This document shows, one piece after another, positions 1-54,748 of a stretch of DNA of 54,748 bases. Numbering within the stretch: position 1 is the first letter of the stretch; each line of letters opens with the position of its first letter. This stretch comes from Candidatus Moranbacteria bacterium GW2011_GWC2_40_12 (lineage in GTDB: Bacteria; Patescibacteriota; Minisyncoccia; Moranbacterales; UBA11712), in contig LBYD01000005.1 of the NCBI GenBank assembly GCA_000995965.1, positions 1-54,748 of the forward strand, given 5' to 3'. Position numbers and translations under genes: made by a program. The notes beneath the pieces were generated by a model, which saw only the letters and a program-made list of their open reading frames with translations, was not told where the DNA came from and did no database searches.

Positions 1-789
1 CGTTCTGGTTAGCATCCATTTATGGGGATCGCTATGACTGCCCACGGGCTCTGCTATGCTTATCGAAAGCGCGGTGTCACCGCTGTTGCCGAATTCCCAC
101 TCCTGCCAGCTTGGATTTCCGGCAATAGGAGAAATCATCAAGGTCCAAGTTCCTTCAGGTTTCTTTAACCCGAGATATACATATTCTGTATCTATTCCTA
201 ATGCGCGGTAAATGTTTGTGTTGTCCAGTGCTATGCCATAATCTTTCCAGCCGTCGGGCATTCCCACCGCCGGATCGTAGGAAAAAAGCGAACCGCCTTG
301 GAGATATTGATAAACTCGATTGTCATCCCCGATTACCGAACTAGCAACGGCCATTGGCAGGTTTCTGTCCGCCAGGATGTTCAAAGTCTTGGTCACCGGA
401 TCAAACTCCACAAAAGAAGTGTTGTTTCGGTTGGTGTAGCCGGTTGCGCCATAAAGCCTATTAAAGGTGGGGCTGTAAGCAAAGCCGCCTCCTGATCCTT
501 CTTTTGCACCAGTTATAAATGCATTTTCTCCTGTATTTAAGTTGATATAGGAAGCATACCAACCGGACTGGACATCTCCACCGAAAGTCGCCAAAAGGTG
601 TAACTGGCCGCTTGCGTCTTTCCACATATTCCTGTCACCAGAGGTTGAAACTCCCTCTGAGACGGTTCCCGCGTTGACAACCCCCGGCACCGGCGATTTG
701 AGCGTATAGGTCGTTGCGGCGGAAGCCGAAATGATCCAGCTAAAAGCTAAAGTACTGGTAATAATTATATTGATTAAATATTTTTTCAT
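1..789 (-). CDS. Secreted beta-propeller-like surface protein, 3' end cut by the window edge
   Basis: This open frame is not in the ORF track because it runs off the left edge. It starts at ATG 789 and stays open to base 1, about 263 codons. The N terminus (MKKYLINIIITSTLAFSWII, then an Ala-rich site) is a signal peptide, so the product is exported. Blocks such as FSYDPAVGMPDGWKDYG and EFDPVTKTLN align closely with FSYDPAIGASSWTDYG and EFDPVTMTN in the downstream 767-aa protein, so the two are tandem paralogues. The repeated YDP/FDP blades suggest a beta-propeller. The function is unknown; an exported binding or adhesion role is inference. Confidence 0.8.
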   Translation of the reverse strand, partial: MKKYLINIIITSTLAFSWIISASAATTYTLKSPVPGVVNAGTVSEGVSTSGDRNMWKDASGQLHLLATFGGDVQSGWYASYINLNTGENAFITGAKEGSGGGFAYSPTFNRLYGATGYTNRNNTSFVEFDPVTKTLNILADRNLPMAVASSVIGDDNRVYQYLQGGSLFSYDPAVGMPDGWKDYGIALDNTNIYRALGIDTEYVYLGLKKPEGTWTLMISPIAGNPSWQEWEFGNSGDTALSISIAEPVGSHSDPHKWMLTRT

Positions 790-878
790 TCTAAAAACAA
801 TTTCTAATTTTTCTTTGCAACTTTTCACTTTGCGCTTTTTCAGCCATAGGCTGATCCGCCTTTGGCGGAAACTTTAAA
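790..878. repeat. Double-hairpin intergenic palindrome between the two paralogues
   Basis: Two adjacent perfect hairpins are visible, CAGCC-ATA-GGCTG followed by CCGCC-TTT-GGCGG. They lie in the short gap between two minus-strand genes. No clean run of T follows on the minus strand, so this is more like a repetitive palindrome than a classic intrinsic terminator. Confidence 0.5.
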
Positions 879-3182
879 CTAATTATTCCAGTTGCTCATC
901 ATGATCCCGACGTCTTTCACGGTCGCCTGCCCGTCGCCGTCAATGTCGGATTTGGGATTGGTGAGACTTGCGGCGAGCTTTTGAAAATCGAGTTTGAAAA
1001 TATTGAAATCGGTCGCGTTGACTGAATCATCATTATTGAGATCAGCAAAAAGATATTCTATTGAAGGCGTCAGAAGATTTGAAAAAACGCTTGGACTCAC
1101 CCGGCCATAAAGCAAAAGATCTTTTTTATTTTCCGCCCAGATGAGCTTGTTTGAATCCCCGGAATCGGTCGCGATATGTTCAAAAGCGAGAGTCGTCGGA
1201 TGAACTCGGTATATTTTTTTGTCGACAAAGAGCCAGGCGTAGCCGTCGGGTCCCTTTTCCAGCTTGAACACTCGGCGGGCGGACGAGCCATCGGCGCTGC
1301 CGAAAGTCTGCCCGCTTACTCCAATCGCCTGGGGCGAAGTGATCATCGTTCGCGTGGAAGGCCGAAAGAGAAAAGCCTGGGAAGGATCGCCGTCTTTGGT
1401 GATTCCCAAAACCCGGTCATTGTCTACTTCAACCATAAAGGCCTTTTTTCCAAGATTATACGTGCCTTCAATGGTTTTGGTAAGGGCGTTGATGACTGTC
1501 AGCTTTCCGTCATTTGAGGAAACAACAACTTTTGTCCGATTGTTCGACATTGCCAGGTTGGTGTATTTGATTCCATTTCCCGTCGCCGGCGGATTCCCGC
1601 CTGTCCAGACGCCTTGGAACATTTCCCCTTTTTGCTCCGTTTCCGGATCATACCACGCCACAGAGCCATAATCGACACAACCCGCGGTCGCTCCGCACAT
1701 ATTGCCTCCCAGCCAAATTTTTCCTTCCGCGTCATAATCCGCAAAGACGCGATAGTTCATATGCTCGGGAAAAGAAAGGGCTTTGGGATTGCTGGTGCTC
1801 CAGGGCTCGGATGGATTCCAGCGCCAGAACTGGTTGGCGTAGCCGGAAATATATACTTCTTCCGTATTGAGGGGCGAAGCACTGGCCGGAACTTTCATGG
1901 AATGATACACCGAAGGAAGATTTCTCATATAAACATAGTCCTTGGTTTCATTCCCATAATTATAATCCGTGATGCTTTCGCCAATGCCGTAAAATTCGGA
2001 CTCTCCGGAATGCGGAACTACCGTATTGACCGCCAGATCGTACCAGGGGCCGGTATAATCGAGTGTCGAAGTTGAAAAGCCGGAGTCGGGATAATTCCAA
2101 GAAGAATGGGGTCCATAATATACTTTACTTTCCGTGTTTCCGGGATTTGGCATCGCATAATCCCAGTTCATGTCATAGTCATAAGCTGTATTGAAAACGG
2201 AGTAGTCACCATACCCCATTGTTACCGCGCAATTCCATTTTGCCACCCATTCTTCAGCCGCATTAGCCGACAAAACACCGCCGGATATGAAATTTGCGCC
2301 CCCGTTCTCCGGCCAGTAATTTGTTGTTCCGCTGGATGTCGTGCGGTTCAAATACCATTTCCCCGTATTTCTTTCAATGAAAAATCTCAATCCGGTAGCA
2401 GACAATCCGTCCCCAAAATCATGTTCCGACCAAGATCCGGAACCAATGGAATGAATCATCAAATGATAGTTATTGGGCGCGATATTCTGCTGCCAAGCCA
2501 CATATATATATTGGCTGTCGACATATAGTCCGGGACTGATCCCGTTGCTCGGACCGTAGAATACCCCATAATCCGTCCAACTGCTCGCACCAATTGCCGG
2601 ATCATAGGAAAAAACATGCGAACCCTGGCCATCGGCGTCCATGGGAATGAAATATATTTTGTTGTCTGCGCCCATGACCATGGAAAGCGCCGTCCACCAT
2701 TGCCCCACGCCGGTTGCAATGACTGTGTTTGTCATGGTCACCGGGTCAAACTCATTGAATGATCCTCCAAGGGTTCGATTGCAATATTCACCACTCCAGT
2801 AAAATTTATTGTGAATTGGATCATAGGCCATTTTTCCCTGTCGGCCGAATGAGCATGCACCTCCCTCAACCAGCGCGTGCGTTCCGGTAAAGGTGTTGAT
2901 ATAGTGAATATAGGCTTTTTCATTGCCTGCGACATCCGCTCCGCCGAAAGAGTTGATGATGTTTATTTGTCCTTCGTTATCGCGCCACATGATATGCTGG
3001 CCGGAATAGGATTGGCGGCCCTGGATGACATGGGAGAGACTTGCCTCTGAAGGAATGGGGGAAGAAAGATTATAAGCGGTTGCGGCGGACGCCGGAAATA
3101 GAAATGCATGCCCGTTGGTCATTCCGAGTAGGCCAAACAGGCAAAATACGTTTATCATTTTCCCCAATTTTTTCATTTTCAT
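879..3182 (-). CDS. Secreted beta-propeller-like protein with C-terminal dockerin-like Ca-binding repeats
   Basis: A 767-aa exported protein. Residues 1-27 form a signal peptide. The body has repeated aromatic/Gly/Asp blades (FSYDPAIG, EFDPVTMTN, AWYDPETEQ) typical of propeller folds. The last 55 or so residues carry two EF-hand-like loops, DLNNDDSVNATDF and DIDGDGQATVKDV, arranged like the duplicated calcium loops of dockerin type I modules. Dockerins bind cohesins in other bacteria; no cohesin is seen here, so the partner is unknown. It is paralogous to the truncated gene next to it. The start ATG at 3182 is followed by a second in-frame ATG two codons on. Cell-surface location is inferred. 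Confidence 0.8.
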   Translation of the reverse strand: MKMKKLGKMINVFCLFGLLGMTNGHAFLFPASAATAYNLSSPIPSEASLSHVIQGRQSYSGQHIMWRDNEGQINIINSFGGADVAGNEKAYIHYINTFTGTHALVEGGACSFGRQGKMAYDPIHNKFYWSGEYCNRTLGGSFNEFDPVTMTNTVIATGVGQWWTALSMVMGADNKIYFIPMDADGQGSHVFSYDPAIGASSWTDYGVFYGPSNGISPGLYVDSQYIYVAWQQNIAPNNYHLMIHSIGSGSWSEHDFGDGLSATGLRFFIERNTGKWYLNRTTSSGTTNYWPENGGANFISGGVLSANAAEEWVAKWNCAVTMGYGDYSVFNTAYDYDMNWDYAMPNPGNTESKVYYGPHSSWNYPDSGFSTSTLDYTGPWYDLAVNTVVPHSGESEFYGIGESITDYNYGNETKDYVYMRNLPSVYHSMKVPASASPLNTEEVYISGYANQFWRWNPSEPWSTSNPKALSFPEHMNYRVFADYDAEGKIWLGGNMCGATAGCVDYGSVAWYDPETEQKGEMFQGVWTGGNPPATGNGIKYTNLAMSNNRTKVVVSSNDGKLTVINALTKTIEGTYNLGKKAFMVEVDNDRVLGITKDGDPSQAFLFRPSTRTMITSPQAIGVSGQTFGSADGSSARRVFKLEKGPDGYAWLFVDKKIYRVHPTTLAFEHIATDSGDSNKLIWAENKKDLLLYGRVSPSVFSNLLTPSIEYLFADLNNDDSVNATDFNIFKLDFQKLAASLTNPKSDIDGDGQATVKDVGIMMSNWNN

Positions 3183-3265
3183 TTTTTTATTTTATTTATC
3201 GCGAATATTCTCAAAAGTTCCCAACGCGCCGGCGGGTTATATACAGTAATTTTACTCCAAATTGA

Positions 3266-3290
3266 AAAAAACGGCAAAAGCCGCTTTTTC
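3266..3290 (-). terminator. Intrinsic terminator after metG
   Basis: On the minus strand a GCGGC-TTTT-GCCGT hairpin is followed by a run of T. It sits just downstream of the metG stop and would end the kinase-rsmI-metG transcript. Confidence 0.65.
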
Positions 3291-3318
3291 GTGACTGCCA
3301 AAACAATAAACCTGATAT

Positions 3319-4794
3319 TTATTTTATTCTCGGAAACAAAACGTCCGTCTTTTTTTCTTCCAAGGCCTTTTTTATCTTCTTTGCTGTCTCCGGCATGAAC
3401 AGAACAAGCAGATCTGAAATAAAATCCAAGTCTGACGCTAATTTCTGCATAACTTCTTTAAATTTATCTTCATTACTTTTAACAAGCTCCCACGGCTTGT
3501 TTTCTTCAATGTATTTGTCGTCTTGGCGAATTATCTTCCAAATATAATTCAATGCGCCATTTAGCTCAATTTTTTCAATAAAATCTGAAATTTTGTCATT
3601 TGGATTTTGAACTTGATTTGGAATTTGGAATTTGGAATTTGAAATCAATTTCACGGTACGTGAAATCAAGTTTCCCAGTCCGTTCGCAAGATCCGCGTTG
3701 TATTTTTCAATCATCCGCTCCATCGTCATATCCACATCTTCGCCAAATGTTCCGGCACTCATGAGAAGATAGCGCGTGCCGTCCGCACCGAATTTTTCGA
3801 GCATCTCATCAATTGAAATCGCGTTCCCCAATGTTTTGCTCATTTTCCTTCCGCGGGACAAAATATGCCCGTGGACAAAAATCATTTTAGGAAGCTCTAT
3901 TCCGAGATGTAAGAGCATTATCGGCCAAATGGTCGCGTGAACGCGCAGAATGTCTTTCCCGATCAGCTGCACATCCGCCGGCCAAAATTTCAAAAAGCTT
4001 GGCTTTGAGGAATTGCGAGAGCTCTGCTCTCGCAAGGGAAAAGCCGAGCTTTGGAAAAAATTCGCATCTCCGTCCCAGCCCAAACCGGTCAGATAATTCA
4101 AAAACGCGTCTGCCCAGACATAAGTCGTATGTTCCTTGTCAAAGGGAAGAGTGACGCCCCAAGAAACATTTTTTCGCGAAATGGAAACATCCCGAAGCTC
4201 CTGGCTCTCAAGAAAAGACAAAATTTCTTTTTTATATTTATGCGGAGCGATCCGAAATTCATCGCTCTTTATTTTTTCAATGATTTTTTTTTGCGCCTCT
4301 CCCGACATTTTGAGCAGATAGCATTCTTCTTTCACTTTCTCGACCACGATATCATGGTCCGGACAGCGCCCGTCAATCAAATCTTTTTCGCTTTTGAACT
4401 GCTCGCAAGCGACGCAATAATATCCTTCGTATTCTCCTTTGTATATCGCCCCTTTGTCGTATAAGGTCTGCAAAGCTTTTTGGACGGAGCTTTTGTGCTT
4501 TTCATCCGTCGTGCGGATGAAATGGTCGTATTTGATATTGAGTTTCTTCCAATAATCCTTGAACTCCTGCGAAATTTCGTCGACAAAAGTCTGCGGATCC
4601 TTTTTGGCGTCTTCGGCTTTCTTTTGGATATTTAGTCCATGCTCATCCGTTCCGGTCAGGAAATATACTTCTTCGCCCCGCGACTTGCGAAACCGCGCCA
4701 AAACATCCGCCGCGATGGTCGTATACGCATGCCCGATATGCGGTTTCGCGTTGACGTAATATATTGGGGTTGTGATATAGAATTTATTTTTCAT
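3319..4794 (-). CDS. metG: Methionine--tRNA ligase
   Basis: Class I methionyl-tRNA synthetase, charging tRNA-Met in the cytoplasm. The HIGH motif is at residues 19-22 (PHIGHAYTT), the KMSKS-type motif (GRKMSKTLGN) near 316, and a single zinc knot is CVAC...CPDH. The ATG at 4794 (MKNKFYITTP) fits the family better than the TTG at 4806 used by the ORF track, although that TTG overlaps the rsmI stop as TTGA. Two stretches are absent from typical MetRS. One is [18 protein letters not shown] at about residues 247-267, encoded by a 59-bp palindrome. The other is NSKFQIPNQVQNPNDK at about 383-397, encoded by 7-bp tandem repeats. Both look like in-frame DNA insertions into loops. Confidence 0.95.
   Translation of the reverse strand: MKNKFYITTPIYYVNAKPHIGHAYTTIAADVLARFRKSRGEEVYFLTGTDEHGLNIQKKAEDAKKDPQTFVDEISQEFKDYWKKLNIKYDHFIRTTDEKHKSSVQKALQTLYDKGAIYKGEYEGYYCVACEQFKSEKDLIDGRCPDHDIVVEKVKEECYLLKMSGEAQKKIIEKIKSDEFRIAPHKYKKEILSFLESQELRDVSISRKNVSWGVTLPFDKEHTTYVWADAFLNYLTGLGWDGDANFFQSSAFPLREQSSRNSSKPSFLKFWPADVQLIGKDILRVHATIWPIMLLHLGIELPKMIFVHGHILSRGRKMSKTLGNAISIDEMLEKFGADGTRYLLMSAGTFGEDVDMTMERMIEKYNADLANGLGNLISRTVKLISNSKFQIPNQVQNPNDKISDFIEKIELNGALNYIWKIIRQDDKYIEENKPWELVKSNEDKFKEVMQKLASDLDFISDLLVLFMPETAKKIKKALEEKKTDVLFPRIK
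3608..3646. repeat. Heptanucleotide tandem repeat inside metG
   Basis: The unit GAATTTG repeats with a 7-bp period for about three to four copies, with degenerate units on each side. Because 7 is not a multiple of 3, three units are read as a 7-residue peptide repeat (KFQIPN...). The stretch lies in a region where other MetRS proteins have no matching residues. Confidence 0.75.
3994..4052. repeat. 59-bp double-hairpin palindromic element, in frame in metG
   Basis: The outer stem AAAGCTTGGCTTT pairs with AAAGCCGAGCTTT through 13 bp with one G-T pair. The inner stem TTGCGAGAGC pairs perfectly with GCTCTCGCAA around a 3-nt loop. The length and architecture match the copy in tgt at 19753-19811. 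It is read in frame as part of MetRS. Confidence 0.9.
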
Positions 4795-4802
4795 TCTTAA
4801 GC

Positions 4803-5519
4803 TCAATAAACGATTACGACAAATTCCCCTTTATTCTTATCTCTGTTATTTCTATAAAATCCCAAAATTTCACGTATATTTCCTCTTTTGATTTCCTCGA
4901 ACATCTTCGTCAGTTCCCGTCCCACAATCAGTTTAGCATCTGGTTTCAATTTTTCCAGCAGTTCGAGGTTTTTGAGAAACCGGTAGGGCGATTCGAAATA
5001 GATAACGGGATATTTCGCTTCCGCCACTCCCCGGAAAAAAGTCTCTCTTCCCTTTTTGTGCGGCGGAAATCCGAGGAAAGAAAATTTGCTCATATTTATC
5101 CCGGCGACACTCGCAATCGCCATCACAGCCGACGCCCCCGGGATGGGAATAATTTCAATCTCTTTCCTAAGATCCGATCTTAGGATTGCCGAAGATCGGA
5201 TCTTAGGATCCAAAAGCGAAGCAATCAGCTCGTTTCCAGGATCGCTGACTCCAGGCGTTCCCGCGTCGCTCACTAGCGCGAGAGTCTTTCCATTTTCGAG
5301 ATGCTCAATGATTTTTTCCACCCTTGAGAGCTTCGAATGATGGTGATATGATAAAAGAGGTTTTTGAATTTCATACCGGTCCAATAGTTTTTTCGTGACC
5401 CGCGTGTCCTCGCACAAAATGAGGTTGGCTTCTTTGAGAATACGAAGAGCCCGAAGAGTGATGTCTTCCAAGTTGCCGATAGGGGTGGCCACGATATATA
5501 ATTTTCCGGATTTATCCAT
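4803..5519 (-). CDS. rsmI: 16S rRNA (cytidine(1402)-2'-O)-methyltransferase
   Basis: RsmI is the tetrapyrrole-methylase-fold enzyme that 2'-O-methylates C1402 of 16S rRNA from SAM. The N terminus (LYIVATPIGNLEDITLRA), CEDTRVTKKLL and SDAGTPGVSDPG are family signatures. At 238 aa it is slightly short at the C terminus. After GNELIASLL the family normally goes straight to the VVPIPGPSA block. Here about 15 residues (DPKIRSSAILRSDLR) intervene, encoded by a perfect 16-bp inverted repeat. The stop TGA overlaps a possible TTG start of metG, and the gene begins 5 nt after the kinase gene, so the three are co-transcribed. Confidence 0.93.
   Translation of the reverse strand: MDKSGKLYIVATPIGNLEDITLRALRILKEANLILCEDTRVTKKLLDRYEIQKPLLSYHHHSKLSRVEKIIEHLENGKTLALVSDAGTPGVSDPGNELIASLLDPKIRSSAILRSDLRKEIEIIPIPGASAVMAIASVAGINMSKFSFLGFPPHKKGRETFFRGVAEAKYPVIYFESPYRFLKNLELLEKLKPDAKLIVGRELTKMFEEIKRGNIREILGFYRNNRDKNKGEFVVIVY
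5162..5208. repeat. Palindromic element in frame in rsmI
   Basis: CCTAAGATCCGATCTT and AAGATCGGATCTTAGG form a perfect 16-bp stem with a 10-nt loop. The left 24 bases are identical to the palindrome after typA at 47935-47961, so this is a dispersed element with one genic and one intergenic copy. Confidence 0.85.
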
Positions 5520-5524
5520 AAAAT

Positions 5525-6880
5525 TTATCCTCTCGAAACAATGGGGAGCCTCAAGGTGAAGGTTGTTTCTTTTTGAGGCACGGACACGAAAAAGATTTTT
5601 CCCCGATGTCTTTTCGCAATGATGTTTGCCAGATACAAACCCAGGCCGCTGCGATTCGTATCGGTTTTCAGCGCCTTTTCAGTTCTGAAAAATGGAAAAA
5701 ATATTTTCTGTCTATCACCGGCTGATATTCCGGGGCCTGAGTTAGTAAATGAAATTTCGGAAAAATCATCTGCTCGGGTGATCGCTACTCTTACCTCTGA
5801 ATTTGGATTGCCATAAACAATCGCATTCTCAAGAATCATTTCGCAAGCGGTTAGAAGAAGTTCCCTGTCTCCTTCCACTTCGCTTGCCATATTATCACTC
5901 TTCTCCAAAAAGGACAGCTTTATTCCTTTTTTTGAAGCTTGGATCGCAAGCGCTGAAACAGCCTCTTTAATCATGCCATTGAGCTGGATAATATCTTTTT
6001 CCAGATAAACCTTTTTCGATTCAAGATCTTTTATTTTCACCAGGCGATCAACAAGCGCCAAAATGCGTTCTACTGATAAATCCGCCTCCAAAAGCAATTT
6101 CTGGTTTGATTCTGAAGATATTTCTTTTGACTCGGAAAAAGAAGACAAAGCCAGCTTGATATGCGTGAGCGGAGTTCGCAGCTGATGCGTGAGAATGGTG
6201 ATAAACCGCGACCTGATTTCTTCGGTTTTTTTCGTCTCGCGAAACTTTTCATCTTTTTCGGAAATTAGTCTGTCTTCCTGTATCCTTCTAAGCCGCGAAA
6301 GATATCCGATAAAAAGAGCGGTCGTGAAAAGAGCCATTGAAACAGTAAAGGCGTTCACGGCAACCACATCGAAAGAATTGTGAATCGCCAGATTTGAAAA
6401 ATTGTAACGGGAATAAGCATTGATTACTTGAAAATATTCAGAAAAAATCAAAACGTCATAAAGGAATATAGCCGCAAGGGAAATAAAAAAGATCTTTTTT
6501 TGATCATAAACAAAACTCGAGGCAACGATGACAAAAAAATAGAAAATAAAGGAAATACTCTCTATCCCTCCAGCAAAATGAATTATGGTTGTTATTATAG
6601 CCAGATCCAGCAAATATTGAATAAAGGTTATTCTATATATGGTCTTTGCCTTTTTATCGTTTTTCTCCGGACTAAACCAGTGAAAGAGATACCAGAAAGA
6701 ATTACTCGCCACTGATATGCAAAAAAGTGCGACGATAAGTTGCATAGGAAACATGACATTTGAAACTCCTGAAATTTTCGTGATGATGCCTATGGCGAAA
6801 ACAAGCGCAATATAAATCCAACGGGCTTGGGTTGCTGTATGATTGGCCTCAAAAATTTTTCTCGTTTTCAGATCTGCCAT
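5525..6880 (-). CDS. Membrane sensor histidine kinase
   Basis: A 451-aa orphan two-component sensor. About six hydrophobic segments fill residues 20-200. A HisKA dimerisation helix follows with the phospho-accepting His near 231 (THQLRTPLTH). The HATPase domain has the N box (ENAIVYGN), G1 (GPGISAGDRQKIF) and G2 (SGLGLYLANII). No response regulator is adjacent, so the partner is elsewhere or unknown. It leads the rsmI-metG transcript, an unusual partnership, and is divergent from the membrane protein at 6940. Confidence 0.9.
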   Translation of the reverse strand: MADLKTRKIFEANHTATQARWIYIALVFAIGIITKISGVSNVMFPMQLIVALFCISVASNSFWYLFHWFSPEKNDKKAKTIYRITFIQYLLDLAIITTIIHFAGGIESISFIFYFFVIVASSFVYDQKKIFFISLAAIFLYDVLIFSEYFQVINAYSRYNFSNLAIHNSFDVVAVNAFTVSMALFTTALFIGYLSRLRRIQEDRLISEKDEKFRETKKTEEIRSRFITILTHQLRTPLTHIKLALSSFSESKEISSESNQKLLLEADLSVERILALVDRLVKIKDLESKKVYLEKDIIQLNGMIKEAVSALAIQASKKGIKLSFLEKSDNMASEVEGDRELLLTACEMILENAIVYGNPNSEVRVAITRADDFSEISFTNSGPGISAGDRQKIFFPFFRTEKALKTDTNRSGLGLYLANIIAKRHRGKIFFVSVPQKETTFTLRLPIVSRG

Positions 6881-6939
6881 AAAGTGTTGCGATGATTCAT
6901 TGTTTGCCTGCTTCTTTTATAAATGGTAAATTTTACAAT

Positions 6940-7410
6940 ATGATTCTCACAACTCACATCCTTTCCGGCGCGGCTCTGGGCGCGAATATCCAAAATCCCT
7001 ACGCAGTTGCGGCGCTCTCGATTGTTCTGCATTTTCTCCTGGACATTCTTCCCCACGGCGATTATCTGAATAAAAAATCCCGTCTTTGGGAATTCTGGAA
7101 AGTGGCCGTTGATCTGGCGTTTGGCTTCGCTCTCATTGGCGGAATTATTTTTTTCAGGAGTATAACAGACGAAAGCACGCTGCGAAACATCTCTGTTGGA
7201 ATTTTTTTCTCCCTGCTTCCGGACGGGACAACATTTTTATACTTCTGGATGAAAATGAAATTCCTCAAACCCATAAAAAATTTCCATGAAAAACTGCACT
7301 GCTACAAGAACGGAGCCCCCGAGCGCGAATTCCGGCTTGAAAACAATCTTTTTGATATCTTTTTCACTTTAGCTTCCCTCTTGCTTTTGCTCTTTTGGCG
7401 CATGAGTTAG
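6940..7410 (+). CDS. Small membrane protein, similar to the YbcI/DUF457 metal-dependent hydrolase group
   Basis: The ORF track starts at 6892, but ATG 6940 (MILTTHILSGAALGANI) gives a 156-aa protein with a hydrophobic start. The motif HFLLDILPHGDY (His, Asp, Pro-His-x-Asp within membrane helices) recalls the membrane-bound metal-dependent hydrolase family PF04307; the assignment is tentative. About three to four hydrophobic segments are visible. The 3' end overlaps the converging AI-2E permease gene by 42 bp. Confidence 0.65.
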   Translation: MILTTHILSGAALGANIQNPYAVAALSIVLHFLLDILPHGDYLNKKSRLWEFWKVAVDLAFGFALIGGIIFFRSITDESTLRNISVGIFFSLLPDGTTFLYFWMKMKFLKPIKNFHEKLHCYKNGAPEREFRLENNLFDIFFTLASLLLLLFWRMS

Positions 7411-8406
7411 GTCATTCACAATTTCGCCAGCCACCGTCGCCACCGGAACTGCGACGATTATCCCCATCATCCCCCCGAGCTTTGCTCCAATGAGAAGTGC
7501 AAGAATGACGACTACCGGATTGAGTCCGACGGCTTTTTTCATGACGAGCGGAGTGAACACGTAACCTTCAAGTTGCTGGACCAAGACGAATAGGCTCAAA
7601 ACCAGAAATCCCGTAAGCGGGCCATGAAGAAAGCTGATCGCGACGGCGATAACGGCCGAAATTATCGGCCCGATATAGGGAACGATTTCCAAAATTCCAG
7701 CGACGAGCGCCAGAACCAGCGCATAAGGCGCGCCGATAAGGAGAAGCCCGACATAATCAAGCACGAAAATGATGAACATAAGAAAAATCTGCCCCTGAAG
7801 CCAGCGACCCATTTTGAATTGGATCCGGTCAACCAGTCCCGAAGTGTAATCGCGATGTTCCTCCGGCATCAGAGAGGCAAAAAATTTCTTGATTCCTTTT
7901 TCCTGAACAGACATATAGAAAGCAATCGAAAGAACGACCACAAATCCAAAAATTCCCCCGATGAACGACACCGTTCCGCTAAACAAGCTTGATCCGGCTT
8001 GCGACAATTTTTCAGAAATATTTCCCGTAAAGTTCGCAATTTGCTGTTGAAGATTGTGCGAGGTTACATAGTCTCGGATAATCCTGAAATACCCGGAAAA
8101 CTTTTCGGCCAGCACCGGAAAATTTTCTCCGAGTCCGCGGATTTCACTTGTTAGCGGAGGAATCAAAAGTCCGATTGCCAGCCCTAAAACGGAGAGGAAA
8201 AGAACATAAACCACAAGCACTGTGAGAGCGCGAGGCACCTTCCTTCCCTGGAACCAGTCAACAATCGGGTCAATGGCGGAAACTATTATGACGGAAATAA
8301 AAACCAAGAAAACAATGTCGCGGACGAGGAAAAGAAACCAGAGCAGAAGCAGGATGAAAATCGTGCGAAGAATTGTTCCTGATGAAATTTCGATGGTTCT
8401 GTTCAT
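7369..8406 (-). CDS. AI-2E family transporter (PerM/UPF0118)
   Basis: A 345-aa polytopic membrane protein of the PerM/AI-2E exporter family, with hydrophobic segments at both ends and a soluble central part. The C-terminal block PYIGPIISAVIAVAISFL with VQQLEGYVFTPLVMKKAVGLNP is the family hallmark. The transported substrate cannot be told from sequence; sodium/proton antiport and autoinducer export have been described for relatives. It converges on and overlaps the small membrane protein gene. Confidence 0.9.
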   Translation of the reverse strand: MNRTIEISSGTILRTIFILLLLWFLFLVRDIVFLVFISVIIVSAIDPIVDWFQGRKVPRALTVLVVYVLFLSVLGLAIGLLIPPLTSEIRGLGENFPVLAEKFSGYFRIIRDYVTSHNLQQQIANFTGNISEKLSQAGSSLFSGTVSFIGGIFGFVVVLSIAFYMSVQEKGIKKFFASLMPEEHRDYTSGLVDRIQFKMGRWLQGQIFLMFIIFVLDYVGLLLIGAPYALVLALVAGILEIVPYIGPIISAVIAVAISFLHGPLTGFLVLSLFVLVQQLEGYVFTPLVMKKAVGLNPVVVILALLIGAKLGGMMGIIVAVPVATVAGEIVNDLTHAPKEQKQEGS

Positions 8407-8521
8407 GTGAATAGAATTGTGAATTCAGGATTTTGAATTGAGAATTGGAATATTGAATGTAAAATTCAGAATTCTTTATTCTTGATTCCTATTCACAATT
8501 CTGAATTCGTAATTCCTAATT
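8407..8521. repeat. Low-complexity imperfect palindrome of GAATT-type words
   Basis: The spacer between the M16 peptidase and the AI-2E gene is built of iterated GAATT/AATTC words. GTGAATAGAATTGTGAATTC at the left end is mirrored by CTATTCACAATTCTGAATTC at the right, so the transcript would fold into a long imperfect hairpin. Confidence 0.6.
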
Positions 8522-9796
8522 CTAAATATATAATATTTTCTCCAAATATCTCTTGTCCTCCACCGGCCCGATAATAGCAAGATTTAATTTATCATTCACG
8601 AATATCTCCTTCGCTACTCTCATGATATCATCTGGGCTGACTTTATCAACCCGGGCGAGAATCTTATCCGGAATTTCTATTTTCTTTTTCGCAAGTTCCT
8701 GCCCCGCCAAATATCCTGCAATGTCGTCCGAAGACTCAAGCGAAAGCGCCATCTTTCCCCGAAAATTGTCTTTTGCCTTCTGGAGCTCTTTCGGGCTTAC
8801 TTTTTTATCGCGGATTTTTTTGATTTCGCCGATAATTGTCTTCACTGTTTTTTCGATTTTTTTACGGTCTGTGTCCACTCCCGCCCTGACAGCCAAATAG
8901 CCCGAGTCAGTATAGCTTTCATATGATGCATTGATATAATACGCGAGTCCCAGTCTTTCCCGCACTGAAAGAAACAGTCGGCTGCTCATCGTTCCGCCAA
9001 GAATATTGGCCAGAACCGAAAGCGCGAAGCGGTCGGGATGGAACATGTCAAAGGCCCGCGCTCCCAGCACCAGATGGCACTGGTCGGTTTTCTTTTTCTT
9101 TATTTTCACCCGCGGCGCATTCTGTTTTTCGATGACTTTTGGCTTTTTTCCATTTGCCTTTTTCGGCATTCCCGCGAAAATTTTTCCAATCTTCCTGATA
9201 GCTTTTTGCTCTTCGATGTTCCCCGCGACGCATACAACTGTGTTCGGAGCGGTATAATTTTCCCGAAGATACTTCAAAAAATCGGGCCGTTTCAAATTTT
9301 TGATATTTTCTTTCGTTCCAATGATTTCCCATCCCGCCGGCTGGTCGCCATAGAGAAGTTCTTCAAAAATATCCCCCGCTTGGATCATCGGCGTGTCTTC
9401 ATACATATTGATTTCCTGCAAGATCACTCCCCGCTCTTTTTCTATTTCTTTCTCTTCTATTTTCGAGTTGAGATAAATGTCGGATATCACGTCAAGCGCC
9501 AAATCGAAATGTCTGGCGTCAACTTTCGCGAAGTAGGCCGTCTGTTCTTTTCCCGTAAAAGCGTTGTATTCTCCCCCGACTGCGTCGAGCTCTCCCGAAA
9601 TATCTTTTGTCTTGGGACGTTTTTTCGTTCCCTTGAAAAACATATGCTCAAGGAAATGCGAAATTCCGTTCACGCTTTTCGTTTCATATTTCGAACCGGC
9701 CGCCGCCGCCACAATGACCGCCACAGTATTCGTGTCTTTCATCGGCGCCGTCACCACCCGCAGTCCGTTTTTGAGGATAGTTTTTTTGAAATGCAT
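8522..9796 (-). CDS. M16 family zinc peptidase (processing peptidase-like)
   Basis: A 424-aa insulinase/mitochondrial-processing-peptidase-like protein. The inverted zinc motif HFLEH (ISHFLEHMFFKGT) is near residue 46, and the distal glutamate lies in ERGVILQEINMYEDTP. The length fits the standard two-domain M16B enzyme, with the second domain around LVLGARAFDMFHPDRFALSV. There is no signal peptide, so it is probably cytoplasmic. It follows pepA in the same direction across a hairpin-rich spacer. Confidence 0.93.
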   Translation of the reverse strand: MHFKKTILKNGLRVVTAPMKDTNTVAVIVAAAAGSKYETKSVNGISHFLEHMFFKGTKKRPKTKDISGELDAVGGEYNAFTGKEQTAYFAKVDARHFDLALDVISDIYLNSKIEEKEIEKERGVILQEINMYEDTPMIQAGDIFEELLYGDQPAGWEIIGTKENIKNLKRPDFLKYLRENYTAPNTVVCVAGNIEEQKAIRKIGKIFAGMPKKANGKKPKVIEKQNAPRVKIKKKKTDQCHLVLGARAFDMFHPDRFALSVLANILGGTMSSRLFLSVRERLGLAYYINASYESYTDSGYLAVRAGVDTDRKKIEKTVKTIIGEIKKIRDKKVSPKELQKAKDNFRGKMALSLESSDDIAGYLAGQELAKKKIEIPDKILARVDKVSPDDIMRVAKEIFVNDKLNLAIIGPVEDKRYLEKILYI

Positions 9797-9897
9797 GTAT
9801 TTCTTTACGAATTACTAATCCGCTTCGCTCTACGAATATACGAATGTACGAATTTTCTGTATTCGTATATTCGTACAAGATTCGTAATTCGTAAAGA
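9797..9897. repeat. Long intergenic hairpin of ACGAATA-type repeats
   Basis: TACGAATATACGAAT pairs with ATTCGTATATTCGTA, and outside it CTTTACGAATTAC pairs with GTAATTCGTAAAG. Each arm is a tandem repeat of a 7-8 bp word. It fills the whole pepA-M16 gap. Confidence 0.75.
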
Positions 9898-11298
9898 CTA
9901 CAGCTCCTCCAAAATCTTCACCAAAAGCCTCACTCCCACTCCCGACGCGCCTTTTGAGAGAAGCTCGTCCGGATTCACCGTGTCGCGGGGGCCAATGTCA
10001 ATGTGCGCCCACTCTGAAAATTTTTCCGCGAATTCCAAAAGAAACATCGCCGCGTGAATCGCGCCTCCATAACGGGGATCCCCCACCGAACGAAGATTGG
10101 CAACATCTCCAAAATTTCCTTTGATGTCGTTTTTATATTCTTCCCAAAGGGGCATCGGCCAAACCGGATCACCCGCAACTTCAGCCAATTCGAAAATTCT
10201 GTCGCTTAATTTTTTTTCTTTCGAAAACAAAGCCGAGGCTCTTTCGCCCAAAGCCACTCCGGCCGCTCCAGTGAGAGTCGCGATGTTCACGACGAGGCGC
10301 GGATTATATCTTTCGGCGTATCCATGCGCGTCCGCCAGGATTATCCTTCCTTCCGCGTCGGTGTTCGCCACTTCAATGGTTTTTCCGGAAATAGTTTTCA
10401 AAATATCTCCGGGACGATAACTTTGCCCTGATGGCATATTTTCGACAGCCGGAATGAGCCCGACGATTTTTTTCCTCGCTCCAAACTTCGCCGCCGCAAC
10501 CATCGCGTGCGCCACCGCCGCTCCGCCGGTCATATCGAGATGCATATCGCTCATATAATTTTCCGGCTTGACATTCAGCCCGCCCGTGTCAAAAGTGATC
10601 CCTTTGCCGATAAGAACAATCGGCTTTTCTTTTTGGGACATCATATACTCAAGGATAATAAATTTCGGTTTCTCCGCAGAACCTCGCGAAACGCCTAATA
10701 TCCCGCCCATCCCCAGTTTTTTCATTTCCGCTTCTTCGAGCATTTTCATTTTTATACCGGTGCCCTGAATTGCCTTTTTTATTTCATCCGCCAATACTTT
10801 TGGGGTCATATCTCCACCGGGTGTATTCCCAAGATTTCGGCATGCGTTCACTTCCTGTCCGATAATCTGCCCCTTTTTGATTCCTTTTTCTATATTTTTT
10901 TCGTTCTGATTCTCGGCGATAACTTTTACCTCTTCCACAAAATTCCAACCCTCCTTGGGTTTATTTTTATAACGGACAAATTCATAATTCGCCATTTCAA
11001 AATTTTCCGCCGCAATTTCAGAGATTTCTTCTGTTTTTTTTCCAGCTGATTTCAAATTGAGATCCGAAAAATCAACCGCGATTTTTTTCGCCCGGTGTTT
11101 TTTCGCCTCCTGGATAATCTGGCGGCAAAGCAGAATGAACTTCCGGCGGTTGATATCTTTTTTTTCCGGTGATTTGATAACCAGCGTTTCCTCACCATTT
11201 TTCCCAACCGCAAAACGGCTTTCGGGAACTTTCGGATCAAAAGCAATTTTCACAAAATCTTTCGGCAATTCTTTTTTCCCGCTAACTTCTATTTTCAT
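9898..11298 (-). CDS. pepA: Leucyl aminopeptidase (M17)
   Basis: A 466-aa cytosol aminopeptidase releasing N-terminal residues from peptides with two metal ions. The M17 signature NTDAEGRIILAD is present, as are the upstream metal/catalytic blocks GKGITFDTGGLNVKP and HLDMTGGAAVAHAM. The N-terminal macro-like domain is complete. The C terminus (IDIGPRDTVNPDELLSKGASGVGVRLL) matches the family end. Multimeric and cytoplasmic by family knowledge. Confidence 0.93.
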   Translation of the reverse strand: MKIEVSGKKELPKDFVKIAFDPKVPESRFAVGKNGEETLVIKSPEKKDINRRKFILLCRQIIQEAKKHRAKKIAVDFSDLNLKSAGKKTEEISEIAAENFEMANYEFVRYKNKPKEGWNFVEEVKVIAENQNEKNIEKGIKKGQIIGQEVNACRNLGNTPGGDMTPKVLADEIKKAIQGTGIKMKMLEEAEMKKLGMGGILGVSRGSAEKPKFIILEYMMSQKEKPIVLIGKGITFDTGGLNVKPENYMSDMHLDMTGGAAVAHAMVAAAKFGARKKIVGLIPAVENMPSGQSYRPGDILKTISGKTIEVANTDAEGRIILADAHGYAERYNPRLVVNIATLTGAAGVALGERASALFSKEKKLSDRIFELAEVAGDPVWPMPLWEEYKNDIKGNFGDVANLRSVGDPRYGGAIHAAMFLLEFAEKFSEWAHIDIGPRDTVNPDELLSKGASGVGVRLLVKILEEL

Positions 11299-11319
11299 AA
11301 TGTATTTTCATCAACATCT

Positions 11320-11381
11320 TACTACCATATATCGTAGTAAATTTATATCATGGATTTTCGCTACAACTAATTGTAGTGAAA
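11320..11381. repeat. ACTACAA-type palindromes upstream of pepA
   Basis: Two related inverted repeats occur here: ACTAC...GTAGT at about 11321-11338, and CTACAACTAATTGTAG flanked by TTCG/TGAA at 11357-11380. The second is a near copy of the perfect palindrome at 11807 and of the one at 29530. Confidence 0.7.
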
Positions 11382-11441
11382 CTTTTCAAGCGCTTTTCGA
11401 GAGGGGCAAGGATAAATTGCCCCGAAGTTTTTTCTCCCCCT

Positions 11442-11693
11442 TTATTCCGAAATTTTCAGATCAAATTCCTTTTCATAATCCCCACAATCCACGATTAATT
11501 CCAGCGAGCTTTCTTTTATCATCTCCCTTACCCAGCGATTAATTTCCTCCTCTCCTGTTGGAATTTCCAGTCCGTTTAAATCGTCTTTACCAAAAGAAAA
11601 GAACCAGTTGACTTTCAGCACTCTTCTATCAGACAGATGCGCCAACAGCACTGAGTCACTGCCTTCAATATTTATAACTATAGCCCCAGCCAT
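11442..11693 (-). CDS. Hypothetical 83-aa protein
   Basis: An unrecognised small acidic protein. Its composition is balanced and protein-like (LDSDRRVLK-type strands, a Trp-rich helix NRWVREMIKE). It has a plausible purine-rich ribosome binding site (AGGGGG) about 10 nt before ATG. It lies between glyS and pepA, flanked on both sides by ACTACAA palindromes. No signal peptide or membrane segment is seen. Confidence 0.6.
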   Translation of the reverse strand: MAGAIVINIEGSDSVLLAHLSDRRVLKVNWFFSFGKDDLNGLEIPTGEEEINRWVREMIKESSLELIVDCGDYEKEFDLKISE

Positions 11694-11806
11694 GACAGAA
11701 TACCCCCTTCGTATTTTTTCTCTCCCTAAAAACGCTCAAATTTTTCAAGAACAAAAAATCAAATACTCTTCACTTTCATATATGCATACGTGAAAGTGTG
11801 TGTATT

Positions 11807-11832
11807 TTTCACTACAACTAGTTGTAGTGAAA
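11807..11832. repeat. Perfect 26-bp palindrome at the glyS stop
   Basis: TTTCACTACAA-CTAG-TTGTAGTGAAA is a perfect palindrome that begins at the base after the glyS stop codon. It would form an 11-bp stem with a CTAG loop. No strong T tract follows, so termination is uncertain. A second hairpin (CACTTTCA...TGAAAGTG, about 11770-11798) lies next to it. Confidence 0.8.
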
Positions 11833-13224
11833 TTATCTCCCGTATCTCCCCTGTTCCTCAAACTTTCCTTTCAAATAATCCGCCAATTCCTCAATCTTCA
11901 CCCGTTCCTGTTCCATAGTGTCGCGGTCGCGGACGGTGACGGCGTTGTCATTCAACGTCTCAAAATCCACCGTCACGCAAAAGGGCGTCCCGATTTCATC
12001 CTGCCGGCGGTATCGTTTTCCGATGGACTGCGTTTCGTCATATTCCGAGACAAACTGTGTTTTGAGATCATCAAATATTTTCTTGGCGGGAGCAACCAGT
12101 TCCTCCTTTTTGGAAAGCGGCAGAATCGCCACGTGGACGGGGGCGATAATTTTGGGAAATTTCATCATGACCCTTGTTTCCCCTTTCACTTCTTCTTCGT
12201 GATAGGCAGCGAGAAGCGCCGCCAGCACGCTCCTTTCCACTCCGAAAGTCGGCTCAAGAACGTGCGGAACATAGCGCTTGTTTTTTTCCGCGTCAAAATA
12301 TTCAAGTTTCTCTCCTGACATTTTGCTGTGTTGAGTCAAGTCAAAATCACCCCGATGGGCTATTCCATAAAGCTCTTTCACGCCGAAGGGAAAATTATAC
12401 ATCGTGTCGATTGTTTTTTTCGAATAATGGGAAAGCTTATCCTTGGGATGCTCATATCTAGAAATATCCTCTTTTTTGCAGCCGATTTCAAGCGCGAATT
12501 CCTCCTGAAGATCGAGCCATTTATTAAATAAAGTTTCCCAGTCCGCGTCCGGCTCGATGAAATATTCGATTTCCATCTGTTCGAATTCACGCAGGCGGAA
12601 AATGAAGTTTCCGGCCACGATTTCATTTCGGAACGCTTTTCCGATTTGCGCGATTCCGAAAGGAACTTTGACGCGCATTGAATCGAGGATATTTTTGAAG
12701 TCGACGAAAATCGCTCCCGCCGTTTCCGGACGAAGATATACTTTTCCTTCGAAGCTGTTCATTTGCGTCTCAAACATCATGTTGAAATTGCGGGCATCGG
12801 TCCAATCGGACTCGCCGCAATTCGGGCATTTCGCCTTGAGTTCACGGAGTGTCTTCGTCATATCTTCCAGTCTCCCTTCCATATCCTCCCCTGTGAGTTC
12901 CTCAACCAGATGGTCGGCCCGAAATCTTTTTTTGCATTTTTTGCAGTCCACCATCGCGTCGTTGAATCCGGCCACATGCCCCGACGCCTCCCACAGTTTC
13001 GGATGAAGCAGAATCGGCCCGTCAATGCCGACGATATCCTCGCGCGCGTGCACGAATTTTTTCCACCAAAGCCTTTTGATATTGTTTTTGAGCTCCGCGC
13101 CGTACGGCCCGAAAGAATAGGCGTTCGCGAATCCCCCGTATATTTCACAAGCCGGAAAGACAAATCCCCGCCTTTTGCAAAGGGACACAATTTTTTCCAT
13201 AAGTTGCTCATCTTTCGCGCTCAT
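11833..13224 (-). CDS. glyS: Glycine--tRNA ligase (homodimeric class II)
   Basis: An alpha2-type glycyl-tRNA synthetase of 463 aa. Class II motif 2 is visible in KAFRNEIVAGNFIFRLREFEQ, and motif 3 in LEPTFGVERSVLAALL. CKKCKKRF and CPNCGESD make an internal zinc-finger-like pair. The C-terminal anticodon-binding domain begins around KIIAPVHVAILPL. ATG 13224 (MSAKDEQLMEKI) is preferred over the ORF-track start 13257, whose first 11 residues do not fit the family. The stop codon abuts a perfect palindrome. Confidence 0.94.
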   Translation of the reverse strand: MSAKDEQLMEKIVSLCKRRGFVFPACEIYGGFANAYSFGPYGAELKNNIKRLWWKKFVHAREDIVGIDGPILLHPKLWEASGHVAGFNDAMVDCKKCKKRFRADHLVEELTGEDMEGRLEDMTKTLRELKAKCPNCGESDWTDARNFNMMFETQMNSFEGKVYLRPETAGAIFVDFKNILDSMRVKVPFGIAQIGKAFRNEIVAGNFIFRLREFEQMEIEYFIEPDADWETLFNKWLDLQEEFALEIGCKKEDISRYEHPKDKLSHYSKKTIDTMYNFPFGVKELYGIAHRGDFDLTQHSKMSGEKLEYFDAEKNKRYVPHVLEPTFGVERSVLAALLAAYHEEEVKGETRVMMKFPKIIAPVHVAILPLSKKEELVAPAKKIFDDLKTQFVSEYDETQSIGKRYRRQDEIGTPFCVTVDFETLNDNAVTVRDRDTMEQERVKIEELADYLKGKFEEQGRYGR

Positions 13225-13309
13225 ATATTTTTGAATATTAATGATTTTTATGCACAATTTAAGAATAGTAAAAAATATCAGAAAAACTTTTCTTAGTCAA
13301 GAATAACAT

Positions 13310-13336
13310 AAAAAAAGCCAGCAAACCAGCGCTGGC
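13310..13336 (-). terminator. Intrinsic terminator after the 247-aa membrane protein gene
   Basis: On the minus strand GCCAGC-GCTGGTTT-GCTGGC is followed by seven T. It would end the long minus-strand unit and isolate glyS. Confidence 0.8.
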
Positions 13337-13359
13337 GGCAAATATCTGAAAGTACCGAA

Positions 13360-14103
13360 TTATTTTTTTCCATGCCCCAACACGTAAAGAGTATGAACAA
13401 CTTCGCACTGGTTGACCGCCGCTTTTAAAAAATCAAGGACTTCCTGATCAACCGCCTTTTTTTCCTCGAAAACAAGAAAGGCTTTTTCTTCGTAGGGCTT
13501 TGACCCGGCGGACGGCAAAACACAAAGATTCTGCTTGTTGCAAAGATCTTTGTTTTGAGCCATATCCATTATCTCCCGATTGCCTATTTTGAAATCATTT
13601 TCTTTCGATTTTGAAGAATTTGCCCGGTGCTCGGCAACCGTCTGCATGTTTTCCGTGTTTATTATCCTCACGGTCATCCAATCCTTCCGGCTGATCGTGA
13701 TTGCCATATGCAAAATGTCATCCAGATACTTCTTCATTTCGCTGCGGTCCTTCGGAGTTTTTATTTTCTTCATGAAATCCTTGATGAGAGATATCTGTAC
13801 GTTTATTTTTCCAAGATAGGTGAACGTTTCCAGGAGCTCTTTCTCTCTTTTTTGATATTCCCCCTCAAGTTTTTTAATCTCTTCTTCCCTCGCGGCAACC
13901 GCTTTTTCATAAAGCCGGAAGATATTCCAGGCAAGGGACACTTGGGCCAAAAGAAAAATCGCTTCCCATGTTTCCTCCTCAAAAAAAGAAAAGTCTTCTT
14001 TCACAAGAAGGGGCGTGGATATGATTGTCACAACCAAAACCAAAAAAACAAGAAGAAAAATATTCCTAAATTGCTCTATTCGAGGACGGGGGATGAAAGC
14101 CAT
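13360..14103 (-). CDS. Membrane-anchored coiled-coil protein with a possible GAF-like C-terminal domain
   Basis: A 247-aa hypothetical protein. Two hydrophobic segments (residues about 12-32 and 47-62) are followed by a charged helix rich in Lys/Glu (AAREEEIKKLEGEYQKREKE). A mixed alpha/beta domain then contains WMTVRIINTENMQTVAEHRA and ends near HTLYVLGHGKK. The layout resembles the N-terminal half of a sensor (membrane, coiled coil, GAF-like) but no kinase or cyclase motif is present. It is last in the unit before a clear terminator. Function unknown. Confidence 0.75.
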   Translation of the reverse strand: MAFIPRPRIEQFRNIFLLVFLVLVVTIISTPLLVKEDFSFFEEETWEAIFLLAQVSLAWNIFRLYEKAVAAREEEIKKLEGEYQKREKELLETFTYLGKINVQISLIKDFMKKIKTPKDRSEMKKYLDDILHMAITISRKDWMTVRIINTENMQTVAEHRANSSKSKENDFKIGNREIMDMAQNKDLCNKQNLCVLPSAGSKPYEEKAFLVFEEKKAVDQEVLDFLKAAVNQCEVVHTLYVLGHGKK

Positions 14104-14186
14104 ACATCAAAAATATTTTTTATTTCGGATTTTGCCTCATGATGCCTGAATCCCGGGCCGCCACCAAAGATCTATTTTCTATAATA

Positions 14187-14843
14187 TTATTTGAGCTGGA
14201 AGCTCCCAACGATTTTTTCGACAAGATCGCAACTCGCTTTTGTCTCCTTGGAACAGTCATCTGACTTTGTATACGCCCAAACCGATCCGTCTTTTTCATT
14301 TATTTTCGTGCCAGCCCCCTCACAGTAAATGAGATTCCCTTTGCCGCAGCCTTTTTCAAGCTCATCCCATTCATCGGATGAGTATTTCCTAATCGTCAAA
14401 ACGTCTTTATAGCGATCATCAAAACTGGCTGATTTTCCAGAAGGCTTGGCGTCAACATATATTTTCACGAATGGATTGGCGAGAGTGTCATCCGTGAGCC
14501 CTTTGACCGATCCGACCCGATATATCCACTGTCCAAACTGGGCAGGAATGGCCAGATTGAATTCAAGAGCGGGATCATTGAGAAACTTATTATTTTCTGA
14601 ATAATTTACGCTTGTGGGACCGACCTTCACAGTTGCATTTTTTGATATTTGGCCGGAAGAGCTCATAAACGCCTCTCCCGTATTAGTCAGGGAAAAAAGA
14701 AGAAGATATGTGGAAATTGAGATCATCGCGATCAAGTACACCAAAGAAATATTGAAGCGGAGATCCTGCTCCGTCTTTTTCCCGGTTGCCTGAAACTTCT
14801 TGCCGGATACAATTTTTTTGCTCTTTTTTGTTTTCCTTGGCAT
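14187..14843 (-). CDS. Hypothetical single-pass membrane protein with extracytoplasmic domain
   Basis: Start ATG 14843 (MPRKTKKSKKIV) is preferred to 14888, giving 218 aa. A basic cytoplasmic tail precedes one hydrophobic segment (SLVYLIAMISISTYLLLFSL). The rest is a soluble outer domain with several Cys (CGKGNLIYCEG, DDCSKETKASCDLV) that could form disulfides. Such N-anchored domains are common in CPR genomes. It sits next to the M4 protease gene. No family recognised. Confidence 0.75.
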   Translation of the reverse strand: MPRKTKKSKKIVSGKKFQATGKKTEQDLRFNISLVYLIAMISISTYLLLFSLTNTGEAFMSSSGQISKNATVKVGPTSVNYSENNKFLNDPALEFNLAIPAQFGQWIYRVGSVKGLTDDTLANPFVKIYVDAKPSGKSASFDDRYKDVLTIRKYSSDEWDELEKGCGKGNLIYCEGAGTKINEKDGSVWAYTKSDDCSKETKASCDLVEKIVGSFQLK

Positions 14844-14945
14844 ATCATTTGATTGCCCCGCATCTTTGCCGCGTTTTTGAAAAAACATGGCAAACCTGGG
14901 AAGGCAAGTTTTATTTTTGTTAGCTATGCTTATTTTACAATAAAC

Positions 14946-16949
14946 TCAAATTATTGACAAGACGTTGTCCTCGCTCAAAGTTCCTCTCTGCCAAGATTTG
15001 CCCACTTTCAGCTTATAACCGACCACTGCCCCATAATTGCCTTTCGCCCATTTGCGGAATTTCAAGTTCACTGCGATTATCGTTGTATCGCCTGAATTTT
15101 TCACTCGCAAAACTTTCGCTTTTTTTCCGCCAATTCTCACTGTGGCATGTTTTTTCTTTTTAATACCAAGATTTTCCATGGAAAGGTTGATTCTCCTTGT
15201 CGATCCCTTTTTTCTTTCATTATATTCTAGAGATGTCACGTCCGCGGAAATTTCAGCCTGCTCCGCAACAACTTCTTCGCAGGGGCTGGCTTGATCAAGC
15301 TCAACTGCCCGGAGCGCTTTTTGAACTTCGGCGCATGTGGCGCTTTCTGCGCCGTATAGATCGGAGCAGGCGGTATTGAGCACGTTGTAAGCATCCTCAA
15401 AGGTGGAGCTTGCTCCTAGATAGAAATTCAGCGCCCGGTAGTATATCTGCCCCATCGCCCCAGTCCCCACTCCCGTGATTGACTGGCCGTTATAGACGCC
15501 GCCGACGGCCGCAAGATAAGCCCCGTGGCTGAAAACGGTGCTGTTTTGATGAACACCGCCATAATCTTCATCACCGCAATAGTAGCCCGAATCGCTCATT
15601 TTCCCCGGAGCAGGTCCAAACCCCATGTTGATACTGCCAGGATCAGCCAGGCTGCGAGAAACTCCCGAGGCTGAATTTTCTCCTATTTTCCAATCATTGC
15701 CTCCTTCGATGGAATTTTCAATGAGTTCGCCAAAGAGATCGGCGTAGCCCTCATCCATCGCGCCTGATTCCCCCTCATAGTCAAATCCCCACGGCCAGGT
15801 GTAGTAAAGTATCGAGTGATAGGTGACACCATGCCCGTATTCATGCCCCAAAATATCTGCCGTCATCTCTCCAGAACAGAATTTGATAGAGTAATAATCA
15901 TACCAGGCATTGGGGCAGGGATAAACTTTATCCGGATTGTTATCTATGCGGACATAAGCATCCGTATCGGTGTATAGATTGGCATGGCTGTTGCCCATCC
16001 CGCCCCGCTTGTTGCCGCCCTCCCGGCCAAAATTGGTTTGGAAATAACTGTGCGCTCCAAGAAGATATTCATAGGCAATGTCAATATCCGCCACGCCCGT
16101 TGCTCCCTGCCCTTCAGAACGGGAAAGGACATAGGCTCCCGAATTTCCGTCAAAGATATGGCGGCTGAGGCCTCGCGTCCCTGGAAGATGATAGACAAAG
16201 CTTCCGTCCGAAGCATCAATGAAAAAATATTCGTGTTCTCCTTTTTCCTTGTTCCCAAGCTCCACTAGCCAGACCAAGCGAAATAAATTGCTTTTTTTGT
16301 TTTCAACGAGCCCTTTGTTGAAAATAAGAAGTCTTGGCTTTATTTCTTCCGGGTTTCCTGTGTTGCCCCAGTCTCTCCAATATTTTTCAGCTTCCTTCAC
16401 TGCCCGCTTTGAAGAAATTTTCGGCCGCGTCGCGGAAACAATGCTGGGCAAAAATTTTGCGCTGGCGCTGCTCACTGAATTGTCCTCCTTGAGATGGACA
16501 ATCCCGTATGTTCCAAAAACAGGAATTCCCTCATATTTTTGGACATAGGCCACATGGTTCATTTTTTGGTCATCGCTTTTTATCCCGGCATAAAGCAGCT
16601 CTCTCGCTGGTTTCGCGAGGCCGAAATACTTTCCATACTCCTGCATGAAATATTTTGCTGCCACCGTTGGTTCGACTGAAACGAGTTTTTCAAGAGGAAG
16701 AGGAATTTTGTTTTTACCGGCAGCTATGAAAACAAGCGCACCGGTATTGCTGTTCACTGAATAATCGATTCCTGGTCCAATTTTTTTCTCAAACTCTTCG
16801 ATATGCGCGCTCAAATTTTTTGTTTGCTCCCCCGCCACCTCTCCTTTTTCAGAAAAAAAAGTTTGGCGGAAAAACACCAAACCCAAAACAAAGAAAAACA
16901 CAGCTAAACTCGCCCGAATTATTTTTTTTCTTTTCATTTTTCTTGCCAC
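14946..16949 (-). CDS. Secreted M4 family (thermolysin-like) metalloprotease
   Basis: A 667-aa exported zinc protease precursor. Signal segment at residues 10-28, then an FTP/PepSY-type propeptide (about 60-220). The catalytic domain has HEYGH near 366 (zinc ligands), the third ligand Glu in SGAMDEGYADLFG near 390, and the transition-state His in HQNSTVFSHGAYLAA near 475. It ends with an extra Lys-rich beta domain of about 90 residues (RINLSMENLG...KVLRVKNSGD) that is not part of thermolysin and may anchor or target it. All active-site residues are present, so activity is expected. It may provide peptides for import; this is inference. Confidence 0.93.
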   Translation of the reverse strand: MARKMKRKKIIRASLAVFFFVLGLVFFRQTFFSEKGEVAGEQTKNLSAHIEEFEKKIGPGIDYSVNSNTGALVFIAAGKNKIPLPLEKLVSVEPTVAAKYFMQEYGKYFGLAKPARELLYAGIKSDDQKMNHVAYVQKYEGIPVFGTYGIVHLKEDNSVSSASAKFLPSIVSATRPKISSKRAVKEAEKYWRDWGNTGNPEEIKPRLLIFNKGLVENKKSNLFRLVWLVELGNKEKGEHEYFFIDASDGSFVYHLPGTRGLSRHIFDGNSGAYVLSRSEGQGATGVADIDIAYEYLLGAHSYFQTNFGREGGNKRGGMGNSHANLYTDTDAYVRIDNNPDKVYPCPNAWYDYYSIKFCSGEMTADILGHEYGHGVTYHSILYYTWPWGFDYEGESGAMDEGYADLFGELIENSIEGGNDWKIGENSASGVSRSLADPGSINMGFGPAPGKMSDSGYYCGDEDYGGVHQNSTVFSHGAYLAAVGGVYNGQSITGVGTGAMGQIYYRALNFYLGASSTFEDAYNVLNTACSDLYGAESATCAEVQKALRAVELDQASPCEEVVAEQAEISADVTSLEYNERKKGSTRRINLSMENLGIKKKKHATVRIGGKKAKVLRVKNSGDTTIIAVNLKFRKWAKGNYGAVVGYKLKVGKSWQRGTLSEDNVLSII

Positions 16950-16968
16950 CCCCGATATGTTCCTAATT

Positions 16969-18306
16969 CTATCTCATTATTCGCTTTTTCCCAAGCCCCA
17001 GTTTTTTCCTTATCATCGAATTTTCCGAATAAGCGCGGCTGAAACGGAAAAAAAAGGGCTGTTTTCCCCCGCCGTGGGCAGATAAGATTTTTTCTCCGTT
17101 GATATTTCTTATTTCCAAAACTTTGTCCGGATGCGCCCCACCCGGCGTGACTATTTCAATTTTTGCATTTTGCCTAATGGCATTATGAACCCTCAGCTTG
17201 TTGAATCCCCTGATTTTTTCGGAAACCCCACTCTGAAGCGATCTGGATCGGAGAATCTCCCCGACAAATTGCCACGAGTTTTCCCGCTGGGATTTTTCAA
17301 AATCATTTTCCCATTTGTCTCTCCCGAACAAAAATCCGGTTGAATAGCCGCGATTTGCCAATTTCATAAGCTCTTTTTTCGCTGCTGAAGACAATTTTTT
17401 GATTTCGGCCCGGCTTTTTCCCCAATTTATTGCGTCCAATACCCTCCGATAGGATCCTGCGGCGCAAGCGACATAATAGGCGCTCTTCGTCCTTCCCTCG
17501 ATTTTGAAAGAATCGATCCCCGCCTTGGCCAGCTCGCCTAAATACTCAATCAAACAAATATCCTTGGAATTCAAAAAATATGTCCCATGCTCATCTTCTT
17601 CGATATTTGTTATCTTTGAGCCATCCGCATTCAAACTGTCCGTCCCGCTTTGAAGAACACCATGATTTTTATTTTTTATTTTTGATTTTTGACTTAGCTT
17701 ATACCTCCACCGGCACGGCTGGACGCAATCTCCTAAATTCGCACTGCGATCCTTGAACCATCGGGACAGCAGGCATCTTCCGGAATAACTCATGCACATC
17801 GCCCCATGGACAAAATATTCCAGCTCAATCCCGGGACAAATTTTCTTTATTCTTTTTATTTCCTGAAGCGTCACCTCCCGCGCGAGGATTATTCTTGAAA
17901 CCCCCTGTTTTTGCCAAAATTTGACTGCCTCGGAATTTGTCGCGTTGGCTTGAGTCGACAAATGGATTTTTATTTGCGGTGCTATTTTTTTCACCAGGCC
18001 AATGATACCGGGATCGCTTGCGATCACTGCGTCCGGTTTCACTTTTTTTATGAATTTCAAATGTTTTTTCAGTTCCGGCAGATGGCTTTCATGGGCATAA
18101 ATGTTCAAGGTGAAATATATTCTTTTGCCGAGTTTTCGCGCCACAGCTGCTGCTTTTCTCAAATTCGCCTCGCTGAAATCATTCAGCCTTGCCCTAAGAG
18201 AAAAATTCGGATGCCCGACATAAACGGCATCCGCCCCAAAATGATACGCGTATTCCATTTTCTCCAAGCTTCCGCCAGGAGCAACAAGTTCCAATTTCTT
18301 TTTCAT
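16969..18306 (-). CDS. U32 family protein (TrhP/YegQ-like, tRNA U34 hydroxylation)
   Basis: A 445-aa U32 'peptidase' family protein. Relatives TrhP/YegQ act in hydroxylation of U34 in tRNA, so the peptidase name is probably misleading. The signature ELEYFVHGAMCMSYSGRCLL lies at residues 160-180 and is followed by GDCVQPCRW. Family members continue directly to an EEDERGTY block. Here about 28 residues rich in Lys/Asn/Ser (KSKIKNKNHG...) intervene, and their DNA starts as a 7-bp tandem repeat. With tgt upstream this makes a small tRNA-modification neighbourhood. Confidence 0.88.
   Translation of the reverse strand: MKKKLELVAPGGSLEKMEYAYHFGADAVYVGHPNFSLRARLNDFSEANLRKAAAVARKLGKRIYFTLNIYAHESHLPELKKHLKFIKKVKPDAVIASDPGIIGLVKKIAPQIKIHLSTQANATNSEAVKFWQKQGVSRIILAREVTLQEIKRIKKICPGIELEYFVHGAMCMSYSGRCLLSRWFKDRSANLGDCVQPCRWRYKLSQKSKIKNKNHGVLQSGTDSLNADGSKITNIEEDEHGTYFLNSKDICLIEYLGELAKAGIDSFKIEGRTKSAYYVACAAGSYRRVLDAINWGKSRAEIKKLSSAAKKELMKLANRGYSTGFLFGRDKWENDFEKSQRENSWQFVGEILRSRSLQSGVSEKIRGFNKLRVHNAIRQNAKIEIVTPGGAHPDKVLEIRNINGEKILSAHGGGKQPFFFRFSRAYSENSMIRKKLGLGKKRIMR
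17661..17695. repeat. Heptanucleotide tandem repeat inside the U32 gene
   Basis: The sequence splits cleanly into 7-bp units GATTTTT, ATTTTTT, ATTTTTG, ATTTTTG. It is read in frame as SKIKNKN and lies in a segment missing from typical U32 proteins. Confidence 0.7.
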
Positions 18307-18334
18307 GACTGCGCTGACAAAAGCCCGGCTCCTG

Positions 18335-19144
18335 TCAGTTATTCTTTCTTATTCTTTCGTTGTTCTCGAGAACCGCTTTTATGAAGAGAGGGTCGTATCC
18401 CGCTTTTTCGCTGGCCCGCGCGATCGCGTTCACGTCTTTGGGGAGGCATTTCCCGGCAAACCCGCGCGCGTCAGGAAAAACCGCCGAAAACATCCTTCCC
18501 ATTCGCTCGTCAAGAAGCCAAAGCTCGCGAAGTTCCTTGTAATCCACCCCGATTTTTTCGGCGATGTTATAGAATTCGTTGCAAAAAGTGACTTTGGTAG
18601 CGATAAAAGCATTCTCCATATATTTCACGAGTTCCGCCGTCTTTGAATCAGTTATATGAAACCTGGCTTCCGGCCCCATAACCCGGACAAAAAAATCTGC
18701 GACGCGCGAGGCTGTTTCTTTTTCGCCTCCAATAATCTGGAAGCTGTGCTTTTTCATGTCTTTTGGATCAGCGTATTTCCAGAACGGGACAAAATAACCG
18801 CCCTCGCCCATGTATTCGGGAGAAAAGCAGATTTTTTTGCCTGTTTTCTCGCAAAGATTTTTTGTCGTGCCGGGAGGAATCGTGCTTTTGATCAGAATGA
18901 GCGGTGTTTCCAGCCAGCCCAAAACATCTTCAATTATCGAAAGGTCGCAGGAGCCATCTTTTCCCATCGGCGTGGGAACACAAATCACGCCCAAATCGCA
19001 TTTGTTCATTTCTTCTTTCGGCGCCGACCCCTGAATGTTGGGATCAAAAAAGATTGCTTCAAAATTGTCTTTGAAAAAATTATATACTCCCTTTCCGACG
19101 TAGCCATAACCAATCACTGCGACTTTTTTCTTTTCTTTTCCCAT
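18335..19144 (-). CDS. UDP-glucose/GDP-mannose dehydrogenase family protein, short form
   Basis: A 269-aa NAD-dependent nucleotide-sugar dehydrogenase-like protein. The Rossmann motif VIGYGYVGKGV is at residues 10-20. The central domain carries MENAFIATKVTFCNE and the catalytic-Cys block GFAGKCLPKDVNAIA. The usual C-terminal nucleotide-sugar binding domain (about 130 residues in enzymes of about 430 aa) is missing and the gene ends naturally at ENNERIRKNN. It may be a compact dehydrogenase or an incomplete one. It lies between tgt and the U32 gene. Confidence 0.85.
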   Translation of the reverse strand: MGKEKKKVAVIGYGYVGKGVYNFFKDNFEAIFFDPNIQGSAPKEEMNKCDLGVICVPTPMGKDGSCDLSIIEDVLGWLETPLILIKSTIPPGTTKNLCEKTGKKICFSPEYMGEGGYFVPFWKYADPKDMKKHSFQIIGGEKETASRVADFFVRVMGPEARFHITDSKTAELVKYMENAFIATKVTFCNEFYNIAEKIGVDYKELRELWLLDERMGRMFSAVFPDARGFAGKCLPKDVNAIARASEKAGYDPLFIKAVLENNERIRKNN

Positions 19145-19194
19145 AAAAATAAATTAACTCTTAACAAAATATTGTTCAATACAATGCTATCAGC

Positions 19195-20421
<1,227 letters not shown>

Positions 20422-20437
20422 CTAAATGTTATGCGGA

Positions 20438-22381
20438 TTATTGATCGACTTTTCCCGAGCTGCCCACACTCAAGTCCTCCAAAAGATTGGTGTCCTTCTC
20501 GCCAAGCTTTGTCTCCAAATTTTGTCCAGTGAAAACGTCTTTTGCCGAAAAAACAGTGCTTATGAGAAGTTTGGGGTATTGACCGACCATATTTACCGAC
20601 GGGTTTAGGCCAACCTGGAAAACAATTTCTTTCGGGTCAGTAATAGTTCCCACGCCTGCTGGGAGAGATCCAATGTTCCAGACTGCCACGCCCGTCCGGT
20701 TATTATATTCAACATCCGCGTCTTTTGGCAAAAAATTTTCTTTCCAGGAAACATTGGGGGCCAATGTCACGATAATTTTCCCGTCAGTGACATCGTTGGA
20801 AATATTTTCCGCTTTGAGGTGGATTGAAAAAGTTGTCTCTTCACCCACCTTGGGAGGAATTGGACCGGTATTTGCGATCTCCGAATCATTATAATAGCCT
20901 TCTTGCCTGATAATCAGCTTCGAATTGAGCTTTACCGCGATTCCATTTCCTGAGATAGTTTTGTTTTCTCCCTCGGGAGTGGGAATATCGGGACTGTCGA
21001 TCCGGCAGAGGGCCGTGAAAGAAAAATTTTTATCCTTCGTGCTTGAAACTGGTATAATATCTTTCAATTTTACCGAAAATTCAAGTTCTCCTTCTTCTCC
21101 CGGATTCAGCACTCCCAATTTTTTAAGTCCCGGTGCTTTCCAGGCGACAGTCCCCTTGTTTGAATCCAGCGTTCCTCGAGCCTCTCCGAATTCCCGATAG
21201 GAGGCATAGTCTATTATTGGGCTTGATATTTCCTCCGTCAGAATAAGATCTCTGAGCGCCGTATCGCTTACGTTTTTGAATTTGACCCTGAAAGACAAAG
21301 TGTCGCCGGAGTTCACAAATAGGGCGTCCTTTTTCTCGTTTATTGTCTGCAGAATCGTAATGGCCGCGCCGATGACTTTGACACTTTTTGAGACATCGTT
21401 GTAGGCGACAAAGGCATCGTTGTTGCCAATCTCTCCGAGAGAAAATTTGAATTTTTTTTCTTCCTGCAGCCGGCCGGAAAGCACGCCCGAAATTTTTATT
21501 TCCCCGCTTTCTCCTCCTCCCAAATCTCCAATATACCAGATATCACCGCCGCCCGATGCCGGAAGAGGTTCCGAGGTAGTCACAGAAAAATCAGCCGGCA
21601 GATCGGCTTTCATTTTGAGATCTCGAATAACTTGCTGGCCTGAATTTTTATATTTCACAAAAAAAGTGGCTGCTCCTCCGGAAGAAACCTGCTGCGGCCC
21701 ATTTACTTCAACTTCAAGCGGACTTGAGGAAATCAAAATACCATGTTTTGCCTCGGTTGTGAATTGGGAGCTGAAATTCGACGAGCTGTATTCAAGCTTG
21801 ACATTGACATAAGTCAGGAGCCCTTTCGTTCCGAAAAATTTTCCGCGAAGCTCAATTTTCCCTTCTGATTTTCCTCCGATTGTCCCGATATTATAACGGC
21901 TTGAGTTTGGTCCTTCCGGCTCCAGGTTGAGATTATCAAGCGGTTTGAAATTTTCGGAATAGATAATATGGACCACGGCATTTCTGAGGCTGGACCGGTT
22001 TTCATTTTTATAATCAATCTCAAGAAGCACTACGTCCCCGCTCTGGATTTCTCCTGGCCCGGAAACAGAAATTGCCACCATATCCTCCACAAAGGAACTT
22101 TTTCTCACGTACAAAGCACCCCAGACTGCTCCGGAAAGCAAAATCAGGGCTGAAAGCGACACCATGACAATTCTCAATGCCTTTTTTTTCTTGGCTTTCT
22201 TTTCTTCCTCTTCCTTTATCCAGATACTGTCTTTTTTTCCTTCCTCGGCTTTGAAAAAAGTCGGCGCGAACGGGTTTTCTGTTTTTTCAGCCGGATTGGA
22301 ATGGCCCAAAGAGCCGTACTTTCCTTCCGGATCATCCTCTCCCCGTTTATAAATTTTCCTTTCGATTTCCTTGAGAGACAT
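20438..22381 (-). CDS. Membrane-anchored protein with DUF11-like repeats
   Basis: A 647-aa protein with a charged cytoplasmic tail of about 68 residues (KEEEEKKAKKKK), one hydrophobic segment at about 70-92, and a long outer region. The outer region has about four copies of an Ig-like/DUF11 pattern, recognisable as VNSGDTLSFRVKFKN, VSSGGAATFFVKYKN and IQSGDVVLLEIDYKN followed by conserved strands. Such repeats occur in surface and S-layer-associated proteins; the function is not known. It precedes tgt by 28 nt in the same unit. Confidence 0.85.
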   Translation of the reverse strand: MSLKEIERKIYKRGEDDPEGKYGSLGHSNPAEKTENPFAPTFFKAEEGKKDSIWIKEEEEKKAKKKKALRIVMVSLSALILLSGAVWGALYVRKSSFVEDMVAISVSGPGEIQSGDVVLLEIDYKNENRSSLRNAVVHIIYSENFKPLDNLNLEPEGPNSSRYNIGTIGGKSEGKIELRGKFFGTKGLLTYVNVKLEYSSSNFSSQFTTEAKHGILISSSPLEVEVNGPQQVSSGGAATFFVKYKNSGQQVIRDLKMKADLPADFSVTTSEPLPASGGGDIWYIGDLGGGESGEIKISGVLSGRLQEEKKFKFSLGEIGNNDAFVAYNDVSKSVKVIGAAITILQTINEKKDALFVNSGDTLSFRVKFKNVSDTALRDLILTEEISSPIIDYASYREFGEARGTLDSNKGTVAWKAPGLKKLGVLNPGEEGELEFSVKLKDIIPVSSTKDKNFSFTALCRIDSPDIPTPEGENKTISGNGIAVKLNSKLIIRQEGYYNDSEIANTGPIPPKVGEETTFSIHLKAENISNDVTDGKIIVTLAPNVSWKENFLPKDADVEYNNRTGVAVWNIGSLPAGVGTITDPKEIVFQVGLNPSVNMVGQYPKLLISTVFSAKDVFTGQNLETKLGEKDTNLLEDLSVGSSGKVDQ

Positions 22382-22424
22382 TGCTTATATTTTACAATAA
22401 AAAGGACAAAGGCGCAAAAATATT

Positions 22425-23132
22425 TCAGACGAAATGGTATCTGGCATAAATCTCCCTTATTTTAGCAAGTTTTGCCAGTTCAGCCCCGCTCACTTTCACT
22501 TTCGCTGTTTTTTCAAGCGAATTTCCCCAGAAAATACGCAAAAGTTTGATTTGATTGTCGCTGATCGAAATCAGCTCCTTGAAATTTGGACCGCAACCGG
22601 AGCAGATTATTCCTCCTTTCTCAATGCTGAAAAATTTTTTTGATTTTTCAGCGAGTTTTTCTTTGCATGCGACGCACTTCATCACTTCAGGCCGGTTTCC
22701 CAATATGTCAAAAAGCTTCCACCAGAAGGATTCGACTATTATCCGCAAGCACTCGGCGCTTGCAAAATTCAATGTTCCCAAAAAATCATGCAATAAATCA
22801 AAAACTTTCTTGTCCCCTACTCCTTCGCTGAAATTTTTCAAGAAAAAAAGAAAGATTTTCAGAGCTTCGGTCAGTTTTTCAAAATCTTTTTTGATGTTTT
22901 CAAAATTTTCAAGCGTAATGGCGCCAGTAATCTGCCCCATTCCCCGCGAGCGGGCGACATAAATTTCAGTCAGCGTTCCCGGTTCGAGATGGCCGGCGAG
23001 CTTAGCGGCTGGCTTTCGCACGCCTTTGGCCACCGCTTTCACGAGGCCTTGCTCGAGCGTGTATATTATGTATAGCCGATTCACTTCGTTCGCGTCGCGC
23101 GAAGCCAAAATAATCGCCGTATATTTTTGCAT
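22425..23132 (-). CDS. recO: DNA repair protein RecO
   Basis: A 235-aa RecO, which loads RecA with RecR at gaps. The N-terminal OB fold (AIILASRDANEVNRLYIIYT) is followed by a helical domain. A four-Cys zinc site is formed by CVAC and CSGCG. Length is normal. A terminator lies just upstream, so recO probably opens a new transcript that continues into the DUF11-like gene. Confidence 0.93.
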   Translation of the reverse strand: MQKYTAIILASRDANEVNRLYIIYTLEQGLVKAVAKGVRKPAAKLAGHLEPGTLTEIYVARSRGMGQITGAITLENFENIKKDFEKLTEALKIFLFFLKNFSEGVGDKKVFDLLHDFLGTLNFASAECLRIIVESFWWKLFDILGNRPEVMKCVACKEKLAEKSKKFFSIEKGGIICSGCGPNFKELISISDNQIKLLRIFWGNSLEKTAKVKVSGAELAKLAKIREIYARYHFV

Positions 23133-23163
23133 GGCTTGATTATATCAGAATTCGGAAAAAATT

Positions 23164-23199
23164 AAACCGCTGGTCGGAGCATATACCGTCCAGCGGTTT
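23164..23199 (-). terminator. Intrinsic terminator upstream of recO
   Basis: AAACCGCTGG pairs with CCAGCGGTTT. On the minus strand it is followed by AATTTTTT. It ends the unit containing the two small Cys/membrane proteins. Confidence 0.75.
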
Positions 23200-23226
23200 C
23201 GGATAATCGAAGGAGTATGAAGAAGG

Positions 23227-23586
23227 CTAGATATCCTTCGAAAAGTATTGCGAGGACATTGGCCTCAACCTTCTGAAAAACCTCTTGCAATCGGGACAAA
23301 AAAAATGCACCCAGAAAAAAACGCTGTTCAGAGAAGTTATTCCCACCGGCTTGTATTCGCGGCTCCCGCAATCACAGCTGTCGGAGAAGATGTTCAGGAT
23401 TTTTTCGTCCCAACCTCGCCGATGGGCAGCGTCAAAGAGGATCCACAACATGACGATTCCCAATGCCGCCGCAAGCGCTCCGATTTGATAATCGCCATAG
23501 TGGTATTCACTGGCGAAAATTCCGCCTATGGCAATCGCCAGCGCCAGAACAGCAAAAAGCCAATCCGAAATTTTCAATCTTTCCAT
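23227..23586 (-). CDS. Small membrane protein with Cys-rich tail
   Basis: Start ATG 23586 (MERLKISDWLFAVLAL) is chosen because a strong GAGGAGGAG ribosome binding site lies a few bases upstream; the ORF-track start at 23610 lies upstream of that site. The 119-aa product has two hydrophobic segments followed by CDCGSREY and CPDCKRFF, a likely zinc-ribbon pair of knuckles. No family recognised. It is 42 nt after a similarly built gene. Confidence 0.75.
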   Translation of the reverse strand: MERLKISDWLFAVLALAIAIGGIFASEYHYGDYQIGALAAALGIVMLWILFDAAHRRGWDEKILNIFSDSCDCGSREYKPVGITSLNSVFFWVHFFCPDCKRFFRRLRPMSSQYFSKDI

Positions 23587-23628
23587 TGTCCCTCTCCTCC
23601 TCATCGACAATGTCAGCGGTTAAACAAC

Positions 23629-23967
23629 TTATGGAAAACCATAGCGGCTTTCCAATTTTTCTTTTGGCCCCGAACAGCGCCGGCACCAAAAAAAGATAGT
23701 TATTTTCTTCTGATATTTCCACGTTGCCCCGAAAAACGCCATAAACACGACCAGTGAAGATTTCATACAGCTTTGATAATCCAATGAATATCTTTTGAGA
23801 AATTCAAAGGTGAAAACTTCCCGCAGAAAAACGATCAAAGATAAGCCAAGAATGACGGCCACCACTGGAAAAACAAAACAGTATAAATTGTGCAGTTTGT
23901 CTTCGCATCGAGGATCGCATTCTTCCCCGAAAGGCAAAGGCCACAAAAACCATTTTTTCGAAGACAT
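23629..23967 (-). CDS. Small membrane protein with Cys pairs
   Basis: ATG 23967 (MSSKKWFLWPLPFGEECD) has an AAAGGAG site at good spacing and is preferred over 24039. The 112-aa product has ECDPRCEDK near the N terminus, two hydrophobic segments and CRRCSGPKEK near the C terminus. Like its neighbour it combines two membrane helices with Cys pairs, but the order differs, so common ancestry is not clear. It lies between ileS and recO. Confidence 0.7.
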   Translation of the reverse strand: MSSKKWFLWPLPFGEECDPRCEDKLHNLYCFVFPVVAVILGLSLIVFLREVFTFEFLKRYSLDYQSCMKSSLVVFMAFFGATWKYQKKITIFFWCRRCSGPKEKLESRYGFP

Positions 23968-24065
23968 GGCTCTTATTTCTCCTTTTTTTAAAGAATCTTT
24001 CCGCGCTGCGGAGGAATTATACAAAAAAATAACTTCCAAATCTTTTATCTCTTATATCTCGTTTC

Positions 24066-26981
24066 TTATATTCTTTTCAGCCAGATTTTTACCGGCGCCG
24101 TCTCAAGTTCAAAAAATTCCTCAATGTCAAAGTCAGTCCCCTCGCTTTCAATGGCTCCGGTAGCCAGCGTCTCGCGGGCAATCATATCCCCGAATTTCTC
24201 GAATATCTTCGACCCCCCTTGATAGCAGATCATAATCCGGTTGTCAACTTCATAACCAGCTTTTTTCCGAAGTTCCTGGATGCGCCGGACCAGTTCACGG
24301 GCCTCACCTTCAAGGCGCAAATCATCAGAAATTACGATGTTGAGGCCTGCCATCGAATTTCCCTCTTCTTCAATGAATATGCCTGGATTTTTTTCAATCG
24401 AGCCATAAAAACCGATCTTTTTCACGTTTACCTCTTCTTTCAAAAGTTCCAGCAGTTTGTCGTCAATGATTTCATTGACCATCAGCTCCGAAAGCGGCTG
24501 GCGGACTTTGATGCCGGCTTTCGCCCTCGCGGCAAGTCCCATTTTCACAAACCGCCGCACCATTTGCATTTGTTTGTTGAGATCATCGTCAATCAATTTT
24601 TTATTTGCCTTTGGAAAATCGGAAAGATGCACGGATTCCTCTCCGGTTATATTTTTGTATATCTCCTCACTCACAAAAGGCGAGAACGGCGCCATCAACT
24701 TTGCCAGCTCAGCCAGCACAAAATATAAAGTCTCGTAGGCCCTTCTTTTGTCCTCGTCATTTTCAGATTTCCAAAACCTTTTCCTCGACCGGCGGATATA
24801 CCAATTGGAAAGATTGTCAATAAAATCCGGAAACAGCCGCGCAGTCCTTGAAATTTCATATGCTTCCATGTGATTATTCACGTTCTTTATCAAAGAATTA
24901 AGCTCGGATACGATCCACTTGTCGAGCAGGTTCGTTCCGGGTTCCGGGTTCCGGGTTCCGGGTTCAAACTTATCGATATTCGCGTATAAAACAAAAAACG
25001 AATAGCTGTTCCAAAGCATGCGAAACATGCCCTTGAAAATATCCTTGAGTTCTTCATCGTTGAAATTCAGATTCTCCCCCTCCATCAGGGGCGACTGCAT
25101 GAGATAAAAACGGAAAGCGTCGGCCCCGTAACGGTTGATGAGAATATTGGGGTCGGTGAAATTTCCGAGGGACTTCGAAAGTTTTTTGCCGTCCGCTCCG
25201 GTGATTGTCCCTGTTGTCACCGCGTTCAAGAAGCCCGGCTTTCCAAAAAGTCCGACGGAAAGTACGTGAAGGGTATAGAACCATCCACGTGTCTGGGCGA
25301 TATATTCAGAAATGAACTGGGCCGGAAATCTTTCCTCAAATTCCTCCTTGTTTTCAAATGGATAATGGAATTCGGCGAAAGGCATCGACCCCGACTCCAC
25401 CCAGCAGTCGAAAACATCGGGAATTCTTTTCATCCCGCCGCCGCATTTATCGCACTTAAACGTGATTTCATCAATCATCGGCCGGTGATAATCCTCCAGT
25501 TTCTTCCCAGACAATTCCTCGAGCTCCCCAAACGACCCGATAATTTTCAAATTATCACATTCCTTCTCTTTTCTATCTTCTTTCTTATTTCTTATTTTCC
25601 CTCCGCATTCCCAGATCGGCATCGGGTTTCCCCAATATCTTGACCGGGAAACATTCCAGTCAGGCGCAGTCTCGAGGCCATGGCCGAACCGCCCTTTTTG
25701 GAGATGCTTCGGATGCCAGCAGATTTTTTCGTTCTCCGCGAGCAATTTTTCTTTGAGCTCTGAAACTTTGATAAACCAGGCCGGCTGGGACATATAGATG
25801 AGCTTCGTATCGCAGCGGTGGCAGAACGGATAAGCATGGCTCACATTTTCTTTTTTGTAGACGAAACCTTTTTCGGATATTTCTTTCAAAATCTTGAAAT
25901 TGGCTTCCCAGACATTTTCGCCCGTCCAGTCTCCTTTGGTGAATCTTCCTTCGTCGTCCACGTTTTCGATTATGGGAAGATTGTTTTCCTTCCTGGTCCG
26001 AAAATCGTCTTCTCCGAAAGCCGGCGCGATGTGGACAATCCCCGTTCCATCATCGAGACTCACGAAATCACCGGCTACGACCCGGTATCCGTTTTTTATT
26101 TCGTGGGAAAAAACAGGCTCATATTCGATTCCCAGCAATTCCTTCCCATCCATTTCCTTTTCAACCTCGTATTCTTCCCCAAGCGTTTTGAGGCGATCTT
26201 TGGCCAAGATATATTTTTCTTTCCCCTGCCTCGCAATCACGTATTTTGCATTCGGATTCACGGCGATGGCGACATTCGCCAGAAGCGTCCAGGGCGTTGT
26301 CGTCCAAACAAGGAAAAAAATATCCGCGAAATCCTGGCCCTTCGCTTTCAATTTGAAAAAAACCGACGCGTCTTTCACCTCTTTATAGCTCGAATCCATG
26401 GCCACCTCGAAATTGGAAAGCGGCGTCGAACAGCGCGGGCAAAAAAGGGATATTCTTGAATCCTTGTAAACCAGCCCATTTTTGTGAAGCTCCGAAAACC
26501 CCCACCAGACAGACTCCATGAAAGAGCTGTCCATCGTTTTGTAGGAATTGTCGAAATCCACCCAGCGGCCAATCCGGCGCACCGTTTTTTTCCACTCGTC
26601 CGCGAACTGCAAGACGGTTTTTTTGGCTTCTTCATTGAACTTTCCGATGTTTTTTTCGATATCCCGCTTTCCTTTGTAGCTGAATTTTTTTTCGACAATG
26701 TTCTCGATGGGAAGCCCATGGGTGTCCCATCCCCACCGGCGCGGAACATGAAAACCTTTCATGGTGAAAAACCGCGGAACTACGTCCTTTGAGGTCGAGG
26801 CCAGGAGATGACCGTGATGGGGCAGGCCGGTCGCAAACGGCGGACCGTCATAAAAAGAATAAAGCTTTGCATCTTTGCGAAGCTCTAAAGATTTTTCGAA
26901 TATTTTTTCCTTCTCCCAAAATTCGAGGATTTTTTCCTCCATTTCGGGAAGAGATTGTTTCGGATTAACTGGCTTAAACAT
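24066..26981 (-). CDS. ileS: Isoleucine--tRNA ligase (eukaryote-like IleRS2 type)
   Basis: A class I synthetase of 971 aa. The first signature is PHHGHLLAST (HxGH) near residue 54, and the KMSKS-type motif is GKKLSKSLGN near 600. The GLPHHGHLL form and absence of a C-terminal zinc finger fit the eukaryote-like IleRS2 clade. The ORF-track extension of 87 residues is a shadow of the upstream glycosyltransferase. ATG 26981 (MFKPVNPKQSL) has GGAGGT eight bases upstream and overlaps the glycosyltransferase stop by 8 bp. Two in-frame insertions made of 7-bp tandem repeats are present, KIRNKKEDRKEKE near 461 and EPGTRNPEPGTN near 672. Confidence 0.95.
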   Translation of the reverse strand: MFKPVNPKQSLPEMEEKILEFWEKEKIFEKSLELRKDAKLYSFYDGPPFATGLPHHGHLLASTSKDVVPRFFTMKGFHVPRRWGWDTHGLPIENIVEKKFSYKGKRDIEKNIGKFNEEAKKTVLQFADEWKKTVRRIGRWVDFDNSYKTMDSSFMESVWWGFSELHKNGLVYKDSRISLFCPRCSTPLSNFEVAMDSSYKEVKDASVFFKLKAKGQDFADIFFLVWTTTPWTLLANVAIAVNPNAKYVIARQGKEKYILAKDRLKTLGEEYEVEKEMDGKELLGIEYEPVFSHEIKNGYRVVAGDFVSLDDGTGIVHIAPAFGEDDFRTRKENNLPIIENVDDEGRFTKGDWTGENVWEANFKILKEISEKGFVYKKENVSHAYPFCHRCDTKLIYMSQPAWFIKVSELKEKLLAENEKICWHPKHLQKGRFGHGLETAPDWNVSRSRYWGNPMPIWECGGKIRNKKEDRKEKECDNLKIIGSFGELEELSGKKLEDYHRPMIDEITFKCDKCGGGMKRIPDVFDCWVESGSMPFAEFHYPFENKEEFEERFPAQFISEYIAQTRGWFYTLHVLSVGLFGKPGFLNAVTTGTITGADGKKLSKSLGNFTDPNILINRYGADAFRFYLMQSPLMEGENLNFNDEELKDIFKGMFRMLWNSYSFFVLYANIDKFEPGTRNPEPGTNLLDKWIVSELNSLIKNVNNHMEAYEISRTARLFPDFIDNLSNWYIRRSRKRFWKSENDEDKRRAYETLYFVLAELAKLMAPFSPFVSEEIYKNITGEESVHLSDFPKANKKLIDDDLNKQMQMVRRFVKMGLAARAKAGIKVRQPLSELMVNEIIDDKLLELLKEEVNVKKIGFYGSIEKNPGIFIEEEGNSMAGLNIVISDDLRLEGEARELVRRIQELRKKAGYEVDNRIMICYQGGSKIFEKFGDMIARETLATGAIESEGTDFDIEEFFELETAPVKIWLKRI
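24932..24966. repeat. Heptanucleotide tandem repeat (GTTCCGG) inside ileS
   Basis: Four exact copies of GTTCCGG plus a partial fifth. It is read in frame on the minus strand as EPGTRNPEPGTN. Confidence 0.9.
25562..25602. repeat. Degenerate heptanucleotide repeat inside ileS
   Basis: The stretch splits into TTCTCTT, TTCTATC, TTCTTTC, TTATTTC, TTATTTT, a 7-bp period with drift. It encodes the Lys/Arg/Glu-rich segment KIRNKKEDRKEKE, which has no counterpart in usual IleRS. A related pyrimidine heptamer run follows the ileS stop at about 24029-24060. Confidence 0.65.
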
Positions 26982-28122
26982 TTTCATATACCTCCAAAGT
27001 TTCCCGGGCGCATTTTTCCCAGCTGAATTTTTTGGCTTGCTCTTTGCCTTTTTTGACAAGTTCATCGCGCAAATTTTTGTCTCCGGCCAGCTTCTCCATT
27101 GCGTTCCCGATGCCTTCCGTGTCATGCGGATTGACATAGAGCGCCGCATCGCCCGCGATTTCAGGAATAGAAGCCACGCGTGAAACCAGGCATGGCGTCC
27201 CGCAGGCCATCGCTTCAACGATCGTCTGGCCAAAGCCTTCATAGAGGGACGGCATCACGAAAAATTCCGCGTGTGAATAGAGCGGCTTCAAATCATCCCC
27301 GCCAACATAACCGGTGAAGATAACGTCGTTATTGATCCCAAGGTCTTCCGCCTGCTGGAAATATTCCTTGAACAGCCAGCCGCGTTTTCCCGCGACGACC
27401 AATTGGTGGTCGAATTGCCCTCGAAAAGAGTTTTTGAACCGGGAAAATCCCTCGAGAACCCGCGTAAGATTTTTTCTCGGCTCGAGAGTTCCCAGAAAAA
27501 GAATATATTTGCCGCTTATCCCGTAATCTTTTCTTATTTTCTCCGCAGGAATGGAGCAAGCTTCAAAAAATCTTTTGTCAATGCCGTTATAAACCACGCT
27601 AATATTTTTTTCCGGAAAACCAAGAATCTCTTTCGCGTCTTTTTTGGTCGATTCGGAAACGGCAATGATTCGATCCGACTTTTTAGCCATGAACTTATAA
27701 AGCGCTTTGATCCTGGCGGTGGAAATTTTGGGAAAAAGTTCGGAAACGCGATAAGGCGCGAAGTCGTAGAAAGTCGTTATGATTTTCCCGCGGTAGGTTG
27801 CTGGAACCCGATAGAGCGGCGACGTGACGTGCAATACGTCCAATTTTTCCCGCGCATAAGTCGCAAGTCCCAGAATTTCCGAATAGGCTCCAGGCATATA
27901 TTTTTTGTAGTCGGAAAATGGGAAAAACTTGATTTTCACATTCGGCCGCGCGAATTTCTTGACGTCTTTGTCCCGGACTTTGAAATCAAAAAAAAGAACA
28001 TACTGGTTTTCACTGTCTATTTCGAGAATATTCTTCACGAGATGCCAAACATAATGAGCCACCCCGCTTGGGGCGGACTTTTCAGGATTCAGGATTGCTC
28101 TTGCGTCAATTCCAATGCGCAT
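26974..28122 (-). CDS. Glycosyltransferase family 4
   Basis: A 382-aa GT-B fold glycosyltransferase. The N-terminal acceptor domain starts RIGIDARAIL with PSGVAHYVWHL. The donor-binding domain has LGTLEPRKNLTRVLEGF and the E-x7-E motif in EGFGQTIVEAMACGTPC. This type transfers hexoses or similar sugars to lipids or polysaccharides at the cytoplasmic side of the membrane; the substrate is unknown. Its stop codon region overlaps the ileS start, so the two genes are translationally close. Confidence 0.92.
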   Translation of the reverse strand: MRIGIDARAILNPEKSAPSGVAHYVWHLVKNILEIDSENQYVLFFDFKVRDKDVKKFARPNVKIKFFPFSDYKKYMPGAYSEILGLATYAREKLDVLHVTSPLYRVPATYRGKIITTFYDFAPYRVSELFPKISTARIKALYKFMAKKSDRIIAVSESTKKDAKEILGFPEKNISVVYNGIDKRFFEACSIPAEKIRKDYGISGKYILFLGTLEPRKNLTRVLEGFSRFKNSFRGQFDHQLVVAGKRGWLFKEYFQQAEDLGINNDVIFTGYVGGDDLKPLYSHAEFFVMPSLYEGFGQTIVEAMACGTPCLVSRVASIPEIAGDAALYVNPHDTEGIGNAMEKLAGDKNLRDELVKKGKEQAKKFSWEKCARETLEVYENV

Positions 28123-28180
28123 ATATATTGTATTACTGCTGAATCCAATATACTATTTCCTTGCCATAAAATCAACTTTC

Positions 28181-28209
28181 TTGTAATTTGCCTCAGCGTC
28201 ATATAAAAT
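28181..28209 (+). promoter_or_regulatory. Candidate promoter of the subtilase gene, leaderless
   Basis: TTGTAA, a 17-nt spacer and TAAAAT precede ATG 28217 by only 7 nt. No Shine-Dalgarno sequence is seen, so transcription would start at or next to the ATG. Confidence 0.4.
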
Positions 28210-28216
28210 ATACTCA

Positions 28217-29524
28217 ATGCCAAGAAAAAACTTTTCAAAAAAATTATTGTTCCTGTTCGCTGCTGTTCTTTTTTTTGCGGGGCAGGTTTCTTTTGCTCCC
28301 GCTTACGTTTCGGCCATAGCAATGGAGAAAAAAAGCATCGTCCCGGAAAAAAATAATCATTGGAATTTTGCAGAATATGAAGCCGTCGTGAAAATTGCCT
28401 GCGCCGGCTGCCTTGATTCTATTGAGGAAAAATATGATGTCTCTCTTTCGCCTCTTGGCGGCGAAGGCAACGAGAATTTTTATCTCGCCGAAAGCCTTTC
28501 GCAGAAATCAACTCGGAAATTGGTAAAGTCTCTTGAAAAAGACCGGGATATCGAACTGGTCCAGCCGAATTTCAGATATAAGCCGCTCGCACGCGTGGCA
28601 AATGATGCTTATTATTCTGAAGAGTGGTGGCTTTTCAACTCTGCCGAAAATGCCGGCGGAGTAAACACGGCTTCAGCTTGGGATCTTGAATCAAAGAACC
28701 AGCGCAACGTGGCAGTGGCCGTCATCGACAGCGGAGCCAACCACAAGCACAAAGACCTCAAAAATAATTTGACCAAAGGTTCGGCTAAAGGAAAAAATTT
28801 TGAACACCCGAAGAGAAAGCCGACTGATGACGACGGGCACGGGAGTTTTCTGGCCGGAATAATCGCCGCGAAAACGAACAACCGCCGCGGCGTGTCCGGA
28901 GCGAGTTTTTATGAAAATCTGAAAGTGATGCCGCTCCGTTTTGACTTCACCACGTCCCAGGCGATTGAAGCCCTGAATTACGCCAAATCAAAAAATGTGA
29001 TGGTCGTGAACGCCAGCTGGGGAAGCTATGGCGAGGAAGGATTGGATCTCGCTCTCAAAGACGCTATTTCGCAGTATTCCGGCGTTTTCGTCACCGCTTC
29101 CGGAAACGAAAGCTACAATCACGAAAGCGGAAACGCGGATCAAAAAATGTATCCTTGCGATTTTGAGCTTGCGAACATCCTCTGCGTCGGCGCAACGGGC
29201 CATGATGGAAATTTGGCCGATTATTCCGATTATGGCGCGACTTTTGTCGATGTGGCCGCTCCCGGCGGGAGTGACGGGCATCCCCTGATCGGCCTCTCCG
29301 GTTCGAAAAGCGGATACGACGAGGCGGAAGGCAGCTCGCTCTCGACCGCGTTCGTGAGCGCCGAAGCCGGACTCCTTTTTTCGAAATTCCCGAATCTCTC
29401 CGGCGCGCAAGTGATCGAAATCATCAAAAATTCCGTCGACACGAACGCCAGCCTTGCCGGAAAAGTGTCGAGCGGCGGAAAAGTGAATTTCTTGAAAGCT
29501 GTGCAAACAGCAGCGGGTTACTAA
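28217..29524 (+). CDS. Secreted subtilisin-like serine protease (S8)
   Basis: A 435-aa exported protease precursor: signal peptide (LLFLFAAVLFFAGQVSFA), an inhibitor-I9-like propeptide to about residue 125, then the S8 domain. The catalytic triad is Asp in VAVIDSGAN (about 171), His in DDDGHGSFLAG (about 206) and Ser in GSSLSTAFV (about 374). The oxyanion Asn is in TASGNESYN. All residues are present. The gene faces away from the glycosyltransferase. With the M4 enzyme it gives the cell two extracytoplasmic endoproteases. Confidence 0.93.
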   Translation: MPRKNFSKKLLFLFAAVLFFAGQVSFAPAYVSAIAMEKKSIVPEKNNHWNFAEYEAVVKIACAGCLDSIEEKYDVSLSPLGGEGNENFYLAESLSQKSTRKLVKSLEKDRDIELVQPNFRYKPLARVANDAYYSEEWWLFNSAENAGGVNTASAWDLESKNQRNVAVAVIDSGANHKHKDLKNNLTKGSAKGKNFEHPKRKPTDDDGHGSFLAGIIAAKTNNRRGVSGASFYENLKVMPLRFDFTTSQAIEALNYAKSKNVMVVNASWGSYGEEGLDLALKDAISQYSGVFVTASGNESYNHESGNADQKMYPCDFELANILCVGATGHDGNLADYSDYGATFVDVAAPGGSDGHPLIGLSGSKSGYDEAEGSSLSTAFVSAEAGLLFSKFPNLSGAQVIEIIKNSVDTNASLAGKVSSGGKVNFLKAVQTAAGY

Positions 29525-29529
29525 AAAAA

Positions 29530-29553
29530 TTCACTACAATTAGTTGTAGTGAA
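29530..29553. repeat. ACTACAA-type palindrome after the subtilase gene
   Basis: TTCACTACAA and TTGTAGTGAA arms flank TTAG, a one-base variant of the perfect palindrome at the glyS stop. It begins six bases after the stop codon. Confidence 0.8.
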
Positions 29554-29650
29554 AAGCTTTAGTAATCTAATATACTGAAGTGTTTTTATAATTTATAAAT
29601 TAGTCAAAAATATGCATATGCATAAAAATGACTAATTTGATAGAAATAAA

Positions 29651-29671
29651 AATATCCGGCACAAGCCGGAT
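29651..29671 (-). terminator. Intrinsic terminator of the SpoIID-like gene
   Basis: On the minus strand ATCCGGC-TTGT-GCCGGAT is followed by ATTTTTATTT. Confidence 0.7.
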
Positions 29672-29712
29672 ACTAAATACAATATACTAATTACCAGATA
29701 CCAGATACTAAA
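29671..29712. repeat. Heptanucleotide tandem repeat (TACCAGA/TACTAAA) after the SpoIID-like gene
   Basis: Units TACTAAA, TACAATA, TACTAAT, TACCAGA, TACCAGA, TACTAAA follow one another with a strict 7-bp period. This intergenic tract has the same period as those inside metG, ileS and the U32 gene. Confidence 0.75.
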
Positions 29713-31032
29713 TCAATACGCTCCTTCAATCTTCACCCCCGTATAATAATACTTCAAAACCCATTCATAAGATTTTCCATCTTTCACCCATCCCCGCGCG
29801 CCATTAGCGGAAAGGCCATACATATGGTTCCCGTTTTCTCCCGGATCAAGGCCGGCTTTTTTTCCGTCCGGGTGGTCTTTCACTGATTTGAGGTATTGAT
29901 AGCCGTTCATGTCCCGTGTTTTTCCGTCCGTCCAAGAACAATACGGCGTGAGTGCAGTTTTGCCTTTGTAGGTGACTGTTTTCCCGCGCGTTTCTTGAGT
30001 CGCCTTTTTCATGTCCGGAATACGCTCTTCAATGACATAGCCTTTGTATATCTGGTCAGAGGAGGTGTCAGTAAGAAAAAAATTCTCTCCTTTGTGCTTG
30101 GTGCGTTTTTCTGAATGATAAAAGGCATAAGTCCGGAAAATAACCGAAAAAAGTTTCAGATAATCGTTGTCGAGACCGTTTCCGATTTCCCCCGTCCCCC
30201 AGGTATATTGCTCCATCGGAAGAACACTGATTGCCCAAGGCACGCCGTCTTCATTGAAAGAGAGTTCCAGTTTTCCACGGAATTTATTGTATTCAACAGA
30301 ACCAGAGGCGTAGCATCCGTTCGGATCGCTTTTCTTTTCGTTTGAGTCCTGATGCTTACAGTCCACAATTTCGATCACGCCTCCCCCGAGAGCCTCGATG
30401 GTGAGAAAGTTTCCTGAATCAACGTATGTATCGGGATCGCCTTCAATTCTTCCTTTTATACTGAAATCGCGATTTGCCCAGTCCGCCTTGATTCTATTCT
30501 TCACGTTCGGCGCGACTGACTTGAGAACCGTCCCGCTTTTATCTTTTATTTCAAGTCCGCTTTCCGACCGCACTTCTATTCTTTTGCTGTTTCCTTCCGA
30601 AAGTTTGAAAAGTCCAACCTTCATCTCCGGCCCCAGCGAGCCGCTGGATATCTGCCCCAATTTTTTGAGGGCTTTCTTCACTTTTTTGTATTCTCCCCGG
30701 CTCACTTTCGGCTTGTATTTTGCCCAAAGAGATTCCGGCACCCCGTTTTTTTCAAGAAGCTTCTGCCATTTGGTCGCTTTGGATTTTTTGGCTGCCTGAG
30801 AAACAGTTTTCTTTGTCACCATCAGGTATTCGCCTCTTGTCACCTTCGGCTTGTATTTCTCCCAGAGCTCTTCCGGAATTTTATTCTTTTCGAGAAGTTT
30901 TTGCCATTTGGTTTTCGCGGCCGCTTCGGCCCGGGGAACGCTTGAAGAAAAATAAAAGCCTCCTCCTGACAGAAATACTGCCGAAATCAGAAGAGGCAAA
31001 AGGATTGTTTTTAGTCTGATTTTTATATTCAT
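29713..31032 (-). CDS. Secreted SpoIID/LytB domain protein with two N-terminal repeats
   Basis: A 439-aa exported protein with a signal segment (ILLPLLISAVFLSGGGFYF). Two 35-residue repeats follow (TKWQKLLEKNKIPEELWEKY and TKWQKLLEKNGVPESLWAKY, each ending GEY). The SpoIID domain is recognised by LPMEQYTWGTGEIGN, FSVIFRTYAFYH and ALTPYCSWTDGKT. SpoIID relatives are lytic transglycosylases or amidase activators acting on peptidoglycan; here a cell-wall role is inferred. The repeats may bind wall material but resemble no family I can name. Confidence 0.88.
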   Translation of the reverse strand: MNIKIRLKTILLPLLISAVFLSGGGFYFSSSVPRAEAAAKTKWQKLLEKNKIPEELWEKYKPKVTRGEYLMVTKKTVSQAAKKSKATKWQKLLEKNGVPESLWAKYKPKVSRGEYKKVKKALKKLGQISSGSLGPEMKVGLFKLSEGNSKRIEVRSESGLEIKDKSGTVLKSVAPNVKNRIKADWANRDFSIKGRIEGDPDTYVDSGNFLTIEALGGGVIEIVDCKHQDSNEKKSDPNGCYASGSVEYNKFRGKLELSFNEDGVPWAISVLPMEQYTWGTGEIGNGLDNDYLKLFSVIFRTYAFYHSEKRTKHKGENFFLTDTSSDQIYKGYVIEERIPDMKKATQETRGKTVTYKGKTALTPYCSWTDGKTRDMNGYQYLKSVKDHPDGKKAGLDPGENGNHMYGLSANGARGWVKDGKSYEWVLKYYYTGVKIEGAY

Positions 31033-31167
31033 TTATACCCGGAAATCAGCTTTTTACGAGTATATAACAGTTTAGCATATTTTCCGGAGAAAGTCCAATC
31101 TTGCCAAATAGGGAAATTTGAAATATAATCTCAACGTGGTTCTTTGGAAATACAATATTCCCGGGTA

Positions 31168-31211
31168 CCCGCCCGCCGTGCAAGACTTGCTTGCAAGGCG
31201 TTGCGGGCGGG
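31168..31211. repeat. GC-rich hairpin upstream of the GIY-YIG ORF
   Basis: CCCGCCCGC pairs with GCGGGCGGG, and inside it TGCAAG pairs with CTTGCA. It sits directly after the left direct repeat and 12 bases before the ATG. Confidence 0.75.
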
Positions 31212-31223
31212 GCTCAATAAAAA

Positions 31224-31460
31224 ATGTATTATACATACGTAATAAAAAGTGAAAGAGACAAGAATCTTTATGTTGGTTTCACGAAAGATTTGAAAAAAAG
31301 ATTCGAGGAGCACAACTCGGGATTAGTCGATGCAACGAAAGACAGAACACCGTTCTTATTGGTCTATTATGAAGCTTGTCGGGATCGCAAAAAAGCGATA
31401 CGGCGAGAAAAATATTTTAAGACCGGATTTGGACGAAGGTTCCTAAAAAATAGAATATAA
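31224..31460 (+). CDS. GIY-YIG domain endonuclease-like protein
   Basis: A 78-aa stand-alone GIY-YIG domain of the UPF0213/YhbQ type. YYTYVIKSERDKNLYVGFT carries the two hallmark motifs (here TYV and YVG), followed by the conserved Arg/His of KKRFEEHNSG and the late Glu of AIRREKYFKTG. The catalytic residues seem to be kept. It ends just before the tRNA-Asn gene and is bounded by direct repeats, so it may be a homing-like unit rather than a housekeeping gene. Confidence 0.88.
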   Translation: MYYTYVIKSERDKNLYVGFTKDLKKRFEEHNSGLVDATKDRTPFLLVYYEACRDRKKAIRREKYFKTGFGRRFLKNRI

Positions 31461-31463
31461 TAT

Positions 31464-31535
31464 TCCCGGGTAGCTCAATGGTAGAGCAGTTGACTGTTAA
31501 TCAATTGGTTACAGGTTCGAATCCTGTCCCGGGAG
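31464..31535 (+). tRNA. tRNA-Asn (anticodon GTT)
   Basis: The acceptor stem TCCCGGG pairs with CCCGGGA. The D arm is GCTC...GAGC, the anticodon arm GTTGA-CTGTTAA-TCAAT reads GTT, and the T arm is ACAGG-TTCGAAT-CCTGT. The discriminator is G and no CCA is encoded. The T arm and acceptor overlap the 3' end of the serine recombinase on the other strand. A TATAAT box lies immediately upstream at 31456-31461. Confidence 0.95.
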
Positions 31536-32999
31536 CAGTAAGGGATCATGAGCGTGCTCAAGGATCGTATTGAAGGGAGATTTTAGCTCAAATAAAAGGT
31601 TTTTGCCTGAAAGACGGCAGTTCTGAAGTAGGAAACTCAAGAGCTGCCGTTTTTCGTTGGCTTCAGAACTTTCAAAGATTTTCAATGCCCGGTTAGTCAA
31701 AGAAAATACCATAGATGCGGCAATATGGAAGTTTTCATCGGCCTTTGTATAATCCTCAAGCCGGATGTTTATGTCGTACTGCTTTTCTTTGTATTCTTTC
31801 AGCTTTGTGTCATATATATCCCGAGTAATACTGCTTTCGACGAGGAGATCCAAAAGTCTGTCGGTATTTTGCTGGATCTTGTCATACTCTGCCCTAAGCT
31901 GTTTTATGGCTAGCTCGTGAAACTGGTTTTTGTTTTCGTTTATCTTTTTCAATCGCGCGACGACTTTATCAACCTTTTCCTGCGGCATTTGAATATCTCG
32001 GAGCATTTTTTTGATCGGAGCAAGCAACTTTTCCTCGCGAATCCATGTGCGCTCGCAATTTCCCTTGAAGTTCGAACAACTGTAATAGACGTAGCGGCCC
32101 TTTTTGAGTTCCGGGGTGATCGTGCATCCGCATTTTTCGCAATGCACCAGTCCGCGCAAGGCAAAGGGCTTGGCGGCGTATTTTATCGTTTTCTTGTTAT
32201 AGCTGGCTAGAATGTCCTGAACGTCCTCAAAAAGCCGTTTAGGAACGATTGTGGCGTATTTGTGGGGGTATTCTCGGCCCTTCGAGGTCATAATGCCTAT
32301 ATAGAATTTATCCTTGAGAGCCGTGTGAATCATGCTCGGGCTGATTAACTTTCCGTTTCGGCTTCTAAGGCCCAACTTGTATATTTCCGTCGCTAGCGTC
32401 TTTACGGAGTAGTTTTTCGTCGCGTATAGCTCAAACATCTTGCGGACGAGCTCGGCTCGCTGTGGATCAAGCACATAGTCCGTTTTGCCGTCTTCGACGA
32501 CGCGAAGATAGCCGAGGCGTTCCTGCCCGATCCATTCCCCGTTTCGAAGTTTCTGCTCCAGCGCGCGCCTTGTGTTGTCGCTCACTGCATCCGAATAGTA
32601 TTTTGCCAAATTCAAGCCTATGCCAAACATAAACTTTTCGTTGGCTGAAATGCCGGAATTCACGACAAGGCTATCGGATGCGAAATGAAGCTCGATTTTG
32701 TCCTGCATGGCGAGCTCGTATAGCATGGGGACGCGCTTGTCAAAAACATTACGGCTGAACCGATCCACTTTGTCGAAACATACGGCGCATTGCTCCTTGC
32801 TTCCCTTGATAAATTCAAGGGCTTGATCGAACTCGTCGCGCTTTTGCTTATACGCGCTTTCGTCAAAGCTGAATTTTTTGGCAACGGCAAAACCTTTTCG
32901 CTTGCAGTATTCTTCAAGGCGATGAATTTGAGCGGGCAATGAATTGCCAGCCTCTTTTTGTTCTTCAGTTGAAACTCTTGCGAGGATTATTGCTTTCAT
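31509..32999 (-). CDS. Large serine recombinase
   Basis: A 496-aa site-specific recombinase of the resolvase/invertase superfamily. The catalytic Ser10 is in ARVSTEEQ, with the DKVDRFSRN block of the resolvase domain. The recombinase domain follows (ALEQKLRNGEWIGQERLGYL), then a zinc ribbon (CEKCGC...CSNFKGNC) and a coiled-coil region. This is the architecture of integrases and transposases that need no host factors. Its last codons (LLPGQDSNL, stop) are the complement of the tRNA-Asn T arm and acceptor, so the C terminus was acquired from the target. It overlaps vsr by 35 bp. Confidence 0.93.
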   Translation of the reverse strand: MKAIILARVSTEEQKEAGNSLPAQIHRLEEYCKRKGFAVAKKFSFDESAYKQKRDEFDQALEFIKGSKEQCAVCFDKVDRFSRNVFDKRVPMLYELAMQDKIELHFASDSLVVNSGISANEKFMFGIGLNLAKYYSDAVSDNTRRALEQKLRNGEWIGQERLGYLRVVEDGKTDYVLDPQRAELVRKMFELYATKNYSVKTLATEIYKLGLRSRNGKLISPSMIHTALKDKFYIGIMTSKGREYPHKYATIVPKRLFEDVQDILASYNKKTIKYAAKPFALRGLVHCEKCGCTITPELKKGRYVYYSCSNFKGNCERTWIREEKLLAPIKKMLRDIQMPQEKVDKVVARLKKINENKNQFHELAIKQLRAEYDKIQQNTDRLLDLLVESSITRDIYDTKLKEYKEKQYDINIRLEDYTKADENFHIAASMVFSLTNRALKIFESSEANEKRQLLSFLLQNCRLSGKNLLFELKSPFNTILEHAHDPLLLPGQDSNL

Positions 33000-33399
33000 T
33001 TTTTATCCAACTCAATATTTTATTTAGGGTTATCATAGTATTTTTTTCAAGCTGACATTCCCAAATTGTCATAACTGACCATTTTTTTTGCTTCAAACAT
33101 TTTATGCTCTTTTTATCCCTTAATTTATTTGATTTTATTTTTCTTTTCCAAAAATCTGTATTGGTTTTAGGAATTTTAGAATTTTTGCAGGAATGGCCGT
33201 GCCAGAAACAACCGTTAATAAATATTGCTTTCCTTTTCTTCACAAAGACAATATCCGGTTTGCCCTGTATCGGGTAGTGGATTCTGTATCTTAATCCTTT
33301 TTTGAACAGAAAATTTCTTACTGTCATTTCCGGGGAAGTATCCACTGATCTGATCCGGGACATATTATGACTTCTTTTTTCTTTTGACACTATGTCCAT
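32965..33399 (-). CDS. vsr: Very short patch repair endonuclease
   Basis: A 144-aa Vsr protein, which nicks next to T:G mismatches produced by deamination of 5-methylcytosine. Asp49 (GKPDIVFV) and His67/His69 ([10 protein letters not shown]) match the catalytic residues; Glu24 is in SPEMTVR. The start region [11 protein letters not shown] is typical. It overlaps the methyltransferase gene by 35 bp and the recombinase gene by 35 bp, so the three are translationally coupled. It presumably protects the host from the mutagenic effect of the adjacent methyltransferase. Confidence 0.93.
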
Positions 33400-34363
33400 A
33401 GACGTTTACAGTCTTTAGCACCTGTTTTGCGAGAGCTTCGATAACGGGAACAACAACGGCATTGCCAAATTGTCTGTAGGCCTGTGTATCCGATACCGGT
33501 ATATAAAAATCGTCGTTGAATCCCATAAGTCGCGCACATTCTCTAGGTGTAAGTCTGCGGGGGTTTTTACCATCCTGCTTTATAAGTATTTCTGATCCAT
33601 CCTTATGATATCTCGCACTCAATGTGCGCGTAGTAAGGTCCTTGTCTGGATCAATCAGCCCGTATCCGAATCCATTACCTTTCTCTCTGTGTTTTTGTGC
33701 GTATTTTTGCAAGTAATCCCAAAGTTTATCCGAAAGGGTATATTTCTTATCCACCTTTTTTTCCAGTATGCCTTTTAATTCCCATTTTCTTTTCTCGGGT
33801 TTTTCGGGAAATGTAAAATCTATGTCTGAATATTCGTCAACCCGGAAGCCAATAATAAAAATACGCTCTCTGTGCTGCGGCACGTAATATCTTGCATCTA
33901 TAACCTGTGAAAATATTTTATAGCCCAAGTCAGTCAGTGTCTTCTCAATGACTTTGTAGGTGTTTCCCTTATCGTGAGACTTGAGATTTTTGACATTTTC
34001 CAAAAATAAAATTTTGGGCTTTCTTTTTTTTATGATTCTGGCAATGTCAAAAAACAAGTTTCCTTGCTTCTTATCATCGAATCCGTGTGCTCTTCCCAAA
34101 CTTATTTTTTTCGATACTCCGGCCAAAGAAAAAGGTTGGCAAGGAAAGCCAGCAAGCAATACATCGTGCCTCGGAATTATTTCCTCGCTGATATTCTTGA
34201 TATCTCCGGAAGCGGATTCCCCATGATTCAATCTGTATGTCATCTGACAGTATTTATCATATTCTGATGTGAAAACACACTCACCTCCCATACTCTGGAA
34301 TGGGATTCTTATCCCTCCGATGCCAGCAAACAAATCGATAAATTTAAATTTTGATTTTTTCAT
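33365..34363 (-). CDS. DNA (cytosine-5-)-methyltransferase
   Basis: A 332-aa C5 methyltransferase. Motif I is [15 protein letters not shown], motif IV has the catalytic Cys in [11 protein letters not shown] (about residue 75), motif VI is FLENVKNL, and motif X-type sequence [12 protein letters not shown] is near the C terminus. The start ATG 34363 is preferred over the TTG at 34372. The target site cannot be read from sequence. It begins right after the stop of the candidate restriction gene and overlaps vsr. Confidence 0.95.
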
Positions 34364-34364
34364 T

Positions 34365-35450
34365 TTATTCAATAAATTTCTCTTCTATTTTTTCACTAAA
34401 TTCTTGAGCTGTCTTTTTTATTTCTTCCGGCATATTGCCAATAATTTTAAGATTGTCTTCAGAGATAGTATCTTCGGTAAAATCCCTAAAGCGGTCATAA
34501 TGCAGCTTTACTGTTTGAGTGTTTTGCCCTCCCATTCCTCGACCACCGGCCTGTAAGTTCCAGCCAGAAGCCATAATAATGTCGCTTAAGGTGATATATT
34601 TCCATCCTTGAAAAACTCCTGCCTCATTAAGTTCTCTTATGAGATATATGGCATTTGCGTCATTTGGCAAACACAATCGAAGCATCATCATAATCCTACC
34701 CGCATCAATGCCGAAGAATTTACTTGAAGAATTTTCTGTTGCAGCAAATTTTTCTTTAATCTCCATCGGAAATATATGCTTTTGAGACAAGCTTATGGCA
34801 AACTGATCAACATCGTAGGGATCATTAACGGGTTTTTTGAGCAGTGCTTTCAAAAACCCTGTGTAAAAGAGCTCATTCAGTAATGCCGTCTTCAAAATTT
34901 CCTGATCCAGATTGTTGATGCCTTCCTTTATGTTTTCTTCCCAATCCATTCTTCCGTACGAAGGGCGACCTCTGTTTCCCGGCCACTTATCAAAAAAATT
35001 ATTGATGTTTTTTTCTTCAAATTGTCCATTTTCCAGAACAAACAAACGCCAAGAGAGATTTTCATAATTATCTTCCCCCAATTCTTCTACGGGCAATTCC
35101 CCAGTCGGAGTGTGAGCAACCGCGTATGCAACTCCCAATCCTGCATTATTCATAAACTCTGATATAGCGTGAAGCGGTCTGAAAAAATCTCCCAGTAATG
35201 ATCTTGGATTACAGGCTAGCGAAGTTTTGACAGCTTCCGGATGAATAAAAAAGGCAAAGCGAAATTTATAATAATCTGGATTCTTGGGTGATAATAGCCA
35301 GCATCCCGGGAATATTTTTTCGTTAGCTGAAGAACCAAACTTATTACGTTTTATTTCGTCAGCTAGGATTATTTGAGCTAGCAATCCCTTAGCTTTATTT
35401 TTGGGCCAGTAGTGCTGCAACAGATTAACGAGTTTTTCTCTATTTGCCAT
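34365..35450 (-). CDS. Candidate type II restriction endonuclease
   Basis: I do not recognise a named family. ATG 35450 ([15 protein letters not shown]) gives 361 aa and is preferred to 35501, which would run back through the HTH gene. A PD-(D/E)xK-like core is plausible: DPYDVDQF near residue 211 followed by hydrophobic residues and MEIKEK near 228. The position directly before a C5 methyltransferase and vsr makes it the likely cognate nuclease. The end [19 protein letters not shown] is helical. Function is inferred from position plus the putative core. Confidence 0.6.
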
Positions 35451-35634
35451 AATTTTTTGCCTTCGATTTATTAAGAAATTTAACAAATTCCGATCTTTCA
35501 ATCCGAAATTCTTTTCCTATTTTGTAGGCTTTCAATTTTCCAGCGTCAATATAACGATAAATCGTCATTATGTTAAGCCGCAGTTTATCGGCTAATTCTC
35601 GCGCCGTGTAAAATTCTTTCTCGCTTTCAGTCAT
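35440..35634 (-). CDS. Small HTH (excisionase-type) DNA-binding protein
   Basis: ATG 35634 (MTESEKEFYTARELADKL) gives 64 aa. The sequence YTARELADKLRLNIMTIYRYIDAG is a MerR/excisionase-like winged helix (HTH_17) start, followed by KIGKEFRIERSEFVKFL. Such proteins act as excisionases or as transcriptional controllers. It overlaps the gene before it by 8 bp and the restriction gene by 11 bp, so it could act as controller of the R-M genes or as excision factor for the recombinase; sequence alone cannot decide. Confidence 0.8.
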   Translation of the reverse strand: MTESEKEFYTARELADKLRLNIMTIYRYIDAGKLKAYKIGKEFRIERSEFVKFLNKSKAKNYGK

Positions 35635-36154
35635 AAAGATTTTTATAATTATTTTTTTCAAGTTTTTCTTCGTGCATAGCAAATAAAATCTTATCTACTT
35701 CTCGCGGGGTAATTTTATTTTCTTTGGCAATTTTCCTAATTGCTTTCAGAAATTCATACCAGCCCTCTTTTGATATGGTTTTATTGATAGACTTTAATCC
35801 AATTGCGCGAATCATATCAATACACCTTATATCTATGATAGCGTATTTATCTGGATAAACTGCTGTTAGGATTGCAGATGCCGTTGGGATGCCAACGCCT
35901 TCAAGACGAAGAAGCCAATCAATTTTTGATTTTTCATTTACTTGCTTGAAAGCAAATTTTGTAATACGTTCAACATCAAGTTTCTTATTTTTTAAGTATC
36001 TGTTTTTTTGCCTTCTTGATTTCCACATGCAAATGGTGTAGAGGTCATTAAAGTCTAGATAGCCTCTATCTCTCGTTCTTTTTCCGATAATGTCAAATAT
36101 ATATTTTTCTTTATCGTAAAGATCTAAGTATTTGTTAATATGTTTAATTTTCAT
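35627..36154 (-). CDS. HhH DNA glycosylase-like protein in an R-M operon
   Basis: A 175-aa protein with a helix-hairpin-helix, LLRLEGVGIPTASAILT (residues 81-97), followed by PDKYAIIDIR with Asp108. This order matches HhH-GPD glycosylases (LPGVG...VDTHV). The Lys that bifunctional enzymes carry in the hairpin is replaced by Ile, while the catalytic-type Asp is kept, which would suit a monofunctional enzyme. No iron-sulfur Cys cluster is present and the protein is short, so a non-catalytic HhH protein is also possible. It heads the overlapping R-M operon. Confidence 0.55.
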   Translation of the reverse strand: MKIKHINKYLDLYDKEKYIFDIIGKRTRDRGYLDFNDLYTICMWKSRRQKNRYLKNKKLDVERITKFAFKQVNEKSKIDWLLRLEGVGIPTASAILTAVYPDKYAIIDIRCIDMIRAIGLKSINKTISKEGWYEFLKAIRKIAKENKITPREVDKILFAMHEEKLEKNNYKNLYD

Positions 36155-36174
36155 ATTTCTATTATACTTTACTT

Positions 36175-37293
36175 TTATTTACATAGCAAGTCGTCAATTT
36201 TCAGGGGTTGAAAGCTCTCCATTTGCTCCCGAATTTGCTTGATCCAGCCGTGGCAATGAGCCGGGTTTTGAATAGCGTTGAGCTTTTTCATATCTTTTGC
36301 GATTCTATACCAAGTCCGGCGCGTGGCCTGTTTTTCAAGCATTCCGCGAAGTTCCCTTATGCCGTCCCCGTCTTTGCATAGCTGGTCAAGCCCGACGAGA
36401 TAGGCGGCTTCTTTAGGCTTTATGACCGGATAGCTTTTTGTAAGATTTTTCATTGTTTGCTTCGGGCCGGGAGAAAGGCCGAAAAGAAAAAGGTTTTCCT
36501 TGACGACCATTTCATCCCAATAGCTCTCGACTATCTTTTTGCATACGCTTTCCTTGAATATATCCTCGAATGTCGGATTTTTGCAAAACCCGTTTTTTTC
36601 AAGGACGGCGTTCATTTTTCTTTTGTTGGCCAGCCTTGCCTCAATTCTCAAGACTTCCGGCAGGCGACCTTGTTTTTTGAATTGCTGAAACAATGATAAC
36701 TGCATCGGCGTTTTGTCTTTGTCCTCGGCCCGGCCTTTCGGCTTGGTCAGATCGGGTATTTTGTCATATACGACAAGCTCGTGGGAATTGGCGTGAAGAT
36801 GAAGGGAATGGCCATCGTTCTTGAAGCTGTCCCGGGTCAAGTCCATTTTCTGCGTAAGGTTTATTTTTTTCAATTCTTTGATAACGCCGCTTGCCGTGTA
36901 GCTGTCCGTCAGCAAAATATTTTTCGAAGGATGAAAAACCGAAACGCTGGCTTTTCTTAGAATAGGCTCGAACAACCAAATTCCAAGATCGCGCAATCGT
37001 GCCTGAAGTGTTTGCAGGACAATGTCAAAATCTTTTTCACAAACTTCATCAACATTGTTGCCGAATATCAGTTTTGGAATGGAAAATTCAAGCTGAAGCA
37101 GGCCCGTTCCTTCCCGGTTCGCAAATCGCGGCCGGGGCCGGTATATACCGTCCTGTTTTTGTCGCGCCGACTGATTTTTCACATATTTTCTATATCCGCG
37201 GCTGGTATTTTGAAGATCCCAGCCCGCGCCGAAAAGTTCGCTTTCGGAAACATATTTTTGCGGCTGAATAGAGAGAACGACAGTATCAACCAT
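36175..37293 (-). CDS. Putative phage/plasmid replication protein (gene II/X-like)
   Basis: A 372-aa protein. The opening MVDTVVLSIQ and the central block HSLHLHANSHELVVYDK resemble replication initiators of filamentous phages and related plasmids (gene II/CRI family). An HLH (HUH-type) triad followed by a conserved Tyr fits a single-strand nickase. I cannot confirm this without a profile search. It is separated from the R-M operon by 20 bp and faces a long non-coding, hairpin-rich segment, as expected for a Rep next to its origin. Confidence 0.45.
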   Translation of the reverse strand: MVDTVVLSIQPQKYVSESELFGAGWDLQNTSRGYRKYVKNQSARQKQDGIYRPRPRFANREGTGLLQLEFSIPKLIFGNNVDEVCEKDFDIVLQTLQARLRDLGIWLFEPILRKASVSVFHPSKNILLTDSYTASGVIKELKKINLTQKMDLTRDSFKNDGHSLHLHANSHELVVYDKIPDLTKPKGRAEDKDKTPMQLSLFQQFKKQGRLPEVLRIEARLANKRKMNAVLEKNGFCKNPTFEDIFKESVCKKIVESYWDEMVVKENLFLFGLSPGPKQTMKNLTKSYPVIKPKEAAYLVGLDQLCKDGDGIRELRGMLEKQATRRTWYRIAKDMKKLNAIQNPAHCHGWIKQIREQMESFQPLKIDDLLCK

Positions 37294-37433
37294 TTTTTTG
37301 CTGCTTATAATTATCCGGGTTTACTCGCATATCTATTTTTAAAAGCAAATCATAAAAGCCGACAAGATTATCCAAATCCCGCTCTTCATTTTCTTTTCCT
37401 GTTTGTAATATTTCTTCTTTTTCCAACATAAAA

Positions 37434-37456
37434 ACGGCTATTGATAGCCGTCTTTT
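37434..37456. terminator. Hairpin with T tract
   Basis: ACGGCTA-TTGA-TAGCCGT is followed by CTTTT on the plus strand and by TTTTT on the minus strand, so it could stop transcription both ways. Confidence 0.6.
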
Positions 37457-37948
37457 GAAATAATTTTTTGTGTGCAGAATTGGTAATCACCCTACAATAA
37501 ATGAAGCAATTGCAAAAAGCAAAAAACTCACATTTCTTTTCCACTGTAGAGTTTAAGATAAGCCTAAAAAGGCGTCTATCAAAATTACCAATTCCACGCA
37601 TTCATTCGCCCCGTATCCCTGTTTCGTGCCTTCTCCGCGGACTTGCAGCCGCTTGGCGCACTCGACATGTTTCCAAATGTTTGATGATTACCTAGAGCCA
37701 TTATAGAGATAGGATTAAATGCATTAATTGGATTTCCTTCTAGGGTTCTGTTCGTCAGCTCCTGACCGAATAACTGTTTGGGTAATCGCCTACTCGACTT
37801 TCGCCTAAAAGGTTTGACGATTTTTAAATTACTGATGTTATTTTAAATCAATGTCAAGAAAAGTCAAGAGATATAGGGAAAGAAAAAGAACGCGAGGGGA
37901 TCAAAAAAACTCAATTCATATAACTGGCAGGAATGTTTTTATTGACCC

Positions 37949-38060
37949 TCTGACAACCCGCCGTTGTTGCGACATTTCTTTTTTTCTAAAGTTTTTGCCT
38001 CCAAGCTTTCGGCTCAAAATTTGAAAAAAATGAAACATCGCAAAACGGGTTGTTGTCAGA
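37949..38060. repeat. Imperfect 30-bp inverted repeat in the non-coding segment
   Basis: Left arm starts TCTGACAACCCG and ends GCGACATTTC; right arm starts GAAACATCGCAAAACGGG and ends TTGTCAGA. The arms are about 80 percent complementary with a 53-bp spacer. Confidence 0.65.
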
Positions 38061-38093
38061 CATTCTTTTTCCCGCTATTTATACAACCCCCTG

Positions 38094-38213
38094 CCCCCTT
38101 TGAAGGGGGAAAGCCTTTCTTTCGCATCGAGCGTGCAGAAAGGCGTTATACGGGCGCGCTCGCTTCGCTACGCCTTGAGCTTCACTCAAGCCCCGCTATC
38201 GCGGGGACGCCCG
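38094..38213. repeat. Cluster of consecutive hairpins forming a branched structure
   Basis: In order: CCCCCT/AGGGGG, GCCTTTCT/AGAAAGGC, then an outer stem CGGGCG/CGCCCG enclosing CTTGAG/CTCAAG and CCCCGC/GCGGGG. The last part folds like a multibranch junction. It could be an ssDNA or RNA structure used by the element. Confidence 0.65.
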
Positions 38214-38394
38214 GGAGTTTTGCGAATTTTCGATCCCCGGAAAATGGATTATTAATTGAAATGAAATATAAGCCTTGTTTAAAGCATATTATAGATAAAG
38301 AGCTTTTGCAGGCTCTGTAATTGGTATTTGGAAATTTATGACAATGATATTTCTCAAAGAACCAACTCAATGCCACCTTTGGAAAGAAGAAAAT

Positions 38395-38868
38395 ATGCCA
38401 TCAAATGATAAGGAAATGGCGGATAATTTTGATGATGTTCGCGCCTTTGAAGATCTTGATGAACCGGATGTTGATCGGCTTGTTTGCAAATGCAACCAAT
38501 GCGGCCAGACTTATTTTTATGAAATTCTTAATATGTGGAATGGCTCTGTCTATGTCAATATTATTCCCGTAGAAAATGAAAAGGAGGCCGAGAAAATGAA
38601 AAATCTTTCAAGATATGACATTTTAAAATATGTTCCGCGAATAGAAGATGGTGCTTCTGTGGGCGAGAAACGAACAGGATATCGCTGGCTTAAGCGTGAA
38701 CATCGAACAGATGCTGAATGGGATGCGACGGCAGATGATATTGATAAGCGCATAAAAATTGTTAAAGGTCTTTATGTAAAAGCTAAAGCAGATTTCGAAG
38801 ATCGAATTGCGGGGGAAAAACAGAGTACGAATCAATCAGCTTTTGCGAAATCAGATTTGAATTGCTAA
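38395..38868 (+). CDS. Hypothetical protein with a short Cys motif
   Basis: ATG 38395 (MPSNDKEMADNF) with a GGAAAG site gives 157 aa; the ORF track starts 19 codons upstream. CKCNQCGQTYFYEI looks like half of a zinc ribbon, and the rest is acidic then Lys-rich helical (ADDIDKRIKIVKGLYVKAKA). I recognise no family. It is the first gene of the array in which each transcription unit is followed by a shared intergenic element. Confidence 0.7.
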   Translation: MPSNDKEMADNFDDVRAFEDLDEPDVDRLVCKCNQCGQTYFYEILNMWNGSVYVNIIPVENEKEAEKMKNLSRYDILKYVPRIEDGASVGEKRTGYRWLKREHRTDAEWDATADDIDKRIKIVKGLYVKAKADFEDRIAGEKQSTNQSAFAKSDLNC

Positions 38869-39152
38869 ATTATTTTGAAAAAGCATAAATTGCTGCTTTA
38901 TTCTTCCCCAATCCAAAGTTCCAAGTTTGTCAGCTAGGGGGAGCCTACAAATATAGCCCTTATTTACAGGGTTATTTTTATACCAGAATGGGACGTTAGA
39001 ACTTTTTGTGATAAAATTAGAGAAAAGAAGTTTATGATTTGGATGTATCAAATAGCTATCTGACCGATGGATTATACTTCTAACTTTGTCCACTTTGTAA
39101 GACAATATCATTTTAAGGCTTTTTTAAGCCTTATTTTTTTGTGCTTATAATC
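38869..39152. repeat. Cassette-spacer element, copy A, with terminator
   Basis: Contains TTTTGAAAAA, then a 33-bp core (38907-38939, CCCAATCCAAAG to GCTAGGG) identical to copy B. The core is bounded by a CCCC/GGGG stem. About 170 bp later an AAGGCTT-TTTT-AAGCCTT hairpin with a T tract follows (39115-39140). Confidence 0.75.
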
Positions 39153-39181
39153 TTGACAAATCAGTATATTTAGGATAAACT
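39153..39181 (+). promoter_or_regulatory. Sigma70-type promoter
   Basis: TTGACA at 39153, 17-nt spacer, TAAACT at 39176, about 70 nt before the ATG at 39252. Confidence 0.75.
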
Positions 39182-39251
39182 GTAGTGAAACTAGATCGGC
39201 TAGTTTCAGATATTGCTGACAATCAATCTTTAAAATCAAGGAGACGCAGCT

Positions 39252-39848
39252 ATGAAATTAGGGAGTAGTGCGTTTTACACGGATCCGGCGGCTAATTTTT
39301 TGTATGCCGTCGAAAAAAGATGGGAGCGCCAGCCGGACAAAATTGAGTTATGTTTCGCCGCTGCCCGCATCTACCAGCCCCAGAGCCAGTATCAATTCCT
39401 TACCTGGCTAAAAGAGCTTCTGCCTCATTATCGGCTGGTTTCAAACGGGCAGAAAAGCCCCATCCAGGCAAAAATCAATGGGGTGAGTATTCCTTGGCCG
39501 TTTACGGCCGAGGTAGTTCTCCCGGCTGCGACACCAATAGAGCTGGAGGAAGACACGACCCGGCTCCAGAAAGACTTCAATGACGCTCTCCAGGGCGTTA
39601 CCAATCATCGTCTTCTGGCAGAAGTACTTTATATCATGGCGTATAGGCACATGCTCAAAGGAGACAAACATTATTGGCAAAAATGGGCTATGGCTTGTCA
39701 GGACCAGATGCGGGAATGCACTTTTAAAACGTATGAAGACTGCGTCCCCATTCACGGCCCGATGGCTTACGGCGTACCCCTGCCCAACTGGTTTACCCCC
39801 GAAACGGCCCTGCCCCGTCTGGGACTCTCACCCGCACCTTCGGCGTAA
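39252..39848 (+). CDS. Hypothetical 198-aa protein in the cassette array
   Basis: An unrecognised soluble protein beginning MKLGSSAFYTDPAANFLYA, with a purine-rich site AAGGAGA upstream. It has Trp/Tyr-rich helices (YQFLTWLKELLPHYRLV, KHYWQKWAMACQDQM). The codon choice is more GC-rich and even than in flanking CPR-type genes. It has its own promoter and terminator, so it is a monocistronic unit. The cellular role is unknown. Confidence 0.75.
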   Translation: MKLGSSAFYTDPAANFLYAVEKRWERQPDKIELCFAAARIYQPQSQYQFLTWLKELLPHYRLVSNGQKSPIQAKINGVSIPWPFTAEVVLPAATPIELEEDTTRLQKDFNDALQGVTNHRLLAEVLYIMAYRHMLKGDKHYWQKWAMACQDQMRECTFKTYEDCVPIHGPMAYGVPLPNWFTPETALPRLGLSPAPSA

Positions 39849-39885
39849 TACGCCTCAAACGCAACCGCAACACGCATGCTGATCA

Positions 39886-39924
39886 GAAGCCCTTGGCACC
39901 ACGCCCAGGGCTTCGACTTTTTTT
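39886..39924 (+). terminator. Intrinsic terminator
   Basis: GAAGCCCTTGGC pairs with GCCCAGGGCTTC (one mismatch), followed by GACTTTTTTT. Confidence 0.85.
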
Positions 39925-39932
39925 AGGAAGAA

Positions 39933-39961
39933 TTGACAAATTACCGGATTAGTGATAATAT
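39933..39961 (+). promoter_or_regulatory. Sigma70-type promoter of the NDK-like gene
   Basis: TTGACA at 39933, 17-nt spacer, TAATAT at 39956. It begins within ten bases of the preceding terminator's T tract. Confidence 0.75.
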
Positions 39962-39999
39962 CAATTGCTTTCAAATTTGCGAGCTTAAAGGAGGAGGAC

Positions 40000-40392
40000 T
40001 TGGAAACCCAAGAAACCTTAGTTTTAATCAAACCCGATGCGTTTGCGAAAGGGATATGGCATAAAATTGCTCTAGACTTCAGAAAACATCATCTGAAGAT
40101 CATAGGGGCAAAATTCATCCAACCCAATCGCCAATTAATGGATAAGTTGTACCAAGAGCATCGGGAAAAACCGTTCTTTGGCGGATTAATTGACTTTATG
40201 ACTAGCGGACTCATTCTGGCGCTCTGCCTACAAGGCGGAAGTGCTGTGAAAAGAGTGCGCGAAATCAACGAAGCGACTCGAAAAGTCCACGCCTCTCACG
40301 ATCATCTGTCGGCGAACGTGGTCCATGGTTCGGACTCACAGGAGAGCGCCGCGAGGGAAATCGAGATTTTTTTCGGCGCCAACCACAACTAG
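40000..40392 (+). CDS. Nucleoside diphosphate kinase-like protein with altered active-site loop
   Basis: A TTG start at 40000 is chosen because AAAGGAGG lies six to nine bases upstream; it yields 130 aa. LVLIKPDAFAKG and KPFFGGLIDFMTSG match NDK, including the active-site Lys, and NVVHGSDSQESAAREI keeps the catalytic His. The normal GATNP...PGTIRGDF segment, with the phosphate-binding Arg, is replaced by INEATRKVHASHDHLSA. The overall length is about 10-20 residues short. It may have lost or changed nucleotide specificity. It is monocistronic in the array. Confidence 0.85.
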   Translation: METQETLVLIKPDAFAKGIWHKIALDFRKHHLKIIGAKFIQPNRQLMDKLYQEHREKPFFGGLIDFMTSGLILALCLQGGSAVKRVREINEATRKVHASHDHLSANVVHGSDSQESAAREIEIFFGANHN

Positions 40393-40447
40393 GAGCTTAT
40401 AGCCAAACATTTGCTACATTGCAAATCGGCTATGAGCTCTTTTATTT
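40393..40447 (+). terminator. Intrinsic terminator after the NDK-like gene
   Basis: GAGCTTATAGCC pairs with GGCTATGAGCTC, with an inner ATTTGC/GCAAAT hairpin, and is followed by TTTTATTT. Confidence 0.8.
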
Positions 40448-40520
40448 ATAATATAATTCCAAATTATTTAATAGTAAAGATAATTTGCTAACTGATTTTT
40501 CCCATTAAATCACTATACAC

Positions 40521-40627
40521 TTTTGAAAAATAACTAATTTTTGCCTGATCAGTCCCAATCCAAAGTTCCAAGTTTGTCAGCTAGGGAGAGCCATTTTATT
40601 TTAAGGCATTTACAAGCCTTTTTAGTT
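40521..40627. repeat. Cassette-spacer element, copy B, with terminator
   Basis: CTTTTGAAAAATA, then the same 33-bp core as copy A (40554-40586), then AAGGC/GCCTT with a T tract. The core's closing stem is CCC/GGG here. Confidence 0.8.
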
Positions 40628-40636
40628 TATTTAAAT

Positions 40637-40665
40637 TTGACAAAACCTATGTGATAATTTATCTT
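40637..40665 (+). promoter_or_regulatory. Sigma70-type promoter
   Basis: TTGACA at 40637, 17-nt spacer, TATCTT at 40660, 50 nt before the gene at 40715. Confidence 0.65.
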
Positions 40666-40714
40666 GAAATGTCTCTGAATTGAATGAAAAAATCCTTGAG
40701 GAGGAACCATAAAG

Positions 40715-41497
40715 ATGGATTGGCAAGAATTTTCGTTGCAGTATGTCGTTGAGCCGAAGGAGGAAGAATGTTTCCACCTTGGGGTTCACATAAGTTCTTT
40801 ATATCTTCCCGATATTACCTCGGGACTGTTCAAGGGTGCGCCTCACATTAGGTGGATTTCCAACAGGTTTGGGATTTCTCATCCCGCTGGAATTTACTGC
40901 CCCAAGGATGTCATTGAAGTTTTCATCTGCCAAAAAGGGTGGGCTCAAATTGAAATGCATTCCAAGGAGCGTTGCGGGGTGGTTGTGCTCAACGCCGAGG
41001 AAAACAAGGGGCTCATCGTGAATTGGGAAATCCATCGTTCCTTGACGATTTCCAACGGCGGCACGCTGATGATTTTGTCCTCGGACAATTTTGACTACAA
41101 CATCCGGGAAGCCGTTAAGATGTCCTTCAAATGTCATTGTAGCGAATCTGGCCCGGATGGATTGATGAGTCCCGAAAAAGTGGCTATCATTTTGAAACCG
41201 CTTCATCAGGCCATTTTGAAATGCCGCAGCTCCCGGGATTTAGAAAATTGGGTACACAAACTGGATATTCCCGGCGTTGCCATTCCGCAAACCTGGCGGG
41301 AGCGTTGGAGTTCATACCTATGGTCTGCAGGTATGGCAGTTGCCCAATTTCCGGACCAAAACGCGTATTATCCCGAGGGCGATCGGCTTGAAATCCTCAA
41401 AGAAATCGAGCAGTTCCTACTTACTGGGATAATCCCCACGGAAGGATTGCAGCTCGATGGTAGCTGGTATGCCATCGGCGACAAGGCCGCGGGCTAA
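40715..41497 (+). CDS. Cupin-like (possibly WxcM/FdtA-type) hypothetical protein
   Basis: A 260-aa protein with a GAGGAGG site upstream. The middle region PAGIYCPKDVIEVFICQKGW to GGTLMILSSDNFDYNI has the strand order and the final SSDNFDYN block seen in WxcM-like sugar 3,4-ketoisomerases (cupin fold). The catalytic His pair of those enzymes is not obvious, so this is only a fold suggestion. The C-terminal 100 residues are helical and unfamiliar. It is a single-gene unit in the cassette array. Confidence 0.7.
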   Translation: MDWQEFSLQYVVEPKEEECFHLGVHISSLYLPDITSGLFKGAPHIRWISNRFGISHPAGIYCPKDVIEVFICQKGWAQIEMHSKERCGVVVLNAEENKGLIVNWEIHRSLTISNGGTLMILSSDNFDYNIREAVKMSFKCHCSESGPDGLMSPEKVAIILKPLHQAILKCRSSRDLENWVHKLDIPGVAIPQTWRERWSSYLWSAGMAVAQFPDQNAYYPEGDRLEILKEIEQFLLTGIIPTEGLQLDGSWYAIGDKAAG

Positions 41498-41528
41498 AAG
41501 CAAGTATAATCATAACCCTACCAAACAG

Positions 41529-41554
41529 AGGCGGCCATCCGGTCGCCTTTCAAA
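41529..41554 (+). terminator. Weak hairpin after the cupin-like gene
   Basis: AGGCGGCC and CGGTCGCCT arms are followed by TTTC. Confidence 0.5.
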
Positions 41555-41589
41555 TTTTATGAGATATATGTTGGCTAATAGACAAAGTC

Positions 41590-41695
41590 TTTTGAAAAAT
41601 AGCCAATTCTTGCCCTATAGCATCCCAATCTAGAGTTCTAAATATGTTCTTAATCGGGAGCCACGTTTTTCAGGCTTATAAAAAGCCTGATTTTT
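41590..41695. repeat. Cassette-spacer element, copy C (diverged), with terminator
   Basis: CTTTTGAAAAATA is identical to copy B. The core (41624-41658) keeps CCCAATC...AGTTC...CGGGAG but has diverged in the middle. The terminator hairpin is CAGGCTT/AAGCCTG plus T tract (41671-41695). Confidence 0.7.
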
Positions 41696-41732
41696 GTTAA
41701 CCATTGACTCATTGGTTAACATAGATTATTTT
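41696..41732 (+). promoter_or_regulatory. Promoter covered by an inverted repeat, with no gene downstream
   Basis: GTTAACCA and TGGTTAAC flank TTGACT, which has a 17-nt spacer to TATTTT. The palindrome would place an operator over the -35 box. A strong terminator follows within about 60 nt and no ORF lies between. Confidence 0.5.
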
Positions 41733-41750
41733 CCGAAAGAAAAAAATTTT

Positions 41751-41790
41751 AAAAGGGATAGCCTGGAACTCTTTCCGGGTTATCCCTTTT
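41751..41790. terminator. Long hairpin terminator between the array and the 3D pseudogene
   Basis: AAAAGGGATAGCCTGG pairs with CCGGGTTATCCCTTTT through almost its whole length. A-rich and T-rich flanks allow termination in both directions. Confidence 0.75.
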
Positions 41791-41808
41791 AAGTTAAGTC
41801 GCCTGACG

Positions 41809-42200
41809 TCAAGGTTGATATCCAACAACCTCGATGACAAATTTTCTCTTTTGCAGGTCATTGATCTTTTCGGCAATTTCTCGCCCTTGATCTCCTAAAC
41901 CGGCAAAAATGTCGATGTGCCGTCCTTTCACGGCGCTTCCGGTATCATGGACCGTGAAAATTATTCTATTCGCCGGACGGGGAGAATCGATTCCTAAAGC
42001 AATGCCCAAATCCGGAATCCGAATTCTTGTTTTCTTGGGAAGGACACGTCAATCGGCGGCGATTGTCCCGATACCCGGTGCGTCGCCAGAGCGAGTAATC
42101 TTACCCGACCCGTTCATCCGGACATCCTTTTATAACTTCCGAGAACATATTTTCTCTGTCCGGAACGAGGACCGTAATAGGCTGTTACGCGCACCTCCAT
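41809..42200 (-). pseudogene. 3D-domain (MltA/RlpA-type) protein, frameshifted and with an in-frame TGA
   Basis: From ATG 42200 the frame reads EVRVTAYYGPRSGQ and GSYK, typical of 3D-domain wall enzymes. The homologous frame then shifts near 42128-42135 and continues NGSGKITRSGD...GTIAAD. A TGA at 42049-42051 interrupts it before RVLPKKTRIRIPDLG, and the rest (TVHDTGSAVKGRHIDIF with the conserved Asp residues) is open to 41809. The related frame seems to extend upstream to the helicase stop. A functional gene would need two corrections, so it is decayed unless these are sequencing errors. Confidence 0.75.
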
Positions 42201-42283
42201 TTCTTTAAGAACAATTGCCTTTTTATCCCCGCGATCCGATTCTGAACCAGATGGGCAATCGGGCAAACGGTCCTCGACAAAAA

Positions 42284-43513
42284 TTATTCCACAAAAGTCA
42301 GCGCTTTGCCTTTTTTGGTCCCCCGTCCGGTGCGGCCGATGCGGTGGATATAATCGTCATAAGTCGCGGGAAGGTCATAGTTGATGACATGAGAAACGCT
42401 GTCAATATCGAGACCCCGGGCCGCCACGTCAGTCGCGACCAGCACCTGGGACTGATTTTCTTTGAAGCGCTTGAGCGCGCGCTGGCGCTGGCCGTGGGAC
42501 TTGTTTCCGTGAATTGATTCGGCCTTGAACCCCCGGCTCAAGAGTTTTTTGGAAAGTTTTTCGACTCCGTGCTTGGTCCGGCCGAAAACAAGAACTTTTT
42601 TGAACTCGGGATCGTTCAAAATATTGTGGAGCATTTCCACCTTGTCGAGGCCGCGGACTTTGACGATGTCCTGTTCGACATTTTTTGAAGTGTCCTGGGT
42701 TTTCACAGAAATCGTGATTGGATTGTTGAGAAAATTTTGGATGAGGCCCTCGATGGTCCGCGACATTGTTGCCGCAAAGCAAAGCGTGTGCCTTTCCTTC
42801 GGAACATGCGTCATAATGAGGCGGATGTCGTTGATGAATCCCATGTCGAGCATCTGGTCGGCTTCATCGAGAACCACAGTGGCTATTTCACCAAGACGCA
42901 AACATTTCCGATTGATAAGGTCGATCGTTCTTCCCGGCGTGCCGATAATGAGATTATTGAAATATCGAAGTTCCCGAATTTGGGTGTTGATATTGGCTCC
43001 GCCGACGCAGACAACGGAATAGAGGCCGAGACCCCTTGAAAAAATTCGGAATTCCTGGTCGATTTGAAGCGCCAACTCGCGAGTCGGAGTCAAAATAAGC
43101 GCTTGTTTATCCTTGGCCGCGACAAATCTTTGGATCAATGGCAAGAGAAAAGCGGCCGTTTTTCCGGTTCCGGTGTTGGCAAGACCCACCACATCCCGGC
43201 CATTCAGAATGTGCGGAATTATTTTGTCCTGAATCGGGGTCGGCTGCTGATATCCATTTTTTTCGAGGGTGCGAATGATTCTGGCATCGATTTTGAAATC
43301 GGAAAACTGGTGTTCCGGGACAAAATGCTCCACTTTTTCCGTGATGATTGCGGCTTTGTTGATGAAAGAAGATATATCGAGCGGAGATAATTTCGGCCCG
43401 CCTCTTCCTTGATATCGGCTCCTGCCGCCCGGCCGTCCGCCTCCCCCGCTATTTCTCCGGCGGCCCGGTGAAAAATTCCGGCGCGAATAGTGTTTTGAAT
43501 TATTTTTTCTCAT
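42284..43513 (-). CDS. DEAD-box RNA helicase (RhlE/CshA-like)
   Basis: A 409-aa ATP-dependent RNA helicase. Q motif (QQPTPIQDKIIP), Walker A ANTGTGKTAAF, PTRELALQI, DEAD (VLDEADQMLD), the SAT-like motif appearing as AAT (FAATMS), and HRIGRTGRG are all present. ATG 43513 is preferred to 43525. The N terminus is a 40-residue Arg/Gly-rich tail (SRRNFSPGRRRNSGGGGRPG) likely to bind RNA; the C terminus stops right after the helicase core. It probably acts in ribosome assembly or mRNA decay. Confidence 0.94.
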   Translation of the reverse strand: MRKNNSKHYSRRNFSPGRRRNSGGGGRPGGRSRYQGRGGPKLSPLDISSFINKAAIITEKVEHFVPEHQFSDFKIDARIIRTLEKNGYQQPTPIQDKIIPHILNGRDVVGLANTGTGKTAAFLLPLIQRFVAAKDKQALILTPTRELALQIDQEFRIFSRGLGLYSVVCVGGANINTQIRELRYFNNLIIGTPGRTIDLINRKCLRLGEIATVVLDEADQMLDMGFINDIRLIMTHVPKERHTLCFAATMSRTIEGLIQNFLNNPITISVKTQDTSKNVEQDIVKVRGLDKVEMLHNILNDPEFKKVLVFGRTKHGVEKLSKKLLSRGFKAESIHGNKSHGQRQRALKRFKENQSQVLVATDVAARGLDIDSVSHVINYDLPATYDDYIHRIGRTGRGTKKGKALTFVE

Positions 43514-43644
43514 GCAATAAAGCAATAATAAATGTTATTTTGATAGTTTGTTGATTATATACCAATTATTTATTCTTGTAAAGGTTACGCCGGGGAGGAC
43601 TCAATGAGGAATATGCAAAAAAAGGAGTCAAAGCATTTGATGGT

Positions 43645-45156
43645 CTAGCGCTTGAATGACCCCGAACTTTTCACTTTCCAGGTGTATTTTTTTCCGCGGC
43701 TGAAGCGGGTGGTGAATTTGTTTCTGGAAAGATTGGCTGTGATGCTCACAGACGTGTGCTTTTTCTTTATCTTGATCCTCACTCTTTTCGTCACCGCCAC
43801 TTCGCTTCCCCGCACTCTGGCAAGAGTGATATAGGCTTTTTTTGAAATCAGGCCGACAGCGATAATTTCGTGCCAGTCATCGGAAAAATAATTGAGGTCG
43901 GTGTGCTGGACGGTTGTCATTTCATCGGGGAAAATATCATAATCATTCCCGTTTATATAGAATGACCGGCTGCCCTCAGAAATATCAGCCGGATCGCTTG
44001 CGTTCGAAACATAACCCCCGGGCGCTGAAAAGGAACAGGCTTGTGTCGTTGTGTTTGCGTCTCCCAACTCGTCCTTATCAATGTCACGGTAATAGGTTTG
44101 ATTTTGGGAAATCGAGCTGTCGGCATCGTTGCAATCACTTCCCGAAGGCGAGCCGTCATTATCATAGTCATTATCATTTTGGTCGCTAGCGTTCGTCACA
44201 TATCCCGCCGGCGGGGTGAGCAAGCAAAAAGAAGTTGCAACGTTTGTGCCAAACCCATCTCCATCGGCATCGCGGTAATAGTTTTGATTGGCTGAAATTG
44301 AAGGGTCATAATCGTTGCAGTCCGAATTATAATTCACGCCGTCCGAGTCAGCGTCAAGGCAAGTGATTGGATAATTTTCATATTTCACAATTGGCCCTGG
44401 AGATCCGCCGTTGTCGATCGCAAGATATAAGTCTGCCGAACGGGACATGCAATTCGTTTTAATGGCGATGCCTTCTTGCTGGGCAGAGTCCGGAAGAGAA
44501 TAACACTCGACTATTTCATTAGCCGCGTTCAACTCTATTAGCGCGTTATCCGAGTCAAAGATCGCATACGTGATTCCGGTGTTTGAGCTATAGTCTATTC
44601 CGGAAATATCATCATCATAAATTGCATACGGCGTTAATGTTTCAATATGCTCAACATCTCCGCTAGAATTCAGATTCACGTCAAAAACATAAATTTTTCC
44701 GTCTTCCTGCAAGCCAGCGAGAAAATGTCCGTTCCGGTAGGCCAGACCCTCAAGTCCCTGGTTAGGGTCCGCACTCGACATCCAAGGCGTGAGATCCCAT
44801 GATTTTCCGGTCAATTCCCCCGACCCGGATTGAAGGTCGAATTCCACTATGCTGTCCGGATTCTCAATACCGATGTATAAATACCGGTCATTTTCGGCAA
44901 GCGTGATTCCCTCGAAATCTCCGGCCAATGGCCAAGTATTCAGCGTCGCTCCCAGAGTGCTGATTTCCTTGAGTGTCCCGCCATCCTCAACGACAAAAAG
45001 TGTCTGCCTCCCCTCATGCCAAACTATCCCGCTGGGTTCGGATAAAGCCGCAATCATCGTCCCTTCTCCTCCCGGCCAGGCATCAATAGCAAAACAGCCG
45101 AAGGTAAAGGCGGCAAAAAAGCCAAAAGAAAAAAGGATTGTAAAAAAAAATTTCAT
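43645..45156 (-). CDS. Secreted SdiA-regulated-like propeller protein with Ca-binding repeats
   Basis: ATG 45156 (MKFFFTILFSFGFFAAF) starts a signal peptide; the ORF-track start adds 19 residues. The first 250 residues (EPSGIVWHEGRQTLFVVED, FEGITLAENDRYLYIG, QGLEGLAYRNGHFLAGL) match the SdiA-regulated/phytase-like propeller pattern. Thrombospondin-3-like acidic repeats follow (DADSDGVNYNSDCNDYDP, DADGDGFGTN, DNDGSPSGSDCND). The final 70 residues form a Lys-rich beta domain similar in style to those of the M4 protease and the 343-aa protein. Likely a calcium-binding surface protein. Confidence 0.8.
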   Translation of the reverse strand: MKFFFTILFSFGFFAAFTFGCFAIDAWPGGEGTMIAALSEPSGIVWHEGRQTLFVVEDGGTLKEISTLGATLNTWPLAGDFEGITLAENDRYLYIGIENPDSIVEFDLQSGSGELTGKSWDLTPWMSSADPNQGLEGLAYRNGHFLAGLQEDGKIYVFDVNLNSSGDVEHIETLTPYAIYDDDISGIDYSSNTGITYAIFDSDNALIELNAANEIVECYSLPDSAQQEGIAIKTNCMSRSADLYLAIDNGGSPGPIVKYENYPITCLDADSDGVNYNSDCNDYDPSISANQNYYRDADGDGFGTNVATSFCLLTPPAGYVTNASDQNDNDYDNDGSPSGSDCNDADSSISQNQTYYRDIDKDELGDANTTTQACSFSAPGGYVSNASDPADISEGSRSFYINGNDYDIFPDEMTTVQHTDLNYFSDDWHEIIAVGLISKKAYITLARVRGSEVAVTKRVRIKIKKKHTSVSITANLSRNKFTTRFSRGKKYTWKVKSSGSFKR

Positions 45157-45169
45157 TATCGAAGATGGT

Positions 45170-45589
45170 CTATTGCATGCTTGGATTGCTTTCCTCCGGA
45201 GACGGGAACTCATTTTGCAGGTCTTCCGGATTGGGCATGCTTTTGCGGAAATCCTCTGATTTCTTTTCCCATTCTTCCGCTTCCTTGTTCCATTTGTCAG
45301 CGTTCTCTTTCATCTGCTCCAAATTCGGCGTATATTTTTCGAGTTCTTTCTTCGCTTTTCTGGCTCCCCAAAATCCCAAAGCAGCCATCGCAACAACACC
45401 GATGATCACAATTCCGAGACATCCTCCCAAAATCCATGCCCAGGTATAATTTTTTTTCTTCGGAGGTCCGGCTTCCTCCGATGCTGTCTGCGCCGGGGAA
45501 GGCGCTGGTGCAACTGACTGAACGGGAGGCGGGGTTTGGGCTTGAGATTGATTTTGCGTCTCTATGGGTTGATCCATATTCCTCTTCAT
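45170..45589 (-). CDS. Hypothetical single-pass membrane protein with Pro/Gln-rich tail
   Basis: A 139-aa protein (or 135 aa from ATG 45577). The N terminus is rich in Pro, Gln and Ala (QSQAQTPPPVQSVAPAPSPA), then one hydrophobic segment (AWILGGCLGIVIIGVVAMAAL), then a charged helix (KENADKWNKEAEEWEKKSED) and a Pro-rich end. It begins 29 nt after a good promoter and ends 13 nt before the SdiA-regulated-like gene, so the two form an operon. Function unknown. Confidence 0.75.
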   Translation of the reverse strand: MKRNMDQPIETQNQSQAQTPPPVQSVAPAPSPAQTASEEAGPPKKKNYTWAWILGGCLGIVIIGVVAMAALGFWGARKAKKELEKYTPNLEQMKENADKWNKEAEEWEKKSEDFRKSMPNPEDLQNEFPSPEESNPSMQ

Positions 45590-45612
45590 GGTTAATGATT
45601 ACTCTTATAGTA

Positions 45613-45641
45613 ATTATACCACGCTTGCTGATATATGCTAA
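45613..45641 (-). promoter_or_regulatory. Promoter of the 139-aa membrane protein operon
   Basis: On the minus strand TTAGCA, a 17-nt spacer and TATAAT. It is back to back with the csp promoter. Confidence 0.6.
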
Positions 45642-45686
45642 GAAAAAAATTTTTTTGACAGTATCACGCTCAAAAAGCTTTTTTTG

Positions 45687-45714
45687 TTGACAAATTCTGC
45701 GAAAATGCTATAAT
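45687..45714 (+). promoter_or_regulatory. Consensus sigma70 promoter of csp
   Basis: Perfect TTGACA and TATAAT boxes with a 16-nt spacer. The predicted leader is about 80 nt long, as is common for cold-shock mRNAs whose 5' leader controls translation. Confidence 0.85.
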
Positions 45715-45801
45715 AGTAAACGTTATGGAGCGAGCAATTGTAGCGTAGTCGAACTTATCTTTTTGCATCGCGACCAATTTAAATAATCTCTACACACCAA
45801 A

Positions 45802-46002
45802 ATGGCACAAGGAACTATCAAGCGGCTCACAGACCGCGGATTCGGATTCATCGCCCAAGAAGGCAGTGATAAGGATCTTTTCTTCCACTCCAACGAACTC
45901 CAAGGTGTTGAGTTCAATGATCTGAAAGAAGGAGACAAAGTTGAATTTGAAGTCAGCGAAAGCCCCAAAGGGCCGAACGCGACTCAAGTGAAACGAGTCT
46001 AG
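45802..46002 (+). CDS. csp: Cold shock protein (CspA family)
   Basis: A 66-aa single CSD protein. RNP1 appears as RGFGFIA and RNP2 as DLFFHSN, the RNA/ssDNA-binding strands. MAQGTIKRLTDRGFGFI is the expected start and length is normal. It is transcribed alone from a consensus promoter and ended by a strong terminator. It acts as an RNA chaperone by family knowledge. Confidence 0.95.
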   Translation: MAQGTIKRLTDRGFGFIAQEGSDKDLFFHSNELQGVEFNDLKEGDKVEFEVSESPKGPNATQVKRV

Positions 46003-46011
46003 TCAAATTGA

Positions 46012-46042
46012 CCCCGCCCTCCTCTGAGGGCGGGGTTTTTTT
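46012..46042 (+). terminator. Intrinsic terminator of csp
   Basis: CCCCGCCCTC-CTCT-GAGGGCGGGG is a perfect 10-bp stem followed by seven T. Confidence 0.95.
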
Positions 46043-46132
46043 GACAAAACATCTCTTTTCGTGTATAGAAGGATATACAATAATATTTTGAAGTGGATAA
46101 ATATTTCTGCTCGCGAAGCAGATTTTGTTTTT

Positions 46133-47932
46133 ATGGAAATTCGAAACATCGCCATCATTGCCCATGTCGACCACGGCAAAACGACCATCACCGACGCCAT
46201 CATGCGCCAGACCGGAATGGAAAAAGATGAAGCCGCGACTATGGACAGCAACGCTCTTGAAAAAGAGCGCGGCATCACAATTTATTCCAAGAACACTTCT
46301 GTGTTCTATAAAGATACAAAAATCAACATTGTGGACACCCCAGGCCACGCTGATTTTGGTTCGGAAGTGGAACGGGTTTTGCGCTCGATTGACAGCGTTC
46401 TTCTGGTCGTTGACGCGCAGGAAGGTCCGATGCCCCAGACAAGATTCGTGCTCAAAAAATCCCTTGAGCTGGGCCTGAAGCCGATTGTCGTGATCAACAA
46501 AATAGACAAGCCCGCCGCCGACCCGGAGATGGCGCAGGAAAAAGTTTTTGAACTTTTTTTGGATCTTGGCGCGACTGACGAACAGCTTGATTTTGAAACC
46601 GTGTATGCGATTGGCCGCGATGGCATCGCTAAAATCCATTTGGACGACGATTCAAAGGACCTTTCGCCGCTGCTTGATATAATTCTCAAAAAAGTCCCGC
46701 CCGCCTCCCGAAATACCAGTGCCCCTTTCCGCTTCCAGCCTTTCAGTCTTGGTTATGATAATTTTCTCGGAAGGCTCGCCATCGGCCGAGTGCATGAAGG
46801 AACCATCAGGAACGGCGAAGTTTTTGTGAGAAAACCCGACGGAGAAACCCGCAAGGGAAAAATCATCAAAATGTTCACTTTCGAAGGGCTCGAAAAAACA
46901 GAAGTGGGTGAAGCTTTGGCCGGCGATATTGTGATGGTCGCGGGCCTGCCGGACATTGACATCGGAGAGACTATTTGCGAGAAGGAAAGCCAGGAACCGC
47001 TTCCGGCCATCAAAATTGACGAACCGACTATTTCGCTAAATTTTCTGGTCAATGACTCTCCCTTTGCCGGTCGCGAGGGAAAATTCGTGACGACAAAACA
47101 AATTCGCGAGCGCCTTGAGAAAGAACTGGAAGTGAATGTCGGGCTCAAAATTGATTTTAATCCGCCGGCCGGCGGACCGGAACACTGGAAAGTATTCGGA
47201 CGGGGAGAGCTTCATATCGCCATTCTTCTTGAAAATATGCGCCGTGAAGGATATGAGCTCCAGGTTTCTCAGCCGCAGGTGATCGTGAAAGAAGAGAATG
47301 GAAAGAAACTCGAGCCGTTTGAAGAAGTGACGATTGACGTTCCGGAAAAATCTTCGGGTGTCGTGATTGAAACTTTGGGAAAAAGAAAAGGAGTTATGTC
47401 CCAAATGGAGCAGCGCGGAAATCAAGTCAGGATGATTTTTGAAGTGCCGACTCGAGGCATCCTGGGATACCGGGGACAATTTTTGATAGACACCCGCGGG
47501 GAAGGGATATTTTCCAGCCGCTTTCTTGAGTTTCGGCCTTTCACGGGTGAAATTTCAAAGCGCGATACAGGATCGATGGTCTCGATGGCCACGGGAAAAG
47601 CGCTTGGTTTTTCACTGGCTAACCTGCAGGAGCGCGGGTCCTTGTATATCGAGCCGACCACCGAAGTTTATGAGGGAATGGTCATTGGAAATGTCTCCAA
47701 AGGCCACGATATGGCAGTGAACCCGATCAAAGGAAAACAGCTCACCAATATGCGCGCCTCCGGAGCGGACGAAGCCATCAGCCTTACTCCTCCGCTGAAA
47801 CTCACCATCGAACGGGGACTCGAAATTATGGGCGAGGATGAATATCTGGAGATAACCCCCGAAAGCGTGAGACTGCGCAAGCAATTCCTCACCGAAAATG
47901 AAAGAATCCAAGCCGGACGGAAAAAGAAATAA
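46133..47932 (+). CDS. typA: Ribosome-associated GTPase TypA/BipA
   Basis: A 599-aa translational GTPase. ATG 46133 ([18 protein letters not shown]) is the family start; the ORF track adds 24 residues. G1 is AHVDHGKT, G3 [10 protein letters not shown]4 NKID. Domain II, the EF-G-like III/V and the TypA C-terminal domain ([31 protein letters not shown]) follow. It acts in 50S assembly and stress adaptation. No clear Shine-Dalgarno sequence is seen. A palindromic repeat and a terminator follow. Confidence 0.96.
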
Positions 47933-47934
47933 TT

Positions 47935-47961
47935 CTTTCCTAAGATCCGATCTTAGGAAAG
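47935..47961. repeat. Palindromic element after typA (same family as in rsmI)
   Basis: CTTTCCTAAGATC and GATCTTAGGAAAG form a perfect 13-bp stem around one base, starting two bases after the typA stop. The first 24 bases are identical to the copy inside rsmI. Confidence 0.9.
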
Positions 47962-48000
47962 CTGCGGCTATCTCGATATCCGTCGAGGCAGTTTTTTTTT
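47962..48000 (+). terminator. Probable terminator of typA
   Basis: CTGC...CTCG and CGAG.GCAG arms are followed by eight T. Confidence 0.6.
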
Positions 48001-48135
48001 GAGGCGGAGGTAAGTATTTAAATACGTATTTAAACAAGATATATCTCCATTTTGCGTTTTCTTGCCAACATCTCGGATTACTTGTAAAGTAAGATGGTAT
48101 TTGACCCAGATATATAAACTTTAACAAAAAAACAA

Positions 48136-49161
48136 ATGGCAATGTTTCGGAAAATTTTTCAAAAGAGATGGTTCAAATTTTTGGCGGCGGCGGTTTTGAT
48201 AGTTGTCGCGGTGGGAGGATATTTCGCCTGGAAGACCGGCTACACGCTAAATAAGATCTCCGGATCGGAAAATTCTGCCTTAGGAAGTCTCTTGGGAAGC
48301 GGCGCGACCCCCGATGAGCAAGACGGGCGGATCAATGTCCTTCTGCTCGGGATGCGGGGCGCAAATATGCCCGGCGGAGGACTCCTTGCCGATTCGATCA
48401 TGGTCGCTTCCCTCGACACAAAGAATAACAGGGTCGGCCTGATTTCTGTCCCGCGCGATCTTTGGGTTCAGATTCCCGGCACAAACGAACGCGGCAAAAT
48501 CAACTCGGTCTATTCTCACTGGGAAAGCGGCGGACGCGGCCAAGGTATCGAAAAAATGAAAGAAATGATGGGGACAATCACGGGCCTCAAGATCAACAAG
48601 GCGGTGGCCATCAATTTTGAAGGATTCCGGCAGCTTATCGACGCTGTTGGAGGTATTGACGTCAGATTGCCGAAAGGTTTTTCCGAACCGCTGCAATTCG
48701 TGGAGGGCAATGAATGCGGAGGAGTGTTCACTCTGCCTGCCGGCACGAACCATCTCAACGGTGAGAAAGCCCTTTGTTATGCCCGTTCTCGCGTCACTAC
48801 CAACGATTTCGACCGCTCCAAGCGCCAGCAGATCATTCTTCAGGCGTTGAAGGATAAGATGATTTCTCTCGGAACACTCGCTGATTTCACAAAAATCAAC
48901 AAAATTCTCGATATAGCCGGAGCGAACGTCAAAACTGATCTCACGCCGGAAGAAATGAAAGGCTTTTATGACCAATACGGACAAATGAAAGAAGCCGATA
49001 TCGTCCAGCTCTTCTTCGAAAATTCCGAAAAGGGGCTACTCAGAGTTCCCGAAGCAGGCACGGGCCTCGGCTATGTCCTCGTTCCGATTGCAGGGCAGGA
49101 CAACTATACCCAGCTTCAGGACGCCAGCCGGAATGTATTCAGCAGTGAAACGCAGAAATAG
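48136..49161 (+). CDS. LytR-CpsA-Psr (LCP) family protein
   Basis: A 341-aa membrane-anchored LCP protein. One hydrophobic anchor at residues 14-32, then the extracytoplasmic LCP domain: INVLLLGMRG, LADSIMVASLD (Asp), ISVPRDLWVQIPG (Arg), GKINSVYSHW, VGGIDVRLP, and LCYARSRVTTNDFDRSKRQQ (Arg/Asp). These are the residues that bind the pyrophosphate of polyprenyl-linked sugars. Family members attach glycopolymers to peptidoglycan. It fits a wall-decoration role with the glycosyltransferase and SpoIID genes. Confidence 0.93.
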   Translation: MAMFRKIFQKRWFKFLAAAVLIVVAVGGYFAWKTGYTLNKISGSENSALGSLLGSGATPDEQDGRINVLLLGMRGANMPGGGLLADSIMVASLDTKNNRVGLISVPRDLWVQIPGTNERGKINSVYSHWESGGRGQGIEKMKEMMGTITGLKINKAVAINFEGFRQLIDAVGGIDVRLPKGFSEPLQFVEGNECGGVFTLPAGTNHLNGEKALCYARSRVTTNDFDRSKRQQIILQALKDKMISLGTLADFTKINKILDIAGANVKTDLTPEEMKGFYDQYGQMKEADIVQLFFENSEKGLLRVPEAGTGLGYVLVPIAGQDNYTQLQDASRNVFSSETQK

Positions 49162-49187
49162 GATTTTTTATCAAAAAAACTTTAGAC

Positions 49188-49222
49188 GAAAACCGCCTCA
49201 TGAGGGCGGTTTTCTTTTTTTC
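49188..49222 (+). terminator. Intrinsic terminator of the LCP gene
   Basis: GAAAACCGCC-TCATGA-GGGCGGTTTTC followed by a T tract. Confidence 0.9.
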
Positions 49223-49311
49223 CTTGGAGAGGAATCAGCAGATCGGCTTGCTTTTCTGCGTCAGATTCTCAAGGCAACTTCCGGATCAGCAATCCGACTC
49301 GGTTTCTTGCC

Positions 49312-50343
49312 CTATCTGATCCTGACCGCGTTTTCCCGAGCAGCATCCCCCACTCCGTCAATCGAAATCGTCAAGGGATAATATCCAGTTTGTGAAAAAT
49401 CACTCATATTGAAAGTGCAGGTTGCTTTTTTCCCATTTCTGGAAACTTTTACTTTTATTGCTTCGTAGAATCCCAAAGTGCAAGTGGTAGGAGCGCTGGA
49501 ACTTCTGAAACCGGTCCCTTTCGCTTTGATCTTGAAAGTGCGCTTCCGCGCCTTGTATTTCACTTTTCGGTTGTTGTTCCATTTTATCCTCATTGCGCTC
49601 ACGCTGCTTCCTCTTCCAACCGCCCGGAACGAGCTGAAATGCTGCGCATTGAAAATGAGCGTTCCAGCGGCTGCATCATAAACAGCCCCCAGGTCGGAAG
49701 AGTCGGCTAGCACTCCATCCACGTATATGTCCGGTGTCGCGTCAAAATCCAGATTATACATCGTCAGCACCGCCCCGTAATTCGCGAGTTCCGGCACCAT
49801 TTCCGCATTGAGGCTGATATAGCCATTCTGGAAAGTGAGAAGATTCGGCAAATTCTGCATGAAAACCTGGAACCGATAGGACATAAAATCCAGCGTCCGG
49901 TCGAAATATATTTTTCCTTCACCCGCGCTCTGGAAATAAAGATTGTTCACATTGTGCCAGTCATCCATATCCCAGATATTCGAAGTTTTGCCGTATTGCT
50001 CCATGCTCGTTCGCATTATTTCGAAGCCTTCGTCAAAGTTCTCGCATGTGTTGTAGTATCCCGAAGTCAGAGACGCCACCTGGGCCGGATCTCCGCTCCA
50101 AACTTCTCCGGAAACATCCTGCCCCGCTTCTCTTCTTTTTTCCACATCGTAAGTCCATAGTTCCCCGGTCGCGGCGAGCTCATCAATTTTCGCTTTGCAG
50201 CCGTCAACATCGTTTGGATTGTCCATCGCGGCGAGTGTATCCCAAAAAATATCGTCCTCGTCCGGATTGTCAAAGGCCAGCGCATTTCCCGCAAAACCAA
50301 GCGCCAGAAAAAAAACCAGCGCTCCCACAATTTTTGCTTTCAT
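49312..50343 (-). CDS. Secreted hypothetical protein with C-terminal beta domain
   Basis: A 343-aa exported protein: signal peptide (KIVGALVFFLALGFAGNALA), a middle region with paired Cys (DVDGCKAKI and YYNTCENF), and a C-terminal Lys/Arg-rich beta domain (VKYKARKRTFKIKAKGTGF, then CTLGFYEAIKVKV and CTFNMSDF) resembling an IPT/TIG-like fold. No enzyme motif is seen. Similar Lys-rich tails occur at the ends of the M4 protease and the 503-aa propeller protein, which suggests a shared anchoring or sorting domain. Confidence 0.75.
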   Translation of the reverse strand: MKAKIVGALVFFLALGFAGNALAFDNPDEDDIFWDTLAAMDNPNDVDGCKAKIDELAATGELWTYDVEKRREAGQDVSGEVWSGDPAQVASLTSGYYNTCENFDEGFEIMRTSMEQYGKTSNIWDMDDWHNVNNLYFQSAGEGKIYFDRTLDFMSYRFQVFMQNLPNLLTFQNGYISLNAEMVPELANYGAVLTMYNLDFDATPDIYVDGVLADSSDLGAVYDAAAGTLIFNAQHFSSFRAVGRGSSVSAMRIKWNNNRKVKYKARKRTFKIKAKGTGFRSSSAPTTCTLGFYEAIKVKVSRNGKKATCTFNMSDFSQTGYYPLTISIDGVGDAARENAVRIR

Positions 50344-50438
50344 TTTTTTGTTTTTTTAAATTTTTAATTTTTAAGATAAAAGGGTTGCCTCTAGACTAAT
50401 TAAAATTAAAAATGATTATATTGTCAAGTCAACCTTTT

Positions 50439-50672
50439 TCAGGCAATTCGCGCCAGAAAATAAAACGACCCAACATTCAAGGCCAGGGGCAATGTTGGAG
50501 ATCTTTTACTCGAAATCCACAGCCTTTCCTGAAAAAATTTGATCGTCCTTTGCGAGGCCATGCCAGAGTTTTTTCTGATATTATGATCATCTCCCGCGTA
50601 CTCAAAAAGTTTGACGGATTTGCCCGATTTTTTCAGTTCTTCATCGAGACGCCGGGATAGTTCGACCCATTG
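50439..50672 (-). pseudogene. Remnant of an S9-type alpha/beta-hydrolase peptidase
   Basis: The minus-strand frame reads QWVELSRRLDEELKKSGK, then a block with FEYAGDDHNIRKNSG and TIKFFQERL. This matches the C terminus of prolyl-oligopeptidase/dienelactone-hydrolase-like enzymes, including the catalytic His in DDHN. The frame is closed immediately upstream and no nucleophile domain is present, so only the last 60 or so codons survive. Its fragmentary nature explains the absence of a gene in 50344-50866. Confidence 0.6.
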
Positions 50673-50797
50673 GCGAGAGCCTCTTCAATCGTGAAATCCC
50701 TCCCGGCTATCCGATTCCGGCCGACTAAGTGATAATATCGCGATTGCCAATCCGATAACGGAAAAAATGGAACGACAATTTTGGCAGTTCTGTTCAT
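50633..50797 (-). CDS. Possible 54-aa ORF overlapping the peptidase remnant
   Basis: An ORF too short for the track begins MNRTAKIVVPFFPLSDW and ends YPGVSMKN. It overlaps the S9 remnant in another frame by about 40 bp. It has no ribosome binding site that stands out and no family I recognise. It may be chance or decayed sequence. Confidence 0.2.
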   Translation of the reverse strand: MNRTAKIVVPFFPLSDWQSRYYHLVGRNRIAGRDFTIEEALANGSNYPGVSMKN

Positions 50798-50866
50798 ATC
50801 CCAAAATTTATCATGAATTATATTTTTGAGAAATAATCCGAGCTGGTCAAGTGTATAAAAAAACGA

Positions 50867-51712
50867 GTGGAACCTGAATCAAATCTCATGAATCCTCCGG
50901 AACAACAAGAAAAATCCGCCGCCAGTTGCTGCGATTATCCGGTTTTTGGCATCTATTCATGGCTCATCGGCCTTGCCGTGTTGCTGGTGATCGTGGGAGG
51001 CTATATCGCTTTGCGAAATGGCAGTCCTGCTTCCGAGCAAACGGCGCCGGATGTTGCCAAAGAGGATGGCGCGGCGGGTGAAGCGAGGATTTTGAGTTTT
51101 GAAAATCCAAAAAAATCAGCGCACTACGAAAGCAACACGCCCGGTCACGGCACGACACTTGCCGGGGTCCCGATCAACATTACTATTGATTTCAATTTTG
51201 ATCTCGCGCCGCCTTCCGACATATCCGTAAAAATGGACGGGAAAGAATATGGCGCCGGAAACACTCTGATTGACGCAAACAAACTGGCTATGAGAAGAAA
51301 TATGGAGCCCGGCTCTCCCGACGGATTTTATGATGTTTTTTATAACGCTTGCTGGCCGGACGGGTCGTGCCACGACGGCAAGTTCCAGTTTGCGGTCAAC
51401 CGAACACTGGCGGAAAATTTCACCGACCGGCGAAATCAACCTGAAGTGACAGTCAAAATGAAGGATATCGCTTTTGATCCCAAAGAAATTCGCGTGAGCC
51501 GGGGCGCCAGGATTACCTGGATCCAGGAAGACAGCGCCGAACATTTCGTGAATACGGAAACTCATCCGGCCCACACCTATTTTCCGCCGCAAAATTCCCG
51601 GGGACTGAAATTGGGAGACACTTTCTCAGTTGTTTTCGACCGGCCTGGAATATATCCTTATCACTGCAGCGCCCACGCGAGCGTGATGACGGGAGCAATT
51701 TTGGTGGAGTAG
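50867..51712 (+). CDS. Membrane-anchored CopC-like plus cupredoxin protein
   Basis: A 281-aa protein from GTG 50867, or 274 aa from ATG 50888 (MNPPEQQEKSAASCC). One hydrophobic anchor (WLIGLAVLLVIVGGYIAL) precedes a CopC-like domain (AHYESNTPGHGTTLAGVPIN) and a C-terminal plastocyanin-like domain. The type 1 copper ligands are visible: His in DSAEHFVN, then Cys, His and Met in YPYHCSAHASVMTG. It could bind copper outside the cell or carry electrons; there is no respiratory gene nearby. Confidence 0.88.
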   Translation: MEPESNLMNPPEQQEKSAASCCDYPVFGIYSWLIGLAVLLVIVGGYIALRNGSPASEQTAPDVAKEDGAAGEARILSFENPKKSAHYESNTPGHGTTLAGVPINITIDFNFDLAPPSDISVKMDGKEYGAGNTLIDANKLAMRRNMEPGSPDGFYDVFYNACWPDGSCHDGKFQFAVNRTLAENFTDRRNQPEVTVKMKDIAFDPKEIRVSRGARITWIQEDSAEHFVNTETHPAHTYFPPQNSRGLKLGDTFSVVFDRPGIYPYHCSAHASVMTGAILVE

Positions 51713-51750
51713 GCAGTCAAAATTTTAATATATTTCATTTATCTCTCAAA

Positions 51751-51780
51751 TAGAAAACGCCTTCCGGTGGCGGTTTTTCT
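51751..51780 (+). terminator. Terminator after the cupredoxin gene
   Basis: AACGCC and GGCGGTT arms around TTCCGGT, followed by TTTTT. The stem is imperfect. Confidence 0.6.
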
Positions 51781-52053
51781 CCTTTGCCCTCCCACGTTTT
51801 TTTGGCCTGGCGGTTATTTGGATAAATATCTGAATAAACTTCCTTACATAAACATAACATCTGATAGGATAGGTCAAAAAATCCAGGAAAGAGTGAAGAG
51901 CATCCAAATATTCAATGTTGGGATCGTATACTGTGATATGCTATAATTTTAGAAGATATTGAAACAAACTAATTGATTTAAACACAAATGAATGGCCTGT
52001 AATCGCAAACTTCAAAAGCGGCTTTGCGGCAAGCCACTCATTTTGAAAATTTT
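51781..52053 (+). promoter_or_regulatory. Gene-free stretch with a candidate promoter
   Basis: No gene is seen. TTGGGA (51918), an 18-nt spacer and TATAAT (51942) make a plausible promoter for the ORF at 52054, leaving a leader of about 100 nt. Confidence 0.4.
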
Positions 52054-52434
52054 ATGCTAGAGTATTCCGATCCAAATTTCAGAATTAGCCATCCAAAACG
52101 ATACCCCCCGAAAGATGTAACTAAAGAAAATCCGCTGGAAGAATCGACGGCGGTATTGGATGATATTAAGAAGTTGGGCGCGCAGTTGCGCGAGACAAAG
52201 ATAAATTTGAACGGACTCTTGGAAAAGCAAAAAGAATTTTGTGTGCGATTTGGGGAAGATATGAGCGAAGAAGAGTTTGCGAGACTCGCCAGCGCGATAA
52301 ACGAAATACGCGGAAACATTTCCTGCCTGAGGCAAATGCACAAAGATATAATAATCGCCATGGAGACTGTGCTGTATGTGGATCAAATATATAAAGAAAA
52401 CCTGGATAATTTTGAGGGAAAAACAGAAAATTAA
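52054..52434 (+). CDS. Hypothetical coiled-coil protein
   Basis: ATG 52054 (MLEYSDPNFRIS) is preferred to the TTG at 52024, giving 126 aa. From residue 30 on it is almost wholly helical with heptad spacing (LDDIKKLGAQLRETKINLNGLLEK, then LASAINEIRGNISCLRQM), so it is probably a coiled coil. No signal or membrane segment. It is convergent with dinB; a hairpin (ACTCC...GGAGT, 52482-52507) lies between. Function unknown. Confidence 0.65.
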   Translation: MLEYSDPNFRISHPKRYPPKDVTKENPLEESTAVLDDIKKLGAQLRETKINLNGLLEKQKEFCVRFGEDMSEEEFARLASAINEIRGNISCLRQMHKDIIIAMETVLYVDQIYKENLDNFEGKTEN

Positions 52435-52580
52435 GATACAAAAAGTGTTACAAAGTTTTTGAATTTCGCAAAGGCTAATCACTCCTAAAGCTCAACTTTC
52501 GGAGTAAAAAATATCAATTTATGAAATTAATAAAAACCGTTGACACGTATACCGCCGCCGCGCCAAAAGATGCGTAAATT

Positions 52581-53897
52581 CTAGACCACCTCTCCCACAA
52601 ACATCGGAATGGCCAGGCGCTTGCGTTTTGTTTCTCCTCTCGCGAGGAGATTTTTTCTTTGCGGAGCGTCTCCCCTGTCTCCAAGATGCTGGGAAAACTT
52701 GTTGGCCGCGAAACTGGAACCCAGATATATCGTATGCTTTCCGAATTTGTCGTTCACTTCATCCACGCCTTTGAAAAGCCGCTTCATCTCTTCGGATCTC
52801 ACGGCTTCGCCAAACAGATCAAGCTGTTTGTTTTTGTCCTCTTCGAGCTTCGAAAGCGTCACGCCGGTGGCGCGATAGAGCGTTCTGGAATTATACATCT
52901 CGTCAAAGTGAATTCTCGCGATGTTCACAATATCATTCGGCACCGAGGTAAGGCGGGAAAATTTCACTTCAATTCCCGAATAGCGGAAATTTTGGAGTTT
53001 CAGGAAAAACGAGCCGCTTTTGGCCGAAAGACTGTACCGCCGCAATTTAATGCAGGCATTCTCGATATTTTTTGAAAGCTGGGAAAAGATGAAGCCGCGG
53101 TCCCGCGAGGGCGGGGTGAAAGTCCTCACTTTCTGGATGGAGGCGTAACTTTCTTTCGATTCCGTTTCAAGCTCGAACACAAATTGGCCGTTGAGCTCCC
53201 GCCAGGTCTCCTGAATGGGTTTGGTGAATTTTTCCCTGACCCATTCTTCGTTTTTGCGCGCGAGTTCCAGAGCCGTATTGACTTTTTCTTTCTTGAGATA
53301 GGCGCTCGTCTGCGGTCCAATCCCCCAAATATCTTCGGTGTATTTTTTGGCGAGATAGCGGTGGATGGAATAGCCCGGAATGATGGTGAGACCGGAGGGT
53401 TTTTTCCATTTTGAGCCGACTTTGGCGATGGTCTTGTTGGGGCCAAGCCCGGCTGAAAAAGTGAAGCCAAGCTCCGCGTCTAAATCCGCTTTTATCTTCC
53501 CGGCGATCCTGGAATAATTCATCCGGAGGGGCCTCCGGAGTCCCGTAATGTCAGCGAAACATTCGTCGATGGAATATTCCTCGACATCGGACGTGTAGCG
53601 CCGCACGATTTCATAAAATCTTTTGGAAAGAAGACTGTAGGTTTCATAATCCGAAGGGAGAAAAACCGCGTCCGGGCAGATTTTTTTGATATCCGAAAGA
53701 CGCATGGCGCGCGTGACCCCCCGGGCTTTGGCTTCATAACTCATGGAAGCCGCGATGCCCCTTTCTTTTCCCGTGATGACGGGCTTGCCTTTGAGACGCG
53801 GATCGCGGGACTGCTCGCAGGAAGCAAAAAAGGCGTCTCCGTCAATGTGCAGGATGGCTCGAGGAAAAGAATTGATGGAAAGCGGCTGGTCTTGCAT
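52581..53897 (-). CDS. dinB: Y-family DNA polymerase (DinB/UmuC type)
   Basis: A 438-aa translesion polymerase. The catalytic acidic residues are in LHIDGDAFFASCEQ and YSIDECFADI. FSAGLGPNKTIAKVGSKWKKPSG and the HhH DIWGIGPQTSAYLKK are typical. A little-finger domain follows, and an EEDKNKQLDLFG block resembles the beta-clamp binding motif QLxLF. It starts 41 nt after lexA and shares its promoter, so it is SOS induced. The domain order is nearer UmuC/ImpB than short DinB. Confidence 0.92.
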   Translation of the reverse strand: MQDQPLSINSFPRAILHIDGDAFFASCEQSRDPRLKGKPVITGKERGIAASMSYEAKARGVTRAMRLSDIKKICPDAVFLPSDYETYSLLSKRFYEIVRRYTSDVEEYSIDECFADITGLRRPLRMNYSRIAGKIKADLDAELGFTFSAGLGPNKTIAKVGSKWKKPSGLTIIPGYSIHRYLAKKYTEDIWGIGPQTSAYLKKEKVNTALELARKNEEWVREKFTKPIQETWRELNGQFVFELETESKESYASIQKVRTFTPPSRDRGFIFSQLSKNIENACIKLRRYSLSAKSGSFFLKLQNFRYSGIEVKFSRLTSVPNDIVNIARIHFDEMYNSRTLYRATGVTLSKLEEDKNKQLDLFGEAVRSEEMKRLFKGVDEVNDKFGKHTIYLGSSFAANKFSQHLGDRGDAPQRKNLLARGETKRKRLAIPMFVGEVV

Positions 53898-53938
53898 AAC
53901 TACAAAAAGAATTTATTTTTTATCTTTTTTCTGTTTTA

Positions 53939-54502
53939 TTAGTATTTTCTCACGACCGCCGTCACGACGGCAGCGATATTGAGTTCATCTTCGGGAACAA
54001 TCGGTTTGAATTTTTTGTTGCCGGGCGCCAGCGTTATCTGTCTGCCGGACTTGCGGAGATATTTCATTGTCCAGTTCCCATCCACTTCCGCGATCACGAT
54101 ATCTCCGTTTTTGGGAGGCTTGTTTCGCTCCACCAGCACGATGTCGCCGGGTTTTATTCCGGCGTCAATCATCGAGTCTCCGCTGACTTTCAGCATATAA
54201 GTGGCTTCTTTGTTTTTGATGAGATATTCATCGAGCGTGATCGTATCGATGAGCTCTTCCTCGGCGGGAGAAGGAAAGCCGGCTTCCACCGTTCCCAAAA
54301 CCCTGGTTTCGCCGAAAATCCTTTTCGGGATAATTTTTCCGCTTGAGTCCTTGGCGACCAAGCCCGCTTCCACCATCTTGACCACCAGCTTGTAGGCCGC
54401 ATTCTTGGACTTGAATCCCAGGAGCCGGGCAATTTCACCGTAACTTGGCATCCTTTTAGCTTTGCGATAAAAAGCGATAATTTTGGCGTGGTATTTTTTC
54501 AT
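53939..54502 (-). CDS. lexA: LexA repressor (S24 family)
   Basis: A 187-aa LexA. The N-terminal winged helix (RMPSYGEIARLLGFKSKNAAYKLV) binds the SOS operator. The self-cleavage site is Ala-Gly in GTVEAGFPSP. The S24 catalytic Ser is in KVSGDSMIDAGIKPGDIVLVER and the Lys in GNWTMKYLRK. All residues for RecA-stimulated autocleavage are present. It is divergent from nothing and leads an operon with dinB, controlled by the operator in its own promoter. Confidence 0.94.
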   Translation of the reverse strand: MKKYHAKIIAFYRKAKRMPSYGEIARLLGFKSKNAAYKLVVKMVEAGLVAKDSSGKIIPKRIFGETRVLGTVEAGFPSPAEEELIDTITLDEYLIKNKEATYMLKVSGDSMIDAGIKPGDIVLVERNKPPKNGDIVIAEVDGNWTMKYLRKSGRQITLAPGNKKFKPIVPEDELNIAAVVTAVVRKY

Positions 54503-54534
54503 AACACTTGTAGCATTAGCAGTTTGGCAATATC

Positions 54535-54564
54535 ATTATAGGTGAACCATCGTTCACTTGTCAA
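54535..54564 (-). promoter_or_regulatory. lexA-dinB promoter with an SOS box in the spacer
   Basis: On the minus strand TTGACA (54564-54559), an 18-nt spacer and TATAAT (54540-54535). The spacer contains the perfect inverted repeat GTGAAC-GATG-GTTCAC (54542-54557), which holds the GAACNNNNGTTC core of the Gram-positive type LexA operator. Binding there would block RNA polymerase, giving autoregulation. Confidence 0.88.
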
Positions 54565-54748
54565 CCCCGGATGGAAGTACGGGCGTAAAACAATTTTCTT
54601 GAAAAAAAATTCGCTGGCGATTGTATGAATATAAAGGAATGCATAAATAATTAGGAGTTAGTCTAGAACACGATTAGAGCTACTTAACAATTTCCTGATA
54701 ATTAAGCCTAAATTCTGCTGTCTGTAATTGAAACGAAATTCCATCTCC

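Follow-up and report, generated by a model that had tools for sequence, protein, structure and literature searches.

Here, we show that tandem repeats in a genome of Candidatus Moraniibacteriota (Patescibacteria) expand at a period of seven bases, almost to the exclusion of any other, and that at coding sites the repeat tracts are conserved in place between relatives while their units change. The tracts lie mostly between genes, many of them as hairpin arms, and a linker of ileS that carries them in some species is equally long in species that lack them. We propose that these heptameric simple repeats persist at their sites while their wording is turned over by a length-conserving template slip of 7 nt in tolerant DNA, a reading to which we give a probability of about 0.48. 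The window (the whole stretch of DNA analysed, 54,748 nucleotides) is contig C5 of a rebuilt 1.14-Mb genome, here called G000, which comprises 10 contigs and has a GC content of 43.8%. Its nearest named relatives by IleRS, with 84% and 54% identity, belong to Candidatus Moraniibacteriota.

A lag-7 self-similarity scan of all 1.14 Mb returned 118 tracts of period 7, against 6 of period 6 and 4 of period 8; a third-order Markov shuffle of the same genome gave 4 tracts of period 7. Periods 4-6 and 8-13 hold 1 to 12 tracts each, and the other strong peaks, at period 14 (58 tracts) and period 21 (22 tracts), are both harmonics of 7. Exact runs of at least 12 matches number 21 at period 7, 3 at period 6 and 0 at period 8. 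G288, which belongs to the same genus, has a similar spectrum, with 147 tracts at period 7 and 9 and 8 at periods 6 and 8. An earlier note on this DNA had staked its case on 7-bp periods being commoner genome-wide than 6- or 8-bp ones, and they are. The window itself holds six tracts with a score of at least 12, where about 0.2 would be expected from the Markov control (4 per 1.14 Mb). The strict 7-bp period that had been noticed in metG, in a U32 gene, at both ileS sites and in one intergenic tract is present in all of them, weakly in the last (Table 1); near 24029, where a further run had been reported, only a 9-bp repeat at 24041-24060 was found. The metG tract reads ..NSKFQIPN.. on the gene strand, and the intergenic hairpin, which the earlier note had overlooked, occupies the gap between two minus-strand genes. 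Assembly error is an unlikely source of tracts that are shorter than a read.

Table 1. Heptamer features of the window, in window coordinates.
Feature	Position	Strand	Description
metG heptamer tract	3616..3645	-	ATTTGGA x4.3; exact run 26 bp; period-7 score 20.5
Intergenic hairpin	8414..8522	.	GAATTNN units and their reverse complement AATTCNN
U32-peptidase-like gene tract	17666..17695	-	ATTTTTG/ATTTTTA; variable loop; with indel
ileS linker tract	24934..24965	-	GTTCCGG x4.6, perfect; EPGTRNPEPGT; own residues 760-770
Second ileS tract	25564..25597	-	AATAAGA-type (forward TTCTTAT-type), degenerate; IRNKKEDRKEK; residues 550-560
Intergenic TACNNNN tract	29670..29708	.	TACTAAA, TACAATA, TACCAGA; weak, score 12 (the threshold)

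The period spectrum bears directly on ordinary slippage followed by selection, in which repeats of every period would form and only those compatible with frame and function would be retained. In long G000 tracts, unit similarity falls from 0.73 at lag 1 through 0.62 and 0.54 to 0.46 at lag 4; neighbouring units are thus more alike than distant ones, as slippage predicts, and this suggests copying from neighbours. The tracts are also located in tolerant DNA, and the 2007 survey of Mrazek, as represented in PMC4692102, proposes polymerase slippage at a 7-nt footprint. However, even between genes, where no reading frame has to be kept, periods 4-6 and 8-13 are nearly absent. Among isolated two-copy duplications in the genome, period 7 is not enriched over 6, 8 or 9, which places the bias in the making or keeping of multi-unit tracts; outside the called tracts, intergenic autocorrelation shows merely a trace at 7. 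The unchanged length of the ileS linker, described below, also counts against this explanation, and we regard ordinary slippage, one of two mechanisms floated in the earlier note, as unlikely.

Orthologous sites were compared with about 880 kb of G288, which is about 85% covered, and the aligned DNA is about 77% identical to that of G000, so that an unattended tract of such age should have lost its periodicity; at about 77% identity or less, the relatives are too distant to resolve single events. Among 15 coding sites at which both flanks were found, G288 has a tract at 8, compared with 0.36% of length-matched random coding windows. The units themselves are not shared: none of the nine scorable coding pairs (G288 tract score at least 9) has the same unit within one mismatch, and the mean unit distance, 2.89, is close to the 2.96 of permuted pairs. 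Examples are AATTCTC and AATACGC (45 and 45 nt), CTTTGCG and ATTTGAG (41 and 41 nt), and TATCTGG and GCATCGA (54 and 51 nt). At the orthologous U32 site, G289 has CTTTGCN where G000 has ATTTTTG, in 45 against 47 nt. The pattern is less strict between genes, where G288 has a tract at 27 of 68 sites and units are somewhat closer than permuted ones (1.96 versus 2.31). Spread of a single element predicts shared sequence at the coding sites; since this is absent, dispersal is disfavoured. The earlier view that a mechanism, not one spreading sequence, lies behind the tracts therefore gains support from the orthologous units, even as ordinary slippage and a copying reverse transcriptase lose ground. 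We found no published account of conserved sites with re-worded units.

The same behaviour is seen in IleRS across Patescibacteria. In the linker that precedes the LDKW motif (the 24934 site), the unit is GGAACCC in G000, AATCTCA in G287, CAAACTA in G290, GGAACAA-like in G302, GTTGCGG in G298, TTGGTTG in G303 and AGGAACA in a member of the Magasanikbacteria (L086); G304 has AGCTTGT, a weak eighth unit, and G289 has a small palindrome twice instead of heptamers. This linker averages 16.7 aa in 10 repeat-bearing sequences versus 16.2 aa in 20 repeat-free ones, which indicates that the tract replaces sequence and is not added to it. The description of the ileS tract as inserted where the family has nothing is thus mistaken for this site, as the family has a linker of equal length there. 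It could also be that paired insertion and deletion under selection produced the equal length at this one linker. A second site, at IleRS residues 547-560, bears AATAAGA (G000), GAGAAAA (G287), CAAAGCG (G289) and AAATCAA (G300), and is partly an extra stretch of about 14 aa common to G287 and G289. At a third, residues 919-928, three genomes have TGATATT, TTCTTAA and AATTTTT. Small palindromes (CCTAAGATCCGATCTTAGG; CCAAGGTCSGACCTTGG; GCCTGCCTACCGGACAGGCAGGC; CCCACTTCGCCAAGGCTTCGTGGG) were also noticed in gene linkers, in rsmI (window 5153-5207) and in the ileS of G289 (L154), G304 (L174) and G301 (L177); three of the four occupy the ileS linker that bears heptamers in other species.

Under a simple gene calling of our own that assigns 83% of the DNA to genes, most G000 tracts, 87 of 118, are intergenic. 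Many are inverted pairs that form hairpin arms and fill gaps between co-directional genes. Relative to shuffles, tract-bearing intergenic gaps fold with a median z of -4.3, against -1.9 for other gaps, and z falls below -3 in 75% of the former versus 30% of the latter. Strong folding and the filling of such gaps would be expected if the period itself were selected, either by a protein that binds in 7-nt steps (for example, one of cold-shock type; CspB binds one heptamer per protein, PMC4679880) or through an RNA hairpin function, with the words free to drift. But tracts also lie in the enzyme linkers of ileS, metG and the U32 gene, where a shared DNA or RNA role is not plausible, and where compared, their units differ completely between species. 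We therefore hold selection for the period to be decidedly unlikely.

The hairpins also invite a reading as REP- or MITE-like palindromes spread by Y1 (RAYT-type) transposases, in which the heptamers are arms and the genic tracts leftovers. GAATTNN hairpins stand at many gaps, there are further genuinely palindromic families with 20-50 copies, and Y1_Tnp has 6 matches in G000 and 2-7 in f1 relatives except G293, which has none. However, the genic tracts are single-armed, their units are mismatched across species at one site, and G298, G302 and G304 have ileS tracts with no match to Y1_Tnp; a Y1 transposase was accordingly rejected as a necessary cause. One palindromic family per locus, as in REP/REPIN sequences with RAYT, was not what we found, and only the intergenic hairpins resemble REP/REPIN. 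This origin seems to us quite improbable.

Two palindromic families were noticed alongside the heptamers. An element of about 60 bp (AAAGCTTGGCTTT...AAAGCCGAGCTTT) has 21 copies in G000, 13 of them inside predicted genes, including window copies at 3994-4052 (metG) and 19751-19813 (a tgt-like gene). Within genes it is read through in several frames, the commonest translation being 19 residues long, and the metG copy coincides with an alignment gap in G293 and G282. In behaviour the element is similar to the Rickettsia palindromic elements, and it seems to be a true in-frame insert. The other, a MITE-like palindrome of about 100 bp (window 9796-9897) that is rich in TACGAAT, occurs at some 50 places in G000, almost all of them intergenic.

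The vocabulary of the tracts is broad. Recurring families in G000, each with a fixed core and free positions, are GAATTNN (NNAATTC), GTAATTN, AAAATNN/ATTTTTG and ATAAGAA, and rarer units include GTTCCGG, GTTCTGC, GAACGCT and CACATAA. That units differ between tracts, as first noticed, is correct, but they do not differ each time: GAATTNN, GTAATTN and AAAATNN are among those seen again at many loci. Units are AT-rich, and in the unit lists of G000 and G288 a heptamer seldom has more than 2-3 G or C; a bias of G or C to one strand is evident in G000 (42 of 62 units, 27 expected) and weak in G288. In G000, 17 arrays have at least three exact copies; 16 of these span 25-36 bp and one 22 bp, most falling at 29-36 bp. 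The idea of one constant array length, about 32 bp, was dropped, because among degenerate tracts the detection threshold itself selects for that size.

Of the unit pairs within a genome, 21% differ by no more than one mismatch; for shuffled units the figure is 7%. A process that acts only locally would not be expected to yield families common to several loci, and unit sharing above the shuffled expectation is what a trans-acting template would give, with a reverse transcriptase (RT) or telomerase-like enzyme copying a short RNA and so writing recurring words. G000 has two RT genes. An RT was not found in every tract-bearing genome, however: RVT_1 (Pfam) has no match in G287, G289, G290, G300 or G302, and an RT was rejected as a necessary cause. 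Many unrelated units also coexist within one genome. A copying enzyme of this kind, the other mechanism proposed earlier, is disfavoured, and we consider a template in trans highly improbable.

Additionally, we looked at mismatch repair. G000 lacks a MutS_V match, as do 27 of 28 relatives; among 287 Patescibacteria, 63 have one. With two unit-specific patterns (GAATTNN and GTATNNN) serving as proxies for heptamer tracts, either was found in 4 of 59 genomes with strong MutS versus 76 of 228 others (P = 1.6e-5, ignoring phylogeny). Among sampled loci, 335 kb from 20 MutS-positive genomes hold 3 tracts, and 127 kb of same-order ileS loci hold 14. G165 has strong MutS yet 23 matches to the GTATNNN pattern. 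MutS absence is therefore associated with the tracts, is not necessary for them, and is at most permissive; loss of mismatch repair alone does not predict the number 7. At the contig end (window 52581-54502), a putative DinB/UmuC-like polymerase gene adjoins a putative LexA-like repressor gene, as judged from their translations.

Heptamers extend beyond the genus. Period 7 is present in G287, G288 and G289, with partly different vocabularies. Across 287 Patescibacteria, the pattern GAATTNN x3 GAAT occurs in 64 genomes and GTATNNN x4 GTAT in 39; read backwards, the patterns match in few. In other bacteria, mostly Firmicutes, the excess is mild: their ileS loci, 1.07 Mb in all, hold 9 tracts of period 7, 4 of period 6 and 2 of period 8, and periods divisible by 3 are just as frequent as 7. 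Tracts of TAGTGAA, TAGTTAG and CTCAACC, of similar length, were seen in or beside ileS of the unrelated L108, L118, L137, L084 and L147, which are named Firmicutes and others. A literature search for heptamers in Patescibacteria returned nothing on point.

The mechanism we favour is a slip of fixed length. Replication or repair synthesis would slip, or switch template, by an offset of 7 nt and copy the neighbouring 7-mer onward, creating tracts of 3 to 5 units and re-homogenising them after mutation. Short-range switching in inverted orientation could give rise to the intergenic hairpin versions. Events would be retained solely in tolerant DNA, namely intergenic gaps and the surface linkers of proteins, and within genes solely if frame and approximate length are kept; the outcome would resemble an in-frame insert and actually be a rewritten linker. 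That the 7-nt offset is an enzymatic property, that template switching takes place and that MutS loss is a permissive condition are steps that we infer. It is possible, though doubtful, that DNA synthesis contains a 7-nt ruler so far unrecognised, be it a polymerase, a primase or an enzyme of break processing, which continually rewrites unconstrained DNA in many Patescibacteria into heptamer arrays of about 30 bp and arbitrary wording, with linkers and intergenic regions evolving by word replacement and not by point mutation.

The tracts of G000 belong to the published class of bacterial heptameric simple sequence repeats (SSRs): 7-bp units are over-represented relative to neighbouring periods, and the tracts are mainly intergenic, have about four units and often form inverted pairs. 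Mrazek, Guo and Shah (2007), as cited in PMC4692102 and PMC4679880, found that heptanucleotide SSRs exceed other long periods in prokaryotes. We see the same excess, and we add that sites are conserved while units turn over and the linker keeps its length; the citations of that survey report no comparison of orthologous sites. The earlier note took cyanobacterial heptamers as the closest parallel. Among published parallels, the closest that we found is Xanthomonas, together with Nostoc, so the likeness is not confined to cyanobacteria. Like the heptameric SSRs of Xanthomonas (GGGAATC, (GGGANTN)n) and Nostoc (GGGGA(T/C)T) (Rehm et al. 2015, PMC4692102), those of G000 combine constant core bases with variable ones in each 7-bp unit, usually run to about four copies, are mainly intergenic, form many close inverted pairs, and occupy the same intergenic places in related species while length and sequence vary. 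In Xanthomonas and Nostoc, however, one G-rich, quadruplex-capable unit dominates the genome (PMC4692102), whereas G000 has several AT-rich families, in which such G-tracts or quadruplex capacity were not found; units in G000 are found within genes as well, and a given coding site has a wholly different unit from one species to the next. The TAACTGA repeats of Beggiatoaceae (MacGregor 2015, PMC4679880) and the cyanobacterial STRR heptamers are likewise short 7-mer arrays mostly between genes, but each is one fixed 7-mer whose single-base variants are rarely repeated, whereas in G000 the unit is free and the period fixed. The tandem repeats of Borgs, as far as PMC9879509 describes them, resemble ours in evolving rapidly, arising independently and lying also inside genes. 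What had already been published in other bacteria is the heptamer excess, the number of about four units, the variable positions and the inverted pairs. To these the present case adds a vocabulary of many words, tracts within essential-enzyme linkers and, most importantly, sites that stay in place while their units are replaced and the linker keeps its length. In Borgs, unit length is reportedly not fixed at 7.

The cause of the bacterial preference for 7-bp repeats has been a standing question since 2007. Conserved sites with re-worded units amount to a measurable process that restores the 7-base period and lets the sequence go. If our reading is true, heptamer tracts would mislead when read as inserts or mobile elements, and a large group of bacteria would be subject to a mutational force that shapes much of their spacer DNA as well as linkers in their essential enzymes.
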